64,000 bases of DNA. Origin: Acidobacteriota bacterium (lineage in GTDB: Bacteria; Acidobacteriota; UBA890; WLXD01). A program made the position numbers and the translations under genes. The stretch covers positions 744,001-808,000 of the forward strand of contig WLXD01000001.1 of assembly GCA_012103255.1 (NCBI GenBank), in the 5' to 3' direction. Under the pieces are notes generated by a model. That model saw only the letters and a list, made by a program, of their open reading frames with translations, was not told where the DNA came from and ran no database searches. This document shows positions 1 through 64,000 of the stretch, in pieces (position 1 is the first letter of the stretch; every line of letters starts with the position of its first letter).

Positions 1-108
1 CACCAGCGGAACGGCGATCAGGACCGCTAGGATGACAAGGGCGCGAAGTGCTCGCCGCAACCATCGGGCCCGAAACTTGGGGACGTCTCGATTCGTTGTC
101 TTGTTCAT
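1..108 (-). CDS. N-terminal fragment of a membrane-anchored or exported protein
   Basis: This partial gene runs off the left edge. Reading leftward from an ATG at 108 it gives 36 residues: MNKTTNRDV, then a basic stretch (RARWLRRALR), then a hydrophobic run (ALVILAVLIAVPLV). That is the layout of an N-terminal signal anchor or signal peptide. AGGA lies a few bases upstream of the ATG. The gene is divergent from the winged-helix regulator that starts at 165, so the short gap probably holds both promoters. The product cannot be identified from this much sequence. Confidence 0.55.
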   Translation of the reverse strand, partial: MNKTTNRDVPKFRARWLRRALRALVILAVLIAVPLV

Positions 109-164
109 AGTCCTGGTATAGATCAGCTGCACGCCGCCTGGCCTGAAGAGACCTTGAAGTTTTG

Positions 165-1067
165 ATGAAACCCTCTCGATTCCTGCTCATCGACGACCTC
201 CGGCTCGATCTGGCCGCCCGCCGCGTGTTCCGCGATGCCGAGGAGATCGAGCTTGGTCGGCTCACTTTCGACCTCTTTGCAGCTCTCGCACAGGCCGCCC
301 CATCGGCCCTTTCAACAGACGAGATCATGTCCCAGGTCTGGGACTCCGAGGTCGTGAGCGACGAGACTCTGAAGCAGCGCGTGAGCCTGCTCCGTCGAGC
401 TCTCGGACAGGATCGGAACCGCGTCTACCTTAGGACTGTCCGAGGCTTTGGCTACAGCCTGGCGACGGAGCCGGTCCACGCAGACGAATGGGACTCGGCG
501 CATCGAGGCGAACCCGCGTCAGGAGGACGAGATCGGGCGCTGGTCGAGCCGCAAGGCGACATGCCGGACAACACGCCCGGGGGACGTTTTCTCCGCGCCG
601 CGCTGCTCGTCCTGGCCGTCGTGGCGATGGTGCTGGTCGTGACGGTGTTGGCTATGCTGACCCGTCAACTGAAGCGCTGGAACCCAGAGTCGATCGCAAC
701 GCGCGCTCTGCTCGGGACAGAGGCAGAGGCTGCGCGCCCCTTTGACGCGACAAGGGCGCCGGCATCAACCAGCCACCGACACGCCGGTCAGTCTTGCTCA
801 GACGTCGAGGGTCGGGCGTCAGCGGGACCCGGTCGCGCCTGCCGCCTAGTCGTGGGAAGCAACACCGAACAGGTGAGTGCGGCCACGGATCAAGAGCATC
901 CCGGGAGTTATGGCGGGGCTGGCCATGATCGTCTCGCCGACCGGATTCTGGGCCAGGAGTTCGAACTCGCGGCCCGCGCGCACGACGAAAACGTCGCCAT
1001 CCTCGGACGGCAAGTAGATGCGGCCGTCAGATGCTACGGGCGAGGCGGAGAATCCGCCGCCACGTAG
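165..1067 (+). CDS. CadC-type transmembrane winged-helix regulator, apparently truncated
   Basis: Residues 1-103 form an OmpR/CadC-type winged-helix DNA-binding domain: a short beta region, the recognition part around SDETLKQRVSLLRRALG, and the wing around YLRTVRGFGYSL. A linker leads to one hydrophobic helix at about 142-166. Family members normally continue with several hundred extracytoplasmic residues (TPR or TolB-like). Here about 130 low-complexity Arg/Ala/Gly-rich residues follow, and the last 222 bp lie antisense over the end of the propeller gene. The reading frame past about 800 is therefore probably not native, and the gene looks like a remnant that lost its sensor. The ATG at 165 was chosen over the TTG at 162. 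A membrane-bound DNA-binding role is inferred from family architecture. Confidence 0.6.
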   Translation: MKPSRFLLIDDLRLDLAARRVFRDAEEIELGRLTFDLFAALAQAAPSALSTDEIMSQVWDSEVVSDETLKQRVSLLRRALGQDRNRVYLRTVRGFGYSLATEPVHADEWDSAHRGEPASGGRDRALVEPQGDMPDNTPGGRFLRAALLVLAVVAMVLVVTVLAMLTRQLKRWNPESIATRALLGTEAEAARPFDATRAPASTSHRHAGQSCSDVEGRASAGPGRACRLVVGSNTEQVSAATDQEHPGSYGGAGHDRLADRILGQEFELAARAHDENVAILGRQVDAAVRCYGRGGESAAT

Positions 1068-2225
1068 TCGGCTTCGATAGAGTCGCTCTCCGCTCGCGAG
1101 TTCGTACGCCGACATGATTCCATTGTCGACGATGACGTACAGGATGCCGCGGTAGACGAGGGGAGTGGTGGTGTAGGCGGAGCCCCGTTCGGTCTCCCAC
1201 AGGAGTCCAGTATCGGCTGCGTCGGTTTCGTCTGGCGAATCGCCGGCTAGGCGATCCAGCGAGAAAGCCTGGATGGGTCGGCCACCGGCGGGGTAGCCGC
1301 CGGTGAGGATTACCTGGCCGTCAGCCACAACCGGCGCGGGCATGACGAATTCACCGGCGTTGTTGTCGCGGCACCATTCACGTGCCCCCGTGGCGATGTC
1401 GTAGCCGGCGAGCCAGTTGCCTCCGTTGAGAATGATCTGAGGTGTGGCCAGGGTTGCCACTGTCGGCGTCGCCCAGCCGGACGATTCCTCTCGATCGGTA
1501 CGCCAGATCTCGTCGCCAGTCGCGAGATCGAATGCGACGACGGCGGCCCCGGTCTCGCGGTCGTCCTGAATCAGGACGCGGTCCTCGTGGATGATCGGAG
1601 AGCTCGCGGGTCCCCACTGCACGTCGAGCACGCCGAGATCCCGGCTCCACACCGCGTTGCCGTGCAAGTCGTAAGCAAAGAGGCCTTGGGAATCGAAGAG
1701 CGCCACCACGAATTGCCCGTTGGTGGCCGGCGTGGCCGATGCGTGACTTCCCTTCAGATGGCGCGACACACGCGGCACGCCCTCAGTGGCCACTCGATGC
1801 CAGAGGATTTCGCCGGTGAGTCGATTGAGCGCATAGAGGCGCCAGCTGTGCGGCACGAGCGATGCGCTGTCCAGTCCAGCCTGGTCGACATCGCCGGTGC
1901 GTAGCTCGGAGGTGCCCGTAAGCGGGACCGCGGTGGTAACAAAAACGATGTCGTTCCAGACCACGGGACTGGAATGGGCCATGCCTGGTAGCTCGGTTGC
2001 CCAGGCAATGTTGGTTCCCGCGTCGGTGTCGAACTCGGTGGGTAACTCAGCGTCGTCGAGCACGCCGGTCTGACCGTGACCCCGAAACTCGGACCAGTTG
2101 CTCGGGCTGGGGGGCGACTCCGACTGCGCCAGCACCGGCGCCACAGAAAGCGCCAGGTATCCGATCGCGGCGGATGACACCAGAGCTCTCAGCGTCTCCA
2201 CCTGGGGAAAGTTGCACCAGCGCAT
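846..2225 (-). CDS. exported PQQ-like beta-propeller protein
   Basis: The 459-residue product starts with a signal peptide (MRWCNFPQVETLRALV through the PVLAQ cleavage region). It continues as repeated beta-propeller blades of the PQQ-enzyme/BamB type, with recurring motifs such as LYALNRLTGEILW, VVAFDLATGDEIW, LAGYDIATGAREW and MSAYELASGERLY. The catalytic residues of a quinoprotein dehydrogenase are not evident, so a binding or scaffold propeller is more likely. The ATG at 2225 was chosen over an upstream extension because AAGGAAG precedes it at good spacing and the signal peptide begins there. The ligand is unknown. Confidence 0.85.
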   Translation of the reverse strand: MRWCNFPQVETLRALVSSAAIGYLALSVAPVLAQSESPPSPSNWSEFRGHGQTGVLDDAELPTEFDTDAGTNIAWATELPGMAHSSPVVWNDIVFVTTAVPLTGTSELRTGDVDQAGLDSASLVPHSWRLYALNRLTGEILWHRVATEGVPRVSRHLKGSHASATPATNGQFVVALFDSQGLFAYDLHGNAVWSRDLGVLDVQWGPASSPIIHEDRVLIQDDRETGAAVVAFDLATGDEIWRTDREESSGWATPTVATLATPQIILNGGNWLAGYDIATGAREWCRDNNAGEFVMPAPVVADGQVILTGGYPAGGRPIQAFSLDRLAGDSPDETDAADTGLLWETERGSAYTTTPLVYRGILYVIVDNGIMSAYELASGERLYRSRLRGGGFSASPVASDGRIYLPSEDGDVFVVRAGREFELLAQNPVGETIMASPAITPGMLLIRGRTHLFGVASHD

Positions 2226-2310
2226 CGAGACTTCCTTCTTGGGGGAGAGCGTCGGGCTCGCCCTCGCGGCCGAGTCGAACGTCATGGTACCGGGCCCACG
2301 GGTAGCGGTG

Positions 2311-3480
2311 CTACGGCAGAAATCGGTGCCGCTGTCCGCGCCGGAACCACCACGTGGTTGCCAGGATTGCGACGATGAGCGGGGCGGCGGCAAAGTTCAC
2401 GCCGCGCCATCCCACGAAGTGGTGCAAGGCGCCCGATCCCAGCGACACGGCGGTGACCGGGATGAAGACGAACAGACTGTGGATTCCCTGCACGCGGGCG
2501 CGTTCCGCGGGTTGGTAGGTTTCGGTCAGTAGCGTACTGCCGCCGGTGTAGAGGAAGTTCCAGGCGATCCCGAGGATTACCAGCGACGCCCAGAAGTTCA
2601 TCAGGTTGGTGCCGGAGAGGTTGATGGCGACGCAGATCACATCGAGCAGGGCGCCCACCACGATGATCGTGGTCGCTCCGAATCGCCGGATGAGATGCCC
2701 GGGGAAGAACGACGGAGCGAACATGGCAACCAGATGCCACTGGATGACCACCGCGGTGCGCTCGAAGCTCTGATCGTGGGCGTTCATCGCCAAGGGCGTG
2801 GCGGTCATGATCAGCGTCATGATGCTGAACCCCAGCGTGGCGGCCACCGCGGCCATGACGAAGAGCGGCTGACGCAGGATCACCGCGAGGGGCCGCTCGG
2901 TACCGTCCACGACTTTGGTCGAGGTGGTGTTGGCTCGCAGAAGGACGATGAACAGAATCGACAGCGCGTAGAGCCCGGCGAGCGCGACGTACGTCCGGGC
3001 GAAGGGCGTAGCCTCCGGGGAGTAGGTCCACGTGGCCACGATGGGGCCGAGGAAGGCGCCGGCGACTCCACCGGAGAGCACCAGGGAAATCGCGGGGCCG
3101 CTCTGCTCCGGCGTGACCGAGTCCGCGGCCGCGAGGCGGTAGTACTGCGAGAACCCGCCGAAGATGCCGATGCCCGCGGCACCGATGCAGAACAGGGCAA
3201 AGTTGCCCGTCACGATGCCCGCGGCCGACATCAACCCTCCGGCCACACCGGCCATGGCGCCCAGCGTGAAGCCGCGCCGACGGCCGATTCGCTGCATGAG
3301 CATCGAGGCTGGCAGCGTCGTCAGCATCGTAGCCAGAAACTGCGTGCTCAGCGCTAGCGTCGCAAGGGTCGGAGTCGGGGCAAGGCGGGCGCCGACAAGA
3401 GCCGAGGTACTGGCAACGAGAGCGGTGCCGGCAAACGCGAGCGCCTGGCAGATAGCCAGCAATGAGAGGTTTCGCTTCAC
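2311..3480 (-). CDS. MFS transporter
   Basis: This 389-residue, strongly hydrophobic protein has the major facilitator fold. The loop between helices 2 and 3 reads MQRIGRRRGFTLG, which resembles the family's GRRxG signature. There are about 11-12 membrane segments with a central break near residues 190-205. It starts at a GTG preceded by AAGGAAG. It lies upstream of the propeller gene on the same strand, 86 bp away, and may be cotranscribed with it. The substrate cannot be read from the sequence. An efflux role is only a guess. Confidence 0.85.
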   Translation of the reverse strand: MKRNLSLLAICQALAFAGTALVASTSALVGARLAPTPTLATLALSTQFLATMLTTLPASMLMQRIGRRRGFTLGAMAGVAGGLMSAAGIVTGNFALFCIGAAGIGIFGGFSQYYRLAAADSVTPEQSGPAISLVLSGGVAGAFLGPIVATWTYSPEATPFARTYVALAGLYALSILFIVLLRANTTSTKVVDGTERPLAVILRQPLFVMAAVAATLGFSIMTLIMTATPLAMNAHDQSFERTAVVIQWHLVAMFAPSFFPGHLIRRFGATTIIVVGALLDVICVAINLSGTNLMNFWASLVILGIAWNFLYTGGSTLLTETYQPAERARVQGIHSLFVFIPVTAVSLGSGALHHFVGWRGVNFAAAPLIVAILATTWWFRRGQRHRFLP

Positions 3481-3531
3481 ACTCGCAGCTTCCTTTGGAG
3501 CGACGCTGATGGCCGGGAGACTAGCGCGTTC

Positions 3532-5319
3532 TCAGCTGAGCATTGCTTCGAGTTCGGCCCAGCGCGCGTAGAGTCGATCGACTTCGCTCTGCGCGTCCGC
3601 CATCGCCTGGAACCGTTCTTGAAGCTTGGTGGGGTCGGTGGCGATCGCGGGATCCTCGGTACGGGCCCGGGCCTCCTCGGCGCGAGTCTCGGCCTCCAGG
3701 ATCTTCTGCTCCATGCCGCCGTATTCTCTTTGTTCGTTGTAGCTCAGCCGCTTGCGTTTCGGCGCCGTCGGTTTCGCAACGGCAGCACGAGATTTCTTGG
3801 GAGCCTTCGCAGCCGTGCGCTCCTCCTGCCACTGGTGGTAGTCCGCATAGCGCTGTGTCCCGCCGCGCCCGTCGAGAGCGAGAATCGCGGTCGTCACGCG
3901 ATCCACGAGCTGGCGGTCATGCGAAACGAGCACGAGGGCACCCGGGAAGCCAATCAACGACTCCTCCAGCACCTCGAGCGTGGGGATGTCGAGATCGTTG
4001 GTCGGCTCGTCCAGCACCAGGAGATCGGCCGGCTTCAGCATCAATCGCGCCAAGACGACGCGGGCGCGCTCGCCGCCCGAGAGCAGGGACACCGACTGAT
4101 CGAGCTGCGACGGCCGGAAGAGAAACCTCTTGGCCCAGGACACCACGTGCACCGGGTGATCCCGATACACGAGCGTGTCGCCTTCCGGCGCGAGGGCGCG
4201 CTTGAGCGTCTGGTTTGTATCGAGCCCGCTGCGGGCCTGGTCGAAGTAGACCAGTCGCAGGTCGTCGACCTTCTTGATCGATCCGGAGTCGGGCTCGAGT
4301 TCGCCGACGATGGTTCGCAGCAGGGTCGACTTGCCAGAGCCGATGGGGCCGACGACGCCGAGGCGCACGCCCGGCCCGAGAAGCAGTTCGAGATCTTCGA
4401 AGACCGGCGTGTCATCGAAGCGTTTGCCGAGCCCGCGGCACTGCCAGAGTCGCTTTGTCTTGCGCCCCGAAGCGTTGAGCTCGAGCAAGGTCGTCCCCCC
4501 AGCCGTTCGGTCGCGACTCTCGGCCAGTTCGGAGATGCTGCGGTGCGCCGCGTCGATGCGCGCCTTGGATTTCGACGTGCGCGCCTTGGGACCGCGACGC
4601 AGCCACTCGACCTCGCGGCGCACGCGATTCGCTAGCGACTCCTGGTAGTTCGCCTGACCCGACAGGCGCGCGTCGCGGGCCTCCAGCATTTCGACGTAGC
4701 CGCCGCTCACCGAAAGCACACCTTCCGGGTACATCCGGTCGATGTCGACCATGCGCCTCGCGACGTTCTGAAGGAAGTAGCGGTCATGGCTGATCACCAC
4801 GAACGTCTTCGCGGCGCTCGCCAGCAGCGATTCGAGCCACACGATCGAGTCAACATCGAGATGGTTGGTCGGCTCGTCGAGTAGCAACAAGTCTGGGTCG
4901 CCAACGAGAGCGCAGGCGATGGCGAGCCGCGTGTTCCAGCCGCCAGATAGGGTGCTCGCCCTCACGGAGTGGTCGGTGAACCCCGTGCGACTGAGCGCCC
5001 TGCCTGCCTCGTGACCGTCATTGCCCGCAGCGGTTGCAACGACCTGCGCGACGGTCGGATCGGGATCCGACTCCGACGTAAAGGTCGGCCGCTGGGGCAC
5101 ATAGCCCACACGCAAACCCTTGCGCCTTGTACAAGCGCCATCATCCGGCGCTACTACCTCGGCGAGGATTTTCAGGAACGTCGACTTGCCGGCCCCGTTG
5201 GGGCCGGTGAGGCCGATGCGGTCGCCCTCGTGGATCGCCAGCGACAGCCCCTCGAACAGCGGACGTTCTCCGTACGTCTTGCTGATGTCCTGGCAATTGA
5301 TGAGCGGTGGCTGAGGCAT
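3532..5319 (-). CDS. uup: ABC-F family ATPase, Uup-like
   Basis: The 595-residue protein has two ABC ATPase domains and no membrane segment. Domain 1 carries Walker A GPNGAGKST and signature LSGGW, and domain 2 carries GPIGSGKST and LSGGERARV. Each is followed by a Walker B of the LLLDEPTNHLD / LVLDEPTNDLD type that defines ABC-F proteins. A charged linker joins the domains. The C-terminal tail after about 520 is a coiled coil (MEQKILEAETRAEEARART...), as in Uup. Uup acts on ribosomes and is linked to DNA transposition phenotypes in E. coli. The last role is family knowledge, not shown here. It lies 10 bp after the glutaredoxin-like gene and is probably cotranscribed with it. Confidence 0.85.
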   Translation of the reverse strand: MPQPPLINCQDISKTYGERPLFEGLSLAIHEGDRIGLTGPNGAGKSTFLKILAEVVAPDDGACTRRKGLRVGYVPQRPTFTSESDPDPTVAQVVATAAGNDGHEAGRALSRTGFTDHSVRASTLSGGWNTRLAIACALVGDPDLLLLDEPTNHLDVDSIVWLESLLASAAKTFVVISHDRYFLQNVARRMVDIDRMYPEGVLSVSGGYVEMLEARDARLSGQANYQESLANRVRREVEWLRRGPKARTSKSKARIDAAHRSISELAESRDRTAGGTTLLELNASGRKTKRLWQCRGLGKRFDDTPVFEDLELLLGPGVRLGVVGPIGSGKSTLLRTIVGELEPDSGSIKKVDDLRLVYFDQARSGLDTNQTLKRALAPEGDTLVYRDHPVHVVSWAKRFLFRPSQLDQSVSLLSGGERARVVLARLMLKPADLLVLDEPTNDLDIPTLEVLEESLIGFPGALVLVSHDRQLVDRVTTAILALDGRGGTQRYADYHQWQEERTAAKAPKKSRAAVAKPTAPKRKRLSYNEQREYGGMEQKILEAETRAEEARARTEDPAIATDPTKLQERFQAMADAQSEVDRLYARWAELEAMLS

Positions 5320-5328
5320 GTAGTGATG

Positions 5329-5646
5329 CTACGACGCATCGCGCAAGGCGAACCTCCCATCGAGGTAGCGGAGGATGTCTCCGGACTCTCCGAGCCACAC
5401 GTCGTTGGTGCTGTCGTGTAGCACGGGCACCGTGCCACAACCGCAACGCTCGATGACGTAACGCCGGTCGGGATCAGCGAACGATGGGGAGACTTCCACC
5501 GTGCGGTAGTCCAGACCCAGCGCTTCGAGGCGGTTGCTCACCATGCGGCAGAACGGGCACGTGGCGTACTGATACAGGGTCAGCGCCGGTTCAGCCGAAG
5601 GGGTGTCGGCGGATCGTGCGGAGCGGATCAGGTTTTCGTTGTTCAT
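5329..5646 (-). CDS. glutaredoxin / GST N-terminal-like thioredoxin-fold protein
   Basis: The 105 residues form one thioredoxin fold. The redox motif CPFC is at residues 30-33, after LYQYAT, and a cis-proline motif follows in GTVPVLHD. The segment WLGESGDILRYLDG matches the glutathione-binding ES motif of glutaredoxins and GST N-terminal domains. A second Cys pair (ERCGCG) before the TVP motif is unusual. AGGAAGGAA precedes the ATG. It begins 3 bp after the SDR gene, so both belong to the TetR-controlled unit and probably extend into the ABC-F gene. A thiol-disulfide role is inferred from the motif. Confidence 0.8.
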   Translation of the reverse strand: MNNENLIRSARSADTPSAEPALTLYQYATCPFCRMVSNRLEALGLDYRTVEVSPSFADPDRRYVIERCGCGTVPVLHDSTNDVWLGESGDILRYLDGRFALRDAS

Positions 5647-5648
5647 GG

Positions 5649-6407
5649 TCAGTTCCTTCCTGCCATGACGCCGCCATCGACGTCCCAGATCGCGCCCGTA
5701 ACCCAGGCGGCATCGTCAGAGAGCAGATGATCAATTGTTGCGGCTACATCGTCGGCGCGGCCGACGCGGCCGATGGGGTGGAAGTCGTTGAAGGTCTGCA
5801 ACGTCGTCTCGATTTCCTCGGGCGGGATGAACGCGCCGTAGATTGGCGTCACCACGACGGCCGGCGAGACCGCGTTGACGCGGATCTTGTGCGGCGCGAG
5901 TTCCATCGCCAGGTGCTGCGTCAGCGAATGCAGAGCCGACTTGGCCATCGAGTACGCCGAGGACGGCGTGGCGGCGACAGCCTGCTTCGCCCACATGGAC
6001 CCGATATTGACGATCGAACCGCCTCCGTTCGCCTTCATGTTCTCGGCCACTGCTTGGGTAATGAAGAACGTCGACCGGTTGAGCGCGTGGTAGCGGTCGT
6101 AGTCGTCACCGGTGTGTTCGAGGAACGGCTTGGGAGAGAAGTAGCCGGCCGCGTTGACCAGAGCCGCAATCGGCGCGCTCGCAGTGACTCCCGCGGCGAA
6201 TTCGCCCACGGCATCGGCGTCGTAGAGATCGACGCTGGAGGTCGCCACCGGTCCGAGTTGCTCGAGTTCGTCGCGAGCCTCGTTCAACCTGGCGACGTCG
6301 CGTCCGAGTAGGTGAACTCCCACGCCACGTTGCAGCAACCGCTTTGCCGTTGCCTTTCCCATCCCGCTCGAGCCGCCAACGATCAGTGCCGTGCTTTCCA
6401 TTTCCAT
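5649..6407 (-). CDS. short-chain dehydrogenase/reductase
   Basis: This 252-residue protein is a classical SDR. It has the nucleotide-binding glycine motif GGSSGMG near residues 11-17, an NAAG motif at 85-88, catalytic Ser137, and the Tyr152-Lys156 pair in YSMAK. The C-terminus ends with DGG, typical of the family. The substrate is unknown. AAGAAGGAAAG precedes the ATG. The 20-bp palindrome at 6424-6443 lies directly upstream and is shared with the TetR gene, so the enzyme is probably repressed by that TetR and induced by its ligand. Confidence 0.88.
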
Positions 6408-6423
6408 AACTTTCCTTCTTGTG

Positions 6424-6443
6424 TCTACCTATTAATAGGTAGA
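6424..6443. promoter_or_regulatory. TetR operator upstream of the SDR gene
   Basis: TCTACCTATTAATAGGTAGA is a perfect 20-bp palindrome, centred about 26 bp upstream of the SDR start codon. The same half-site CTACCTAT appears in the operator of the tetR gene at 7053-7070. No other gene lies between the two sites except tetR. Confidence 0.8.
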
Positions 6444-6471
6444 TTTGGCTAGCAAAAAAATGTGTTCCAAC

Positions 6472-7041
6472 TCAACCAGTCAGTGTCACGAGAAAGACGC
6501 GTTCGACCGCGTCAACGAGATGCCCCCCGCCACCAGCGCGCGAGACGAGGAGGCTGCCCTGGAGACTGCCCACCAGCGTGGCGGCCATGTCGCTGGGCGA
6601 GCAGCTAGTGGTGAGTCCTTCTTGTTCGATTCCGGCTTCGATTGTCCGGCAAATCCAGCGGGTACTGGCTTCGATGTAACTGTTCACCTCGGCGCGGACT
6701 TCATCCGGCAACGTGTCGAGGTCGTGCGCCAGTGAGCCGCACAGGCACATGGTTCCGCAGGACTCCGCTGTCCGATAGATGTCGATGAACTGCCGCAACT
6801 TAGGCTCGCAGCCTGTCGTCGCCGTGTCGATCCGTTCCAGGCTCGCCGCCAACTGAGCCCGATACCGAGCCATCACGGCCACGCCCAGATCCGCCTTCGA
6901 GGGGAAGTGGTAGTGGACGCTCGCTGTCTTGATGCCCACGGCTTCTGCGAGATCGTTGTAGCTGTAGGCGTTGTAACCACGCGTCTGAATCAGCGTCTGT
7001 GCCGTATCCAGGAGCTGGGTCGCAGTGTCGGTGGTGCTCAT
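6472..7041 (-). CDS. TetR/AcrR family transcriptional regulator
   Basis: The 189-residue protein has an N-terminal TetR helix-turn-helix, visible as NDLAEAVGIKTASVHYHFPSKADL. The C-terminal alpha-helical ligand domain contains Cys residues in the region AESCGTMCLCGSL, a pattern common in the TetR subgroup linked to oxidoreductase operons. It sits upstream of and on the same strand as the SDR and glutaredoxin-like genes. An almost perfect palindrome lies 12 bp upstream of its start inside a recognisable promoter, so autoregulation is very likely. The ligand is unknown. Confidence 0.9.
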   Translation of the reverse strand: MSTTDTATQLLDTAQTLIQTRGYNAYSYNDLAEAVGIKTASVHYHFPSKADLGVAVMARYRAQLAASLERIDTATTGCEPKLRQFIDIYRTAESCGTMCLCGSLAHDLDTLPDEVRAEVNSYIEASTRWICRTIEAGIEQEGLTTSCSPSDMAATLVGSLQGSLLVSRAGGGGHLVDAVERVFLVTLTG

Positions 7042-7052
7042 GATTTGGAAGC

Positions 7053-7078
7053 CTACCTATAGATAGGTAGATTGTCAA
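7053..7078 (-). promoter_or_regulatory. tetR promoter with embedded TetR operator
   Basis: Reading the minus strand, a consensus -35 TTGACA lies at 7078-7073. After a 17-bp spacer a weak -10 (TAGGCT) follows. The spacer contains CTACCTAT-CT-ATAGGTAG (7053-7070), two perfect 8-bp arms around a 2-bp centre. A repressor bound there would block RNA polymerase. The arms match the site at 6424-6443. Confidence 0.75.
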
Positions 7079-7124
7079 TAGCAGGTCCGCACGGACTCGG
7101 TGCCTCGCATCGGGTGGCCGGCGA

Positions 7125-8834
7125 CTAGCGGGGTAGTGGGATCTTCAGGCGCGACGAATGTACGGCGCCGCCGGTCGCCGGGTCGCTCGAGTCGGTGAAC
7201 ACTTGCCCCAGGAGTACCCATCCTGGCCATTGCGTCTGGATTCGCGTCCAGACATCGGCATCCAGTCTGATATCGATCTTGCCCTTACGGCGGGCTGCAA
7301 CGGTGGTCACGGGCCGTGGGCGCGCCCAGGGTGAGCCTTCAGCGTCGATCCACACGTTTTCGCGGGTCTCCGGATTCCAGACCCACAGGTACAGATCGAG
7401 CTGCTGGCGGCCGCGCAGTCTTCCGCTCCAGAACAATCGGCGCCCACCCGGCGGGTAGCCGAGCTGCCATGCTCCCGGCCGACCCTTCGAGCGCGCGCGG
7501 CCCACGAAGATCTCGGCCGCGTTCTGCAGCGGATCGCGATAGTCGGCCCAGGCCCCGTAGATCCACGGGCCGGCCGTGGCCAACGACTGGTAGTCGCCAT
7601 ATTGGAAATTCGTGAAGGCACGGCCGGCCGCGCTTGCGAGCGAATGCGACGGCTCCCATGACACGCCGCCATCCGTACTGCGGCTCACGTAGAAAGCGGC
7701 TTCGCGTCGAGTGGAATCAACGCGGGTGTCCTTGTAGCCAACGATCACATGGCCCGTGGTGTCGTCGACGTCGAGCCACGGCATGAACTGATCGGCGCCG
7801 CCAAGTTCCTCTTCATGGACCACCACCGGGTCTGTCCAGGTGTCGCCGTTGTCGTCGGAGCGCACGAGATAAACGTCGGTGTCGCAGGGGCCCGCCTGAC
7901 ACAGATCACCGCACTGACCCGGAGATGCCTGCGACGTGTCGCTCCAACTCACATAGAGCCGGCCGTGGTTCGGGCCGCCCGAGACATCGGCGTCGATGGT
8001 CGCGTGCACTAGCGACATACGTTCACAGAACGCCGGACCCGACGTGTACCAGCCTGCCCGCGTTGCGCTTGGATCCGGGAGGCGCGACCAGCTTGCGCCG
8101 CCGTCGGTCGAGCGCCAGGCAACGATTCCACGCGCGCCGCTATTCGCAGCCAGGTAGGCGGTGCCGTCGGCTTGAAACGCGAGATCGAGCCCGCTGATCA
8201 CCGCGTCGTCGATGCGCACCGGAGGGCCAAAAGAGCCGTCTCGACCAGTCGACACGTACACCCCGCGCGAGGGCCACTTCCATGCGATGTATGCCCGGTC
8301 GCGGTATGGACTCGCGGTGCTGCGGTCTACCTCAACCACCAGCTTGTCGTCGTTGCCGCGATTCGCCGAGATGCGCTGACTGGGATCCCACGAGAGCCCC
8401 TTGTCGAAGGAGCGCGTGACCTCGATACCGATCGGCTCGTTGCCCGACGCCACCGGGATGTGGGCCAGGTAGACGACTCCGGCGCTATCGAAGGCCACCC
8501 ATGGATCGGCATGGTAGATCGCTCCTGTCGAAACCGGCATGAACACGGTGTTCCAGGTGACTCCCTGATCGAGCGAGGTCATCACCAGGATGCCGCCCTC
8601 GCCTGCGAGGTTCATCGCGGCGGCGACGAGGTTCGAGGCGTCGGTCGGATTGACCGCAATGGAGACCTCAGCCTGCGTGCTGCGATGCGTGCTGGCGTTG
8701 AAGTCGCCGCGGTTCTGAAGGGCGGCGAGCGCGAGCGAAGGGGGAGACGAGTTGTCACCAGAGCCGAACTGCGCGGACGACTGCGCGGCGCCGGCCACCG
8801 CCATCGCGAGAATCAGCATCAGCGCGCGCAGCAT
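7125..8834 (-). CDS. secreted BNR/Asp-box repeat protein (sialidase-like fold)
   Basis: The 569-residue protein begins with a signal peptide (MLRALMLILAMAVAGAAQSSAQ). It carries several Asp-box motifs of the S-x-D-x-G-x-x-W type: SLDQGVTW, SFDKGLSWD, STDGGASW, SDDNGDTW and STDGGVSW. These mark the turns of a sialidase-type beta-propeller. The catalytic Arg triad and Tyr/Glu of true sialidases are not clearly recognisable, so glycosidase activity is uncertain. A C-terminal module after about 450 looks like a separate beta-rich domain. GGAG precedes the ATG. Confidence 0.8.
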   Translation of the reverse strand: MLRALMLILAMAVAGAAQSSAQFGSGDNSSPPSLALAALQNRGDFNASTHRSTQAEVSIAVNPTDASNLVAAAMNLAGEGGILVMTSLDQGVTWNTVFMPVSTGAIYHADPWVAFDSAGVVYLAHIPVASGNEPIGIEVTRSFDKGLSWDPSQRISANRGNDDKLVVEVDRSTASPYRDRAYIAWKWPSRGVYVSTGRDGSFGPPVRIDDAVISGLDLAFQADGTAYLAANSGARGIVAWRSTDGGASWSRLPDPSATRAGWYTSGPAFCERMSLVHATIDADVSGGPNHGRLYVSWSDTSQASPGQCGDLCQAGPCDTDVYLVRSDDNGDTWTDPVVVHEEELGGADQFMPWLDVDDTTGHVIVGYKDTRVDSTRREAAFYVSRSTDGGVSWEPSHSLASAAGRAFTNFQYGDYQSLATAGPWIYGAWADYRDPLQNAAEIFVGRARSKGRPGAWQLGYPPGGRRLFWSGRLRGRQQLDLYLWVWNPETRENVWIDAEGSPWARPRPVTTVAARRKGKIDIRLDADVWTRIQTQWPGWVLLGQVFTDSSDPATGGAVHSSRLKIPLPR

Positions 8835-8919
8835 GCTGAGCTCCGAGGGGGAGTAGAAGTTCGGATCGGTCTCTGTCGGTTCTACGACATCGCCGCGCAG
8901 ACCGTAGCACCGCGGATCA

Positions 8920-9273
8920 TCATGCCGGCCGGGAAGGTGTGAGGCGGAGTGCGCTGCGAGCGAGCAGCATCGCGAGGACGACGGGAACGAGCGACACGAT
9001 GCCGAACATCCACTGACCTGAGGCGAGGACCATCACCGCCGATCCAAGAAACATCGCTGCAGTGATCATGGCGCCGAGTCGTCGGGTCTTCCCGCGGATC
9101 AGGAGCACTCCACCGATCAGCTGAATCGCTCCGAAGATGACGACTGCGGCCGGGCCGAGCCCGACGCCGGCGAAGAAGTCCAACTCCTGCGGCACGCGTA
9201 TGAGTTTGGGCACGGCCGCCAGGATGCTGAGCAGCGTGATCACGACCAGATTCACTCTCAGGAGCATCTTCAA
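8920..9273 (-). CDS. DoxX-like small membrane protein
   Basis: The 117-residue protein has four predicted membrane helices. It has the DoxX-family pattern: a first helix followed by KLIRVPQELDFFAGVGLGP, then GAIQLIGGVLLI, then two further helices. It is the last gene of the regulator-soxC-cytochrome unit, 54 bp after the cytochrome. DoxX/DoxD relatives are subunits of thiosulfate:quinone oxidoreductase in archaea, which would fit a sulfur operon, but the family is broad. The start is either TTG 9273, at good spacing from AAGGAAGG, or ATG 9267. Confidence 0.75.
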   Translation of the reverse strand: MKMLLRVNLVVITLLSILAAVPKLIRVPQELDFFAGVGLGPAAVVIFGAIQLIGGVLLIRGKTRRLGAMITAAMFLGSAVMVLASGQWMFGIVSLVPVVLAMLLARSALRLTPSRPA

Positions 9274-9326
9274 GATGGCCTTCCTTGTGCGCGGCTCGAA
9301 GTTCGGGGTGCGGCAACGCTATCGCG

Positions 9327-9941
9327 CTACCGGATCGTGGCGCCGCCGGGCCTGTCGTCGGGGACGAACCGGTCCCGTGCCGGCATCTCGATTGCCACAA
9401 GTGAGGCGGCGTCGAGTTCTGCGTCTGCGGGGACAAGCCCGTTGATATGCAGGAGGTATGCGATGACCGCGTACGTCTCGTCCGGCGTGAGCGTTCCCGG
9501 AGTCGCCATCGGCATGGCCTTCTGGATGTAGTCGTAGAGCGTCGTCGCGTGCGGCCAGTAGACGCCTATGGCCCGACTCGTGGGCGTGTCCTCCCATGAA
9601 CCGCCCGGCTCGGCGAGTGCCACATCCGGACCTTCGATCCCCGTGGCTCCGTGGCACACCGCGCACTGGATCGCGTAGAGGGTCGCGCCTTCGGATACGG
9701 TTCCGCGGCCGGTGGGGAGTCCCTCACCATCAGGCTTTATGTCGATGTCCCATCTTGCGATGCGTTCGTCGCTGGCCGGTGCGCCGAAACCGAAGTCGCT
9801 CGGTAGCTGGCGTTCCTGCGACTCGACCTCGAACGCCGCGGAGTTGGCCGGAGTCGATTCGGTACGGAGCGGAGCGGGCGCCTCCGCGGGCGCACATCCT
9901 GCGGTGATCATCAGCACGGCCGCAACCGCGACGCCCTTCAT
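9327..9941 (-). CDS. SoxD-like c-type cytochrome lipoprotein, electron acceptor of the sulfite dehydrogenase
   Basis: The 204-residue protein has a lipoprotein signal ending at MITAGC (Cys16). A single haem c site CAVCH lies at residues 93-97, and the probable axial Met is in KAMPM (143 or 145). The stretch from WDIDIKPDGEGLP to YAVIAYLLHINGL matches the C-terminal half of SoxD-type subunits that pair with SoxC. The start codon overlaps the soxC stop as ATGA, so the two are translationally coupled. It should take electrons from the molybdenum subunit in the periplasm. SoxD itself is usually larger and dihaem; only one CxxCH is seen here. Confidence 0.88.
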   Translation of the reverse strand: MKGVAVAAVLMITAGCAPAEAPAPLRTESTPANSAAFEVESQERQLPSDFGFGAPASDERIARWDIDIKPDGEGLPTGRGTVSEGATLYAIQCAVCHGATGIEGPDVALAEPGGSWEDTPTSRAIGVYWPHATTLYDYIQKAMPMATPGTLTPDETYAVIAYLLHINGLVPADAELDAASLVAIEMPARDRFVPDDRPGGATIR

Positions 9942-11176
9942 TGGAGTGCTCCCAGACCGAAGGTCACGCTTCCGTCGTTCGCGATATGCCAGGCCCGGAT
10001 GTGATTCATGTGGTACCCGGTGCCGACGCCTCTGGCGTCGAGCAGCTGCTGGAGTGTCGGTTGCACGTAGCCGGTCTCATCCACCGCGCGACTCAGGATC
10101 ACTGTCTCGCTGCCGTCCCAGTCCCAGAGATGGCGAAATCGTACCGGGGCTTTCGAAAGAACGGGTGCCTGGATTTCTGCCGGTGTCCAGGTGCGGCCGA
10201 GGTCGGTGCTCACGTCGACCCGCTGAATGCGGCCGCGGCCAGACCATGCGAGCCCGCGGATTTCCCACCAGCCACGCTCGGGGAGTACGAACGGGTAGCT
10301 CGGGAATGTGATGAGCGATTTGGCTTCCATTACGAAGCTGAACTGCCGCGCCGTGCCGTCGCCCAGAGGTTCCGTGTAGCGAGACGTCTCGTCGCGCGTC
10401 ATCGTAGGTCGATCAGTGACTTCGATGCGGCGCAACCACTTCACCTGCGTGTTGCCCTCCCATCCCGGAAGCAGGAGCCGCACCGGGTAGCCCTGTTCAG
10501 GCCGCACGGGCTCGCCGTTCTGTCCGTAAGCGAGCAACGCATCGTCGAGGGCTTTTCCGATCGGGATGCTGCGCGACATCACCGCGGCGTCGCGCCCCTC
10601 GGCCAGCAACCAGCTGGCGGCGTCGCGAATACCAACCTCTCGGAGCACCGTCGACAGCGGAACGCCGGTCCATTCACTCGTGCTGAGCAGGCCGTCTAGC
10701 TGCTGCGGGGTGCGTTCCGTGGGCATGTTGGTCGGATCGCTGATGCCGGCGCCCTGTCCGCCACACTCGATGAAACATGTGCGCGTCACGGACGGCAACC
10801 GGTGGAGATCCGCCATGCGGAAGACCTTGGGTCGATCGACCATCCCGTGAATCAGCAACTCGTGCTCGTCGGCCGCGATCGTCGGCACGCCCGCGTGATG
10901 GCGTTCGAAGTGCAGGTCGGAAGGCGTGATGATGCCGAACAGATCCTGGATCGGAGTGCGCGACACGCTGGCCGCAACCGGACGACTTACCAGCCGGCGC
11001 GGCGCCACTTCGGGGGCCCGGCTACCGAGTGCGGAGGGCACGCGGCCGAGCATTTTCGTCGGATCGAGCTGGGTGGCACCGAGAACGGCATCGGTCTGTG
11101 ATTTCACGAGGCTCGCGGCAACGCCGCCGGCCGCGCTCGAGAGCAGAAGCCGGCGCGAGATCGTCGGGCGTTTCAA
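9938..11176 (-). CDS. soxC: SoxC/SorA-type molybdenum sulfite dehydrogenase catalytic subunit
   Basis: The 412-residue protein starts with a Tat signal (SRRLLLSSAAGG, residues 7-18), fitting export of a folded molybdopterin enzyme. The sulfite-oxidase-type molybdopterin domain follows, with the likely molybdenum ligand Cys138 in IECGGQG and the segment PVRLLLPGWEGNTQVKWLRRIEV. The C-terminal dimerisation domain (WSGRGRIQRVDVSTDLGRTW) is present. The start is TTG and overlaps the upstream regulator's stop as TTGA. The neighbouring cytochrome makes it a SoxCD/SorAB-like periplasmic sulfite or sulfur-intermediate dehydrogenase. No soxXYZAB genes are in the window, so sulfite oxidation alone is the simplest reading. 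Confidence 0.88.
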   Translation of the reverse strand: MKRPTISRRLLLSSAAGGVAASLVKSQTDAVLGATQLDPTKMLGRVPSALGSRAPEVAPRRLVSRPVAASVSRTPIQDLFGIITPSDLHFERHHAGVPTIAADEHELLIHGMVDRPKVFRMADLHRLPSVTRTCFIECGGQGAGISDPTNMPTERTPQQLDGLLSTSEWTGVPLSTVLREVGIRDAASWLLAEGRDAAVMSRSIPIGKALDDALLAYGQNGEPVRPEQGYPVRLLLPGWEGNTQVKWLRRIEVTDRPTMTRDETSRYTEPLGDGTARQFSFVMEAKSLITFPSYPFVLPERGWWEIRGLAWSGRGRIQRVDVSTDLGRTWTPAEIQAPVLSKAPVRFRHLWDWDGSETVILSRAVDETGYVQPTLQQLLDARGVGTGYHMNHIRAWHIANDGSVTFGLGALQ

Positions 11177-11517
11177 CAGCCAGTCTCCTTGTCAGCCCAT
11201 GGCGACCCGAGGAACTCAACGAGCTTGTCGATGGCTTCCTTGTTGACCAGGCAGTCGATGTTGCGGCCCCGCCGATGCATCGAGATCAGCCCGGCGCGAC
11301 GGAGTTCCTTCAGGTGGTGGGAGACCGTCGACGGCGCCAGCCGCAGTCCTTTCGCCAGGTCGCCAACGCACATGGCCTCGTCGCCGGGGCACTCACATGT
11401 GCCGGTGGCATCGCAGCACTCCATCAGTCGATGGAGAATCTGCAGCCGGCTGGGGTTACCAAGCGCGCTGAAGGTCTCGCTGATTGGTGCGAGGCTATCA
11501 TTTTGAAAGTTCGACAT
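11173..11517 (-). CDS. ArsR/SmtB family regulator (SoxR-like) of the sulfite dehydrogenase operon
   Basis: This 114-residue winged-helix regulator has its recognition helix in LAPSTVSHHLKELRRAGLI. Seven cysteines are present: 34, 35, 41, 43, 50, 89 and 114. Five of them cluster in CCDATGTCECPGDEAMC, a likely sensing loop for metal, persulfide or thiol chemistry. It is the first gene of the operon and overlaps soxC. ArsR-type SoxR repressors are known to control sox operons, so the same role is inferred here. An inverted repeat spans the start codon and no Shine-Dalgarno sequence is visible, which suggests a leaderless message. Confidence 0.88.
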   Translation of the reverse strand: MSNFQNDSLAPISETFSALGNPSRLQILHRLMECCDATGTCECPGDEAMCVGDLAKGLRLAPSTVSHHLKELRRAGLISMHRRGRNIDCLVNKEAIDKLVEFLGSPWADKETGC

Positions 11518-11526
11518 ATTTCGAAC
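11509..11526. promoter_or_regulatory. candidate ArsR/SoxR-like operator over the start codon
   Basis: GTTCGA-CATATT-TCGAAC is a perfect 6-bp inverted repeat with a 6-bp centre. The CAT of the centre is the regulator's ATG read from the other strand. The surrounding 40 bp are the most AT-rich of the region. Position and symmetry fit an autoregulatory operator of an ArsR-type dimer. Confidence 0.6.
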
Positions 11527-11578
11527 TATATCAGCCTGATTCTCAAACAGCGAATGCCGTCGGGCCGCGGGAGCTTCG

Positions 11579-12226
11579 CTACCGGCGGCTCGCCCGGTAG
11601 GTGATGCCCCTGCGTAGACCGCGCCGGTCGTCGAGCGGACCGTCTGCGTTCCGGAAGTTCACCGGGATGTCGTTGTCGCCGCCCCGGCCGGCGGAGGCGA
11701 GCACCTGGAAGTGCAGGTGGGGGCGGTCGCCGGTGGATCCTGAGTTGCCGCTCGTCGCGATCGGTTCGCCCTGGTCGACGAATTGGCCGACCTCGACGAC
11801 GATGCCGCCCTGTTGCAGGTGGGCGTAGAAGGCGACCGTCCCGTCCGCGTGTTCGATATGCAGGAAGTTCAGCTCGCTGGTCGTGCCGGTGCCCACATCC
11901 TCGAAAGCGTCTTCAGCGCGGATCACGCTGCCGGCGCGTGCCGCTACAACCGTCGCGCCGATCGGAGCATCGAAGTCGTAGGCGAGCTGATTGATGTGCC
12001 CGCCACGCTCGAAGCAGTAGCTCTGCGACACATACCGCGCGTCTCCCACGGGATAGGGCAGTACGTAGTCGGATTCGGCCGGCTCCGAAAAGCTTGCGCG
12101 CGCCAGACATGCGATGTTGATGTTCTCGCCGAGCGGCGCCACCGGCGACGAGCCCCCGCACGCCGCCAGCCAGAATACGAGGACGACGCAGGTCGCTCTC
12201 CGTGCATCTCCATCCCTTTTACTCAT
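11579..12226 (-). CDS. M23 family peptidase-like lipoprotein
   Basis: The 215-residue protein has a lipoprotein-like signal ending at WLAAC (Cys22). It carries an M23/LytM domain: GGHINQLAYDFDAPIGATVVAARAGSV, then HIEHADGTVAFYAHLQ, then GSTGDRPHLHFQV. The Asp in AYDFD and the His residues of AHL and HLHF are the expected zinc ligands. The first His lies seven residues before the Asp, a spacing seen in a subset of M23 proteins. M23 enzymes cleave peptide crosslinks of peptidoglycan, though many members act as amidase activators. It stands alone on this strand between the sox-like operon and the kinase. Confidence 0.8.
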   Translation of the reverse strand: MSKRDGDARRATCVVLVFWLAACGGSSPVAPLGENINIACLARASFSEPAESDYVLPYPVGDARYVSQSYCFERGGHINQLAYDFDAPIGATVVAARAGSVIRAEDAFEDVGTGTTSELNFLHIEHADGTVAFYAHLQQGGIVVEVGQFVDQGEPIATSGNSGSTGDRPHLHFQVLASAGRGGDNDIPVNFRNADGPLDDRRGLRRGITYRASRR

Positions 12227-12276
12227 AGGGGTAGGTTAGCGGATCGAATCATCCGACGGAAGGCCTGCTGCGGTGC

Positions 12277-13818
<1,542 letters not shown>

Positions 13819-14050
13819 GCCGGTTTCAGGTCAGAACCAGCAGCTGGACTCGGCGGCGTCCGGATTGAAGGGTAGCCCGCCCGGCTCGGGCGATGCGGAG
13901 GCGGCAGCACTCGATATGTTCATGACTACAGCGTCTCATCGCACGCTCGGCGACGAAACCCACGCGCAATCCGAACGACGCGAACCGCAGGGGAATGTCA
14001 AGATGGTCGGCGCTCGCTGTCTATCCGCCCGACCAATGAGGAACACGACC

Positions 14051-14551
14051 ATGGGTGTCTACGCGACCGTCTACTTCGATATCAGCATTGGCGGCGAAGA
14101 AGCCGGCCGCATCACCATGGAGTTGTCGGATGTCACGCCGAAGACGTCGGAGAACTTCCGCGCTCTCTGCACCGGCGAGAAGGGATTCGGCTACGAGGGC
14201 TCGAAGTTCCACCGCGTGATCCCGAACTTCATGTGCCAGGGTGGCGACTTCACGCGCGGCAACGGCACGGGCGGCAAGTCGATCTACGGCGACAAGTTCC
14301 CTGACGAGAACTTCGAGCTGAAGCACCACGGTGCGGGTGTGTTGTCGATGGCTAACGCCGGTCCCAACACGAACGGCTCACAGTTCTTCCTGTGCACCGC
14401 CGAGACCGCGTGGCTGGACGGCAAGCACTGCGTGTTCGGTGAAGTCACCGACGGCATGGACATCGTGCGTGCGATCGAGGCCGTTGGCAGCGGCTCCGGC
14501 GCGACAGCGAAGCCGGTGGCGATCGAGGCGAGCGGTCAGATCGAGGCGTAA
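14051..14551 (+). CDS. cyclophilin-type peptidyl-prolyl cis-trans isomerase, eukaryote-like
   Basis: The 166-residue protein is a complete single-domain cyclophilin. Active-site residues are in [15 protein letters not shown] (Arg54, Phe59, Gln62) and in the [23 protein letters not shown] block. The sequence follows the cytosolic eukaryotic type closely, including the [12 protein letters not shown] loop that short bacterial PpiA/PpiB proteins lack. No signal peptide is present, so it is cytoplasmic. GAGGA lies 9 bp before the ATG at 14051. A strong hairpin terminator follows at 14584. It accelerates proline isomerisation in folding proteins. Confidence 0.92.
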
Positions 14552-14583
14552 GCCGGCCCGAACTCGAACTCAGCGTTCTTCAG

Positions 14584-14607
14584 CGCCCCGGCAACAATGC
14601 CGGGGCG
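14584..14607 (+). terminator. intrinsic terminator after the cyclophilin gene
   Basis: CGCCCCGGC (14584-14592) and GCCGGGGCG (14599-14607) form a perfect 9-bp GC-rich stem with a 6-base loop. It is followed by the T-rich TTGTTGTG and lies 32 bp after the stop codon. Confidence 0.8.
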
Positions 14608-14660
14608 TTGTTGTGTCCGGGTTCGGAATACTCGCTTCAGGGATGGCTCTCGATCTTCCC

Positions 14661-14702
14661 TTGCACTTCGACAGGAGAGTGCGTAGATTCTTCTTGTCGA
14701 AG
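14661..14702 (+). promoter_or_regulatory. candidate promoter and inverted repeat for the PadR-ADOP unit
   Basis: TTGCAC (14661-14666) and TAGATT (14684-14689) are separated by 17 bp and form a plausible sigma-70 promoter. An 8-bp inverted repeat, CTTCGACA (14666-14673) and TGTCGAAG (14695-14702), brackets the -10 region. This is where a PadR repressor site would be expected. Confidence 0.5.
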
Positions 14703-14771
14703 CCGAAGGGGAAACGTGATGCTCCTTCGCAGCTCTCTTCGCGAAACGAGTTCTTCCCCGGAACCGGGCCC

Positions 14772-15101
14772 ATGACAGATCAACCCGTCGATCTCCCACA
14801 GGGCACCCTCGACCTTCTGATCCTGAAGACGCTCGCGCGCCGCTCGGAGCACGGCTGGGCAATTGCCCAGCGCATACGCGCCCTGTCTGACGACGTGCTT
14901 CAGGTTCGCCAGGGTTCGCTCTATCCGGCACTGCACCGACTGGAGCGCCGTGGACTGATCGAGGCCACCTGGGGTGTCTCCGAAAACAACCGCAAGGCGC
15001 GCTTCTACGAGCTCACTCCGGCGGGTAAGCGCTGGGTCGCGGCGGAGAGCGTTCAGTGGGGCCGGCTCACCACTGCGGTCGCCGCGGTGCTGGAGGCGTA
15101 G
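14772..15101 (+). CDS. PadR family transcriptional regulator
   Basis: The 109-residue protein starts with DLPQGTLDLLILKTLARR and contains the PadR winged helix, including VRQGSLYPALHRLERRGLI and the wing KARFYELTPAGKRW. PadR proteins of this subgroup sit directly before ADOP permeases. Here the permease ATG follows the stop by 5 bp. It probably represses the two-gene unit until an envelope or drug signal appears; the signal itself is unknown. Confidence 0.9.
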   Translation: MTDQPVDLPQGTLDLLILKTLARRSEHGWAIAQRIRALSDDVLQVRQGSLYPALHRLERRGLIEATWGVSENNRKARFYELTPAGKRWVAAESVQWGRLTTAVAAVLEA

Positions 15102-15106
15102 CCGCG

Positions 15107-17734
15107 ATGCGACGACTCTGGCACTGGGGAAGGGATCTGTTTTCGAGGCGAAGCGTGGAGCGCGAGCTCGATCAGGAGATCCAGGCGCACCTGGAAATGG
15201 AGATCGAGTCGTTGATGGCTCAAGGGCTGTCGGCCAGTGAAGCGCGGCGACGCGCCCGGGCAGAGTTTGGCGCGGTGGACGCGATCAAGGAGGAGTGTCG
15301 CGAGGCACGCGACACGAACGTGCTCGAAGGCCTATGGCTCGACGCAAGTCACAGCGCCCGGATGATCCGTCGCTACCCGCTGTTTTCCGGTACGGCCATC
15401 GGCACACTGGCGCTCACTCTGGCGGCAGTGGTCACGTTTCTAAGCTTGATCCATACGTTCATGGTCCGGCCCCTACCGGTGCCCGAGCCGGACGCGCTCG
15501 TGTCCGTCGAGCCCACGCGCAACAACGGCGCGCGCACCGCGCCGCTGTCCTACCCCGACTATCTCCACCTGCGCGAAGGCAGCGACAGCTTCGAGGAGCT
15601 CGCCGCTATCTACCCGACCGCCCCACTGTTCGTGGCAAGCGAAACCGAGGGGCGCGAAGTGAATGGTGCGGTGGTGTCGCAGAACTTCTTCAGGATGCTC
15701 AGGGTGGAACCCGCGCTGGGGCGCTTCTTCACGCCGGACGAAGATCAGGTTCCCGAGCGAGACCGTGTCGCGGTGCTCGGCTACGACTTCTGGCAAGTGT
15801 GGTTCGGTGGCGATGACGACGTCATCGGGAAGTCGGTGACGGTGAACGGAACCGATCTCAGGGTGGTGGGCGTGATGCCGTCGACCTTCTCCGGTGTCGA
15901 GGCCGAGACACTCAACATTTTCATGCCGGCGATGATGCTCCCGGTGGGCTATCGGTCTTGCGACGAACCTTTTGCCGTCGACTGCACGGTGTTTCGGATG
16001 TACGGTCGTATCACTGCTGCCGCAAGCCCGAGCTCGGCGGAAGCCGAACTCACTACGCTGCTGCCGGACCACTGGCGTGATCAGGAATCCAGCGGGAATA
16101 CCGGCGTGGTTGTCCGTGTGGCTCGCGGCTCCTACCTCAGCGGTGTGGATCAGCAGTTCCTGCAGCTCTCCGCGTGGGTCGTCGGTGCGCTGCTTCTCGC
16201 GTGCTGCGCCAATCTGGCCGGCTTGCTGATGTCTCGAGGCCGCGCCCGGGGACACGAGATGGCAGTACGCGTCGCGCTTGGCGCCGGCCGAGCTCGAATC
16301 ACCCGCCAGCTCACGATCGAGTCGATGATGCTGGCCGTGGTCGGTGGCACCCTTGGGCTACTCCTATCGGTCGGCATGACGAGCCTGCTCAACGCCGTCT
16401 TCTACTCGATGGACTCGTCGGGGCGTCCGCGCGAATACGACTTCGGCCTGGTGCCCGAAGTTCTGCTCGGCGCGACGATCGCCACGCTTGCGGCCGGCCT
16501 TCTTTTCGGGCTCGCGCCCGCCCTCGTCACTGCCCGACGAGGCGCACAGGCGGCGCTCGGCAGCACCCGTGGGACCATCGCTTCGGAACGCGGCCAGAGT
16601 CTTCTCATCGGAGGGCAGGTTGCCCTGGCGGTCGCGCTGGTTGCCATCGCCGGGTTGTTCGCGGCGAGCGCTCACGAACTGCTCTCCGGTCGCGGCTTCG
16701 ATCCGGACGGCGTCGCGCTCATCAGACTGCGGCCACGCCTGGTCGAGTATGGGCCGGACCGCGCACGTCCCTATCTGCGTGGTGTGTTCGAGCGCCTCGA
16801 CGCCCATCCACAGGTCGAGTCGTGGACGATGGTTGGTACCGGGATTTCGCTGATGGGATTCCGCGCCGAGGTCGAGCCTGTGCACGACGATGCTGCCGCG
16901 CGGCTAACCGGCTATATCGAGGTGGGGCCGCGCTACTTCGAGACTCTGGGCATCGAACTGTTGCGCGGGCGCGACTTCGCCGCGACCGATGATGTGGGCA
17001 GTGAATTCGTCGCGATCGTGAGCGCCTCTGCGGCGACCTCGCTGTGGCCTTCCGATGATCCGATAGGACAGGGACTGAGGATCAACGGCACCGAGCATCG
17101 GGTGGTGGGGCTCGTTGACGACCTGGCGATGATGGATCGCACGCGAGGCCCGATGCCCTACGTGTATGCGCCCTTCTGGCAAAACCCGGACGTGGTGGAT
17201 GCGCGCCTACAGGTGCGAGTCAGCGGAGACCCGTCGGCGACGATACCTGAACTCACCGCGGCGATTCACGAAGTTGATGCCAACGTACCGATCGCCGAGA
17301 CGCTGCCTCTGACCTGGCGCGTGGCCGGCATGTATCGACCGCAGCGCATGAGCGCGATGGCGGTCGCGTATGCCGCCAGTCTGGCGGTCTTCTTGAGTGC
17401 GATGGGCTTGTACGCTTCGCTGGCGGCCAACGTGGCCCGCCGTCGCCGCGAGTTCGGTGTCCGTCAGGCCGTCGGTGCCTCGGCGGGACGCGTCCTCGGA
17501 ATGGTCGTCCGACAGGGAATGCTGGTGATCAGCGCCGGCGCATTGGTCGGGGTCGTTCTGAGTCTCGGTGCGACCCGCGCGCTGGCGCACATGCTCTACT
17601 TGCCGAGCTCGGTGGACGGGTTGTTCGTCGCGGGAGCGACTGCCCTCGTTCTGGCTTGCGGGCTGGGCTCTGCCTGGCTTCCCGCCCGTCGGGCGGCGCG
17701 TGTCGACCCGAGCGTTTCCCTGCGTTCCGACTAG
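15107..17734 (+). CDS. ADOP-family ABC transporter permease (MacB/FtsX-like)
   Basis: The 875-residue protein has a cytoplasmic prefix domain (about 1-80, HLEMEIESLMAQGLSASEARRRARAEFG). A duplicated MacB-periplasmic-core plus FtsX permease arrangement follows. Membrane segments begin at about 95, cluster at about 360-500 and recur at about 760-870. The architecture is that of the acidobacterial duplicated orphan permeases, which lack an adjacent ATPase; none is adjacent here. The start at 15107 was chosen because it follows the PadR stop directly. Its TAG overlaps the stop of the HAD gene on the other strand. The substrate is unknown. Confidence 0.88.
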   Translation: MRRLWHWGRDLFSRRSVERELDQEIQAHLEMEIESLMAQGLSASEARRRARAEFGAVDAIKEECREARDTNVLEGLWLDASHSARMIRRYPLFSGTAIGTLALTLAAVVTFLSLIHTFMVRPLPVPEPDALVSVEPTRNNGARTAPLSYPDYLHLREGSDSFEELAAIYPTAPLFVASETEGREVNGAVVSQNFFRMLRVEPALGRFFTPDEDQVPERDRVAVLGYDFWQVWFGGDDDVIGKSVTVNGTDLRVVGVMPSTFSGVEAETLNIFMPAMMLPVGYRSCDEPFAVDCTVFRMYGRITAAASPSSAEAELTTLLPDHWRDQESSGNTGVVVRVARGSYLSGVDQQFLQLSAWVVGALLLACCANLAGLLMSRGRARGHEMAVRVALGAGRARITRQLTIESMMLAVVGGTLGLLLSVGMTSLLNAVFYSMDSSGRPREYDFGLVPEVLLGATIATLAAGLLFGLAPALVTARRGAQAALGSTRGTIASERGQSLLIGGQVALAVALVAIAGLFAASAHELLSGRGFDPDGVALIRLRPRLVEYGPDRARPYLRGVFERLDAHPQVESWTMVGTGISLMGFRAEVEPVHDDAAARLTGYIEVGPRYFETLGIELLRGRDFAATDDVGSEFVAIVSASAATSLWPSDDPIGQGLRINGTEHRVVGLVDDLAMMDRTRGPMPYVYAPFWQNPDVVDARLQVRVSGDPSATIPELTAAIHEVDANVPIAETLPLTWRVAGMYRPQRMSAMAVAYAASLAVFLSAMGLYASLAANVARRRREFGVRQAVGASAGRVLGMVVRQGMLVISAGALVGVVLSLGATRALAHMLYLPSSVDGLFVAGATALVLACGLGSAWLPARRAARVDPSVSLRSD

Positions 17735-18408
17735 CCCTCGCGCAGCCTCGCGGCGAACTCCGCGGCTGCGGGGAGATGGTCGAGAGCCCACCAGGGATCG
17801 TGTTCTACGAGTTCATCGAACGTTGCCCCGCCGGTGGCGACCGCAATGGTTCGTGCCCCGACTGCTTTCCCGCAGTCGATGTCGCGAGGCGTGTCGCCGA
17901 TGACGTACAGCTCTACATTCTCGCCGTGCCGTGACTCCGCCTCGCTTCGAGCGCGCCGGGCGATGTCGCGCCGGAGCGGCAGCCCGTCGGCGAACGCACC
18001 CCAGTCGAAGAAGTCGAGAATCCCGTAGTGGGCCAGTTTCTGCCGGGCCCCGTCTTCCAGGTTTCCGGTCAGCAGCGCGTGCTCGAAGTCGGTCGCCGGG
18101 GCGAGCGCTTCGAGTGTGTCGAGGACGTTGCGATGCACGAAGCCGTTGCCGCGGCGCGGCAACCAGTCTGGCAGCAGCTCTAGATAGCGCGCCAGGAGTC
18201 GCGGCGCGATCTCGTACTCGCCAGGCCGCTCCATCAGGTCGTCGATCGTGATCTCCGCGATCAGCGGATCCGTCATCCCGGCCAGCGTGAGTCGACTCGC
18301 GTCGAGAGGCCCACCGTGGATCTCCTCAGCCGCCTCCATCCATGCACACACACCCGCGCGGTCCGTGTTCAGCAGAGTGCCGTCGATATCCCAGAGCAGT
18401 ACTTTCAT
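17731..18408 (-). CDS. HAD-superfamily phosphatase
   Basis: The 225-residue protein has the HAD motifs in order: DIDGTLLNTD near the N-terminus (nucleophile Asp7), the Thr of LLTGN, a Lys before the C-terminal part, and VIGDTPRDIDCG. An alpha-helical cap lies between motif I and motif II, as in phosphoglycolate-phosphatase-like enzymes. The ATG at 18408 was chosen because motif I begins immediately after it. The gene runs toward the ADOP permease and shares stop-codon bases with it. The substrate is unknown. Confidence 0.85.
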   Translation of the reverse strand: MKVLLWDIDGTLLNTDRAGVCAWMEAAEEIHGGPLDASRLTLAGMTDPLIAEITIDDLMERPGEYEIAPRLLARYLELLPDWLPRRGNGFVHRNVLDTLEALAPATDFEHALLTGNLEDGARQKLAHYGILDFFDWGAFADGLPLRRDIARRARSEAESRHGENVELYVIGDTPRDIDCGKAVGARTIAVATGGATFDELVEHDPWWALDHLPAAAEFAARLREG

Positions 18409-18421
18409 CGTCGCTGAGCGG

Positions 18422-20524
18422 CTAGCTGTCGTCAGCTTCTTCGTCGGCCTCTTCGCTTTTCTCCTCGGCGTCTCGCTCCCACGGCGTCCACTCCTCGCCA
18501 AGCACATGCTTGTGCATCCAGGAGATCTCTTCCGTGTCGCGACGGCGCTGGTGCCGCGGCTCGCGGAATCCGTGCAGCTCGCGGGGTACCCGCATGTAGC
18601 GCACGGGAGCCTTGCCGATGTCCTTCATGGCGACAAAGAGCATCATGCTCTGCGGCTCGGTGTCGACGGTGTCGTTCATCCCATGGATGATGAGCGTCGG
18701 CGTGGTGATGTTCGCGACGTGGGTCAGGGTCGACTGGTTGCGATAGCCCTCCGGGTTGTCCCAAGGAGAGCCGCCGATGTGCCACAGACGTACGTCGTTG
18801 TTAAATCCCGGGCCATATTCCGACGTCCAGTCGTAGACGCCCGCCCCGATGCTGGCGCCCTTGAACCGGTCGGTCTGGGTGATCGTCCAGCCACCGAGGA
18901 TTCCGCCGTAGCTCCAGCCGCGTAGCGCCAGTCGATCCGGATCGGCCATGCCGCTATCGACCATCATGTCGACGCCGGTCAGGAGGTCCTGGTAGTCGCC
19001 GAAGCCGATGCCGTCATTGCGTGCCACGGTGTTGCCTTCGCGCAACGTGTCGTCGTAGCAGCATGAGCCGCGGACGTTGGGTGACAGTGCGACCCATCCA
19101 AGCCCGGCATAGACGTGGTAGCTGGAACGGAACGAGTTAGAGAACACGCCTGCCGGCCCGCCGTGGATGTTGAGCATCAGCGGGTATGCGCGACCTTCCT
19201 CGAAGTCAGCGGGGAAGTGGGCGAGCCCTTCGATCTCGGTGCCGTCCGTGCTGGCCCAGGTCATGCGCCGCATACTGGCGAGTTGCAGGTCGGCGAGTTG
19301 CGGATTCGCGTCGGTGATCTGCGTTGCGGCGCTGCCGTCGGCATGGCCGAGCCAGATGTCAGACGGCGTATCGAAGTCGGAGAACGTGTAGATGAACCGA
19401 CTACGATCGGCCGACCAGTGCGACGCGCGAGTGCTGCCGTCCAGCTGCGTCACCGCCTCCACCGCGCCAGACTCGACGTTCACTCGGAACACGTTCGAGT
19501 TCGGGCCTTCGCTGCCGGTGAAGAAGATGTGCGAGCCATCGGGCGACCAGGTGGCGCCGCTGACGTTGCCGGCGAAGTTCTCCGTCAACAGCCGGTGCTC
19601 GCCGAGTTGCGCCTCCATGAGCCACAGCTTGGAGTTGCGGTTGAGCCATTCCTCGTCGTCGCCTGCCGAATAGACGAAACTGCGTGAGTCCGGTGACCAC
19701 AGCACACCGCCCTCGGGCGCCTGGTTCTCGGTGAGGCGTGTCTTCTCGCCGGACTCGACGTTCAGGAGGAAGATCTCGGTCTTGTCACCGTCGTTGCGGC
19801 GGTTCGTGTACCGCGCCGTCAGCGCGATCCAGCGCATGTCGGGCGAAGGATCGAAGCCGGAGACCAGGAATTCCTCGTCGGTGAGCTGAGTGCTGCGCTC
19901 CTCGTCTTCTTCCTCTTCGATCATGAAGACCCAGAGGTTGCTCCACTGCGACCGTGTCTGACCGTTCGGCCCCTCGTCGACGAAAATCGCGTCGTCGCCG
20001 TCGTCGATGGTTTTCTGTTCGTCCTTGTCGCGTTTGTCCTGTGCCGCGAAGAAGATGCGGCTCGAGTCCGTACTCCAGCGGTACTGCCCGATCGATGGTT
20101 CGTGCTCCGTGAGCGCCGTTGCTTCACCACCGGACGTTCGCATCCAGTACAGCTGCGTTGTCCGACTACGGCCCTCGCCGCTCGATCGCTTGAAGGTCAC
20201 GTACTTGCCGTCGGGCGAGAAACGGAAGTCCGAACCACCGTCTTCGCCGAGGTAGCGGAAGGTGTCGGAACCGTCAGTCCGGGCCATCCAGACCTCGGTG
20301 TCGTACTCGTTGTCGTCCCAGTTCAAGCTGCGTTTCGAATAGATCAGCCAGTCGCCGTCAGGAGACAGGGCCTGCGGCGAAACACTCGTCATGTCGAGGG
20401 CGTCGTCGGTTGTCATCGGCCGTGGCGCCGATGCTTCATCCTGCGCGCGGGCGGTCGCGGGGCCGGCGATGACCACAACAAGAAGGATGGCCAGGATCAG
20501 GCGGGCGGGCGGGGCGACTTTCAT
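18422..20524 (-). CDS. secreted S9 family prolyl-oligopeptidase-like peptidase
   Basis: The 700-residue protein has a signal peptide (MKVAPPARLILAILLVVVIAGPATARAQ) and an N-terminal beta-propeller with TolB/WD-like repeats such as FSPDGKYV and WSPDGSHIFF. The C-terminal alpha/beta-hydrolase domain carries the triad Ser538 (GWSYGG), Asp618 (GMNDTVD) and His651 (ELHGF). The tail is very acidic (EEKSEEADEEADDS). Enzymes of this group are dipeptidyl or acylaminoacyl peptidases that process short peptides in the periplasm. GGAGA precedes the ATG. It is divergent from the amidohydrolase gene, 154 bp away. Confidence 0.9.
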   Translation of the reverse strand: MKVAPPARLILAILLVVVIAGPATARAQDEASAPRPMTTDDALDMTSVSPQALSPDGDWLIYSKRSLNWDDNEYDTEVWMARTDGSDTFRYLGEDGGSDFRFSPDGKYVTFKRSSGEGRSRTTQLYWMRTSGGEATALTEHEPSIGQYRWSTDSSRIFFAAQDKRDKDEQKTIDDGDDAIFVDEGPNGQTRSQWSNLWVFMIEEEEDEERSTQLTDEEFLVSGFDPSPDMRWIALTARYTNRRNDGDKTEIFLLNVESGEKTRLTENQAPEGGVLWSPDSRSFVYSAGDDEEWLNRNSKLWLMEAQLGEHRLLTENFAGNVSGATWSPDGSHIFFTGSEGPNSNVFRVNVESGAVEAVTQLDGSTRASHWSADRSRFIYTFSDFDTPSDIWLGHADGSAATQITDANPQLADLQLASMRRMTWASTDGTEIEGLAHFPADFEEGRAYPLMLNIHGGPAGVFSNSFRSSYHVYAGLGWVALSPNVRGSCCYDDTLREGNTVARNDGIGFGDYQDLLTGVDMMVDSGMADPDRLALRGWSYGGILGGWTITQTDRFKGASIGAGVYDWTSEYGPGFNNDVRLWHIGGSPWDNPEGYRNQSTLTHVANITTPTLIIHGMNDTVDTEPQSMMLFVAMKDIGKAPVRYMRVPRELHGFREPRHQRRRDTEEISWMHKHVLGEEWTPWERDAEEKSEEADEEADDS

Positions 20525-20678
20525 TGGGTGTCTCCAGCGACAGCGACGAACGGATGCCCAGATCCTACGCGGCGCCGGCCGCTGTTGCTGCTGCGATCGG
20601 CGTGGCCTTTCCCCGTGCGGCGATCCCGTGCAAACTCCGGGACCTGACTTCGAGAACAACTGCCACGGAGCCCCGCCC

Positions 20679-22403
20679 ATGTCTGGACGTCTTCGCACTG
20701 CTGCCCTCGTACTCGCATTCGCTGTTGCCCTTGCACCCGCCTGGACCCCGTCGGCGCAAGAGGCGCCAGCGGATCTCGTGCTGCGGGGTGGCAAGGTGGC
20801 GACCGTTGACGACAGCTTCACCATCGATCAGGCCGTCGCGGTGCGCGGGCATGAAGTTGTCGCCACGGGCACGGATGCCGAGATCGGCGCGTGGATCGGG
20901 CCCGAAACCGAGGTTGTCGAACTGGACGGGCGGCTCGCGATCCCGGGGTTCATCGAGGGGCACGGGCACTTTCTGGGGCTCGGACGAGCCAAGATGATTC
21001 TCGACCTCAACGGCGTTGCCTCGTGGCAGGGGATCATCGAGATGGTCGAAGAAAAGGCCCGTGAACTCGAGCCCGGCGAGTGGATCTTTGGACGCGGTTG
21101 GCACCAGGAAAAGTGGGAGTACACGCCAGCACCGAGCGTCGACGGCGTGCCGCTGCATGACGGACTGTCGGAGGTCACGCCCGACAACCCGGTTCTGCTC
21201 ACCCACGCCAGTGGCCACGCCTCGTTCGTCAATGAGGTGGCCATGCAGCTGGCGGGCATCACTGACGAGACGCCGGACCCGGAAGGCGGGACCATCGTGC
21301 GCGATGCCAACGGCCGCGCGACGGGCATGCTGCGTGAGACGGCCTCGGGACTGATTCGGGTGGCACGCGGTGAAGGCGAAGAGATGACCGACGCCGAGCG
21401 CGACGCCGAGTTCCGGTTGCAGGTTCAGCTCGCGGGTCAAGAGGCGCTCGAGAACGGCGTCACCAGCTTTCAGGATGCCGGAACAGGCTTCGGGGGCATC
21501 GACCGGCTGCGCGCGATGGCAGATGCGGGCGAGCTCCCGGTGCGGCTCTACGTCATGGTCCGCGGTCAGACACATGAAGCGATGGACGCACGGTTGCCCG
21601 ACTACCGGATCATTCCTGAAGGCAACGATTTTCTTGCCGTTCGCGGCATCAAGCACTCGATTGACGGCGCACTTGGCCCGCACGGCGCATGGTTGCTCGA
21701 GCCCTATGCCGACATGCCGGACAGTGCCGGTCTCGAAACCACCGAGGTCGGTGTTATCGAGCGCACTGCGGAAATCGCGGCGAAGCACGGCTTCCAGCTC
21801 AACACTCACGCGATCGGCGATCGGGCCAACCGCGAGGTGCTCGATCTGTACGAGCGGACGTTCAACGCCAGCGGACACAACGGCGGCGATCTCCGATGGC
21901 GCGTCGAGCACGCGCAGCACCTGCACCCGGATGACATCCCGCGATTCGCGGGTCTCGGCGTGATCGCCTCGATGCAGGGCATCCATTGCACGTCGGATGC
22001 CCCCTGGGTGTTCCGCCGTCTGGGTGCTGAGCGCGCCGAATCAGGCGCATACATGTGGAGTGACCTGATCGACTCGGGCGCCGTGGTCACCAACGGTACG
22101 GACGTGCCTGTCGAGAACATCTCGCCGATCGCGAGCTACTACGCGTCGGTTTCGCGTCGGATGGCCGATGGTGAGATCTTCTTTCCGGAGCAGCGCATGA
22201 CGCGCGAAGAGGCGCTGCGCTCGTATACGACCTGGGCTGCCTATGCGGCGTTCGAAGAGCATCTCAAGGGACGACTAGAGCCCGGCATGCTCGCCGACAT
22301 CACCGTTCTTTCGGCCGACATCCTGTCGATTCCGGAAGAGGAGATTCCGGCGACCGAGATCGACTTCACCATCGTCGGCGGCGAGGTTCGCTACCGGCGG
22401 TAG
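20679..22403 (+). CDS. exported YtcJ-like amidohydrolase
   Basis: The 574-residue protein has a signal peptide ending near PSAQEA and then an amidohydrolase fold of the YtcJ/AepA type. Motifs include DLVLRGGKVATVD, the metal-binding FIEGHGH, LLTHASGHASFVN, TLHAIGDR-like NTHAIGDRAN, and the distal Asp in VTNGTDVPV. Relatives act on N-acyl or other amides; the substrate cannot be read here. GGAG precedes the ATG at 20679. The longer upstream frame overlaps the divergent peptidase gene and was not used. Confidence 0.88.
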   Translation: MSGRLRTAALVLAFAVALAPAWTPSAQEAPADLVLRGGKVATVDDSFTIDQAVAVRGHEVVATGTDAEIGAWIGPETEVVELDGRLAIPGFIEGHGHFLGLGRAKMILDLNGVASWQGIIEMVEEKARELEPGEWIFGRGWHQEKWEYTPAPSVDGVPLHDGLSEVTPDNPVLLTHASGHASFVNEVAMQLAGITDETPDPEGGTIVRDANGRATGMLRETASGLIRVARGEGEEMTDAERDAEFRLQVQLAGQEALENGVTSFQDAGTGFGGIDRLRAMADAGELPVRLYVMVRGQTHEAMDARLPDYRIIPEGNDFLAVRGIKHSIDGALGPHGAWLLEPYADMPDSAGLETTEVGVIERTAEIAAKHGFQLNTHAIGDRANREVLDLYERTFNASGHNGGDLRWRVEHAQHLHPDDIPRFAGLGVIASMQGIHCTSDAPWVFRRLGAERAESGAYMWSDLIDSGAVVTNGTDVPVENISPIASYYASVSRRMADGEIFFPEQRMTREEALRSYTTWAAYAAFEEHLKGRLEPGMLADITVLSADILSIPEEEIPATEIDFTIVGGEVRYRR

Positions 22404-22424
22404 GCCGAGTAGGCGCTGCCTGAA

Positions 22425-23252
22425 CTACTCCTTCGAGCGTCCAAACGGGTACACGCCCGTGCGTCGCAGGAACGGTAGTCCGACCAGCCACGGCACCGTC
22501 TGACGCTCGTCACGGATGTGACTTACGCCGATCCGGAGGCCTTCGCGTCCCGCGGCGGGTTCGGGAACATACGTGCCGAAGAGTCGGTCCCACCACGGCA
22601 GGTTGAAGCCGAAGTTGCTGTTGCACTCTTCGCGCTTCACGGAGTGGTGCACGCGGTGCATGTCCGGCGTGACGATCATCCAGCGCAATGGCACATCGAT
22701 CCAGCGCGGCAACGAGACGTTGCCGTGGTTGAACATGGCAGTTGCGTTGAGTAGCACCTCGAATACGAGCACCGCGAGTGCGGGCGCCCCGAGGATCACG
22801 ACAATGGCCATCTTGATCAGCATCGATAGCAGGATCTCGATGGGGTGGAAGCGCGTGCCGGTGGTTACGTCGAAGTCGAGATCCGCGTGGTGAACCATGT
22901 GGAGCCGCCATAGCGCGGGCACCGCGTGAAAGACGAGATGCTGCAGCCAGATCGAGAAATCGAGAATCACGACGCTCGCCAGAACGGCCACCCAGGCGGG
23001 GGCATCGAACACGTTGAACACTCCCCAGCCGCGCTCCGCTGCCAGGAGTGACGCGCCCACTGCGCCTGCGGGAAGTACCAGCCGTACGAGCACTGTGTCG
23101 AGGACGAGCAGGCCGAGGTTGCGGCCCCAACGCACCGGCTTCCGGGTCGACAGATCTCGATAGGGGATCGCAATCTCCCAGATCGCGACCGCGGCGAACA
23201 CACCAAAGAAGACCGCAAGCCGGATCGTGGGCTCGTGCTGCATCAGGTCCAT
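22425..23252 (-). CDS. sterol desaturase / fatty acid hydroxylase family membrane protein
   Basis: The 275-residue membrane protein has the eight-histidine di-iron signature: H105xxxH109, H118xxHH122, an additional His at 176 (FNHGN), and H199xxHH203. At least four hydrophobic segments alternate with these motifs. The family hydroxylates or desaturates sterols, carotenoids or fatty acids using a di-iron centre; the substrate here is unknown. GGAG lies at good spacing before the ATG. The gene stops 22 bp from the amidohydrolase stop on the other strand. Confidence 0.88.
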   Translation of the reverse strand: MDLMQHEPTIRLAVFFGVFAAVAIWEIAIPYRDLSTRKPVRWGRNLGLLVLDTVLVRLVLPAGAVGASLLAAERGWGVFNVFDAPAWVAVLASVVILDFSIWLQHLVFHAVPALWRLHMVHHADLDFDVTTGTRFHPIEILLSMLIKMAIVVILGAPALAVLVFEVLLNATAMFNHGNVSLPRWIDVPLRWMIVTPDMHRVHHSVKREECNSNFGFNLPWWDRLFGTYVPEPAAGREGLRIGVSHIRDERQTVPWLVGLPFLRRTGVYPFGRSKE

Positions 23253-23320
23253 CGGGTGGTCTCCGGCCGCGAGGTTGGGAACCCGATTCTAGCCGCCGAA
23301 TCCCGCCACCGTCGCGCCCG

Positions 23321-24616
23321 CTAGGCGATGACTCCCAGATCCTTCGGCTTGTAGCCGCGATCGGGGAACAGCTGGTCGGGCGCCGTATTGCCGCCGCGCT
23401 TGGTCATCACTTCCGTGATCACGTCGCGATAGTCGGTCGTGATCTTGAGATCCTGGCCGTCGTAGAGCTGCCCCTTGGCGAGCCCCGGCCACTTCGTCAT
23501 CACCCGACCGCCGGCGATGCTGCTACCCATTGCGAGCATCAGTGAGCCATGCCCGTGGTCGGTGCCTCGCGAGCCGTTCTCGAAGACGTTGCGCCCGAAC
23601 TCCGTCATGCACATCACCGCGACGTCTTTGCGGTTCGACGCGCCGAGATCGGCGTGGAAGGCGGCAAGCGTGCGCGAGAGGTCGCGCATCAGGTACTCCA
23701 TCCATCCACCCGTCGAGCCCTGCTCCTCGTGCGTATCCCAACCGTCGAGATCGATCGCGATAGCTTCAACACCGATGTCGGCCTTGATCAGCGCTGCGGT
23801 GCTCTTCATGGCGTAACCGAAGTCGGAGTCCGGATACTTCGCTTTTCCCTTCGGCTTGTAGCCGGCGAAGTCGATCGCGTCGAGCAAGTCGATGGTTTGC
23901 AGCGTGTTGCTGGCAGCAGTTTTGAGGGGATCAGCATAGGGCTCGTACATGGCCTCCAGCGCCTGCATCCTCTCGCGCTCTTCGCGGCCGTAGATGTCGA
24001 GTCCGAAGTCGGCCATCTCGGCGATCGCGAGCGTCTGCGGCCCGCCCACCAGTGTGCGCTGTAGTCCGTAGCCGATGCCGACTGAGCGCAGCACCGCGTC
24101 CTTCATGGTCGGCGCGGTTGTTTGTAGGTGGCGCCCCAGCCAGCCGGTAAAGAGCGTGCCGGGATTGCCTTCGCCCACCTCCATGTAGTGCATGGCTTCG
24201 AAGTGCGATCGCGTCGGGTTCTCGAGCCCGCAGGCGTGCACTACCAGCAGATCGTCCGACGCGTAGGCGTCGAGCAACGACGTCATCGACGGCGGCAGAC
24301 CGAAGTTGTCGTCGAGCGCGGTGGCCTTGTCAGAGCCCCCCGCGTCGGGCGGCTTGATGGCGATGGTCGGTCGGAGCTTGTAGTACTGGTTCTCGTTGAA
24401 GGGCACGCACATGGTGAGCGAGTCCACGCCGCCGCGCAGGAAGACCGACACGATCACGTCCCGATCGCTCGCGTCGCTCTGAGCGAAGGCAACGCGCGGC
24501 ACCCAACCGGGCATGGCGGCGGCGATGGCCATCGTGCCACCCACACGCATGAAGTTGCGTCGCGAGACCTGCCGGTATTCGTTGCAGCCGCAGTCAGCTT
24601 GCTGGCGCTTGCTCAT
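23321..24616 (-). CDS. DUF1501 family protein with Tat signal
   Basis: The 431-residue protein begins with a Tat-like signal (SRRNFMRVGGTMAIAAAMPG). DUF1501 features follow: VSVFLRGGVDSLTMCVP, LVVHACGLENPTRSHFEAM, DLDGWDTHEEQGS, and FGRNVFENGSRGTDHGHGSLMLAMG. DUF1501 has an alkaline-phosphatase/sulfatase-like fold by family knowledge, and the Asp/His-rich DTH and TDHGHG motifs look like metal-binding sites. The ATG is 1 bp after the DUF1800 stop (TGAGATG), so the two are translationally coupled. The function of this pair is not established. Confidence 0.9.
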   Translation of the reverse strand: MSKRQQADCGCNEYRQVSRRNFMRVGGTMAIAAAMPGWVPRVAFAQSDASDRDVIVSVFLRGGVDSLTMCVPFNENQYYKLRPTIAIKPPDAGGSDKATALDDNFGLPPSMTSLLDAYASDDLLVVHACGLENPTRSHFEAMHYMEVGEGNPGTLFTGWLGRHLQTTAPTMKDAVLRSVGIGYGLQRTLVGGPQTLAIAEMADFGLDIYGREERERMQALEAMYEPYADPLKTAASNTLQTIDLLDAIDFAGYKPKGKAKYPDSDFGYAMKSTAALIKADIGVEAIAIDLDGWDTHEEQGSTGGWMEYLMRDLSRTLAAFHADLGASNRKDVAVMCMTEFGRNVFENGSRGTDHGHGSLMLAMGSSIAGGRVMTKWPGLAKGQLYDGQDLKITTDYRDVITEVMTKRGGNTAPDQLFPDRGYKPKDLGVIA

Positions 24617-24617
24617 C

Positions 24618-26156
24618 TCAGTACTCCTGGAACTCGGGGGCCGAGATGGCCGTTGCCAGTGCTTCACGCACACGTTCGCGGCTACGCCGTTTGGCGAGCA
24701 TCGTCTCCAGGGTCTTACGAGTCTCTGCACCCATCCTGCCGTGCATCAGAACCCGGTCGATGCGCTTGACGATGGACGCGGGTGAGCCGCTCGGATCGTC
24801 CAGCGCGGGATCGAGACTCACCGCGTCGTCGAAGACTGCCGATTGGGCGAAGTTCCAGCGCGGCACAAGGAGGCTCGACCACCACTCGCTCCTGTCCGGG
24901 TAGCCGTTCGGCGGGGTCCACGAGAAAGGCAGATGCCCGGCATCGCCGAGGTGATCGAGCATTGGGGCGGCGTCATCGACGTCCGCGGCCAGAGCACGGA
25001 GTGCGGAGATCACGAGGTGGAACGGCCGCTTCAGTTTCGGAGTGGCAGTGCCGATCGTCTTCTCTCGGAGCGCCTTGCGCACCATGGCCCGGATGTCGCC
25101 ATTGGTGCGCCGATAAGTCTTGGCCACGCTCTTCACCAGCTTCTTGCTCGGTTCGTATCCGTGCAACCAGCGCAGCATCTTGGTGGCGATGTACTCGGAT
25201 GTTTCCTTGCGCTTGGCGAGGATGTCCACCACTCGTTCGCCGTCAGCAATGCCACCGCCCGCTGGGATGCTCTTGCCGAGCACTCGTTTCGTGCCGTTGT
25301 CGTGCATGTACGCGAAGAACGCAAACGTGCCGATCTCACCGTTCGTCTGGGAGTAGGGGTTGCGCCAGTTCCAGCCCGTCAGGCATCGGGCGACTTCCTT
25401 GACGTCCTTTTCGGTGTAGCCGCGATCGGCCCCCATCGTGTGGAGTTCGAGAAGCTCGCGAGCGTAGTTCTCGTTGGGATGGTTCTTCTCGTTAGTGTCG
25501 TTGGTGAGGTACGAGAGCATCGCCGGGCTGTGAGCGCTGGCGGCCAGCATCTGCGGGAACGATCCCAGTGCGTTTGCGCGCACCACGGAGCGATCGTCCA
25601 CCGGCTTGAGAACCTGCATGAAGTCGCCGAATACGTCGATGCTGAAATGGTCCGACCAGAAAATCGACATCCGTTCGAACAGCTGACGCGGGCTGTAGAG
25701 CGCGCGATAGAAGGTCGCAACCCACAGTTCGAAGATCGGCACGAACGGATTGTCCGAGTACTGGCGCCATAGTTGCTGCGCTGACATCGATAGCGTGGGC
25801 AGCCCGCCGTGAAGAGAATCCTCAAGCGCCGAGTCATCGAGGCTGGCGAAATCGAGCTGTTCTTCGAGCCACCCCTCGTAGCCGATCTGGTCGATATGGT
25901 CGTGGTCGGCGACCGTTGGCCCCAGCGTGGAGCGCTCGAGCAACAACGCTTCGGCTTGCGATACCGCGGCCTGGGCAGCCGGAGAGTTTCCATTGCCGGC
26001 GGCGCGCGCCGCGGTGGCCATTGCCGCAACGTCGGAACGCAGTGCGTTGGGTATTGTGATGCGGCGACGCGGCGCGTCGGCAAGCAGAAGCCCCGGCGGA
26101 AGTGCGAGAGCCGGTCGGCGAGCGCCGTACCAGCCATGTCTCATTCGTTGCTGCAC
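24618..26156 (-). CDS. DUF1800 family protein
   Basis: The 512-residue protein carries the DUF1800 signature NENYARELLELHTMG and the associated segments RALYSPRQLFERMSIFWSDHFS and CLTGWNWRNPY. It starts the DUF1800-DUF1501 operon, a pair that occurs together in many Acidobacteriota, Planctomycetota and Bacteroidota. A GTG at 26156 preceded by AGGAG with 10 bp spacing was preferred over TTG 26282. The ATG at 26144 is the alternative. An N-terminal segment with RRPALALPPGLLLADA may act as an export signal, but that is weak. No enzymatic function is established. Confidence 0.85.
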   Translation of the reverse strand: MQQRMRHGWYGARRPALALPPGLLLADAPRRRITIPNALRSDVAAMATAARAAGNGNSPAAQAAVSQAEALLLERSTLGPTVADHDHIDQIGYEGWLEEQLDFASLDDSALEDSLHGGLPTLSMSAQQLWRQYSDNPFVPIFELWVATFYRALYSPRQLFERMSIFWSDHFSIDVFGDFMQVLKPVDDRSVVRANALGSFPQMLAASAHSPAMLSYLTNDTNEKNHPNENYARELLELHTMGADRGYTEKDVKEVARCLTGWNWRNPYSQTNGEIGTFAFFAYMHDNGTKRVLGKSIPAGGGIADGERVVDILAKRKETSEYIATKMLRWLHGYEPSKKLVKSVAKTYRRTNGDIRAMVRKALREKTIGTATPKLKRPFHLVISALRALAADVDDAAPMLDHLGDAGHLPFSWTPPNGYPDRSEWWSSLLVPRWNFAQSAVFDDAVSLDPALDDPSGSPASIVKRIDRVLMHGRMGAETRKTLETMLAKRRSRERVREALATAISAPEFQEY

Positions 26157-26321
26157 GAGCGTAGTGCTCCTGTTCAGGGGCCGCTCAGCAGGGGCGAGCG
26201 GGCCGGTGTCTCGACCCGCTTGTGACGCTATCAAAGGGACGATGGCGTCGACAAGGGGGTCGTCGCGGGTGGGCGCCAGCAACGGTCACCCAGGGCGCGC
26301 GTTGCGCTGGGCTTCGTCGGT

Positions 26322-28460
26322 TCAGCGTGGGCTGATCGCCGCGAGCGGGTTCTCCAACAACCAGACCTCGGCGCGATACTCGCCGGCCGTGAACACGAGG
26401 CGGTCGTAGCGAGGGTGAAGCACCACATCGCGCAGGTCGCGCGGTAGATCCAGGATCAGCCAGGCCAGATTCTGACCATCGGATGAAACCCAGCCGAGCG
26501 AGTGGCGGTCGGCTTCCGCACGGACGAAAACGAGACCCCCGCCATCGGCCGTCCACCCCGACAGCTTGATCGCGTCGGCTTCGGTACCCAACGAGCCGAC
26601 GTCGTCGCGTCGGCCGGTTGCTACGTCGAGAAATTGCAGCCGCCAGCCCTCGAGTCGGCCGGGCCGTCGCGGTCGAATTGCCGTCGCAAGACGTTCGCCG
26701 TCTGGCGAAAACAACATGTCGATCACGTCGCGGCGCGCGATTCCTTCGAGGAGCGTGAGTTCAGCCTGGCTGTCGAGGTGCCGCACCACCAGGTCGCCGG
26801 TGTCGTCGTCCCGTGGCCGAAAGTACGCCAGCCGAGCACCGTCGTCGGAAATCGCCGGTGAGACTCCGCATCCACAGCGGGCACCGTCCCAACTCGCCAG
26901 CATGGTGCTCTCGGAAGAGTCGGGATCAATCGAATAGATGCCCCACTGGTTGTCCTTGTCGACTGCCTCGGCGATTAGCTGCCCGTCGGCCTGCCAGCGA
27001 GGTGGAAGCACACGACGCAGCTTGGGCGAGAGCGTGTGTTCCTTGCCGGTGCTCATGTCGCGAATGGTCAGAACCTTCGGGCCGAGGTCACCTGGCAACA
27101 GGCCCGGCTCCGACACGTAGACCATGCGCGCGCTATCCGGTGAGATGCGCGGCAGTCGATTGACCCCCACGAGCCGTCCTCCAATGGGAATCCGTGCTCC
27201 CAGGGTGCGCTCGTCCGGGCTAAGGGCCGCGGTATAGATGTCGTTGAGACTCACCTGTTGCGCATAGATCAGCGCGCCGTCGTTCGTGAACCCCATCGGG
27301 ATGCTGCGACCAAAATCGGGCTTTAGCAGCTGTGCCTCGCCTACGGGCTGGCCCTGGAGCGAAACTTCCACGATCCATGCGGCGAGGCTCCCAGTGCGAT
27401 CGCTGACGAACAGAACGTGCTGTCCGTCGGCCGTCCAGATCGGTAGAAGGTCGTTCGCCGGATGATCAACCAGCTTCGTGGTCATCGAGCCATTGGTCGC
27501 GGTCAGGAGCACGTCGTGTGTGCCGTCGTCGTTCACCTGGTGATAGGCGATCCAGCGTCCGTTGGGCGACAGGCGAGCGACCTCGGGCGCGGTCGCGCCC
27601 AGACCGGCAACGGTGTGAATTGTGCCGTTGCGCGTATCGATGAGCGCTAGTTCGTGCGTCGACTCGTCGACGTAGACGATTGCCAACAGATCACGCCCAT
27701 CGAGCGACCAGCTCGCCAGTTCGACGTGGCGCGGTCGCGTCCAGCCTGAGAGAAGCGTGCGGTTTTCTCGACCATCGAGGCGCACCGTACGGATCTGGAA
27801 ACCCGTTTCAGGCGAGTACCACGTGTAGGCGATGCGGTCGCCCTCCGGCGAGACCACGCTCGAACTCCAGGCGTCGTGCTCCAGCGAAGGCGTCAGGTCG
27901 GTTACGAACTGCTCGACTCCGCGATCGAAGTCATGGATCGCAAGGTTGCCCGACGCCCAATCGACATAAGAGATAAAGCGCCCGTCCGGGGAAAGGGCTC
28001 CAAACGCGTATCCGGCGTCGCCCTCCCAAAGCTTGCGCGTGACGGTTGTACGGCCCGACGCGTAGCGCGCATCGGTGCCTAGCGCTGCACGTGACAGCAC
28101 AACCACTTCGGCCACTGCCGGGTTGGCGCCGTAGTCCTCGACGATACGGAGGTGGAGTGCCCGAGCCTCTTCGACGCGTCCGATGGCCGTCAGCAGGAGC
28201 GCCATCCGGTATCGGGCCACGGCCGTCAACGGCACGTCAGCATCTGGCGCGGCGATCACTAACTCATAAGTCGCGATGGCCGCCTCGGGATCGCCCAACG
28301 CTTCTTCGAGATGTACCGCACGCTGCAGGAGCTGACGCGCCGTGGCGACCGCTGACGACTGCTGAGCAGTCGCAACACCCGTCGCGGCGATCAGGAGCAT
28401 CGCCAGCAGCGAACTCGTGAGCGGCCAGCCTGCTTTGTCGGCCAGTTTTCGAATCATCAT
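26322..28460 (-). CDS. secreted TPR plus TolB-like beta-propeller protein
   Basis: The 712-residue protein has an N-terminal signal (MMIRKLADKAGWPLTSSLLAMLLIAATGVATAQ). About 90 residues of TPR-like helical repeats follow (RAVHLEEALGDPEAAIATYELVI). Then comes a long beta-propeller with WD40-like/PD40 repeats: LSPDGRFISYV, VSPEGDRIAYTW, LSPNGRWIAYH, FSPDGERLATA. No catalytic domain follows the propeller, unlike the S9 peptidases in this window. A direct repeat TTGAC-N6-TTGAC lies 79 bp upstream, matching sites before the DUF5916 gene and the kinase operon. The start is uncertain: 28493, 28460 or 28457. Confidence 0.8.
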   Translation of the reverse strand: MMIRKLADKAGWPLTSSLLAMLLIAATGVATAQQSSAVATARQLLQRAVHLEEALGDPEAAIATYELVIAAPDADVPLTAVARYRMALLLTAIGRVEEARALHLRIVEDYGANPAVAEVVVLSRAALGTDARYASGRTTVTRKLWEGDAGYAFGALSPDGRFISYVDWASGNLAIHDFDRGVEQFVTDLTPSLEHDAWSSSVVSPEGDRIAYTWYSPETGFQIRTVRLDGRENRTLLSGWTRPRHVELASWSLDGRDLLAIVYVDESTHELALIDTRNGTIHTVAGLGATAPEVARLSPNGRWIAYHQVNDDGTHDVLLTATNGSMTTKLVDHPANDLLPIWTADGQHVLFVSDRTGSLAAWIVEVSLQGQPVGEAQLLKPDFGRSIPMGFTNDGALIYAQQVSLNDIYTAALSPDERTLGARIPIGGRLVGVNRLPRISPDSARMVYVSEPGLLPGDLGPKVLTIRDMSTGKEHTLSPKLRRVLPPRWQADGQLIAEAVDKDNQWGIYSIDPDSSESTMLASWDGARCGCGVSPAISDDGARLAYFRPRDDDTGDLVVRHLDSQAELTLLEGIARRDVIDMLFSPDGERLATAIRPRRPGRLEGWRLQFLDVATGRRDDVGSLGTEADAIKLSGWTADGGGLVFVRAEADRHSLGWVSSDGQNLAWLILDLPRDLRDVVLHPRYDRLVFTAGEYRAEVWLLENPLAAISPR

Positions 28461-28538
28461 TGAAGTCGAAAGTGACACCGGCAAACCAGTCATTTGGAAC
28501 GCTCGATGTCGAGTATGGGGTGCCGCTATTCGTGGGTT

Positions 28539-28554
28539 GTCAACGGCGTGTCAA
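28539..28554 (-). promoter_or_regulatory. response-regulator direct repeat, site C
   Basis: On the minus strand TTGAC-ACGCCG-TTGAC forms two half-sites with an 11-bp period. It lies 79 bp upstream of the TPR/TolB-like start. The half-sites are identical to those of site A (31073-31088) and site B (34045-34060). Confidence 0.6.
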
Positions 28555-28595
28555 TTCGGCGAGTCGCTACCCAGAATACCGGCGCCTCGCGGCTC

Positions 28596-30995
28596 TTAGT
28601 AGCTGAACAGGTACGAGAGCTTCACGAATAGCTGGTTCGCGTCGTTCAGGAAACGGCCCTTCGTTCGCCGCAGAAGGTTGCCGGTCGCACCTTCGATCAA
28701 TTCCAGATTTTGGCTGTTGCTGTTGTAGCCGACGTAGAGCGCTGTCCATGGATTGACCAGGTACGTCGCGAGGAAGTCGGCGTTGACGCTCTGTGTGGTT
28801 TCGAGCGATGTGAATTCCGGGTTTGCGTCGACGGACTCGTACTGGCCGATCAGTCGTAGCGAAAACTCACGGGTGAACTGCCAGTCGAGCCGAGCCCGGA
28901 AGACATCGCTGCGGAAGATGTTGGCTCCGGTCGTGGCGTCCGAAAGATATGCATGGAGCCAACGGCCGGAGACCCTCACGCGATCGGTGGGACGGTAGGC
29001 AAGCACGATCTCGCCGTCCTGTGTGTGCCCTAATTCAGGGGTAGCTCCCGCGGCGGGAACGAAGTTCACCGCGGTGCCCCATCCCTGCCATGAGTTGAGT
29101 TCGAAGCTACGCAACAGTCGGGTGTCGAACCAGAAACCGCCCCGCTGGACTTCGTACTGGCGATCTTCCGTGAGAGACGAGTAGTCCTCGGGCCGAAGTC
29201 GCAGCTCCTGGCCGAACATCCATCCACCGAAAGTGGTCTGCCCGGCCAGGCTCAGGCCGTACGACGGGTTGTACGACAGGTCCAGCCGTTCGCCGTTGCG
29301 GTCGTAGGTGTCGGTGAAGTTGAGCCCCGGGCCGTGCGAGATGAGTACGTTGCCCTCCGGACGAAAACTGTAGTTGGCTCGACTATCGAGTTGGCGGATA
29401 CCAATCCGCGGAATGAATCCCGTCTCCGCACGAAATTCGTCCGAAATATCGCGATAGGTCGCGCTCGCGTTGAACGTGCGTCCGGACCGTTCGACGCGTG
29501 CGTAGTAGGCCGGGCCGTCGAGTTGCTCGCCGTCCAGAGTGCGGGTACTACTCGTGACCGCCTGGAAAGCGGTTACCCAGTTCTGTCCGAGTTTTACGCG
29601 CCCGTCGACGCCTCCCACGCGATTGAAACTGTCGTGCAGGTTCCTGTCGACGTACATCAGCCCCACGTTCGATTGGTTGGGCAGGTCGTGACTTATCCGG
29701 ACAACCCCGTGCCGTGCGCGCTCGCCAGACAGCGGCGAGCTTTCGGTAACGGTGCGACCGGGGGCGCGGTCGTCGATTCCAAGCCCACCGATCGTCCATC
29801 CGCCGACCTTGCCGGTCGCGCGCAACCCGAACTGTGGATTGGCGATACGTCGTGTGAACAGCAGGCTCAGTGGTGTTTCGAAGTAGTTGGCGTTTTCGAG
29901 AAAGAAGGGTCGCTTCTCGGGGAAGAACACTTCGAATCGCTGATTGACCGTCAGCTGCGGCTGATCCGATTCCACCTGACTGAAATCGGGGTTCACCGTG
30001 GCGTCGACCACGATTGCATCCTTCACTACGAACTTCGCGTCTAGACCGGCCGCTGGGTCCACCGTGTCAGTCACGAAGTCCGGGCCGCGCACGGTTTCGT
30101 CGATGGCCCTGAAGGAGCGGACGGTGCCGTAGGGGATCATGCGCAGGTTGCGGCCCGGCGAGATGTTGTCGAAGCCCGTGATCGTCGCGGCCTGGTTCAG
30201 GATGCCCTCGAGGCGCGTGGAAACGTGAGGCCAGGTGACCTCTTCCGCGGCGCCGCGCGGGGTCCACCGCCACAGCACGATGCCCCAGGTCTGGAAGTCG
30301 GCTCGCGGGAAGCGAAGGCTCTTGAACGGGATCGACATGATGACCACGTAGCCCTCCTCCGTGATGCGACCATCGCTGCTCCAGAGTGTGTCGAACGAGG
30401 TGTCTGCGCCGCCGCCTTCGCCATCACCCTGGGAGGTGCGACCCTCGGTCCACAGCGCATCGCGCTGCACGCCCAGAGGATTGGTCGAGAACTCGTAGGC
30501 TCGTTGCTCGTCGCGAAACGTGTCCAGCGTGACGGTCACGATGTCATCGGCGCCGATATCCTCCCGCCGCGCCATACGTCCGCGGATGGCAGCGGAATCG
30601 GCGTCCCACGCGACGAACACGACATGCAGTGCCGTGTCGTCGTGGGCGAGCCAGACGTTGGTACGCCGGCTAGCCTCAGCGCCATCGGTCGGCGTGCGTT
30701 GCACGAAGCCGGCGGCGAGGGACATTGAATCTCGCAGTTCCTCTGGCGGCTGCATTCCCGCAAAGTCGTCGAGGGTGGGCGGCCGATGGATACGCGGCAC
30801 GAACAGCGAGACGCCGGTACCGTCGCCTCGATAGCCGGTCTGCGCGCGTTCTTCCGCCGTTGCACGCTTGCTGTCGGGACCCTGTGCAAGCGCTGGGAGG
30901 CTCGCCAGGAGAGCCATGCTCACGCCGGCAATGGCGGCGGTGTGCCTGCATATCGCGACACACTTCGCACATCGGGCCAGGTGCGGTGGATGCAT
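28596..30995 (-). CDS. DUF5916 outer-membrane protein with CBM9-like N-terminal domain
   Basis: The 799-residue protein has a signal peptide ending at LPALAQ. A CBM9-like beta-sandwich domain covers about 75-250 (TNVWLAHDDTALHVVFVAWD, TITLDTF-like TVTLDTFRDEQRAYEFSTNPLG). The DUF5916 segment follows with the hallmark VNPDFSQVESDQPQLTVNQRFEVFFPEKRPFFLENANYF. The remainder is rich in amphipathic strands and ends in an aromatic (LFVKLSYLFSY), as outer-membrane barrels do. By family knowledge it sits in the outer membrane and may bind glycans; no direct function is known. Site A of the direct-repeat set lies 78 bp upstream. Confidence 0.88.
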   Translation of the reverse strand: MHPPHLARCAKCVAICRHTAAIAGVSMALLASLPALAQGPDSKRATAEERAQTGYRGDGTGVSLFVPRIHRPPTLDDFAGMQPPEELRDSMSLAAGFVQRTPTDGAEASRRTNVWLAHDDTALHVVFVAWDADSAAIRGRMARREDIGADDIVTVTLDTFRDEQRAYEFSTNPLGVQRDALWTEGRTSQGDGEGGGADTSFDTLWSSDGRITEEGYVVIMSIPFKSLRFPRADFQTWGIVLWRWTPRGAAEEVTWPHVSTRLEGILNQAATITGFDNISPGRNLRMIPYGTVRSFRAIDETVRGPDFVTDTVDPAAGLDAKFVVKDAIVVDATVNPDFSQVESDQPQLTVNQRFEVFFPEKRPFFLENANYFETPLSLLFTRRIANPQFGLRATGKVGGWTIGGLGIDDRAPGRTVTESSPLSGERARHGVVRISHDLPNQSNVGLMYVDRNLHDSFNRVGGVDGRVKLGQNWVTAFQAVTSSTRTLDGEQLDGPAYYARVERSGRTFNASATYRDISDEFRAETGFIPRIGIRQLDSRANYSFRPEGNVLISHGPGLNFTDTYDRNGERLDLSYNPSYGLSLAGQTTFGGWMFGQELRLRPEDYSSLTEDRQYEVQRGGFWFDTRLLRSFELNSWQGWGTAVNFVPAAGATPELGHTQDGEIVLAYRPTDRVRVSGRWLHAYLSDATTGANIFRSDVFRARLDWQFTREFSLRLIGQYESVDANPEFTSLETTQSVNADFLATYLVNPWTALYVGYNSNSQNLELIEGATGNLLRRTKGRFLNDANQLFVKLSYLFSY

Positions 30996-31058
30996 TGGGG
31001 GGCCAGGGGGATCGCGAGCGGAGCACTCATCGGCAAGGTACGCCCTGCGGCGGAACGG

Positions 31059-31072
31059 TCTGTCACGACAGA
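31059..31072. promoter_or_regulatory. 14-bp palindrome next to site A
   Basis: TCTGTC-AC-GACAGA is symmetrical except for the 2-bp centre. It abuts site A on the DUF5916 side, about 64-77 bp upstream of that gene. It could be a second operator. It is too short and has no T-run, so a terminator is unlikely. Confidence 0.4.
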
Positions 31073-31088
31073 GTCAAAGAAACGTCAA
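31073..31088 (-). promoter_or_regulatory. response-regulator direct repeat, site A
   Basis: On the minus strand TTGAC-GTTTCT-TTGAC has the same 11-bp period as sites B and C and shares 14 of 16 bases with site B. It lies 78 bp upstream of the DUF5916 start, in the gap after the response-regulator gene. Confidence 0.65.
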
Positions 31089-31119
31089 CTTTGCCGGGTT
31101 TCGCCCCGCGCCAGTCCGC

Positions 31120-31812
<693 letters not shown>

Positions 31813-31822
31813 GTCTCCTCCA

Positions 31823-34009
31823 TCATTGTCTCGGCGGCTCCACGTCTCCGTGGCGTCGCAATGGCAGCCGAATTCTGAACGAGCTGCCTTCTTGGGGGCG
31901 GCTGTCGACGTCGATGTGTCCGCGGTGCGCGTCCACGATGTGGCGCACGATGGTCAATCCGATGCCGCTCCCGGCCACTGACTCTACTTCGGGACTCTCG
32001 AGACGTGTGAACGGCGCGAAGATCTCCTGGATCGAATCCTTGCTCATGCCCACGCCGGTGTCGCGCACGACGATCACGAAGTCCTTGCCGTCCTCGGCCA
32101 GACTGACGAAGACTTGCTTGCGGCCCTCGCCGATGTACTTGGCAGCGTTGGAGAGTAGGTTCACGAGCACCTGAGCCAGGCCGTCACGATCGACGTCGGC
32201 CACGATCGAGGTGTCCGGAAGAGCAACTTCCAGGTCGACCCCGGCCGTCTCGAACGAGTATCGGTAGCGTTCGATGATTCCTGTGAGCAGAGCCGTTACG
32301 TCCGATGAGCGGAAGTGAAACTGACGTCGACCGGATTCCATTCGCGAGAAGTCGAGCACGTTGTCGATGACGCCGGACAGGCGCTCGCTTTCGCTGAGCA
32401 TGACCTCGTAGTACTCGGATCGCTTCGCGTCCGGCACCCATCCCGCTCGGAGGTTCTCAGCGAACATCCTGATCAGCGCGAGCGGAGTCTTGAGCTCGTG
32501 CGAGACGTTCGAGACGAAGTCGGAACGGGTTTGTGCCAGCACGACCTGGCGCGACATGGTGCGTGTCGCGAGCGTGAGACCGCCAACCACCGCAAGGAAG
32601 GCCGCAGCGAGCAAAACCGAGTAGTCGAATACGTCCTGGCGCGCCGCGTCTTCCACAGTGCCGACTCGCGGATAGGTGGCGATGCGCCAGCCCGGCAAAG
32701 CCGTGAGGTTTACGCGCGACACGACGCGATCCGGCGGAACGGTTTCCGTCGAGGCGAACACAGGGGCCCCGATGGGATTGAGCAAGGCGACTCCGAATCC
32801 CTGCCACGAGCCGGGTTCCAGCAGGAGTTCGCGCAGGATCAGAGTCGCGCTCGACGGTCTCCACCTGCGGAGCAGACGCCAGCCGGTATCGCCGCGCGCC
32901 GAGATCACCGTACTGCCGGTGTTGTCGTCCGGGAGATTTAGATAGGCGATCGACCACTCGGGGCTGGTTCGGGTGCCCTCGAGTTCCGCCGCGTCGGTAT
33001 CAAGCGATGCGGTGACAACGGACCCTTCCATGCCGCCTAGCTGCGGCGCCTGACGTACGAGCATGTTGAGCGCCGCCGCAATGCGATTGAGCTCGGCGTC
33101 CTCATCGAGCGCCTTCACGACACGAGTCTCCTGCTGGTCGTCGAGCTCGAACTCTGCAAGCGCTGTTTGGGTTTCAGTGCGGTAGAACGCGTGGGTATCG
33201 GTGTCGAGTTGGAACCTGTACTTCGCCAGGAATTCGAGCATTTCAACGCGGTGCTCGGCTGCACTCCACGAGTCACCGTCGGCTGCCGCCGCCTGTGACA
33301 GTCCGACGTGGCCGATGAGATTCCATCGCGCGAGCTCTGGGTCGAGCGGATCTACCAAGCCCAACATGCGTCGCCATTGCTCCGCCGCCTGGGTCGGTTC
33401 GGAGGCCTTGAGGTGCGCCCGGGCCATGGCGTTGATGGCGCGGATTCGCTCGTGATCGTTGTCGGCCACACCGACGGCGCGCCGGTAGAGACGCTCGGCT
33501 GCCGGCAGGTCCTTGTTCGACATCTCCGACTGACGGCCGCGGTCAAGAAGCCAGGCGTACGACCCGTCGCTCGCGAAGGCCGTCTGCATTACGCCCGGCG
33601 ATAGCGCGGGCAAGCGACTCCGCGCTCCGCGCGGGTAGACGACTTCGCCATCCGGTGCCAGCAGGACGATCGGCCGGAGTTCCGGGAATGCCCGTTCGGC
33701 TGCCGCCAGACGCGCCACGATGGCCGCCTCGGTCCACTCGCCTGCGTCGAGTTCAGCGAGGAGCTCGCGCTCCCATGTATCCATCGTCTCGTCGAGATTC
33801 GTGCTGAGCAGATCGGCAGCACTACTGTGCTGCTCTTCCACGAGCAGAAGACGAGTGCCCGCCCGCTGTCGGACGGAAATGATGCTGACGATTGCGAGAA
33901 CAAGGATCGGCAGCATGAAGGCCGCGATGAGCCCGAGACCTTCCGGCGAGGTCCAGCGGACCCCTGACCATCCGGGAGGGCGATGCGGCCACAGACGAAG
34001 TTTGGCCAT
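31823..34009 (-). CDS. sensor histidine kinase with large TPR-like periplasmic domain
   Basis: The 728-residue protein has TM1 at about 25-46 and TM2 at about 464-481, leaving some 415 residues outside the cytoplasm. That region holds TPR-like helical repeats (AERLYRRAVGVADNDHERIRAINAMARAHLKASEPTQAAEQW is one). The cytoplasmic part has no clear HAMP domain. It has a HisKA with His504 in SHELKTP, then HATPase boxes N (LLSNAAKYI), G1 (DTGVGM) and G2 (GSGIGLTIV). ATG 34009 was chosen over TTG 34039. It leads the operon with the response regulator. The stimulus is unknown, but the sensor size suggests protein or peptide contacts. Confidence 0.9.
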   Translation of the reverse strand: MAKLRLWPHRPPGWSGVRWTSPEGLGLIAAFMLPILVLAIVSIISVRQRAGTRLLLVEEQHSSAADLLSTNLDETMDTWERELLAELDAGEWTEAAIVARLAAAERAFPELRPIVLLAPDGEVVYPRGARSRLPALSPGVMQTAFASDGSYAWLLDRGRQSEMSNKDLPAAERLYRRAVGVADNDHERIRAINAMARAHLKASEPTQAAEQWRRMLGLVDPLDPELARWNLIGHVGLSQAAAADGDSWSAAEHRVEMLEFLAKYRFQLDTDTHAFYRTETQTALAEFELDDQQETRVVKALDEDAELNRIAAALNMLVRQAPQLGGMEGSVVTASLDTDAAELEGTRTSPEWSIAYLNLPDDNTGSTVISARGDTGWRLLRRWRPSSATLILRELLLEPGSWQGFGVALLNPIGAPVFASTETVPPDRVVSRVNLTALPGWRIATYPRVGTVEDAARQDVFDYSVLLAAAFLAVVGGLTLATRTMSRQVVLAQTRSDFVSNVSHELKTPLALIRMFAENLRAGWVPDAKRSEYYEVMLSESERLSGVIDNVLDFSRMESGRRQFHFRSSDVTALLTGIIERYRYSFETAGVDLEVALPDTSIVADVDRDGLAQVLVNLLSNAAKYIGEGRKQVFVSLAEDGKDFVIVVRDTGVGMSKDSIQEIFAPFTRLESPEVESVAGSGIGLTIVRHIVDAHRGHIDVDSRPQEGSSFRIRLPLRRHGDVEPPRQ

Positions 34010-34044
34010 GCACCCGATTTTGGCACGGTCGGAGTCCAACGCGC

Positions 34045-34060
34045 GTCAAATGAACGTCAA
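34045..34060 (-). promoter_or_regulatory. response-regulator direct repeat, site B
   Basis: On the minus strand TTGAC-GTTCAT-TTGAC lies 36 bp upstream of the histidine kinase start. It has an 11-bp period and matches site A at 14 of 16 positions. It implies autoregulation of the two-component operon. Confidence 0.65.
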
Positions 34061-34124
34061 CGCGGAAACAGAAATTCAGCAGTGGGGAGGGGTGCTTGCG
34101 GCCCATCAGAGGAGATTCGCCAAT

Positions 34125-34170
34125 TTCTACTAGTTTGTAGAATCGATTTGTCTTATTTTGTAGAAACGAT
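34125..34170 (+). promoter_or_regulatory. candidate PadR operator region with repeats
   Basis: Two direct copies of TTGTAGAAWCGAT lie at 34135-34147 and 34158-34170, 23 bp apart and identical at 12 of 13 positions. The first copy is also half of an inverted repeat, TTCTAC-TAGTTT-GTAGAA (34125-34142). The segment is AT-rich and lies 65-110 bp upstream of the PadR gene. Confidence 0.55.
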
Positions 34171-34234
34171 CCTGTGACCGACGCCCCTTCGTCGTTGTTG
34201 CGCTGCGTGTGAACTCTTCGACGAGGAATGGCCG

Positions 34235-34570
34235 ATGGGCAAGGGTAGTTTTCTGGGTGAGTTCGAGAGACTCGTATTGCTTGCGCTCCTGCGCGTTGGA
34301 AACGAGGGGTACGGAATGACCGTACGGCAGGAACTCGAGCAAACCACCGGGCGCGCCGTCACGATTGGTGCCGTGTACGCGACACTTGCCAGGCTCGAGG
34401 AGAAGGGGCTCCTGAGCTCGTGGCATGTAGACCCCGAGCCGCATCGAGGCGGTCGTTCGCGGCGGTTCTTCCGCGTGGAGACCAGCGGCCGGAAGGCCCT
34501 GGCTGAATCACGCGCGGTGCTCGATCGGATGTGGGCCGGGGTTGATGTGGCGGACGAGGTGCAGTCATGA
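34235..34570 (+). CDS. PadR family transcriptional regulator
   Basis: The 111-residue protein has the PadR winged-helix pattern EFERLVLLALLRVGNEGYGMTVRQELE, then TIGAVYATLARLEEKGLL, and the wing RGGRSRRFFRVETSGRKAL. GAGGAA lies 7 bp before the ATG. Its stop overlaps the ADOP permease start as ATGA, so the two products are coupled. Repeats at 34125-34170 are its likely operator. Confidence 0.92.
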   Translation: MGKGSFLGEFERLVLLALLRVGNEGYGMTVRQELEQTTGRAVTIGAVYATLARLEEKGLLSSWHVDPEPHRGGRSRRFFRVETSGRKALAESRAVLDRMWAGVDVADEVQS

Positions 34571-37194
34571 GCGTTGCGAACCGCCCGCCGCGACTTGCCG
34601 CCGGTTTGCTTCGGCGCATGTTGCCGAACCGGCACCGGGACGACGTGCTCGCCGAACTCGAGAACGAATACCAGGCGGATGTGGTCCCGGCCCGAGGCGA
34701 GTTCTCGGCCCGGGTCTGGTACTGGCGTCAGGCGCTGGGGTCGGTGCTTTGGCATGCGCGTCACGGCAGAAGGGGTCCGTTGCAAAGCCTTGAGTGCCTG
34801 CTGCAGGACGTTCGGTTTGCCTGGCGCGGCTACGCCAGAGCTCCGGGGCTCGGCCTGCTGAGTATCGCCACCATTGGGCTCGGTGTCGGGGTGAGCACCA
34901 CGGTCTTCAGCGTGCTCAACGGCGTCGTCCTCAGGCCGCTGCCGTACCCGGACTCACACGAGCTCGTCCGACTGTGGAACAACTGGAACCTCAGCAAGGG
35001 CGTGGTCGAGGAGCTGATGGTGCAGGCGGATGGCTTCCAGGCGCTCCACGGTCGCCTCAACGCCCGCGCCACCCTTACCGGGCAGGGCGAGCCGGCGGAG
35101 CTCTTCGGCGCTGAGATCACCCCCGGGTACCTGTCGATGTTGGGCGCGGTTCCGCTCGCCGGCAGATTCCCGGTGGTGGGCGAAACGGTGCCGGGCGAGA
35201 GCGACGTGGTCGTGCTAGCGGAAGCAACGTGGCGGCGACTGTTCGGAGGCGACACGGACGTCGTGGGTAGAACGATCGAGTTGGGCGGCGTTTCCACCAC
35301 CGTGGTCGGCGTGGCGCCAGCCGAATTCCGGCCCGTTGTGCGAGGAGTCGAGTACTGGAAGCCCATGACCATCGACCCCGATGATTTCTCCGACTATCAG
35401 GGGGTTGCCCAGGTCACCGTCATCGGGAGATTGGATCCATCGGCACCCGCCGATGCGGCGAGGGTTTCGGTGACTCAATACGCGGAAGGAGTGCGGGAGC
35501 GATCACCCAGAGCATTCGGCGAATCGTGGGTGGACGCATCAGCCCAGGTGTCGCTTCACCGGGTTCTCGTGGGAGACAACCGCGCGACGCTCTGGACCGT
35601 GATGGGCGCGGCTGCCTTCGTACTGCTGACGGCGTGTGCGAACGTGGCGAATCTTCTTCTGGCTCGCGCTTCTCGCAGGCGGCGAGAAATTGCGATCCGA
35701 CTCGGTATGGGTGCCAGCAGTGGCCGGCTGGCGCGACAGTTGCTCACCGAGAGCGTGGCGCTCGGCGCGCTGGGCGGCGCCGCCGGCGTCGGCCTGGCCG
35801 CCGCGCTACTCGCGTTCGGTGAGGTCGTTTTGCCCGCGGGACTGCCGCTGAGCGAGGCCGTGCGGCTCGATACACGTGTGTTGAGCTTCGCACTGCTCGC
35901 GACGTTCCTCACTAGCCTGTTGTTCGGGATCGGTCCGGCTTTGCGCGCTGCGCGGCTCGACCCGCAGCGCTACTTGCGCGAGTCGGCGCCGAGCTTCTCG
36001 CGCAGCCGCGAGAGCGCTCGTGTCAACCGTTTGATCGTCGCCGCGGAAATCGCGATGGCGGTCGTGCTGGCGATCGGCGCGGGGCTGATGCTCCGTAGCC
36101 TGGGCGAACTCAACGCGGTGGACACGGGCCTACGCGCGGACGGCGTAACGACGATGCGGATCAGACTGCCCGCGAATTCGCGTTATGCGGAGGAGCCCGA
36201 TCGGGCCCAGGCGTTTCGCGCGATCACCGAACGGCTCGCGACGGTCCCTGGCGTAGCTTCGGTTGGTGCGGGCACGTTTCTGCCGTTGCAATCGGGGTTG
36301 GTCACCGCGGTGTACGGAGTGGACGGGGTGGAGTATCCCGAGAATCAACCGCCACCGAACGCAGCATTCCAGATGGTGATGGCCGACTACTTCGACACGC
36401 TCGGAATTCCCGTTCTGGCCGGGCGCACGATCGCTCGCTCGGATGTTGCGGACGCGCCGAACGTGGGAGTCATCAATCGCACGTTCGCGGAAGATGCCTT
36501 CGGCGGAGTCGGGGAAGCCGTCGGCAAGAAGGCCACGATGTTCGGCGGTGTGGAGTTCGAGGTTGTCGGCGTTGTGGGCGACACGCTGCAACAGGATCCG
36601 CAGAGCGAAGCCTGGGCCGAAGCGTTCTTCAGCTTCCAGCAAGGTCCGTGGTGGCCGTCGATGTACGTGCTGGTGCGCGGGGCTCCCGACGCCATGCCCA
36701 CTGCCGCGAGCTTGCGCGAAGCGATCTGGGAACTCGACCCGCAGGTGCCCATTCTCGACATCCGTCCCATGACGGAAGTGGTGCGTTCAGCGACCGCACA
36801 GCCACGCTATCTGGCGCTCCTCCTGAGTGGCTTCGGAGCGGTCGCTCTGGCGCTTGGCGCGATCGGCGTCTATGGGTTGATGAGCTTCGCAGTGAACGAG
36901 CGAACCTACGAGTTCGGGATCAAGGCAGCGCTCGGTGCAACCCGGCGACGGATTCTCCAGCAGGCGGTGGCCGACGCACTGCCGCCGGCAGTCGGCGGCC
37001 TGATCGTCGGGTGTCTCGTCGCTGCGGGGCTCAGTCGCACCATGCAGGGGATGCTGTTCGGCGTGGCGGCACACGATCTGGTGACCTTCGCTGCGGCTCC
37101 GGCGATCCTGTTCGTGGTTGCCCTGCTGGCGAGCTACCTGCCGGCACGCAAAGCGGCACGAGTCGACCCCAAGCAATTGACGGGCGCGGAGTAG
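34567..37194 (+). CDS. ADOP-family ABC transporter permease (MacB/FtsX-like)
   Basis: The 875-residue protein has a prefix domain (about 1-75) and a first membrane helix near 97-118 (LGLLSIATIGLGVGVSTTVFSVL). A MacB-like periplasmic core follows, then FtsX helices around 345-460, a second periplasmic core and a final FtsX set at 755-865. It ends in LPARKAARVDPKQLTGAE, the usual ADOP tail. It is the same size and layout as the permease at 15107 but clearly diverged from it, so the two are paralogues. No ATPase gene is adjacent. Confidence 0.9.
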   Translation: MSVANRPPRLAAGLLRRMLPNRHRDDVLAELENEYQADVVPARGEFSARVWYWRQALGSVLWHARHGRRGPLQSLECLLQDVRFAWRGYARAPGLGLLSIATIGLGVGVSTTVFSVLNGVVLRPLPYPDSHELVRLWNNWNLSKGVVEELMVQADGFQALHGRLNARATLTGQGEPAELFGAEITPGYLSMLGAVPLAGRFPVVGETVPGESDVVVLAEATWRRLFGGDTDVVGRTIELGGVSTTVVGVAPAEFRPVVRGVEYWKPMTIDPDDFSDYQGVAQVTVIGRLDPSAPADAARVSVTQYAEGVRERSPRAFGESWVDASAQVSLHRVLVGDNRATLWTVMGAAAFVLLTACANVANLLLARASRRRREIAIRLGMGASSGRLARQLLTESVALGALGGAAGVGLAAALLAFGEVVLPAGLPLSEAVRLDTRVLSFALLATFLTSLLFGIGPALRAARLDPQRYLRESAPSFSRSRESARVNRLIVAAEIAMAVVLAIGAGLMLRSLGELNAVDTGLRADGVTTMRIRLPANSRYAEEPDRAQAFRAITERLATVPGVASVGAGTFLPLQSGLVTAVYGVDGVEYPENQPPPNAAFQMVMADYFDTLGIPVLAGRTIARSDVADAPNVGVINRTFAEDAFGGVGEAVGKKATMFGGVEFEVVGVVGDTLQQDPQSEAWAEAFFSFQQGPWWPSMYVLVRGAPDAMPTAASLREAIWELDPQVPILDIRPMTEVVRSATAQPRYLALLLSGFGAVALALGAIGVYGLMSFAVNERTYEFGIKAALGATRRRILQQAVADALPPAVGGLIVGCLVAAGLSRTMQGMLFGVAAHDLVTFAAAPAILFVVALLASYLPARKAARVDPKQLTGAE

Positions 37195-37223
37195 CGCGCA
37201 TTTCGCAACGACAGGGCCCACTG

Positions 37224-37267
37224 GGCCGACCTTTGGTCGGCCTGGGTTCGAATCCCACGGGATGCAC
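37224..37267 (+). other. orphan 3' part of a class II tRNA (tRNA remnant)
   Basis: A hairpin GGCCGACC-TTT-GGTCGGCC (37224-37242) looks like a long variable arm. A T-arm follows directly, TGGG-TTCGAAT-CCCA (37243-37257), and then GGGATGCA, like the 3' acceptor strand. No matching 5' acceptor, D-arm or anticodon arm is present upstream, where the permease gene ends. It is probably a remnant of a tRNA gene, possibly left by an integration event. The hairpin alone could also serve as a terminator. Confidence 0.45.
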
Positions 37268-37315
37268 AGATAGCGCCTACGCATCGGGTAATTCGAGACG
37301 TCCGAAGAAATGAAA

Positions 37316-37413
37316 TGGCGGAGGGGGTGGGATTCGAACCCACGTGCCGGGTTTGTACCCCGACAACTCGATTTCGAGTCGAGCGCGTTACGGCCTGGCT
37401 TCGCTACCCCTCC
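37316..37413 (-). tRNA. tRNA-Ser (anticodon CGA)
   Basis: The acceptor strands GGAGGGG (37413-37407) and CCCCTCC (37326-37320) pair perfectly. The anticodon arm is CTCGA-CTCGAAA-TCGAG, giving anticodon CGA for UCG codons. A long variable arm and the T-arm GTGGG-TTCGAAT-CCCAC follow. The discriminator is G, and the 3' CCA is encoded (37318-37316). The long variable arm confirms a class II tRNA. Confidence 0.95.
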
Positions 37414-37538
37414 GCACTCTTCGGACGCCGACTAGGATAGCAAAGGACGGCGTTCCGCTTCGTCCGCTCGGCCGGCTGCGGGCCACGGGGTGCGTGGTAG
37501 CCTCCGCGCTGCCCCAGCACCAAGCGCGGAGGAGTCCC

Positions 37539-38900
37539 TTGTATCGGAGCTTGAATCCGACCACCGGCGAACTGATCGAGGAGTTCGCGCTCCACACCGA
37601 CGCGCACGTCGAGAGTTCGCTGGAGGCGGCCGCAGCCGAATTTCAGGTGTGGCGCCGAGCGAGGCTGGGCGACAGAACCGAGGTGCTCGAGCGGGCCGCC
37701 AGGGAGCTAGACGCCGCGCGTGACGCGCTCGCCGAGCTCATGGCAGAAGAGATGGGGAAACCCGTCGTTCAGGGGCTGGCCGAGGTCGACAAGTGCGTCT
37801 GGGTTTGTCGCTACTACGCCGAGAACGCCGAGGCCTTTCTCGCACCACGGGCGGCGGAGTCTGACGGTGCCGAGGCATGGGTCCGCTACGACCCTCTCGG
37901 TACGATCCTCGCGATCATGCCGTGGAACTTCCCGCTCTGGCAGGTGTTTCGTGCCGCGGCGCCGGCGCTCGCCGCTGGGAACACCGTGGTGTTGAAGCAC
38001 GCGCCGAACACACCGCGCTGCGCGCTCCGGATCGCCGAGCTCTTTGAAGCGGCCGGAACGCCGCAGAGTGTGTTCACGAATCTCTTCCTCGACAACAACC
38101 AGGCGGCGGCCGCGATCGGTCATTCGACGGTGCGCGGCGTCACGCTAACCGGGTCTTCACGCGCCGGGTCAGAGGTTGCCCGCCGAGCGGGAGCTGCCCT
38201 CAAACCGATCGTCCTCGAACTCGGCGGCAGCGACCCGTTCATCGTCTTCGATGATGCGGACATTCCGGCGGCAGTCGAGGCTGGGGTCGCGTCGAGATTG
38301 CTGAACAATGGGCAAAGCTGCATCGCGGCCAAGCGCTTCCTGGTGCAGGCCGCCGTAGCGGACGAATTTACCGAGCGGTTTGCCACGCGAATGGTGGCGC
38401 AGTCGGTGGGCGATCCTCGACTCGATACGACTCAGGTTGGACCCTTGGCGCGCGCTGACTTGCGATCGACGCTCGCGGCCCAAGTGGATGCTTCGGTGGC
38501 GGCCGGAACCGAGGTCGTTGTCGAAGGCGGGTCCGGGGATGGTCCCGGCTTTTTCTACAAACCGACTGTCTTGCGTGGCGCTCCTGCCGACTCGCCCGCC
38601 GGGGCGGAGGAACTCTTCGGTCCGGTCGCCGTGATTGAGCTATTGGGGTCCGACGAGGAGGCAGTGGAGCAGGCGAATCGCACTCGCTATGGGCTCGGCG
38701 CTAGCATGTGGACTGCGGACCGAGCGCGGGTCGACGAGTTGATTCCGCGCATCGATGCCGGCAGCGTCTTCGTCAACGGCATGGTGAAGTCGGATCCGCG
38801 GCTACCGTTTGGTGGCGTGAAAGATTCAGGGTTCGGACGCGAACTCGCTCGCGATGGTGTTCTTGAGTTCGTCAATACAAAGACAGTCTGGATGAGGTAG
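37539..38900 (+). CDS. sad: NAD(P)-dependent aldehyde dehydrogenase, Sad/YneI-like succinate-semialdehyde dehydrogenase
   Basis: The 453-residue protein is a full ALDH. The NAD-binding segment is IMPWNFPLWQVFRAAAPALAAGN, the general base is Glu227 in ELGGSDPF, and the nucleophile is Cys261 in NNGQSCIAAKRF. The block VVLKHAPNTPRCAL and the C-terminal FGGVKDSGFGREL closely follow E. coli Sad (YneI), so succinate semialdehyde is the most likely substrate. Start TTG 37539 was chosen for GGAGGAG just upstream and because the protein then matches the family length. The Ig/LVIVD gene begins 3 bp after the stop. Confidence 0.85.
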   Translation: MYRSLNPTTGELIEEFALHTDAHVESSLEAAAAEFQVWRRARLGDRTEVLERAARELDAARDALAELMAEEMGKPVVQGLAEVDKCVWVCRYYAENAEAFLAPRAAESDGAEAWVRYDPLGTILAIMPWNFPLWQVFRAAAPALAAGNTVVLKHAPNTPRCALRIAELFEAAGTPQSVFTNLFLDNNQAAAAIGHSTVRGVTLTGSSRAGSEVARRAGAALKPIVLELGGSDPFIVFDDADIPAAVEAGVASRLLNNGQSCIAAKRFLVQAAVADEFTERFATRMVAQSVGDPRLDTTQVGPLARADLRSTLAAQVDASVAAGTEVVVEGGSGDGPGFFYKPTVLRGAPADSPAGAEELFGPVAVIELLGSDEEAVEQANRTRYGLGASMWTADRARVDELIPRIDAGSVFVNGMVKSDPRLPFGGVKDSGFGRELARDGVLEFVNTKTVWMR

Positions 38901-38903
38901 CGA

Positions 38904-40952
38904 ATGCGTATTCCGGTAGCAGCGGCTTTGCTCGTGCTCGGCGCCTGGACGCCAGCCCAACAGGAAGAAGGCACCCCAGCAACCGTGGACGTGCTCCCGG
39001 CCGAACTCGAGATGGCTGTGGGCGACTCGGTGCAGCTTGAAGTCACCGTGAAGGACGCCGCCGGGGAAGCGATGAGCAGCCCGACTGTGCTGTACCTCCC
39101 CGAATGGGGGCAGTTCTGGAACCTCGATCAGAGGACCTGGGGATTCAATCTGTTCAAGGTCTCACCTGACGGACTGGTGACTGCGTCGAAGTCCGGTGAC
39201 TACGGGGTTCGCGTGAGGGTGCCGGTGGCCGACGGAGAGTTCATCGACAAACTGGTGCCGCTGCGGATTGTCGAGCCGCCGATCACCGAGATCAACTTTG
39301 TTGATCCGCCGAGCCGGTTCTACGAAGGCACTACCGTTCGGATGAACGTCGAACACATTGATCCGACGGGCGCGCGCCGCGATATCGACCACGGCGGCTT
39401 CCGCACGAGCGACGCCGATCTCGCGATGATCGACTCGCACGGGAACCTCACGCTGACCGGCACAGGCAGCGTGACGGTTTCGGCGCTGGCTGACCATGCA
39501 GAGGCGACCCTCGAAATCGCGGTGGAGCCGTATCCCGGGCAACGTTTGAGCCTGATGGCCGATGAGGTGACCGTGCGCACGGGGGACGTCGTACAGCTCA
39601 GCGGGGCCGTGCTGGACCGAGGCGACCGTCCGGTTCCCGACGCCCCGATCACCTATAGCTTCAACGCTGTCACTCCCGCTCTGGCTTCCGGCGGACCGTC
39701 GTCCGGAATGGTGACCCCCGATGGGCGGTTCGTGGCGGATCTCCCCGGCGAGTACTCGTTGCTGGCAACGTCCGGCGGGCTGGTCGGCCGCGTTACGCTC
39801 ACCGTGACGCCCCGCGACGCCAGCCAACCGGTGACACTCGTCGGCCATGGACGGGTGAACGAGCACGGCACTTCCGACCTCTGGATTTGGGAAGGGGTCG
39901 ATGGTCGCGACTACGCCGTAACCGGCACCCACAGCGGCGAGGGCAAGGCGATCTTCTGGGACGTGACGGATCCGACGGATCTGCAGATGATCACGTCCGT
40001 GCAGGTGGACGCGCGCAACGTCAACGACGTGAAGATCTCGGAGGACGGGACCGTCGCGGTGATCAGCCGCGAGGGCGCGTCGAGTCGTCGCAACGGAATC
40101 GTGATCCTCGATGTGTCCGCTCCGCACGACGGCGTCGAGATCATTGCCGAGTACGACGACCAGCTCACCGGCGGAGTGCACAACCTCTTTGTGCACGACG
40201 GTCACGTGTACGCCCTCTCTGGTGGGCAGCGTTACGACATCATCAACATCGAAGATCCCGCCAATCCGCATCGCGTTGGAACGTTTCAGCTGCCGAACCC
40301 GGATCGCTCGATTCACGACGTCTGGGTGGTGGATGGCGTGGCGTACTCGGCCAACTGGAACGATGGAGTCGTGGTGGTTGACGTTGGCGGCGGCGACGCA
40401 GGCGGCTCGCCGCGTAATCCCGTGATGATGGATCGGGTCCCGTTCGACACGGGGTGGAACCACGCGGTGTTCCCATATCGGAGCAACAGCACGGGCAAGC
40501 ACTATGTTTTCGCCGGCGATGAGGCAGCTCGGTCAGGCCGGTTCTCTCCGAAGCCCGAGGTGGGCACCGGCACGCCAGGCTACGAGAACGAACCCAATCG
40601 GTGGCGTGGCTGGATTCACATTCTCGAGTGGGACCCCACGGCCGGCACGGAGCCGCATCTCGTAGCCCGCTACGAAGTGCCCGAGGCAGGGAGTCACAAC
40701 ATCTGGGTCGAGGACGACCTGATGTACGTCGCCTTCTACAACGGTGGGCTCCGCGTGGTCGATGTGAGCGGCGAACTCCTCGGCGATCTCTACAGGCAGG
40801 GCCGTGAAGTCGGCCGCTTCCTGCCCTACGACTCCGACGGCCTTGTTGCGAACGCGCCGCAGGTCTGGGGCGCGCAGCCCTACAAGGGGCACGTCTTCTT
40901 TTCGGACTACAACTCCGGGCTGTGGGCCGTGCGGATCGGCGACGGCGAGTAG
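38904..40952 (+). CDS. secreted Ig-like / LVIVD-repeat protein
   Basis: The 682-residue protein has a short signal (MRIPVAAALLVLGAWTPAQ). Up to three bacterial Ig-like domains span about 25-310 (VDVLPAELEMAVGDSVQLEVTV and LMADEVTVRTGDVVQLSGAV are two starts). The rest forms an LVIVD-type propeller: AIFWDVTDPTDLQMI, GIVILDVSAPHDGVEI, YDIINIEDPANPHRVG, VVVVDV and LRVVDVSGELLG. A role in binding or adhesion at the cell surface is inferred. It is probably cotranscribed with the aldehyde dehydrogenase, an unusual pairing. Confidence 0.8.
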   Translation: MRIPVAAALLVLGAWTPAQQEEGTPATVDVLPAELEMAVGDSVQLEVTVKDAAGEAMSSPTVLYLPEWGQFWNLDQRTWGFNLFKVSPDGLVTASKSGDYGVRVRVPVADGEFIDKLVPLRIVEPPITEINFVDPPSRFYEGTTVRMNVEHIDPTGARRDIDHGGFRTSDADLAMIDSHGNLTLTGTGSVTVSALADHAEATLEIAVEPYPGQRLSLMADEVTVRTGDVVQLSGAVLDRGDRPVPDAPITYSFNAVTPALASGGPSSGMVTPDGRFVADLPGEYSLLATSGGLVGRVTLTVTPRDASQPVTLVGHGRVNEHGTSDLWIWEGVDGRDYAVTGTHSGEGKAIFWDVTDPTDLQMITSVQVDARNVNDVKISEDGTVAVISREGASSRRNGIVILDVSAPHDGVEIIAEYDDQLTGGVHNLFVHDGHVYALSGGQRYDIINIEDPANPHRVGTFQLPNPDRSIHDVWVVDGVAYSANWNDGVVVVDVGGGDAGGSPRNPVMMDRVPFDTGWNHAVFPYRSNSTGKHYVFAGDEAARSGRFSPKPEVGTGTPGYENEPNRWRGWIHILEWDPTAGTEPHLVARYEVPEAGSHNIWVEDDLMYVAFYNGGLRVVDVSGELLGDLYRQGREVGRFLPYDSDGLVANAPQVWGAQPYKGHVFFSDYNSGLWAVRIGDGE

Positions 40953-40956
40953 CCCG

Positions 40957-43035
40957 CTACTGTTCGAGGTAGCGCTGCCACCAGCGCAACTCCTCGGTGT
41001 ATCTATGGACCGTGTCCCACGGCCGCCAGCCGCCATGGCTGGTGTCCGGGTAGCGCACGAAGCGAGCCGCTACTTCCTGTTTGCGCAGCGCGGTGTACAT
41101 CTGCTCCGCCTGCTCGATGGGCACGCGGTAGTCGTTCTCGCCGTGCAGGAAGAGAGTCGGAGTTGAAATGCCCTCGGCGTGCTTGATCGGAGACTGCTCC
41201 CAGAGAAGTGCGCCGCTGCGTCGCTCCCACGGGGCGCCATAGAACTCACTTTCCTTGGTGCGTGGAATATCGGCGGTGCCGTAGTCGGAGACCCAGTTCG
41301 AGATTCCTGCGCCTGAGATCGCGGCGACAAAACGGTTGGTCTGCGTGATTACCCAGTTGGTGAGGAAGCCGCCGTACGAGTAGCCGGTTATGCCGAGCCG
41401 GGAGTCGTCGACGTTGTAGGTCTCGACGGCGTAGCCGACGCCGGACATCAGGTCTTGATAGTCGAGGTTGCCCCAGCCTCCCCACGTCGCCCAGAGGAAG
41501 TCCTCGCCGTATCCTGTGGAGCCGCGCGGGTTGGTATAGAGGATGGCGTATCCGGCCGCGGCCCAGAGCTGGAATTGGAGCGAGAAGCGCTCGCCGTACG
41601 CCGAATGCGGGCCGCCGTGTGCAGCCAGAATCATCGGCACCGGATCACTGTCAGCCATGCTGTCGCGTGGCAGCATGATCCAGCCTTCGAGTTCCTGGCT
41701 GTCGGTGCTGTTGAATCGGAATGTTCGCGCCGCGGCCAAAGCCACCTGGGTTCGGAAGGCTTCGTTGTGGCGTGTAAGCGGGGTCTCGCCGACGCCACTC
41801 GAGTTGGCCGTGAAGATCTCCACAGGTCGGGTCGGCGTGGTGGCCACGTACGCCACTCGGGTGCCCGTTAGGTCGAGGCTGAAGCCGCTGAGCCAGCGTC
41901 GCCCGGTCGTGCGTTGAACGATCGCCCCGCCCGGGCCAACTTCGAAGAGATGCGACTCGCCGCCGACATTCGCCGCAAAACGTACGACCCCTGATCCATC
42001 GACCATGGGCGTTCCCGGTCGCAGATCCCAGCTCGCGGTGAGGTTGGTCACGGCGGTATCGGCGACCTGGATCTGCACAAGGTCGACGGGAGCACCGCGG
42101 TCGTTGGCCGCCTCGATGACGCTGTCGAGACCGGCGTAGCGACGGCTGATCAAAGAGGATCCATCAGGCATCCAGCTCGGCGTGCCGTAGACGAACTCGT
42201 CGTCGGTGACCTGTGTCGTGCCGCCGTCGCGTGCGACCAACCACAGATCGTGACGCCCGTAGGTGTGTTCGTCGCGTTGCTGTAGATCGGCCACGAAGGC
42301 GATCTGCGTACCGTCCGGGCTCCAACGCGGGCCGGAGATCGAAACGCCAAGCCGCGTGATCTGGCGCGCGGCGCCGCCCAAAACGGGCACGACGTACAGT
42401 TCGCGTGGTGGTGTGGCCAACGGGTCTCGTGGATCGGGAAGATATCCGCGGCCGTCGACTCGCGACTGCATCCAGTCGTACACTCGGCCTCGGAAGCGTT
42501 CGGCCACGAGTGCTTCGTCGTCGCGCAGGGTTGCGTAGCGGCTCTGCCCGCTGCGCGTGCGAGTCGCAGCTTCGCCATCGGGCGGTGTAGGACGCGTGAA
42601 GGCGATCCAGAATCCATCTGGGCTGAAGACCGGAGCGCCACCGACTCCTTCGATCTGAAAGGCTTCTCCGCCGGCTGCGAGATCGAGGAACCACGGTTCC
42701 GTGGTGCCGCTCCGGTCGGACTGGAACGCGAGCAGTTGCCCATTCGGATGCCAGACTGGATTGGTGGCCTCGTGCGCCGCACTCGTGATGCGTCGCGCGT
42801 CGCCGAGTCCGTCGGTATCGACCAGCCAGATCTCACGGTGCCGGGAATTCGACTCCTCGTCTATCGAGGTGTGCACGTACGCCACGCGGCTCCCGTCTGG
42901 CGACATTGCGGCAGAGCCGACCTGAACGAGGCGGTAATAGTCGGCCGTGCGGACTGCGCGGACGGCCTGCGCTGTTGCCGCGCCAGGCGCGAAGACGGCA
43001 AGCACGAGCACCGCCATCAAGCTACGTCGGAACAT
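40957..43035 (-). CDS. secreted S9 family prolyl-oligopeptidase-like peptidase
   Basis: The 692-residue protein has a signal peptide (MFRRSLMAVLVLAVFAPGAATAQ) and an N-terminal TolB-like propeller (MSPDGSRVAYVHTS, WSPDGTQIAFV). The catalytic domain has Ser553 in GYSYGG, Asp635 in HGENDYRVP and His667 in DTSHGGW. It is a second S9 enzyme besides the one at 18422. The conserved RGSTGYGEDF motif places it nearer the acylaminoacyl/dipeptidyl-peptidase type. It converges on the Ig/LVIVD gene with 4 bp between stops. Confidence 0.92.
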   Translation of the reverse strand: MFRRSLMAVLVLAVFAPGAATAQAVRAVRTADYYRLVQVGSAAMSPDGSRVAYVHTSIDEESNSRHREIWLVDTDGLGDARRITSAAHEATNPVWHPNGQLLAFQSDRSGTTEPWFLDLAAGGEAFQIEGVGGAPVFSPDGFWIAFTRPTPPDGEAATRTRSGQSRYATLRDDEALVAERFRGRVYDWMQSRVDGRGYLPDPRDPLATPPRELYVVPVLGGAARQITRLGVSISGPRWSPDGTQIAFVADLQQRDEHTYGRHDLWLVARDGGTTQVTDDEFVYGTPSWMPDGSSLISRRYAGLDSVIEAANDRGAPVDLVQIQVADTAVTNLTASWDLRPGTPMVDGSGVVRFAANVGGESHLFEVGPGGAIVQRTTGRRWLSGFSLDLTGTRVAYVATTPTRPVEIFTANSSGVGETPLTRHNEAFRTQVALAAARTFRFNSTDSQELEGWIMLPRDSMADSDPVPMILAAHGGPHSAYGERFSLQFQLWAAAGYAILYTNPRGSTGYGEDFLWATWGGWGNLDYQDLMSGVGYAVETYNVDDSRLGITGYSYGGFLTNWVITQTNRFVAAISGAGISNWVSDYGTADIPRTKESEFYGAPWERRSGALLWEQSPIKHAEGISTPTLFLHGENDYRVPIEQAEQMYTALRKQEVAARFVRYPDTSHGGWRPWDTVHRYTEELRWWQRYLEQ

Positions 43036-43093
43036 GATTCAACCCGTACGGGGAAACGCCGGAGTTACGGTGCCGATTATAGGCGCGGACCCC

Positions 43094-44710
43094 CTACGGC
43101 TGAACGGCGGCGAACGTGTTCCGCAGCAATGGGATGTAGAAACCCCAGTAAAACGGCTCCTGGTCGGCAGTGCGCGGCACCCAGCTCGAAAGGAGGGTCT
43201 GGTTCAACCATGGCAGCCCCTCGACCCAGTGTGGGCCCAGACTGCCACCGGCATCGGAGAAATCGCCTGCGAAGTACATCCGCAGCGGTTCGGTCGAGGC
43301 GACCGTGACTGCTGGAAACTCGGCAGGCACGCCGTGCCGTCGCAGCAGCTCCGCGCCCGGCTCGTGGAGATCGAATCGGAAGACGGCGGGCACTTCAGAG
43401 TCGGAGTCGGGGATGACCACATCGAACCAGTAGTTGAAGGCCATTCCGTCGAGCACGCCGGCGACCAGCGATCCCGCGGCGCGTACCTCGATCGTCAAGC
43501 CGTCGCGTCCGATGTCGGCACCCTCCCGGAGTACGAGGAGAGTGCTGTCCTCATGGACGAGCAGATATCCCGGCCCCGTGAACGCCCAGTCCTGAGAGTG
43601 CTGTTTCTTGTACTGGCGTCGTGCCCACACCGGCACTTCGCGGTCGTCGTCGAGCGAGGAGAAATAGCGACCCGACCACCCGCTCCATTGGAGTCCGAGT
43701 AGTTCTTCCATGGTCGTGCGGGCGTCAGCGGTGGTCGGCGAAGCAAACGTATTGAACTCCGCGATCACATGGCCACCGGCCTCGGCGAACCCTTTCACGA
43801 TGTCCGCCTCGTCGGACTGGAGCCCGCCGTAGACGCGTTCGGAGTAGTCGAGCGCTGCGACGTTTCCGGCCTCTGCGTAGTCGCCTTCATACACGCCGTA
43901 CGTGTCGGCGAGGAAGAGTAGGTCCGCGTTGCGCAGGTCGCGCTCGGTCAGATCACGGCCCACTCCTCGTTCCTCGGCACCAGGCGTTGGCTCGAAGCCG
44001 ATGTAGTGGGCATCGAGAGTCCAGTCGCGCGCTCCGTTGGGCGTTGAGATCTTCTCGTGGCGCAGCACCCAGAAGAGTGCTCCGTGCTCGCGGAAGTTGG
44101 CGTGAGGCACCGTCTTGTCGACCACGGCGACTCGCCAGGCGGAGTCGGGCTTCATGTACCAGCGCACGGTATAGCTGGCGTTTCCGACCTTGCTGCCGGG
44201 ACACGAGTACAGGCAGACAACGCAGCCCGAATGCCACTCGGGGATATTGTCGCGGTGGCCGCCGAAGCGCATGTCGAAGCCGCGCCCACCAGGATCGGAG
44301 ATGAGCTCGTCGAGCCTGTGTACGGTGCCGTCGGCGAGCACGAATTCGATTTCCACCGGTGGCCCGGCGACGATGGCGTCTGGCGCCGTGGTCTCCGGAT
44401 CCTCGCGTTCATCCCAGGTATCGATCTTCAACGCATCGCCAGGCGCCGCGCCGAGTTCTTCGAGCGCATCGATGATCTGCACATCGCTCACGTCGGCCAC
44501 GAAGAGCGCGTGGTCGGCAGCGCGACCCGCATCCCAGACGATGAGGTGATATCCGGCCATCGCCGGATCGTCGAACCCACCGCCAACCGTGGCCGTGAAC
44601 TCGATCGTCTTTTCGTCGGCACGACGCACCTGCCCCGTCGGCGTCGGAGCGCCGCAGGCAGCTACGAGGGTGACCATCGCGGCCACAGCGGTGAGACGAG
44701 AATTCATCAT
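43094..44710 (-). CDS. lipoprotein fusing a YdjY-like domain to a GATase1-like domain
   Basis: The 538-residue protein has a lipoprotein signal ending at LVAAC (Cys19). Residues 25-215 resemble YdjY: a domain with HALFVADVSDVQIIDALEELGAAPG and a cysteine cluster GCVVCLYSCPGSKVGNASY (Cys163, 166, 170). Residues 225-440 look like a class-I glutamine-amidotransferase-like fold without its catalytic Cys (NADLLFLADTYGVYEGDY, GGHVIAEFNTFASPTTADAR). The C-terminal part resembles the beta-domain that often follows such folds. I know of no established function for either domain. The three Cys could bind metal or be redox active. Confidence 0.6.
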   Translation of the reverse strand: MMNSRLTAVAAMVTLVAACGAPTPTGQVRRADEKTIEFTATVGGGFDDPAMAGYHLIVWDAGRAADHALFVADVSDVQIIDALEELGAAPGDALKIDTWDEREDPETTAPDAIVAGPPVEIEFVLADGTVHRLDELISDPGGRGFDMRFGGHRDNIPEWHSGCVVCLYSCPGSKVGNASYTVRWYMKPDSAWRVAVVDKTVPHANFREHGALFWVLRHEKISTPNGARDWTLDAHYIGFEPTPGAEERGVGRDLTERDLRNADLLFLADTYGVYEGDYAEAGNVAALDYSERVYGGLQSDEADIVKGFAEAGGHVIAEFNTFASPTTADARTTMEELLGLQWSGWSGRYFSSLDDDREVPVWARRQYKKQHSQDWAFTGPGYLLVHEDSTLLVLREGADIGRDGLTIEVRAAGSLVAGVLDGMAFNYWFDVVIPDSDSEVPAVFRFDLHEPGAELLRRHGVPAEFPAVTVASTEPLRMYFAGDFSDAGGSLGPHWVEGLPWLNQTLLSSWVPRTADQEPFYWGFYIPLLRNTFAAVQP

Positions 44711-44790
44711 TGGGCAGAGTCCTCTAGTGGAAATGGAACCACGGCGCTGGGGGCCGACTCCAACCTAATCGTCAGGCACTGCGCGATTCG

Positions 44791-45672
44791 TCAGGCCAGG
44801 ACGATCAGGTCGGCCAGGTAGACCGCTAGAAAACCAATCACGGTGCCCACGAGCACATCGATGATGTAGTGGTAACGGCCGTAGACGGTGCTGATGTACA
44901 TGAACGTGCCGATGAAGCCACCAACAACGATGCCTTCCGTGCCCCAGACCCTCGCACACCAGATCATGAAGATGACGCAGGTTGAACTGTGTGCGCTCGG
45001 CATCGCACCGCCTTTGTGAGCCGTGTCGCTCCAAATGATGCGGTTCATGAAGTTGGCAAAGAAGTAGCCCGGCAGGATCTTCTCGTCGTCCGGCAGCAGT
45101 CCCTCGTCCACGAGCGCCCATCGCGGCCCCCAGAGCGGGTACCAGGGGTATATCGAATAGCAGATGGCGTAGCCGAGGCTCGTGGCCATCGCCATGGCTT
45201 CGAAACGTGCGAGGTCGCCCTGCAGATACAGACCGAAGCCGAGGGCGGGGATGTAGAAGAAGTACGTCCAGTAGAAGAACTGCATGAACTCGTGCAGCGC
45301 CTTCGATCGGCCGCGCGCCAGCCACAAGCTCGGGTTGCCGAAGAATCGCTGCTCCGCCCGGATAAGCGGCCGGTCATACGAGAACTCGGGCGGGTGGAAG
45401 ATGTGCAGCGTCGGCCCCGCCAGCGCATACGCGTACCAGTAGTAGATGATGGGTGCGATCAAGCGCACCAGGGTCATCGGGACGCTCGACCCCCACTCGG
45501 AGCCGGCCCCGATGAATGCCAACGTCGTGAAACCGATGGCCCCAATCGCGTTGAAGCGGTGCGCGCGCCATCGTTCGGGCGACGGGTACTTCGCGATCGT
45601 ATGATGCAGCGAGTTGCCGATCCCGAACGGGATCGTTGCGAGGCAAAGCAGACTGCCGATCTGCAGGGTCAA
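44791..45672 (-). CDS. PAP2-superfamily phosphatase, integral membrane
   Basis: The 293-residue membrane protein has several hydrophobic helices. The PAP2 active-site motifs 2 and 3 are near the C-terminus: PSAHSS (base His) and YGRYHYIIDVLVG (nucleophile His, Asp). Motif 1 is less clear. The family removes phosphate from lipids such as phosphatidate or undecaprenyl diphosphate, or from inositol-type substrates. Its TTG start overlaps the DJ-1/PfpI stop as TTGA, so the two form one translational unit. Confidence 0.82.
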   Translation of the reverse strand: MTLQIGSLLCLATIPFGIGNSLHHTIAKYPSPERWRAHRFNAIGAIGFTTLAFIGAGSEWGSSVPMTLVRLIAPIIYYWYAYALAGPTLHIFHPPEFSYDRPLIRAEQRFFGNPSLWLARGRSKALHEFMQFFYWTYFFYIPALGFGLYLQGDLARFEAMAMATSLGYAICYSIYPWYPLWGPRWALVDEGLLPDDEKILPGYFFANFMNRIIWSDTAHKGGAMPSAHSSTCVIFMIWCARVWGTEGIVVGGFIGTFMYISTVYGRYHYIIDVLVGTVIGFLAVYLADLIVLA

Positions 45673-46415
45673 TGCGTGATCACCGTCGCGGGCATGGTGG
45701 CTGCCGTCGGCGGCCAGGCAATCACGAGACCGCCCGCTACTCCGGTGGCGACCCGCGTCCCGTAGAGGTGATCAACGAGGTAGAGGGCCACGTCATAGCT
45801 TCGCGCTCCGCCCTGCGAGGTCAGCGCATTCTCGTCGTGAACGAAGCTGATCTCGCGGCGAAGATCCAGGTCGGGAAAGGTCGCTTCGAAACGATCCTGA
45901 TCGCCGGGGAAGGTCGTCACGGCGAGCCCGTCGAGAAGTCCGGCCGCCGCGAATACGAAAGACCCGTCGCATAGCGACATGATGTAGCTGGCCTCGGCGC
46001 CTACCTTGGCGACCCACTCCATCATCTCGACGTTCTCAAGGTCGCTGTCCATGCTGCCTTCAGCGCTCGGCACGATGAGGATGTCGATGGGCGGTGCCGT
46101 TTCGAAAGAGTAATGGGCCGAAATCGTCAGACCTTCGAACGTCTCGACGGGTTCCCCGTCCGGCGAGACAGTGAACACTTCGATGCCCGGCTGCACGTGG
46201 AAGATCGTGTGCTGGAGGATGTCGTAGGGCGCCATGAGTTCGCTGTTGTACACGCCGTCGACAATCAGGAATCCGGCGCGCAGCGGCCGATCGGCCGGGA
46301 TCTCGATCGGGTCGAGGCGCGGCCACGGTGTTTCGTTGGATTGAGCCGATGTTGGGCCGGCAGAAACGACTCCAGCCGCGAGGGCAGCGACCAGAAAGTG
46401 CCTGTAGATACGCAT
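45669..46415 (-). CDS. exported DJ-1/PfpI family protein
   Basis: The 248-residue protein has a signal peptide (MRIYRHFLVAALAAGVVSAGPTSAQ), unusual for a mostly cytoplasmic family. The DJ-1/PfpI fold follows: RAGFLIVDGVYNSELMAPYDIL, VPSAEG and the nucleophile elbow Cys149 in SLCDGSFVFAAAGLLDG. Relatives include isocyanide hydratases and the amidase half of AraC-type regulators. GAGGTGG precedes the ATG at 46415. It is coupled to the PAP2 gene downstream. Enzyme activity is unproven. Confidence 0.83.
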   Translation of the reverse strand: MRIYRHFLVAALAAGVVSAGPTSAQSNETPWPRLDPIEIPADRPLRAGFLIVDGVYNSELMAPYDILQHTIFHVQPGIEVFTVSPDGEPVETFEGLTISAHYSFETAPPIDILIVPSAEGSMDSDLENVEMMEWVAKVGAEASYIMSLCDGSFVFAAAGLLDGLAVTTFPGDQDRFEATFPDLDLRREISFVHDENALTSQGGARSYDVALYLVDHLYGTRVATGVAGGLVIAWPPTAATMPATVITH

Positions 46416-46583
46416 GGTGGACCACCTCGAAATTCTTGGGTGCGTGTGCATTCTAGCGACGAACCTGCGTAAACAGTGGCTAGACACGTTCAGGTGTCCG
46501 TCGGTACTCTCGACGCGGGGCACAAGGTAACGCAATCTGCGGCTCGATCGGGGGCATCATCGAGTCCGGCAAGTGGGGTAGTG

Positions 46584-47462
46584 ATGGCGAATCGCGATGG
46601 GTTCGGGGTGAAGTGGGCCGGTTTGTATTGGCTTGGACTGGCATTGGCGGTGGGCGTGGCTCTTATGCCAGCGACAAGCGCCTATGCGCAGGAAGAGGAA
46701 GTCGCTGCGGCTGAGGAAGAAGTGAAGCCATGGTCGAACGAAGCCGAGGCTTCCTACGTGAAGACTTCGGGTAACAGCTCCGCGACGACAATCGCTCTGT
46801 CCAACCGGTTCGCGTACAACCTCACGTACTCCGAATTCCTTTTCGACGTCAATTTCATGCGCAATTCGACGACGACGACCGATCGGTCGAACGTCGGCGG
46901 GGAACTGGTTGAAACCGAGCGGACGGACACTTCTGCAGAGCGCGCGGAAGTCGCATTGGCCTACCGGCAGAACATCCTCGACGACATGTTCTGGTACGCC
47001 CGCGGCAACTGGTACCGCAACCGTCCCGCAGGGATCAGTTCCCGTATTTCCGGTGGCGGCGGTATCGGCTACCGGTTCGTTGAAACTCCCGACACGCTGT
47101 TTGTGGGCGAGCTCGGCCTGGCCGCTACGGATGAGAGTCTGATTGGTGGAGGTGGCGGCACGTTCATCGATATTCGCGGCGCTCTCGAAGGTCGGTTCAA
47201 GATCACGGAGACGACCAACTTCGACATGCTGGTCGACGCCTCCGATGACCTTCAGAACACCAGCAACTTCCGCGTGAAGTTCGACGCCGCCGTGACCGTT
47301 GCCATGAGCAACACTCTGGCGCTCCGCGTGGGCTATTTGCTCGACTACCGCAATCAACCGGTGATCCAGACCATCAGCGGCGACGAAGGCGTGCCGCCGG
47401 TGTTCTACGAGCGCAGCAAGACCGACTCTATGTTCCTGGTGTCGCTGGTCCTGAAGTTCTGA
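46584..47462 (+). CDS. DUF481 outer-membrane protein
   Basis: The 292-residue protein has a signal peptide (KWAGLYWLGLALAVGVALMPATSAYAQ) and an acidic linker. The DUF481 domain then starts at WSNEAEASYVKTSGNSSATTIALSNRF and consists of alternating amphipathic strands (MFWYARGNWYRNRPAG, NTLALRVGYLLDYRNQP). It ends SMFLVSLVLKF, a barrel-type C-terminus with terminal Phe. It probably forms an outer-membrane beta-barrel; some members are acid-inducible. The last 35 bp lie antisense over the end of the TAXI gene. Confidence 0.85.
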   Translation: MANRDGFGVKWAGLYWLGLALAVGVALMPATSAYAQEEEVAAAEEEVKPWSNEAEASYVKTSGNSSATTIALSNRFAYNLTYSEFLFDVNFMRNSTTTTDRSNVGGELVETERTDTSAERAEVALAYRQNILDDMFWYARGNWYRNRPAGISSRISGGGGIGYRFVETPDTLFVGELGLAATDESLIGGGGGTFIDIRGALEGRFKITETTNFDMLVDASDDLQNTSNFRVKFDAAVTVAMSNTLALRVGYLLDYRNQPVIQTISGDEGVPPVFYERSKTDSMFLVSLVLKF

Positions 47463-48390
47463 GCCACTCCGCCGCCGCTTCGTGCAGCGGTAGGGGAGAG
47501 TTCTCGAGAGCGCCGAGGTCGATCTGGCGTGCCACGTCGTTGACGCGGGCCAGTTCGTCACGACGATCGCGAAGCGCCTCGAGGACGGCCACGACAATGG
47601 TGTCGGGCGTGTCAGTTCGGGCGAACACCCAGTTGAGGACCGCGGCCGTCTCGAGCGCGGATTCCATACCGGGGTAGGCGCCGGCCGGGATCTCGCTCGA
47701 CACGTAGTAGGGCCATTCGCGTAGAAGCTCGCTCATCGGGCCGGGTGCGATTCCGAGGAGACGCACACCTCCCGTTGTGGTTGCCTCGAGCACCGCCGCG
47801 GCCGGATAGCCTACCGACAGGATCGCGAAATCGATCGCGCCGTCGCGCAGCGCGGTGGCGGACTCCGAGAACGACAGATACTGCGGCTGGATGTCGTCGA
47901 CGGACATGCCATGCGCCGCTAGAATCTCGCGCGCCATCTGCTCGGTGCCGCTGCCAGGCGCCCCGATCGAAACCCGAAGACCGGCGGCTTCGTTCAACGA
48001 GGTTGCGTCGCTGTTGGGTGCCGCGAGGATGTGGCCGACGTTCGGATAGAGCGGCGCGACGATGCGGATATCCGCGTAGCGCTCGGCGTCGTCGCCCTGA
48101 AGTCCGTGCACGAGTGTCGTGCCGATAGCCATGGCCACGTCCATCTCGCCGGCCGCGACGCGGTTGAGGTTCTCCACCGAGCCGCCGGTGACCTCGGCCG
48201 TTACCTGAAGGTCCGGCACGGCCTCGCCGATCATGCGTGCGAGGGCCCCGCCGAGGGGGTAGTAGATCCCGCCGGTTCCCGCCGTCCCGAGACTGGCGAA
48301 CTGGCGTGTCGGAGCTTCACACCCGGCCACGCAAACGGCCGCTAGGCCGATGACTAGGGCGAGGATCGGGGCGCGCGAATTCTTGACCAT
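47428..48390 (-). CDS. TAXI-family TRAP transporter solute-binding lipoprotein
   Basis: The 320-residue protein has a lipoprotein signal ending at CVAGC (Cys24). The TAXI signature lies just after it: SLGTAGTGGIYYPLGGALARMIGE, then TGGSVENLNRVAAGEMDVAMAIGTTL. It should bind a small carboxylate-type solute in the periplasm and hand it to the fused TRAP permease encoded upstream. The permease stop overlaps this gene's start by 37 bp, as in other TAXI-TRAP operons. Because the permease is frameshifted, transport may be lost in this sequence. Confidence 0.92.
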   Translation of the reverse strand: MVKNSRAPILALVIGLAAVCVAGCEAPTRQFASLGTAGTGGIYYPLGGALARMIGEAVPDLQVTAEVTGGSVENLNRVAAGEMDVAMAIGTTLVHGLQGDDAERYADIRIVAPLYPNVGHILAAPNSDATSLNEAAGLRVSIGAPGSGTEQMAREILAAHGMSVDDIQPQYLSFSESATALRDGAIDFAILSVGYPAAAVLEATTTGGVRLLGIAPGPMSELLREWPYYVSSEIPAGAYPGMESALETAAVLNWVFARTDTPDTIVVAVLEALRDRRDELARVNDVARQIDLGALENSPLPLHEAAAEWLRTSGPATPGT

Positions 48391-49286
48391 GTGAGTGACA
48401 CGAGGATGAGGGCTCCGCCCGCAAGGCGGGCAACAGCGAGAGGAGAAAGGAGTGCTGCGGCGGCCACGACGAGCACGACGCGTTCGGGCAGAGAGACCTG
48501 TCGATTGTGGTGGCCGATGGTGGCGGCAGCAAGTGCGAGGACGCCGAGGAGCGCCGCTACGAGAGTGGTCGCGATTTGCGCGGGCGGGGCTTGGAGCAAC
48601 AGGCCCGGGCTATAGATGAACGCGAACGGCACCGCGAACCCGGTTGCCGCAAAGCTCACCGCCGCAACGGCGGTGCGAAACGCAGACGCTTCCGCGATCC
48701 CGGCAGCGGCGTACGCAGCCAGGGAAACCGGCGGCGTGACGTTGGAAATACAGCCGAAGTAGAAGATGAACAGATGGGCTGCGAGCGGCGCCGCGCCGAG
48801 TTCGACGAGTGCTGGCGCGCCGAGCGCAGCCAGCACCACGTAGGCGGCCGTAGTCGGTAGTCCCATGCCAAGTACAACACCCGCGAGAGCCGTCCAGATC
48901 AGGCCGATGAAGAGTTCGCCTCCCGACAACGTCACGATCAGGCTGGAGAGTCGCAGCCCTATGCCGGTGAGTGTGGCGATGCCCACTACGATGCCGGCAG
49001 CAGCGCAGGCCGCCGCGACCTGCACGGCTCCACCCGCTCCGGCAACCAGAGTGCGCCGCAGCGCACTCGGCGACATCCGAGTGGCGGGCACGGCCATGGC
49101 GGTGACGAAAGCCAGCATCACGCCCCAGAACGCCGCCCGCATGGGTGATCGGCCCAGTGCCAGCAACGCCACGATACCGACCAGCGGTAGAAGCAGGTGG
49201 AGTCGTGAACGGACGTCTCCCGTGGCGGTATCCGCGCTGTCGGTAACCTCATCTCGCAGAGCCGAGAAGTGAATCGCCGCCAGCAT
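48354..49286 (-). CDS. TRAP fused permease, C-terminal part (frameshifted gene)
   Basis: This 310-residue open frame is the second half of a DctM-like TAXI-TRAP fused permease, with about seven membrane helices. Motifs include GLGLRLSS-like GIGLRLSSLIVTLSGGELFIGLI, LGMGLPTTAAYVVLA and CISNVTPPVSLAAYAAAGIA. The same frame stays open upstream to the frameshift at about 49336-49341, encoding IQVAAAAAIPALLYYAAM. The ATG at 49286 is therefore an internal Met, not a natural start. It pairs with the N-terminal frame at 49249-50169. Confidence 0.85.
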   Translation of the reverse strand: MLAAIHFSALRDEVTDSADTATGDVRSRLHLLLPLVGIVALLALGRSPMRAAFWGVMLAFVTAMAVPATRMSPSALRRTLVAGAGGAVQVAAACAAAGIVVGIATLTGIGLRLSSLIVTLSGGELFIGLIWTALAGVVLGMGLPTTAAYVVLAALGAPALVELGAAPLAAHLFIFYFGCISNVTPPVSLAAYAAAGIAEASAFRTAVAAVSFAATGFAVPFAFIYSPGLLLQAPPAQIATTLVAALLGVLALAAATIGHHNRQVSLPERVVLVVAAAALLSPLAVARLAGGALILVSLTWSRIRAPRSSP

Positions 49287-50169
49287 TGCTGCGTAGTAGA
49301 GCAGTGCTGGAATCGCCGCGGCCGCTGCGACCTGGATAGTAGGGGATGTTCGTCCAGGTGGCCAGAATGAAGGCGCCGGCGCCCATTACAGGCGGCACGA
49401 TCTGGCCGCCCGTACTTGCCGCCGCCTCGATGGCGCCTGCGAGGTGGGGCGCGAAGCCGGCCCGCTTCATCATGGGAATCGTGAGCGATCCGGTGGTGAC
49501 GACGTTCGCCACCGCACTGCCGGACAGCGAGCCCATCAGCGCGCTGGATACCGCCGCAGTCTTTGCGGGAGCGCCGGGGGTGTCGCCGGCGATGCGCCTG
49601 GCGAGACCGATCAGAAGTTGCCCGCCGCCCGCGTTGTCGAGCAGCGTGCCGAAGAGTACGAACAGGAATACAAAGTCGGCCGAAACGCCGAGCGGTACTC
49701 CCCAGATGCCTTCAGTGCCGAGGTAGAGATGCTCGATGATCCGCTCGATGCCATAACCGCGGTGGGCCAGCAGTCCGGGGAGCCACGGCCCCGCCAGGCC
49801 GTAGATGAGGGCCGCACTCGCGACGATGACCATCGCCACCCCGACGGTTCGCCTCGTCAGTTCCAGAACCAGCACGATCGTGAGCGCGCCGGCCACAAGA
49901 TCGAGCGGCTGTGCCGTGCCAGCCCGAGCCACGAGTTGTTCGTTCTGGCTCACGAGATAGAGGCACGTCGCGAAGAGCCCCAGAGCCGGTAGCGCGGCAC
50001 CCAGACGGATGCGATCTTCACTGTCGCTAGCGCGCAGGAAACCGAGCGCACCCAGCAGCGCGAGATGCAGAGGCCGGAGCACCAGAGCGGTCAGCGGCGC
50101 GACCCCCGCTGAGTAAAGGTGAAGCAGGGCTGCCCCACCGGCCAGAATGGCGATCAATGTGCTGCGCAT
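49249..50169 (-). CDS. TRAP fused permease, N-terminal part (frameshifted gene)
   Basis: This frame encodes the first half of the TAXI-TRAP fused permease: four DctQ-like helices, then the DctM start (GIWGVPLGVSADFVFLFVLFGTLLDNAGGG, APAKTAAVSSALMGSLSGSAVANVVTTGSLTIPMMKR, GGQIVPPVMGAGAFILATWTNIPYY). After NIPYY the frame turns to unrelated sequence and stops at 49249. One extra base near 49336-49341 explains the break. Removing it joins NIPY to IQVAAAAAIPALLYY with family spacing. ATG 50169 was preferred over TTG 50181. Confidence 0.82.
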   Translation of the reverse strand: MRSTLIAILAGGAALLHLYSAGVAPLTALVLRPLHLALLGALGFLRASDSEDRIRLGAALPALGLFATCLYLVSQNEQLVARAGTAQPLDLVAGALTIVLVLELTRRTVGVAMVIVASAALIYGLAGPWLPGLLAHRGYGIERIIEHLYLGTEGIWGVPLGVSADFVFLFVLFGTLLDNAGGGQLLIGLARRIAGDTPGAPAKTAAVSSALMGSLSGSAVANVVTTGSLTIPMMKRAGFAPHLAGAIEAAASTGGQIVPPVMGAGAFILATWTNIPYYPGRSGRGDSSTALLRSNAGGDSLLGSAR

Positions 50170-50220
50170 GAGGGCATACAATACCCGTCCGCAGCTCTAG
50201 CCCAGATCCCAGGAGTACCT

Positions 50221-50808
50221 ATGCGCCGGCAGCCATCTATTCGTTATGTGTTCGTCATTGCCCTTGTGGCGCTGACGACAGCTGCCTGTGGACCGACCGA
50301 GCTGGCGACCCCGTCGGCGGCGCAGGCGGAACGACTCGTAGGCGAGACGTTCCCCGAAGCCACGATCCGAGTTCGCGAAGTGACGCGTACGGAGCAGACG
50401 CTGAGGATTCCCGCCGAGTTCAACGAGGCTGACGTCATCTTCATGATGGAGGCGGGCGAGGAGCAGTGGCTGATCACCGGAGTCGAGCAGGGTGGCAACA
50501 CCTACACGGTGGATCAGCTGGGCGAGATCGCGGCCAGCATGGAAGTCATGCGGACGCTGTCGGATGCGCTGGAACGCTACAAGACCGACACCGGCGCGTA
50601 CCCGGTGCTCGACGACCTGGTGGGTTTGCGCGAGCTCGTGCCGGACTACTACCCGGCGCAGGGCGAGATGGAGGACGCGTGGGGTAGCGCGTTCCGATAT
50701 CGCGTGCAGGGCGACGACTACTACACGGTCACGTCCACCGGGCCTGATGGCACCGCCGGCAGCCGGGACGACATCATCCTCATCACCGGTAGCTTCGTCG
50801 AAGGCTAG
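50221..50808 (+). CDS. lipoprotein with pseudopilin (GspG-like) C-terminal domain
   Basis: The 195-residue protein has a lipoprotein signal (LTTAAC, Cys23). A short alpha/beta region spans about 45-100. The C-terminal 90 residues resemble the globular domain of major pseudopilins: MRTLSDALERYKTDTGAYPVLDDLVGL, DAWGSAFRYRV, STGPDGTAGSRDDI. The pilin N-terminal helix and prepilin cleavage site are absent, so it cannot assemble like GspG and must be lipid anchored instead. AGGAG precedes the ATG. Its role is unknown. Confidence 0.78.
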   Translation: MRRQPSIRYVFVIALVALTTAACGPTELATPSAAQAERLVGETFPEATIRVREVTRTEQTLRIPAEFNEADVIFMMEAGEEQWLITGVEQGGNTYTVDQLGEIAASMEVMRTLSDALERYKTDTGAYPVLDDLVGLRELVPDYYPAQGEMEDAWGSAFRYRVQGDDYYTVTSTGPDGTAGSRDDIILITGSFVEG

Positions 50809-50812
50809 TCGC

Positions 50813-51268
50813 CTAGCTCCGTCGAGCTCGGAAGAAGTCGCGGAGTAGCTCGCCGCATTCCGGATGCGTGGCATGGCGCACTTCGCGCAGGTGCGGCGCG
50901 TGTTCGGTTCCTGGAAGCGGAATCGCCGATCCGCATGCTCCCAAGCGCGGATCGCCCGCGCCGTAGACGAGCTGCCGCACGCGCGCATTCACGATCGCGC
51001 CCAGGCACATGGGACACGGCTCCAGAGTGACGATCATCGTGGCGTTCTCGATCCGCCAATCGCCGATGGCCTGGCCCGCGTCGCGCAAGGCGAGAATCTC
51101 CGCGTGCGCCGACGGGTCGTCGTCAGACTCCGTGCGATTGCCTGCGCGACCCACGATCTTGCCGTCGAGCACGACAACGGCCCCGACGGGAACTTCTCCG
51201 CGCGTGGCAGCCGCCTGCGCTTCTTCGACAGCGGCTTCCATCCAGGCATCGAGCTGATCGCGTTCCAT
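50813..51268 (-). CDS. tadA: tRNA-specific adenosine-34 deaminase
   Basis: The 151-residue protein is a zinc deaminase. The catalytic HAE is at His55-Glu57 and PCPMC at 84-88 gives the zinc Cys residues 85 and 88. GEVPVGAVVV near the N-terminus and DPRLGACGS later match TadA. It converts A34 to inosine in tRNA-Arg(ACG), which lets one tRNA read CGU, CGC and CGA. The gene for exactly this tRNA lies 70 bp upstream on the same strand. ATG 51268 was chosen because the longer frame runs through the tRNA gene. Confidence 0.93.
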   Translation of the reverse strand: MERDQLDAWMEAAVEEAQAAATRGEVPVGAVVVLDGKIVGRAGNRTESDDDPSAHAEILALRDAGQAIGDWRIENATMIVTLEPCPMCLGAIVNARVRQLVYGAGDPRLGACGSAIPLPGTEHAPHLREVRHATHPECGELLRDFFRARRS

Positions 51269-51338
51269 GACTCGTGGTCCGGAATGCAGGTGCAGAGCCT
51301 GCGGCGCGCGTGGGTGCCCGGAATGCGGGCATGGAAAA

Positions 51339-51412
51339 TGCGCCGAGGAGGACTCGAACCCCCAACCTCCTGGTCCGTAGCCAGACGCTCTATCCAATTG
51401 AGCTATCGGCGC
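51339..51412 (-). tRNA. tRNA-Arg (anticodon ACG)
   Basis: Acceptor strands GCGCCGA (51412-51406) and TCGGCGC (51346-51340) pair, with discriminator A at 51339. The D-arm is GCTC-AATTGGAT-AGAGC. The anticodon arm is TCTGG-CTACGGA-CCAGG, anticodon ACG. The T-arm is GGGGG-TTCGAGT-CCTCC. The 3' CCA is not encoded (TTT follows). A34 is the substrate base of TadA, whose gene lies directly downstream. Confidence 0.96.
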
Positions 51413-51553
51413 ATGCTGCCGTCCATGCCGACAATCACGGAGACCGCGATGGGCAGGTTCGGCTTGCGAGTCGCACAGGATAGCACCGGCCCGAAGCGCC
51501 GGAAAGCACCTTTGGGTCTCGTGTCGCGGTCGGTGCCTGCTACGCTAGGGCCC

Positions 51554-52345
51554 ATGAACCGTGGGAAGACGGGGCGATACTGGGGGGTAGTCGTCTTGCT
51601 AATACTCGTTGGTCAGCTATCCGTGGCGGCGCCATCCGTGCGCGCGCAACAGGACGACCTCTCAGATCGCCTGCAGCGCGCGGTCCAGCGTCTCGATCAG
51701 GGCGACACGATGGGGGCGATGCTCGATCTTGAGGGCATCCTGGCGCGGGACGAGGACTACTGGCCTGCCTATTTCTACCTGGGTCGCGTTCAGGCACAAC
51801 TCGGCGACGATCTGGGCGCCAAGGGGTCCTTCATGCGCGCAGCGACGCTCAATCCGGGCAACGCGGAGTTGCACTATCTCGTCGCCACAGCGGCTTGGGC
51901 GCTGGCAGATTTCGATGCGGCCTGGAATCAGGCGATCGCGGCCCGGCAGGCAGGCTACCCGCAAGGCCCGATCGACGAACTCTTGAGCGGCCTCGACCAA
52001 TACTCTGATCCGCCCCCCGACATGGAGAGCCGGCTCGCGGCACCACGAGTGGTGGTGATCCCCGGCGACGACGGCGCCGACGCAGACCTGCTGCACAGGG
52101 TTCGCAGTTCCGTATTCGGCTCGCGCCAACTCGGGCTCGTGCTCGATCCGGCAATCGCCGACTACCGGATCGAAATGACGGGGGAGTCGGGCAATTGGAA
52201 CGCCCGGATCATGGCCGGAGAAGACGACGAGGTGCTGTCCGAGCGCGGTGCGGGTGATCGGGCACCCACCGGGTCGATTCCAGGGATGGAAATGGACAGT
52301 CTCGTGCGCGACCTCGAAGCCGTGGCCGCGCGCAGCACGGACTAG
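51554..52345 (+). CDS. secreted TPR-repeat protein
   Basis: The 263-residue protein has a signal peptide (YWGVVVLLILVGQLSVAAPSVRAQ). About four TPR-like helical pairs span residues 35-150: RAVQRLDQGDTMGAMLDLEGIL, YFYLGRVQAQLGDDLGAKGSFMRA, LHYLVATAAWALADFDAAWNQA. The C-terminal half, with RVVVIPGDDGADADLLHRVRSSV, is a compact domain I do not recognise. Its TAG shares bases with the stop of the histidine kinase on the other strand. It may act as a periplasmic adaptor; no partner is evident. Confidence 0.8.
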   Translation: MNRGKTGRYWGVVVLLILVGQLSVAAPSVRAQQDDLSDRLQRAVQRLDQGDTMGAMLDLEGILARDEDYWPAYFYLGRVQAQLGDDLGAKGSFMRAATLNPGNAELHYLVATAAWALADFDAAWNQAIAARQAGYPQGPIDELLSGLDQYSDPPPDMESRLAAPRVVVIPGDDGADADLLHRVRSSVFGSRQLGLVLDPAIADYRIEMTGESGNWNARIMAGEDDEVLSERGAGDRAPTGSIPGMEMDSLVRDLEAVAARSTD

Positions 52346-54135
52346 TCGAGGGGCTCGGACTCCGAAATCACCACGGGCTCGTCCGCACGCGGCAAGATCA
52401 CAGTGAATGTCGTGCCCACACCGACTTCGCTTTCCACCGACACGGTGCCCTGCATTCGCTGCACCAGGTTGCGAACGATCGAAAGCCCGAGTCCAGTGCC
52501 GCCGACCTCGCGCGATCGTCCTTTGTCGACGCGGTAGAAGCGTTCGAAAATACGTCCAAGCGCCTCCTCGGGGATACCGATACCTGTGTCCTCGATACGC
52601 AGAACCGCATCGTAGTTCTCGGCCGTCAGCCGGATCGATATCTCGCGCTCGGCGGGCGTGTAGTTGATCGCGTTGTCCAGGAGGTTGTCGATGATCTGTC
52701 GCATTCCCTCGGCTTCCCCTTCGGTAAGCAGGGGCTCATCGGGCAGGTCAACTTCGAGTTCGAGTTGCTTCGCAAGCAGATGATCACGGCGATAGGTAAC
52801 CGACTCCGTGATGATCTCGCGGAGGTCGACGGGCTCGGGTTCTGATGTCAGGGCTGTGGACTCGATGCGCGCGAGACTCAACAAGTCGGACACGAGCGTC
52901 GTGAGTCGATTCACCTGCGCGTGACTCTTCTCGAGAAAGCGGACGTTGTATTCGTCGTCGTGGATCGCCCCGTCCAACAGCGTCTCGATGTATCCCCGGA
53001 TCGAAGTGAGAGGGGTTTTGAGTTCGTGGGATACGTTGGCCACGAAGTCGGTTCTGACCCGCTCCAGACGACGCACACTCGTGATGTCGTAGAGCACGAG
53101 CACCACGCCACTCTCTTCGGCAGCCTCAAACGGGGCGCCGCGAACGTCCAGGACGATGTCCTCGTCGTCGATCGTCTGGGTGATCTCACTGTGCGTGCGA
53201 GTGCCCGACTCCCGAACCTCGGCGAGTACGTCGAGCACTCCGCCGGGCATCTGCACAAGGGCCAGATCGTGCTCGCCCGGGTCAAGGTGGAGCATGCGCC
53301 GCCCCATGGCGTTCGAGAACACCACACGATCGCGGACATCGATCGCGACAACTCCCTCCTGCATGGCGCCCAGGAAGGCGCGGAGCTGCGCCTGCTGTCG
53401 GCCGAGCCCTGAAATTCGATCTGAGAGCTCTCGACCCAGCTGGTTGAGGTTCGCTCCGAGCCGGCCGAGTTCGTCGGTGCGTTTGAAACGTACGCGGGCG
53501 TCGTATTCGCCCCGGCGGAGCGACTCCGAGACCTCGGTCATCTTCTCGATGGGGGCAGTGAAGCGACCGACGACGAACAACCCGATTCCGAGCGCGAGTA
53601 GGACGCCGATGCCGGCACCGCGGATGACCTGTGAACGCATCGCGGCACGCTGCGCCCCGATGTTGGCAAGCGTCTCCGACGTGCGGACCACCCCCAGGGG
53701 AGTGCCGTTGTCGCGCACGAGCGTAGCGAAGTACACACGGTCGGTCTGCGTCGTTTCGCTAAACCGCCGCACCATTCCGGTGCCCTCAGCGAGCGCCCGT
53801 CGGATCTCGGGCCGGTCGCCGTGGTTGCCCATGCGAGCAGGGTCCTCGCTCGAGTCGGCGAGGACGGAACCATCGGGTAGGACGATCGTCACGCGAGTGC
53901 CGGTCGACCGACTGACCTCCTCGACCATCGACTGCGCGCGCGCGCGATCACCTTCGAGCAGTACCGACCGGCTCCCTGGGACCAACGCCGCGCCCTCTTT
54001 GAGGAGCTCGCCTTCTACGCGGAGGTTCAAGGCGCGCTCGAACTGGCGGTCCGTCAGGAAACCGATTGCTCCCGCCGTGATCACGACGAGGCTGAAGTAG
54101 GTGACGTAGAGACGCCAGAAAAAGCGGGAATGCAT
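52342..54135 (-). CDS. PhoR-like sensor histidine kinase (HAMP, PAS, HisKA, HATPase)
   Basis: The 597-residue protein has TM1 at about 10-30 and TM2 at about 166-187, with an extracytoplasmic sensor of about 135 residues between. HAMP (187-240) and a PAS-like segment (about 250-340, MQEGVVAIDVRDRVVFSN) follow. HisKA has His370 in SHELKTPLTSIRGY. HATPase boxes are NLLDNAINYT, DTGIGIPEE and GTGLGLSIV. The order equals PhoR-type kinases. It follows the PhoB-like regulator gene by 20 bp. Phosphate as the signal is likely by family but not proven, since no pst genes are here. Confidence 0.92.
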   Translation of the reverse strand: MHSRFFWRLYVTYFSLVVITAGAIGFLTDRQFERALNLRVEGELLKEGAALVPGSRSVLLEGDRARAQSMVEEVSRSTGTRVTIVLPDGSVLADSSEDPARMGNHGDRPEIRRALAEGTGMVRRFSETTQTDRVYFATLVRDNGTPLGVVRTSETLANIGAQRAAMRSQVIRGAGIGVLLALGIGLFVVGRFTAPIEKMTEVSESLRRGEYDARVRFKRTDELGRLGANLNQLGRELSDRISGLGRQQAQLRAFLGAMQEGVVAIDVRDRVVFSNAMGRRMLHLDPGEHDLALVQMPGGVLDVLAEVRESGTRTHSEITQTIDDEDIVLDVRGAPFEAAEESGVVLVLYDITSVRRLERVRTDFVANVSHELKTPLTSIRGYIETLLDGAIHDDEYNVRFLEKSHAQVNRLTTLVSDLLSLARIESTALTSEPEPVDLREIITESVTYRRDHLLAKQLELEVDLPDEPLLTEGEAEGMRQIIDNLLDNAINYTPAEREISIRLTAENYDAVLRIEDTGIGIPEEALGRIFERFYRVDKGRSREVGGTGLGLSIVRNLVQRMQGTVSVESEVGVGTTFTVILPRADEPVVISESEPLD

Positions 54136-54155
54136 GAGAGGTTCTAGCGGGGCCG

Positions 54156-54866
54156 CTAGCCGGTAGTTTCCGCCCCCTGCTCCTCGATCTTGTAGCCCAC
54201 GCCGCGGACAGTCTTGATGAGGTGTCCGTGGTCGGCCAGCTTCTTGCGGAGCGACCTGACGTGGACGTCGATGTTGCGCTCGACGATGTGCGTATCACCG
54301 CCGGTGATATTGCGGATCAGTTGCGCCCGGGTAAACACGCGGCCGGGGTTGTCGGTCAGTGCTTGAAGGAGCTTGAATTCCGCCAACGTTAACTTGAGCG
54401 CACTGCCGTCGATGCTGGCCTCGTGACGGCGCGCATCAATCTCGAGAGGGCCTACGGACGCTACGGCGTCGCGCGGCTCGGCCTCGCTGGCCGGGCCGCG
54501 TCGGAGGACGGAACGAAGCCTGGCCACGAGTTCGCGGGTGGAAAACGGCTTGGCAAGGTAGTCGTCGGCGCCCATTTCGAGGCCGGCAACAATGTCGGCT
54601 TCATCGTCCTTGGCGGTCACCATGATCAGCGGCGTGTTCCGCGTCTCGTTCATGCTTCGCAGGCGACGGCAAACCTCGAGTCCCTGGATGCCCGGGAGCA
54701 TCAGATCGAGAAGGATGACATCCGGGAGTTTCTTCCGGGCATCGACGATGCCTTCCTCGCCCGTCGGCGCCTCGCGCACCTTGAACCCTTCTTGTTCGAG
54801 GTTGTAGCGAATCAGCTCGCGGATGTCGGCTTCGTCTTCGATGACGAGCACTCTTGGTTTGCTCAT
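54156..54866 (-). CDS. PhoB-like OmpR-family response regulator
   Basis: The 236-residue protein has a receiver with Asp54 in LLDLMLPG, IEDEAD at 9-14 and Lys in LAKPFS. The winged-helix domain ends VERNIDVHVRSLRKKLADHGHLIKTVRGVGYK, the PhoB-type pattern. It is the first gene of the operon with the PhoR-like kinase. A 15-bp inverted repeat at 54908-54922 lies about 42 bp upstream. PhoB identity is probable but not proven: the usual pst or phoU neighbours are missing. Confidence 0.9.
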   Translation of the reverse strand: MSKPRVLVIEDEADIRELIRYNLEQEGFKVREAPTGEEGIVDARKKLPDVILLDLMLPGIQGLEVCRRLRSMNETRNTPLIMVTAKDDEADIVAGLEMGADDYLAKPFSTRELVARLRSVLRRGPASEAEPRDAVASVGPLEIDARRHEASIDGSALKLTLAEFKLLQALTDNPGRVFTRAQLIRNITGGDTHIVERNIDVHVRSLRKKLADHGHLIKTVRGVGYKIEEQGAETTG

Positions 54867-54907
54867 GGGGCCATTATTGGTCGGGTGTGCGGGACGGCGC
54901 AAACGGC

Positions 54908-54922
54908 TGACGTCGAACGTCA
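54908..54922. promoter_or_regulatory. inverted repeat between the phoB-like gene and the antiporter gene
   Basis: TGACGT-CGA-ACGTCA has perfect 6-bp arms. It sits in the 128-bp gap between the divergent response-regulator and antiporter genes and could control either. It does not have the 11-bp direct-repeat layout expected of a Pho box. Confidence 0.4.
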
Positions 54923-54994
54923 CAACACGGGGGCCTGCTAGGCTGTGCGCGGACAGGATTCGGCGCGCTTTTCAACTCGGGTGGGATCGGTTAC

Positions 54995-55963
54995 GTGACG
55001 CTGTTTCTTCTCGCAATCGGGGCGGTGGCGCTGTACTTCGGCGCCGAGTGGCTGGTAGTCGGGTCCGCGCGCATCGCCATGTCGCTGCGGATTACGCCGT
55101 TGGTGATCGGGCTGACCGTGGTGGCCTTCGGGACATCCGCGCCCGAACTCGTCACCGGAGCGCAGGCAGCGCTTCGGGGCAGCACGGACCTAGCGCTCGG
55201 CAATGTCGTGGGTAGCAACATCGCCAACCTCGCGCTCATTCTCGGGCTCGGCGCGCTGATCCGAGCGATCCCGTGTGGACGGGAGATCTTCCGACGCGAG
55301 GTCCCGCTGATGCTGCTCGCCAGCGTCCTGGTTTACGCGCTCGCGGCAACCGGAGCGGTCTCGCAGTTCTGGGGCGTCGTGCTGTTTGCTGGTCTGATCG
55401 CCTTCACCTGGATCACGCTCCGGTTTGCGCGTAGCGAGCACGACGGATTGGCGGAGCCCGACCTGGCCGCAGACCTGGGTGGCCTCGAGCTCGACCCCGC
55501 CGCGGCTTTCAGCCTCTGGGCCGAGATCGGGCGCGTTGTCGGCGGATTGATTGCGCTTGTAGTCGGCTCGCACCTGCTCGTGCAATCGGCAAGTGAGATT
55601 GCGCGGCAGTACGGCGTGCCGGAGTTCATCATCGCGGCCTCGATGGTCGCGCTGGGGACGTCTCTGCCAGAACTGGCTACGTCAGTTGTTGCCGCGATGC
55701 GCGGTGAAGCCGATGTGCTCGTGGGCAACATCGTGGGCAGCAACGTCTTCAACCTGCTGGGCGGTCTCGGCCTTGCCGCTGCGATCACGCCGGTGCCGGT
55801 TAATCCGGATGTGCTGAGTTTCCACTTGCCGGTGATGCTGACGATCACGGCGATGGCTACCGTCATGCTCTACACCGCCGAGAAGATTCGCCGGTGGGAG
55901 GGAGGGGTGCTGCTGGCCAGCTACGTTGCCTACATGCTGGCGATCTTCTGGCCGGCAGCCTAG
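54995..55963 (+). CDS. yrbG: YrbG-type calcium/sodium antiporter
   Basis: The 322-residue membrane protein has two homologous halves of about five helices each, the CaCA layout. The alpha-repeat motifs are GTSAPELVTGAQAALRG with GNVVGSNIANLALILG in the first half, and GTSLPELATSVVAAMRGEADVLVGNIVGSNVFNLLGG in the second. These Glu and Asn residues form the ion sites. It exchanges Na+ for Ca2+ across the inner membrane. The start is a GTG behind a G-rich stretch. Confidence 0.93.
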   Translation: MTLFLLAIGAVALYFGAEWLVVGSARIAMSLRITPLVIGLTVVAFGTSAPELVTGAQAALRGSTDLALGNVVGSNIANLALILGLGALIRAIPCGREIFRREVPLMLLASVLVYALAATGAVSQFWGVVLFAGLIAFTWITLRFARSEHDGLAEPDLAADLGGLELDPAAAFSLWAEIGRVVGGLIALVVGSHLLVQSASEIARQYGVPEFIIAASMVALGTSLPELATSVVAAMRGEADVLVGNIVGSNVFNLLGGLGLAAAITPVPVNPDVLSFHLPVMLTITAMATVMLYTAEKIRRWEGGVLLASYVAYMLAIFWPAA

Positions 55964-55972
55964 CTCGCTCGC

Positions 55973-57589
55973 CTAGCGCGCCCGGAATACATCGTCGGGG
56001 AGTTCCCCGCGGATCTTGGTATTGCGGCGGATCACCTCGGCGAGGCTGGTCGACTGGATCTCGGCCAACTCGGCACCGCTGAACGTGCGCTCGTACCAGT
56101 AGCGGTCGGCGTCACGCAGCCTCTCAAACTGAGAGGCGATGATCGAATGGAACAGCGGCCCTAACTGGCTGCCGCGTTCATGGTCCTCGGCGAGCCCGCC
56201 GACCCACAGGTCGACCTGCCGGACGTTTCCGTAGGCCTCTTCGAGGCGTTCGGCGAGCTGCGAATTCGACGTGATGTCGTCAAAGGTGCGGGGTGGCTTC
56301 AGCCCGAAGACGATGCGGGCGTCGTAGTAGCTCACCAGTCCGTGGTCGCGCCCGCGCTGAATGTTGAGCGACGCGAGGTCGAATCCACCGGCGCCTGGTG
56401 GCCCGAACAGGAAGTTCCGCAGCTCGTCGATCACCATGTTGTCGATCTGGCGGGCGCGTTGCGAAGCCAGGCCGCGCAGGATCGGGTCGATTCCCGTGTC
56501 GCGCAACGCCTCCGGGTTGAAGAACGCGTCACGTAGCGACAGATGACCCTGGCGCACCGGACGGCCGTTGCGCTTCAGTCGGAGCAGTTGGGGCGAGACC
56601 ATGCTGTGCCCGAAGCGATAGGCCGCCGTGGAGAACTCCTGAGCGATCGAACCATCGACGCTTGCGTTGAAGCCCCTGTAGGGGCGCAGCGCGCCGGGGC
56701 CGAGTAGGGCCGGCAGGAATTCGTTGTAGGTGATCGACTGCATGAGGGCGCCCACCTTGGCGCGCGCTCGCTGATAGATCTCCTTGCTGCTCAGGCCGGG
56801 GTTCGCCGCGCGGGTCTTCTTGGCCAGACGGTTGTGTTCGCGAACCCAGAGCGTGTGCATCGCGGTGAGACCGACCTGCTCGTTGGCGCGGACGTCCCCA
56901 GCCAGATAGAGATGCGCGCCGGTGCCACCGGCGTTGGGTAGCCCCCGGGTATTTCTTGGTAGCAACTTTCCTCGGCTCATCCGAAGCTTGCCGGCGCCAG
57001 CGCGCAACGCGTCCGCACGGGCAGCGTCGGAACCGTAGACGTTGGAGGCGTCGATCCAGGAGGTGATGCCGTTCATCTGACGTCGCGGGTTGGTTCGCGA
57101 GGTGCCAGTGCCGGGCTTCCACGCCGAACGATTGAAACCGATCGTTTGCCGGCCGGTCGCGCCGGGATCGAAGAACGGATCGCCGCGCGGCACTTCGATG
57201 TCGAAGGGCTCTGCCGGACTGGCGCCTTCGGTGAGGTCGATGTCGTGGTCGAGAAACTGTCCCCATAGCCAGACGAAATCGGAGAGACCGTCTTCGTTCA
57301 GTCCGGCGGTGGTCTGGTCAGCCACTACGTTGCTGATCTCGCGGGCGCTCGGACGGTCGGTGCCGGACGGGGCGCTCACGAAATCGTCGTACATGTGGCC
57401 GGCGAGTCGGGCGAGGGGAGTCTCGGCCGCCCCCATGTCGGGGTGCGCGAGGCTGTTGTTCGTACCGTCGATCGAGCGCCAGTCGCCGACGCCGGCCACC
57501 GCGGTAAGCGTCGTCGCGACCGCGATCCCCGCGGTGAAGCCGCGAGCGCCACCGTTTGGTTGCCGGAGCTCGTTGAGGAAGCGAGACAT
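55973..57589 (-). CDS. animal-type haem peroxidase
   Basis: The 538-residue protein has the peroxidase-cyclooxygenase residues in order. GQFLDHDIDL contains Gln111, Asp114 (possible haem ester link), distal His115 and calcium-site Asp116. The catalytic Arg250 and Glu251 are in WVREHNRL. Proximal His328 is in YRFGHSMV. NIQRGRDHGL follows, typical of the family. A weak hydrophobic stretch at 17-34 could be an export signal. These enzymes oxidise halides or organic substrates with peroxide. GGAG precedes the ATG at 57589. It is divergent from the large outer-membrane gene, 263 bp away. Confidence 0.92.
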   Translation of the reverse strand: MSRFLNELRQPNGGARGFTAGIAVATTLTAVAGVGDWRSIDGTNNSLAHPDMGAAETPLARLAGHMYDDFVSAPSGTDRPSAREISNVVADQTTAGLNEDGLSDFVWLWGQFLDHDIDLTEGASPAEPFDIEVPRGDPFFDPGATGRQTIGFNRSAWKPGTGTSRTNPRRQMNGITSWIDASNVYGSDAARADALRAGAGKLRMSRGKLLPRNTRGLPNAGGTGAHLYLAGDVRANEQVGLTAMHTLWVREHNRLAKKTRAANPGLSSKEIYQRARAKVGALMQSITYNEFLPALLGPGALRPYRGFNASVDGSIAQEFSTAAYRFGHSMVSPQLLRLKRNGRPVRQGHLSLRDAFFNPEALRDTGIDPILRGLASQRARQIDNMVIDELRNFLFGPPGAGGFDLASLNIQRGRDHGLVSYYDARIVFGLKPPRTFDDITSNSQLAERLEEAYGNVRQVDLWVGGLAEDHERGSQLGPLFHSIIASQFERLRDADRYWYERTFSGAELAEIQSTSLAEVIRRNTKIRGELPDDVFRAR

Positions 57590-57852
57590 GTAGGCGGGCT
57601 CCGAAGGTCGGGATCCGTCACAGGAGTGGTCGACGGGTGTGAGGACGCTAACGCCGTGATCGCCACCGACCGCAGCGCATTTCACTAACAAAGCGCGAGT
57701 CGTCGGCCCACGCATAGCCACGGCGGCCATCCGTCGGCCGGATGCGGCCAGGACCGGCCAACTCAGGCGGCCCGCGTCGGCCGGTGCGCTGCCCGCATCG
57801 CGCACCCGATTGAGCGTTATAGTGAGCGACTGCTGAACCCTGGAGGAATCAA

Positions 57853-60474
57853 ATGCGTCGCTCGCTCAACGTTCTGTCCGCCATCGTGTGTTTGCTTGCA
57901 GCGCCGCTTCTGGTCGCCCAGGAGTCCGAGACCGTGACGATTGTTGCGGGCGAGGGTTACGAGGCGGGAGGCTTGCAACGCTTCCTCTTCGGTCAGGGCT
58001 ACCGAGAGCTCTGGGGCATGTCGATCGACGTTCGCGTTCTCGACCTCGATGCGGAAGGTGGCGGCCTCGAACCGGTGATGGCGGTGGGCGGCCTGCAGAC
58101 ACGCGGTCTTGCCATGCGAGGAGCCGACGGCAAGTCCTACACGTTCCGCGGAGTCCACAAGGACCTCATTCAAATCCTGCCGGAGGAACTGCGCGACACG
58201 CCGATCGCGGAGGTTGCTCAGGATCTGCTGACTGCGAGCGTCCCGGCGAGCGGGCTGGCCGCGAATCCGCTGGCAGTGGCGGCCGGAGTCCTTCAGCCGA
58301 TCCCGAAGCTCGTGGTGATGCCGGACAGCCCGATACTCGGCGAGTTCCGGGAAGAGTTCGCCGGAGTGCTCGGGACGTTCGAGGAGTATCCGTCGGCTGC
58401 CACGGGCGGCGGCACGTTCGGTGCGCTCGAGATCGTGGACGGCGATGAGATTTTCCCGTGGATTACCGAGTCGCCTGACAACGCCGTTGATTCGCGCGAG
58501 TTTCTCCGTGCGCGGCTCGTGGACATGTTGATGGGCGACTGGGATCGGCACGTTGGCCAGTGGCGATTCGCCCGGATTGCAGATCGGCCCGGCCTCGTCT
58601 CGATCTCCGAGGACCGCGATCAGGCGTTTGCGCAATACGAAGGCTGGACGTTGCGGATGGCGCGCGATCGCGAACCCAAATTCGGCGACTTCGGGCCGGA
58701 GTACTCCGGCTTCGAAGGACTCAACTGGAACGCACGGTCGCTCGATCGCCGGTTGCTCAGTGGCCTCTCACGAACGGCGTGGATCGAGATTGCCGAAGAC
58801 ATTCAGCGCAGATTGACCGACGAGGCGATTCGCGACGCGATCGGCCGCATGCCGCCTGAGTACTTCGAGGCGGTGGGGGAGTCACTGATTGCAGATCTTC
58901 TCGTCCGACGCGACAACCTCGTGGAGGTCGCCGAAGGGCACTACGAGTTTCTGAGCGGCGAGGTCAACGTGTTTGCGACGGACGTTGCCGAGCTGTTTGA
59001 GGTTGAGCGAATGGCAGCCGGATCCGTCCGGGTGAGCATTGCGCGGATCCGCGAGCAGGGCGCCGGCTGTGAGGTCAATGCGGCGGACCCACCGCACTTC
59101 CAGCGCGTTTTCCGGCCCAATGAAACGAAAGAGGTCCGCGTGTTCACCGGCAACGGCAACGACCGTGTGAGGGTTGCCGGGCCGGACATCTCTGGTCCGA
59201 AGGTTCGAGTGATCGGCGGAGCAGGGGACAACCTGCTTTGCGACATCGAGGCTGAGACAACGTTCGCGTTCGACATGTCGTCGGCTGACGATGCCGGCTC
59301 TGGTCACCGCGTCCGCGACGCCATCTGGGTGGCGCCCTCCGAGTCGATTGCCGATGCGGGAACGCCCGCCACCTCCCAGGGGCCAGCGCTCACCGCGCGG
59401 CGCGACTGGGGCTCGACATCGTACCGACTCCCCGTCTTCGGATACGGACCGGATGTCGGCCCGCTCGTGGGATACGGCGTGGTCTTCGAACGCTACGGCT
59501 TCCGCAAACGGCCGTATTCCGTTCAGCATCAGATTCGTGCTGCCGCGGCCTTCGGGGCCGTCAGCGGCCGTCTCGACTATGCCGGGATCTATCGGCGTGA
59601 GAATAGCCGCCAGTTCTGGATCGTTCGTGGGCTGGCGAGTGGGATCGAGAGCCTGAGGTACTACGGCCTTGGCAACGACACCGAGGAGGCCGGCGACGCC
59701 GACTTCTATCGAATTCGCCAGACGCAACTTGCCGCAGAAGGCCGCGCAGCGTTCTGGGCGGGCGAGTCGGCAACGTTGACCGCGGGCGCCATCGTTCGAT
59801 GGACGAGGACCCAGGAAGAGCGCGACGAATTCATTGCGTTTGATCGGCCCTACGGTATCGAGGACACCTTCCAGGCCGGCGTTGTCGCAGGATTCAACTT
59901 CAACAACCGCCGGCACCCCACGGAACGTGAACTGAAGGGGTCGGATGATGCCTTGAGGTTCGGGCCTTCGCCTCTCGGGGTCGGCTACACCTTCGATGCC
60001 AACGCGCACTACTACCCGGAAACGGGCGGGCTGCGGTCCGACTACGGCTTCGTGAATGCGTCGGCGACGGCCTCGTACCTCCTCGGCCGCCGCGGCCCCG
60101 CCGTTTCCTTCCGGATCGGTGGCGCCGAAACCTGGGGCGACGTTCCGTACTACGACGCTGCCTACCTGGGCTCGGATGAGCTCCGTGGCCTTCGCCCGAA
60201 TCGCTACGCCGGCAATCGCTCGGTGTACGGCAACGCCGCTGCGTTCTTCCACGTCGGGAGACTCAACCTCCTCGCGCCCGGTCGCTGGGGAGTCCTGGCG
60301 CGAGGCGGGGCAGGTCGCGTGTGGATCGACGACGACGTATCCGATACCTGGCACACCAGCTTCGGTGGCGGCCTCTGGTGGGCTCCGTGGGATATCCAAA
60401 CCGCCGTCAGGCTGGAGGTGTCGAAGAGCGACGAGTCGACGCTCTTCTACCTCCTCCTCGGCTTCGGATTCTAG
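57853..60474 (+). CDS. large outer-membrane barrel protein with a possible kinase-like segment
   Basis: The 873-residue protein has a signal peptide (MRRSLNVLSAIVCLLAAPLLVAQ) and a periplasmic N-terminal half. The C-terminal half from about 500 is strand-rich and ends LFYLLLGFGF, as outer-membrane barrels do (surface-antigen/Omp85-like). In the N-half, FLRARLVDMLMGDWDRHVGQW (Asp229, Asp231, His233) and ISEDRDQAF (Asp254, Asp256) resemble the catalytic-loop and metal-binding motifs of HipA/CotH/Fam20-type kinases. TFRGVHKD at about 96-103 could supply the ATP-binding Lys. The kinase reading is my inference. AGGAATC lies close to the ATG. Confidence 0.65.
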   Translation: MRRSLNVLSAIVCLLAAPLLVAQESETVTIVAGEGYEAGGLQRFLFGQGYRELWGMSIDVRVLDLDAEGGGLEPVMAVGGLQTRGLAMRGADGKSYTFRGVHKDLIQILPEELRDTPIAEVAQDLLTASVPASGLAANPLAVAAGVLQPIPKLVVMPDSPILGEFREEFAGVLGTFEEYPSAATGGGTFGALEIVDGDEIFPWITESPDNAVDSREFLRARLVDMLMGDWDRHVGQWRFARIADRPGLVSISEDRDQAFAQYEGWTLRMARDREPKFGDFGPEYSGFEGLNWNARSLDRRLLSGLSRTAWIEIAEDIQRRLTDEAIRDAIGRMPPEYFEAVGESLIADLLVRRDNLVEVAEGHYEFLSGEVNVFATDVAELFEVERMAAGSVRVSIARIREQGAGCEVNAADPPHFQRVFRPNETKEVRVFTGNGNDRVRVAGPDISGPKVRVIGGAGDNLLCDIEAETTFAFDMSSADDAGSGHRVRDAIWVAPSESIADAGTPATSQGPALTARRDWGSTSYRLPVFGYGPDVGPLVGYGVVFERYGFRKRPYSVQHQIRAAAAFGAVSGRLDYAGIYRRENSRQFWIVRGLASGIESLRYYGLGNDTEEAGDADFYRIRQTQLAAEGRAAFWAGESATLTAGAIVRWTRTQEERDEFIAFDRPYGIEDTFQAGVVAGFNFNNRRHPTERELKGSDDALRFGPSPLGVGYTFDANAHYYPETGGLRSDYGFVNASATASYLLGRRGPAVSFRIGGAETWGDVPYYDAAYLGSDELRGLRPNRYAGNRSVYGNAAAFFHVGRLNLLAPGRWGVLARGGAGRVWIDDDVSDTWHTSFGGGLWWAPWDIQTAVRLEVSKSDESTLFYLLLGFGF

Positions 60475-60480
60475 GCACGG

Positions 60481-60503
60481 ACCCCGAGTTCCAGCTCCGG
60501 GGT
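60481..60503. terminator. bidirectional hairpin terminator
   Basis: ACCCCG (60481-60486) pairs with CGGGGT (60498-60503), extended by AG/CT across a bulge. It lies between the converging ends of the outer-membrane gene (stop 60474) and the HAAS-RDD gene (stop 60509). No long T-run is present. Confidence 0.5.
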
Positions 60504-60508
60504 TTCGT

Positions 60509-61168
60509 CTAGGCCTGTTGCCCGGCGTCCACCACCACGGTCCGTGCGACCAGATCGAAGGCGCGCTGTTGCCGTTCCGTGAAGAACGCAACGAGTGCGT
60601 CGATCCAGAAGAATTCCAGGAAGAACGGAATTCGCCGCACGATCGTGGCCGGCAGGCTCGGGCGAAGACCGTCCTCGCCGACCACGTAGATACCGGTGAG
60701 GTACTTGCCCAACGTCTGGCCGTAGCGCCATTCCAGGAGGGGGAAGTAGCAGATCGACATTATTGCGAGCCCCAGCCCAAATCCCAGACCAAGGATCACT
60801 AGGAAGGCGAGGGAGGTTTCGGGCGGACCAGTGCTCGTCGCCTCCTCCGCAACCGCGAACACGCCGAACAACAGCAAGCATGCAGCAGCGACAGTTCCAA
60901 GAACGGCGAATCCCGCGAGCACGTCGAGCAAGAACGCGACCACTCGCCGACCCACGCCGGCGTAGTGCACCGGGATCTCTTCCAGGTAGCCGAGCGCAAC
61001 AGCGCGCGGCTCGCCCATCCGTTCGAACGCTGCGCGCGGTGAACCGTCCAGTTCTGCGACGGCCTCTTCGAGATGCGCGCGAAGATCGAGCTCGATCCTG
61101 TCGCGGTCGGGGTGGGCGCTGGGAATCAGGTCCATGACCTGGCGGGCGTATTCATTGATCGCGTTCAT
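60509..61168 (-). CDS. HAAS-RDD fusion membrane protein
   Basis: The 219-residue protein starts with a HAAS/DUF1700-like helical domain (about 1-65, DRIELDLRAHLEEAVAELDGSPRAAFERMGEPRAVALGYLEE). An RDD domain of three or four helices follows, with Arg74-Arg75 in AGVGRRVVAFLLDVLAGF and the second half WRYGQTLGKYLTGIYVV. GAGGAGGAAAC precedes the ATG, which lies inside the PadR reading frame with a 17-bp overlap. HAAS domains associate with PadR regulators, which fits this pair. RDD proteins are proposed Na+/H+ exchangers or anchors; function here is unknown. Confidence 0.82.
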   Translation of the reverse strand: MNAINEYARQVMDLIPSAHPDRDRIELDLRAHLEEAVAELDGSPRAAFERMGEPRAVALGYLEEIPVHYAGVGRRVVAFLLDVLAGFAVLGTVAAACLLLFGVFAVAEEATSTGPPETSLAFLVILGLGFGLGLAIMSICYFPLLEWRYGQTLGKYLTGIYVVGEDGLRPSLPATIVRRIPFFLEFFWIDALVAFFTERQQRAFDLVARTVVVDAGQQA

Positions 61169-61493
61169 CGGTTTCCTCCTCGAGCAGCGCATCAACGGCG
61201 GCAACGAAATGTCGCCAGTCGCCGACGAGCCGGTTCATTTCCTCCTGGCCAAGCGTGGTAACTCGGTAGTACTTGCGGGGTACCCCGCGCTCCTGGGTCA
61301 CCCAGCGCGGCTCGACGTAGCCGGCCTTCTCGAGTCGGTAGAGCACCGGATAGAGGGTGCCGTCCTTGATCTCGAACTTGCCGTTGCCGCGGCGCTGGAA
61401 AGCCGTCACGAGCTCATAGCCGTACATCTCACGGCCGCTCAGTAACTTCAGCAACACCATTTCCAGCGTGCCTCGCTTGAGTTGTTTTTCCAT
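61152..61493 (-). CDS. PadR family transcriptional regulator
   Basis: The 113-residue protein shows the PadR pattern: LKRGTLEMVLLKLLSGREMYGYELV, then IKDGTLYPVLYRLEKAGYVEPRW and the wing GVPRKYYRVTTLGQEEM. It is the third PadR of the window and the first of the pair with the HAAS-RDD gene. A GTGTC-TTGC-GACAC inverted repeat lies about 25 bp upstream. The inducing signal is unknown. Confidence 0.92.
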   Translation of the reverse strand: MEKQLKRGTLEMVLLKLLSGREMYGYELVTAFQRRGNGKFEIKDGTLYPVLYRLEKAGYVEPRWVTQERGVPRKYYRVTTLGQEEMNRLVGDWRHFVAAVDALLEEETDERDQ

Positions 61494-61517
61494 GCTTGTT
61501 CACCTTGTTGTCATCTG

Positions 61518-61531
61518 GTGTCTTGCGACAC
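61518..61531. promoter_or_regulatory. inverted repeat upstream of the padR gene
   Basis: GTGTC-TTGC-GACAC has perfect 5-bp arms, 25-38 bp upstream of the PadR start, in an AT-richer segment. It is a candidate PadR operator. Confidence 0.4.
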
Positions 61532-61639
61532 AAGATAGTTTGTAACAGGTAAAGCATGGCTTTGCAAGAGCAATGGGGCGCACGACTCCAGGGCGTAGTC
61601 AGAACGTCCAGGGTGCGGTTGCCTGGTCTAGATGATCTG

Positions 61640-62656
61640 TCAGGCGTTGAGCTGCTCGATCACCGCGTCCGTGTATTCCTGGGTGCTGGCGGAGCCGCCC
61701 AGGTCACCGGTCACCACGTCGCCGCGGAGGGCCCGGCGGAGAGCGTCGCCGATGGCCTTGGCCATGTCGTGATGCTCAAGGTGCTCGAGCATCAGGCACG
61801 CCGCGAGAATGAGCGCCGTCGGGTTGGCGATACCCTGGCCCGCGATGTCGGGGGCCGATCCGTGCACAGCCTCGAAGATCGATGCGCGCTTGCCGATGTT
61901 GGCGCCCGGTGCGAACCCGAGACCACCCACCAGCCCGGCCACCTGGTCGGACAGGATGTCGCCGAACATGTTCTCCGTGACGATCACATCGAACTGGTAC
62001 GGGTCCACGACGAGAGCCATCGCGGTGGCGTCGACGATCCGGTCGTCGAACTCCACGCGGCCTTCGTACTCCTTCGCGATCTCGCGACCGATTTCGAGAA
62101 AGAGCCCGTGGGTGCACTTCAGGATGTTGGCCTTGTGCACCAAAGTGACCTTCTTGCGATCGTTGGCCAGCGCGTACTCGAACGCGTAGCGGATGATCCG
62201 TTCTGATCCGTAGCGCGTGATGATCATCACGGACTCGGCCACCGCGTGCGGATCATCGCCGATGCCGATGTAGTTCTCGACGCCAACGTAGAGACCTTCG
62301 GTGTTCTCGCGGACGATCACCATGTTGACGTCGTCGTAGCGCGGATTCGGTTGCATCGTGATGGCTGGTCGCACGTTCGCGTAGAGCTCGAAGTGCTTAC
62401 GCAAGGCCACATTGATCGACCGGAACCCGGCGCCAATCGGTGTGGTCAGCGGGCCCTTGAGCGCGATGCCGTTGCGCTCGATCGAGTCGAGAGTTTCTTG
62501 CGGCAGGGGATTCCCCAGCGCCTCGGCGGCGTGCATGCCTGCGATCTGCCGTTCGAACTCGAGCGGTGCGCCCGCAGCCTCGAGCACGCGCACAGTGGCG
62601 TTGACGACCTCGGGGCCGATGCCGTCGCCTGGGATCAGTGTGACCGTCGTAGCCAT
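61640..62656 (-). CDS. NAD-dependent isocitrate dehydrogenase (IPMDH-like family)
   Basis: The 338-residue protein belongs to the beta-decarboxylating dehydrogenase family. Motifs include PGDGIGPEV, RENTEGLYVGVEN, the catalytic Lys in HKANILK, the metal-binding Asp residues of TENMFGDILSDQVAGL, and VHGSAPDIAGQGIANPTA. The ENTEGLY substrate loop and length match the NAD-type isocitrate dehydrogenases related to mitochondrial IDH3. Homoisocitrate or isopropylmalate activity cannot be excluded. ATG 62656 was preferred over 62662 because GAGG then lies at usable distance. It stands alone, without leu or lys genes. Confidence 0.87.
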   Translation of the reverse strand: MATTVTLIPGDGIGPEVVNATVRVLEAAGAPLEFERQIAGMHAAEALGNPLPQETLDSIERNGIALKGPLTTPIGAGFRSINVALRKHFELYANVRPAITMQPNPRYDDVNMVIVRENTEGLYVGVENYIGIGDDPHAVAESVMIITRYGSERIIRYAFEYALANDRKKVTLVHKANILKCTHGLFLEIGREIAKEYEGRVEFDDRIVDATAMALVVDPYQFDVIVTENMFGDILSDQVAGLVGGLGFAPGANIGKRASIFEAVHGSAPDIAGQGIANPTALILAACLMLEHLEHHDMAKAIGDALRRALRGDVVTGDLGGSASTQEYTDAVIEQLNA

Positions 62657-62790
62657 GTTCATCCTCGCAGCAGTACAGACAGAAACTCGACCGCAATGGT
62701 CCTCGCTGGAATGCCGCCTCGCAAGCTGGTAATTTGGCCGCGCTCCGGGCTCCCCAACCCGTACACGTCCATCAATCGGTCAGGGCTGTC

Positions 62791-64000
62791 CTATCGGCCG
62801 CTGCCCTTCGTGGGTGCCGCGATTTCGCGGAACTGCGAACGGTACAGCTGCGCGTACAGATCTCCACTCCCCAGGAGGAGGTCGTGCGTTCCACGCTCGA
62901 CGACCCGGCCGTCCTCGAGCACCACGATCAGGTCGGCCCCGATGATCGTACTGAGCCTGTGTGCGATGACGATCGACGTGCGCTCGGCCAGGAGCGTGCC
63001 GAGTGCCTCCTGGATCAATGTCTCCGTGCGGGAGTCGAGTGACGAGGTGGCCTCGTCGAGGATCAAGATTGCCGGGTCGCGGAGCAGTTCGCGGGCGATG
63101 GCGAGGCGCTGGCGTTGGCCACCCGAGAGCTTCACTCCGCGCTCTCCGATCACCGTGTCGAAGCCGTCGGGCATGGCCGTGATGAATTCTGTCGCGTTGG
63201 CCGCGGCCGCCGCCTCCTCGATTGTTGCGCGAGTCGCCCCGCGGGCACCGTAGGCGATGTTGTCGGCGACCGAGCGGTCGAACAGAAAGATCTCCTGCGG
63301 TACGAGTCCGACCCGTGATCGATACCAGCGCAGATCCAGGCCGCGTAGGTCGTGGCCGTCGACCAGGATTTGCCCGGCGGTCGGATCGTAGAAGCGGCCG
63401 AGCAGCGACGCGAGCGTGCTCTTGCCCGCGCCCGATGGCCCCACGAGTGCAACCGTCTGACGCGGCGCTACTTCCAGGCTGATGTTGTGCAGAACCGGTT
63501 GCCCGGGTACGTATTCGAAACCGAGGTGATCGAAGCGGACGGAACCGGTGAGTGCCGCGGGGCGTACCGTGCCATCGGCAACGACCTCGGCCTCGGTGTC
63601 CAGCACTTCGTAGATGCGTTCGAGCGAAGCGAGCGAGCGCTGGAGTCGCGGATTGAGTCCAACGATACTGGCCACCGCGCCGAAGAGGCTCGTCAGGTAC
63701 ATGAAGAACGCGAACAGACCACCAACGGTGAAGTCGCTTGTCACGATGAGCCAGACACCTCCGAGCACGATGATGGTCGGGGCCACGCCGCCGATCAGTC
63801 CGAAGACGTGATCGGTGATCAGCGAGAACATGTCGCGTCGCACCGCCGCCCTGACGCTGTGGTGGAGCACGCTCAGAAATCGGAGTGACTCGCGCCGTTC
63901 GGACGCCGTTCCGATGACCAGGGCGTGTCCCGAGAGGCTCTGGTGAAGCGTGCTGCTCACCGCGGTCCACCTTTCCCTGGCTGTCTTCGACAGTCGGCGC
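62791..64000 (-). CDS. ABC exporter half-transporter, MsbA-like (5' end beyond the window)
   Basis: The frame is open to the right edge, so the N-terminal membrane helices are missing. About 400 residues are visible. The last part of the transmembrane domain includes RERWTAVSSTLHQSLSGHALVIGTASERRES and two helices. The ATPase domain has Walker A GPSGAGKST, Q-loop VPQEIFLFDRSVADNIAYG, signature KLSGGQRQRLAIAREL, Walker B ILILDEATSSLD and His in IAHRLST. Type IV exporters of this kind move lipids or drugs as dimers. The substrate is unknown. Confidence 0.92.
   Translation of the reverse strand, partial: RRLSKTARERWTAVSSTLHQSLSGHALVIGTASERRESLRFLSVLHHSVRAAVRRDMFSLITDHVFGLIGGVAPTIIVLGGVWLIVTSDFTVGGLFAFFMYLTSLFGAVASIVGLNPRLQRSLASLERIYEVLDTEAEVVADGTVRPAALTGSVRFDHLGFEYVPGQPVLHNISLEVAPRQTVALVGPSGAGKSTLASLLGRFYDPTAGQILVDGHDLRGLDLRWYRSRVGLVPQEIFLFDRSVADNIAYGARGATRATIEEAAAAANATEFITAMPDGFDTVIGERGVKLSGGQRQRLAIARELLRDPAILILDEATSSLDSRTETLIQEALGTLLAERTSIVIAHRLSTIIGADLIVVLEDGRVVERGTHDLLLGSGDLYAQLYRSQFREIAAPTKGSGR

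What the first reader, a model, noticed from the sequence alone, without database searches (positions are those of the whole stretch)
28539..34060. Local two-component regulon marked by three TTGAC-N6-TTGAC direct repeats
The same 11-bp-period direct repeat lies upstream of three units on one strand: the kinase-regulator operon (34045-34060), the DUF5916 outer-membrane gene (31073-31088) and the TPR/TolB-like propeller gene (28539-28554). Sites A and C sit almost exactly 78-79 bp before the start codons. OmpR/PhoB-family regulators bind tandem half-sites with 11-bp spacing, so the adjacent response regulator is the natural candidate. The set suggests a dedicated system: a kinase with a large TPR-like periplasmic sensor controls an outer-membrane CBM9/DUF5916 protein and a periplasmic TPR/propeller protein. 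I know of no description of such a unit.
Basis: partly seen in the sequence, partly recalled or inferred. Interest (0 to 1): 0.72.

Follow-up and report, generated by a model that had tools for sequence, protein, structure and literature searches.

The report
OmpR-type two-component regulon in Acidobacteriota
A sensor kinase and its partner DNA-binding protein in an uncultured Acidobacteriota genus appear to switch on their own operon, the neighbouring envelope genes and at least two distant operons through a conserved 11-bp repeated DNA box; this is an ordinary kind of switch, but one distant target carries an undescribed, well-conserved hairpin RNA.

Summary
The three TTGAC-N6-TTGAC repeats exist at the stated coordinates (0.04 expected in the window). 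The 16-mer alone is barely enriched genome-wide (8 hits, 3 for the reversed control), but comparison with two congeners shows that it is a real regulatory element. Orthologous kinase-regulator and TPR/propeller promoters keep it, and it also sits, conserved in all three species, at two distant promoters: one for a small secreted protein and signal peptidase I, the other for an RNA hairpin, a small protein and an AAA ATPase. Of 35 box hits in three genomes most fall into orthologous groups; none of 16 control hits do. A -10-like hexamer lies 20-21 bp after the last half-site in 12 of 13 sites, PhoB-like class II geometry rather than a -35 element. At the RNA promoter, relatives lacking this kinase-regulator pair keep the -10 but lack the boxes. 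So an OmpR/PhoB-type autoregulated regulon is well supported, although binding by the adjacent regulator is inferred. Corrections: it is not local; the DUF5916 gene is a species-specific newcomer without orthologues in the congeners; no CBM9 was found. New member of a known kind. The unexpected bonus is a covarying hairpin RNA absent from Rfam.

The parts
34045..34060 (-). Box A: TTGAC-N6-TTGAC upstream of the kinase-regulator operon; a third half-site TGGAC at 34034-34038
   Evidence: NTGAC-N6-TTGAC conserved at the orthologous promoter of both congeners
34017..34022 (-). -10-like CAAAAT, N21 after TTGACG of box A, 7 nt before ATG 34009 (leaderless or nearly so)
   Evidence: GACAAT and GAGAAT at the same place in the congeners
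31823..34009 (-). Sensor histidine kinase, 728 aa: two TM helices, ~410-aa periplasmic region with a TPR-like alpha-solenoid, HisKA + HATPase_c
   Evidence: orthologues 70-71% identical in the congeners
31120..31812 (-). OmpR/PhoB-family response regulator (Response_reg + Trans_reg_C)
   Evidence: 86-87% identical to the congeners, DNA-binding half almost invariant
31073..31088 (-). Box upstream of the DUF5916 gene; third half-site GTGAC at 31062-31066
   Evidence: gene absent here in the congeners, so conservation cannot be tested
31035..31040 (-). -10-like TACCTT, N20 after the third half-site GTGACA
28596..30995 (-). DUF5916 predicted outer-membrane protein, 799 aa; inserted between RR and propeller in this species only
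28539..28554 (-). Box B: TTGAC-N6-TTGAC upstream of the TPR/propeller gene
   Evidence: full box in G001, one half-site in G002
28512..28517 (-). -10-like CATACT, N20 after TTGACA of box B; identical hexamer and spacing in both congeners
26322..28493 (-). Periplasmic TPR + PD40 (TolB-like) beta-propeller protein
   Evidence: conserved neighbour of the RR in both congeners
24618..26282 (-). DUF1800 protein, likely co-transcribed with the propeller gene
23321..24730 (-). DUF1501 protein, overlapping the DUF1800 gene, likely the last gene of that operon
   Evidence: found in G001; the G002 contig ends before it

Best explanation
The repeat is the binding box of an OmpR/PhoB-type response regulator, most likely the one encoded between the boxes. 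The kinase senses an envelope signal through its periplasmic TPR-containing domain and phosphorylates the regulator. The regulator then binds two (sometimes three or four) head-to-tail TTGAC half-sites at 11-bp period, placed so that the promoter-proximal half-site covers about -38 to -34 next to a weak -10 hexamer, and recruits RNA polymerase as PhoB does (class II activation). The core regulon conserved in the genus is four promoters: HK-RR itself (autoregulation); TPR/propeller-DUF1800-DUF1501; a small exported protein with signal peptidase I; and a hairpin RNA with a small protein and an AAA ATPase. In the window species a DUF5916 gene with its own box has been added between RR and propeller. 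Shown here: sites, conservation, geometry, synteny, co-occurrence with the HK-RR pair. Inferred: which protein binds, activation rather than repression, and the signal.
For: Three exact boxes in 5.5 kb, 0.04 expected in the window. Box conserved at the HK promoter in all three species although most of the surrounding intergenic DNA has diverged, and at the propeller promoter. TGACN5KTTGAC: 35 hits in the three congeners against 16 controls; 45 cross-genome locus pairs are homologous for real hits, 0 for control hits; outside the genus no enrichment, 197 against 202 in 27 genomes. Exact TGACN6TTGACN22ANANT: 8 hits in the three genomes, all at the four core promoters. The -10-like hexamer peaks sharply at N20 (10 of 13 sites keep A2 and T6; 12 of 13 at N20-21; at most 4 at any other single offset). 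At the syntenic RNA promoter, G003 and G007, which lack an HK-RR orthologue, keep the -10 but not the boxes. No other hit in the window genome that I examined lies upstream of another regulator gene of this family. RR DNA-binding domain almost invariant among congeners. PhoB sites overlap the -35 in the same way (PMC3348028).
Against: No binding or expression data. The genome holds dozens of loose response-regulator candidates (49 in the first look), so the binder is assigned by adjacency, autoregulation and co-occurrence only. Raw enrichment is modest (p about 0.005). G002 has only one half-site at the propeller promoter. G003 and G007 are 71-75% complete, so absence of the HK-RR pair there is not certain. 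The N20 geometry was first seen in these sites and then counted on them; only one search is a genome-wide test.
Confidence: 0.72

Rival explanations
1. The boxes are real but are read by a different OmpR/PhoB-family regulator; the HK-RR operon is merely one of its targets.
For: The genome has many OmpR-type regulators (49 loose candidates), and tandem 11-bp half-sites are common to the whole family.
Against: Among the window-genome hits examined this is the only regulator operon with the box; the boxes and this HK-RR pair are both limited to the genus in the genomes searched, and the RNA promoter in relatives without the pair lacks boxes.
Confidence: 0.15
2. The regulator represses from these boxes: sites at -49 to -34 overlap the -35 region and would block polymerase.
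For: OmpR-family regulators can do either, and the overlap with -35 would allow it (general knowledge of the family; geometry).
Against: The promoters lack a -35 at the normal 17-bp spacing and have weak -10 hexamers, which is typical of activator-dependent promoters.
Confidence: 0.1
3. Chance or promoter artefact: TTGACA is the sigma-70 -35 consensus and the pairs are accidental duplicates of it.
For: The exact 16-mer is only weakly enriched genome-wide (8 against 3). One conserved group (ExbB/TonB operon) carries a consensus TTGACC-N18-TATAAT promoter, and its box match there is in inverted orientation.
Against: Orthologous conservation of sites against none for controls, and spacing to -10 of 20-21 rather than 17.
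Confidence: 0.03

Closest known systems
PhoB / pho box (E. coli and relatives)
   Same: OmpR-family winged helix; tandem half-sites at 11-bp period overlapping the -35 region of activator-dependent promoters; adjacent kinase; autoregulation
   Different: Half-site here is KTTGAC in promoter orientation, not CTGTCAT; score 208.9 is below the PhoB equivalog cut-off 296.2; no phosphate genes among the targets; kinase with a periplasmic TPR domain
MtrA, YycF/WalR, Mtb PhoP (11-bp tandem-repeat regulators)
   Same: Highest-scoring NCBIfam equivalogs are MtrA (211.5) and YycF (209.1); tandem direct repeats (Mtb PhoP: 7-bp motifs with 4-bp spacer, PMC4832192)
   Different: All below their curated cut-offs (300, 340); different half-site and unrelated kinase sensors
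Cpx/Bae-type envelope-stress two-component systems
   Same: Works like: periplasmic sensor kinase, autoregulated, targets include exported proteins and signal peptidase I
   Different: Not a member by score (CpxR 149.7 against 341, BaeR 164.8 against 380); signal unknown

Membership tests
OmpR/PhoB-family two-component system | Response_reg + Trans_reg_C regulator next to a HisKA/HATPase_c kinase | tested here: met
   E 1.9e-33, 2.3e-25, 5.4e-19, 2.5e-26
OmpR/PhoB-family two-component system | Tandem direct half-sites with ~11-bp period at target promoters | tested here: met
   conserved across species
OmpR/PhoB-family two-component system | Phosphorylation-dependent binding of the regulator to the box | not testable with these tools
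   needs purified protein
PhoB (phosphate regulon) | Equivalog score above the curated cut-off | tested here: not met
   208.9 bits against 296.2
PhoB (phosphate regulon) | Half-site overlapping the -35 with the -10 at fixed spacing | tested here: met
   -10-like at N20-21 in 12 of 13 sites (works like PhoB, is not PhoB)
MtrA / YycF (WalR) | Equivalog score above the curated cut-off | tested here: not met
   211.5 against 300; 209.1 against 340
CpxR / BaeR envelope-stress regulators | Equivalog score above the curated cut-off | tested here: not met
   149.7 against 341; 164.8 against 380

The most novel reading that the evidence does not exclude
The regulator's best-conserved target is an undescribed structured RNA: a ~95-nt hairpin with covarying arms and an invariant apical segment (GGACGUAAAGGGGAGCGGCCUGGGG), found in one Acidobacteriota order. 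It is read from the two-component box promoter at one locus and from sigma-54-like promoters at its other, stand-alone copies, so that two regulatory systems converge on one new RNA family.
Probability: 0.35. Interest if true: 0.65.

Novelty: new member of a known kind. Interest (0 to 1): 0.45.

Why it matters
I found no published binding motif for a two-component regulator of Acidobacteriota in the paper library, so a predicted consensus, promoter geometry and four-operon target list is a directly testable starting point. It links a TPR-sensor kinase to proteins of unknown role (DUF1800/DUF1501, TPR-propeller) and to secretion (signal peptidase I). The linked hairpin RNA is a candidate new RNA family and may be the more important find.

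Tried and rejected
Genome-wide hits G000:C1:639936 and G000:C4:231231 have no conserved counterpart in the congeners and no -10 at N20: treated as chance. The box-like match inside the propeller gene (28225-28239, also in G001) is conserved by its coding sequence: rejected as a site. The ExbB/ExbD/TonB group (G000:C1:1125446) is conserved but inverted and next to a consensus sigma-70 promoter: ambiguous, left out of the core. The group at G000:C2:345732 / G001:C201:10726 lies near a sigma-54 promoter, at different distances in the two species: weak. Other phylum HK-RR pairs (45-53% identical) did not show the box. Paper searches for the motif, for DUF5916 and for Acidobacteriota regulons gave nothing. 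An Rfam search of the hairpin RNA gave only chance microRNA scores.

Full report
OBSERVATION. The window has exactly three TTGACN6TTGAC matches, all on the minus strand and at the stated coordinates; 0.04 are expected and no shuffle reaches three. Two of them continue with a third, imperfect half-site in register (GTGAC 31062-31066, TGGAC 34034-34038). The downstream units are as described: HisKA/HATPase_c kinase and Response_reg/Trans_reg_C regulator, a DUF5916 protein, and a TPR/PD40 propeller. Pfam finds no CBM9. The kinase start conserved in relatives is ATG 34009.

CHANCE. Genome-wide the exact 16-mer is only weakly enriched (8 against 3 for the reversed control), although 11 bp is the commonest spacing that is not a multiple of three (8 against a mean of 2.3). 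Counting alone would therefore leave the finding open.

CONSERVATION. Two congeners are held (G001, G002). Their contigs match Acidobacteriota MAGs OFTM137 and OFTM26. Both keep HK-RR-propeller-DUF1800 (G001 also DUF1501), but neither has the DUF5916 gene in between, and their best DUF5916 proteins are distant paralogues (28-36%). Upstream of the kinase all three species have NTGAC-N6-TTGAC while most of the surrounding intergenic DNA has diverged. Upstream of the propeller the window species and G001 have the full box and G002 one half-site; all three share TTGACA-N20-CATACT.

REGULON. The pattern TGACN5KTTGAC gives 35 hits in the three genomes and 16 for the reversed pattern. Loci of real hits fall into orthologous groups (45 cross-genome pairs); control loci give none. 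Outside the genus the pattern is not enriched (197 against 202 in 27 genomes, G055 left out because of a repeat). Conserved in all three species: group C, two boxes 23 bp apart (G000:C2:1031314 and 1031337), and group D, two boxes 84 bp apart (G000:C6:367124 and 367208). D lies before a ~96-aa exported protein and signal peptidase I, followed by a LysM/BON protein. C lies before a hairpin RNA, a ~115-aa protein and an AAA_28 ATPase. An exact match to box plus N22 plus ANANT occurs eight times in the three genomes, always at A, B, C or D.

GEOMETRY. After the last half-site, a -10-like hexamer with A2 and T6 stands at N20 in 10 of 13 sites and at N20-21 in 12 of 13; no other single offset exceeds 4. 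TTGAC is therefore not a -35 at 17-bp spacing. A regulator dimer at about -49 to -34 is the arrangement of PhoB, whose sites overlap the -35 (PMC3348028). The kinase ATG follows its -10 by 7 nt, which suggests a leaderless or nearly leaderless message (inference).

WHICH REGULATOR. The adjacent one is favoured: autoregulation conserved in three species; an almost invariant DNA-binding half; no other regulator promoter among the window-genome hits examined; boxes and HK-RR pair both confined to the genus. The sharpest test is locus C. In G003 (same family) and G007 (same order), where the best kinase and regulator matches are distant, the locus is syntenic and keeps GAAACT/CAAACT but has no TTGAC boxes. 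Those MAGs are incomplete, so this supports but does not prove the assignment.

SENSOR. The kinase has a ~410-aa periplasmic region. Residues 150-320 are predicted with confidence as an alpha-solenoid (pLDDT 73-94) that matches TPR structures; the rest is low-confidence. An envelope or secretion signal is plausible given the targets, but unproven.

CLASSIFICATION. By domains and box it is an OmpR/PhoB-type two-component system. It is below the cut-off of every named equivalog shown (MtrA, YycF, PhoB, CpxR, BaeR). New member of a known kind; the DUF5916 insertion with its own box is a species-level addition.

SIDE FINDING. The stretch after box C (L086 9410-9500) is 97-98% identical among congeners while the neighbouring genes are about 78%. 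It folds with z = -4.0 and has no Rfam match. Matches were found in 15 of 396 phylum genomes, the strong ones all in this order. Eleven copies align with 13 of 22 helix-1 pairs changed on both sides and 97% of cells paired; slid controls reach 34-47%. Four stand-alone copies carry a sigma-54-like TGGCAYG-N4-TTGC just upstream. The window itself has no copy. This deserves its own study.

Noticed in passing
L086:9410-9500 (G000:C2:1031409-1031499); further copies G000:C7:339204, G001:C210, G003:C92, G006:C528, G007:C49 and C164, G008:C715: Candidate new structured RNA: ~95-nt hairpin with covarying arms (13 pairs changed on both sides) and invariant apical GGACGTAAAGGGGAGCGGCCTGGGG; no Rfam match; several copies directly behind sigma-54-like promoters, others behind the box-C promoter.
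   Followed up: partly
L088:7420-7760 and orthologues L103, L097: The ExbB-ExbD-ExbD-TonB-TPR operon has a perfect TATAAT promoter with TTGACC at N18 and a conserved inverted TTGAC-type box just upstream; it may be another target or another regulator's site.
   Followed up: partly
L089:7500-7750 and L096:6600-6742: Conserved sigma-54 promoter TGGCACG-N4-TTGC before a helix-turn-helix protein gene and a GAF-GGDEF-HD gene, with a TTGAC box at a different distance in each species.
   Followed up: no
window 28596-30995: DUF5916 gene present between RR and propeller only in the window species; flanked by a box on each side, so it was either inserted with its own box or the box was copied.
   Followed up: partly
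window 34235-37194 and L087:4105-7118: PadR regulator plus FtsX/MacB-type permease pairs stand next to both box A (divergent) and box D (upstream of it).
   Followed up: no
G055: The reversed control pattern CAGTTKN5CAGT occurs 285 times in this 8.4-Mb Acidobacteriota genome against 51 forward: probably an abundant interspersed repeat.
   Followed up: no
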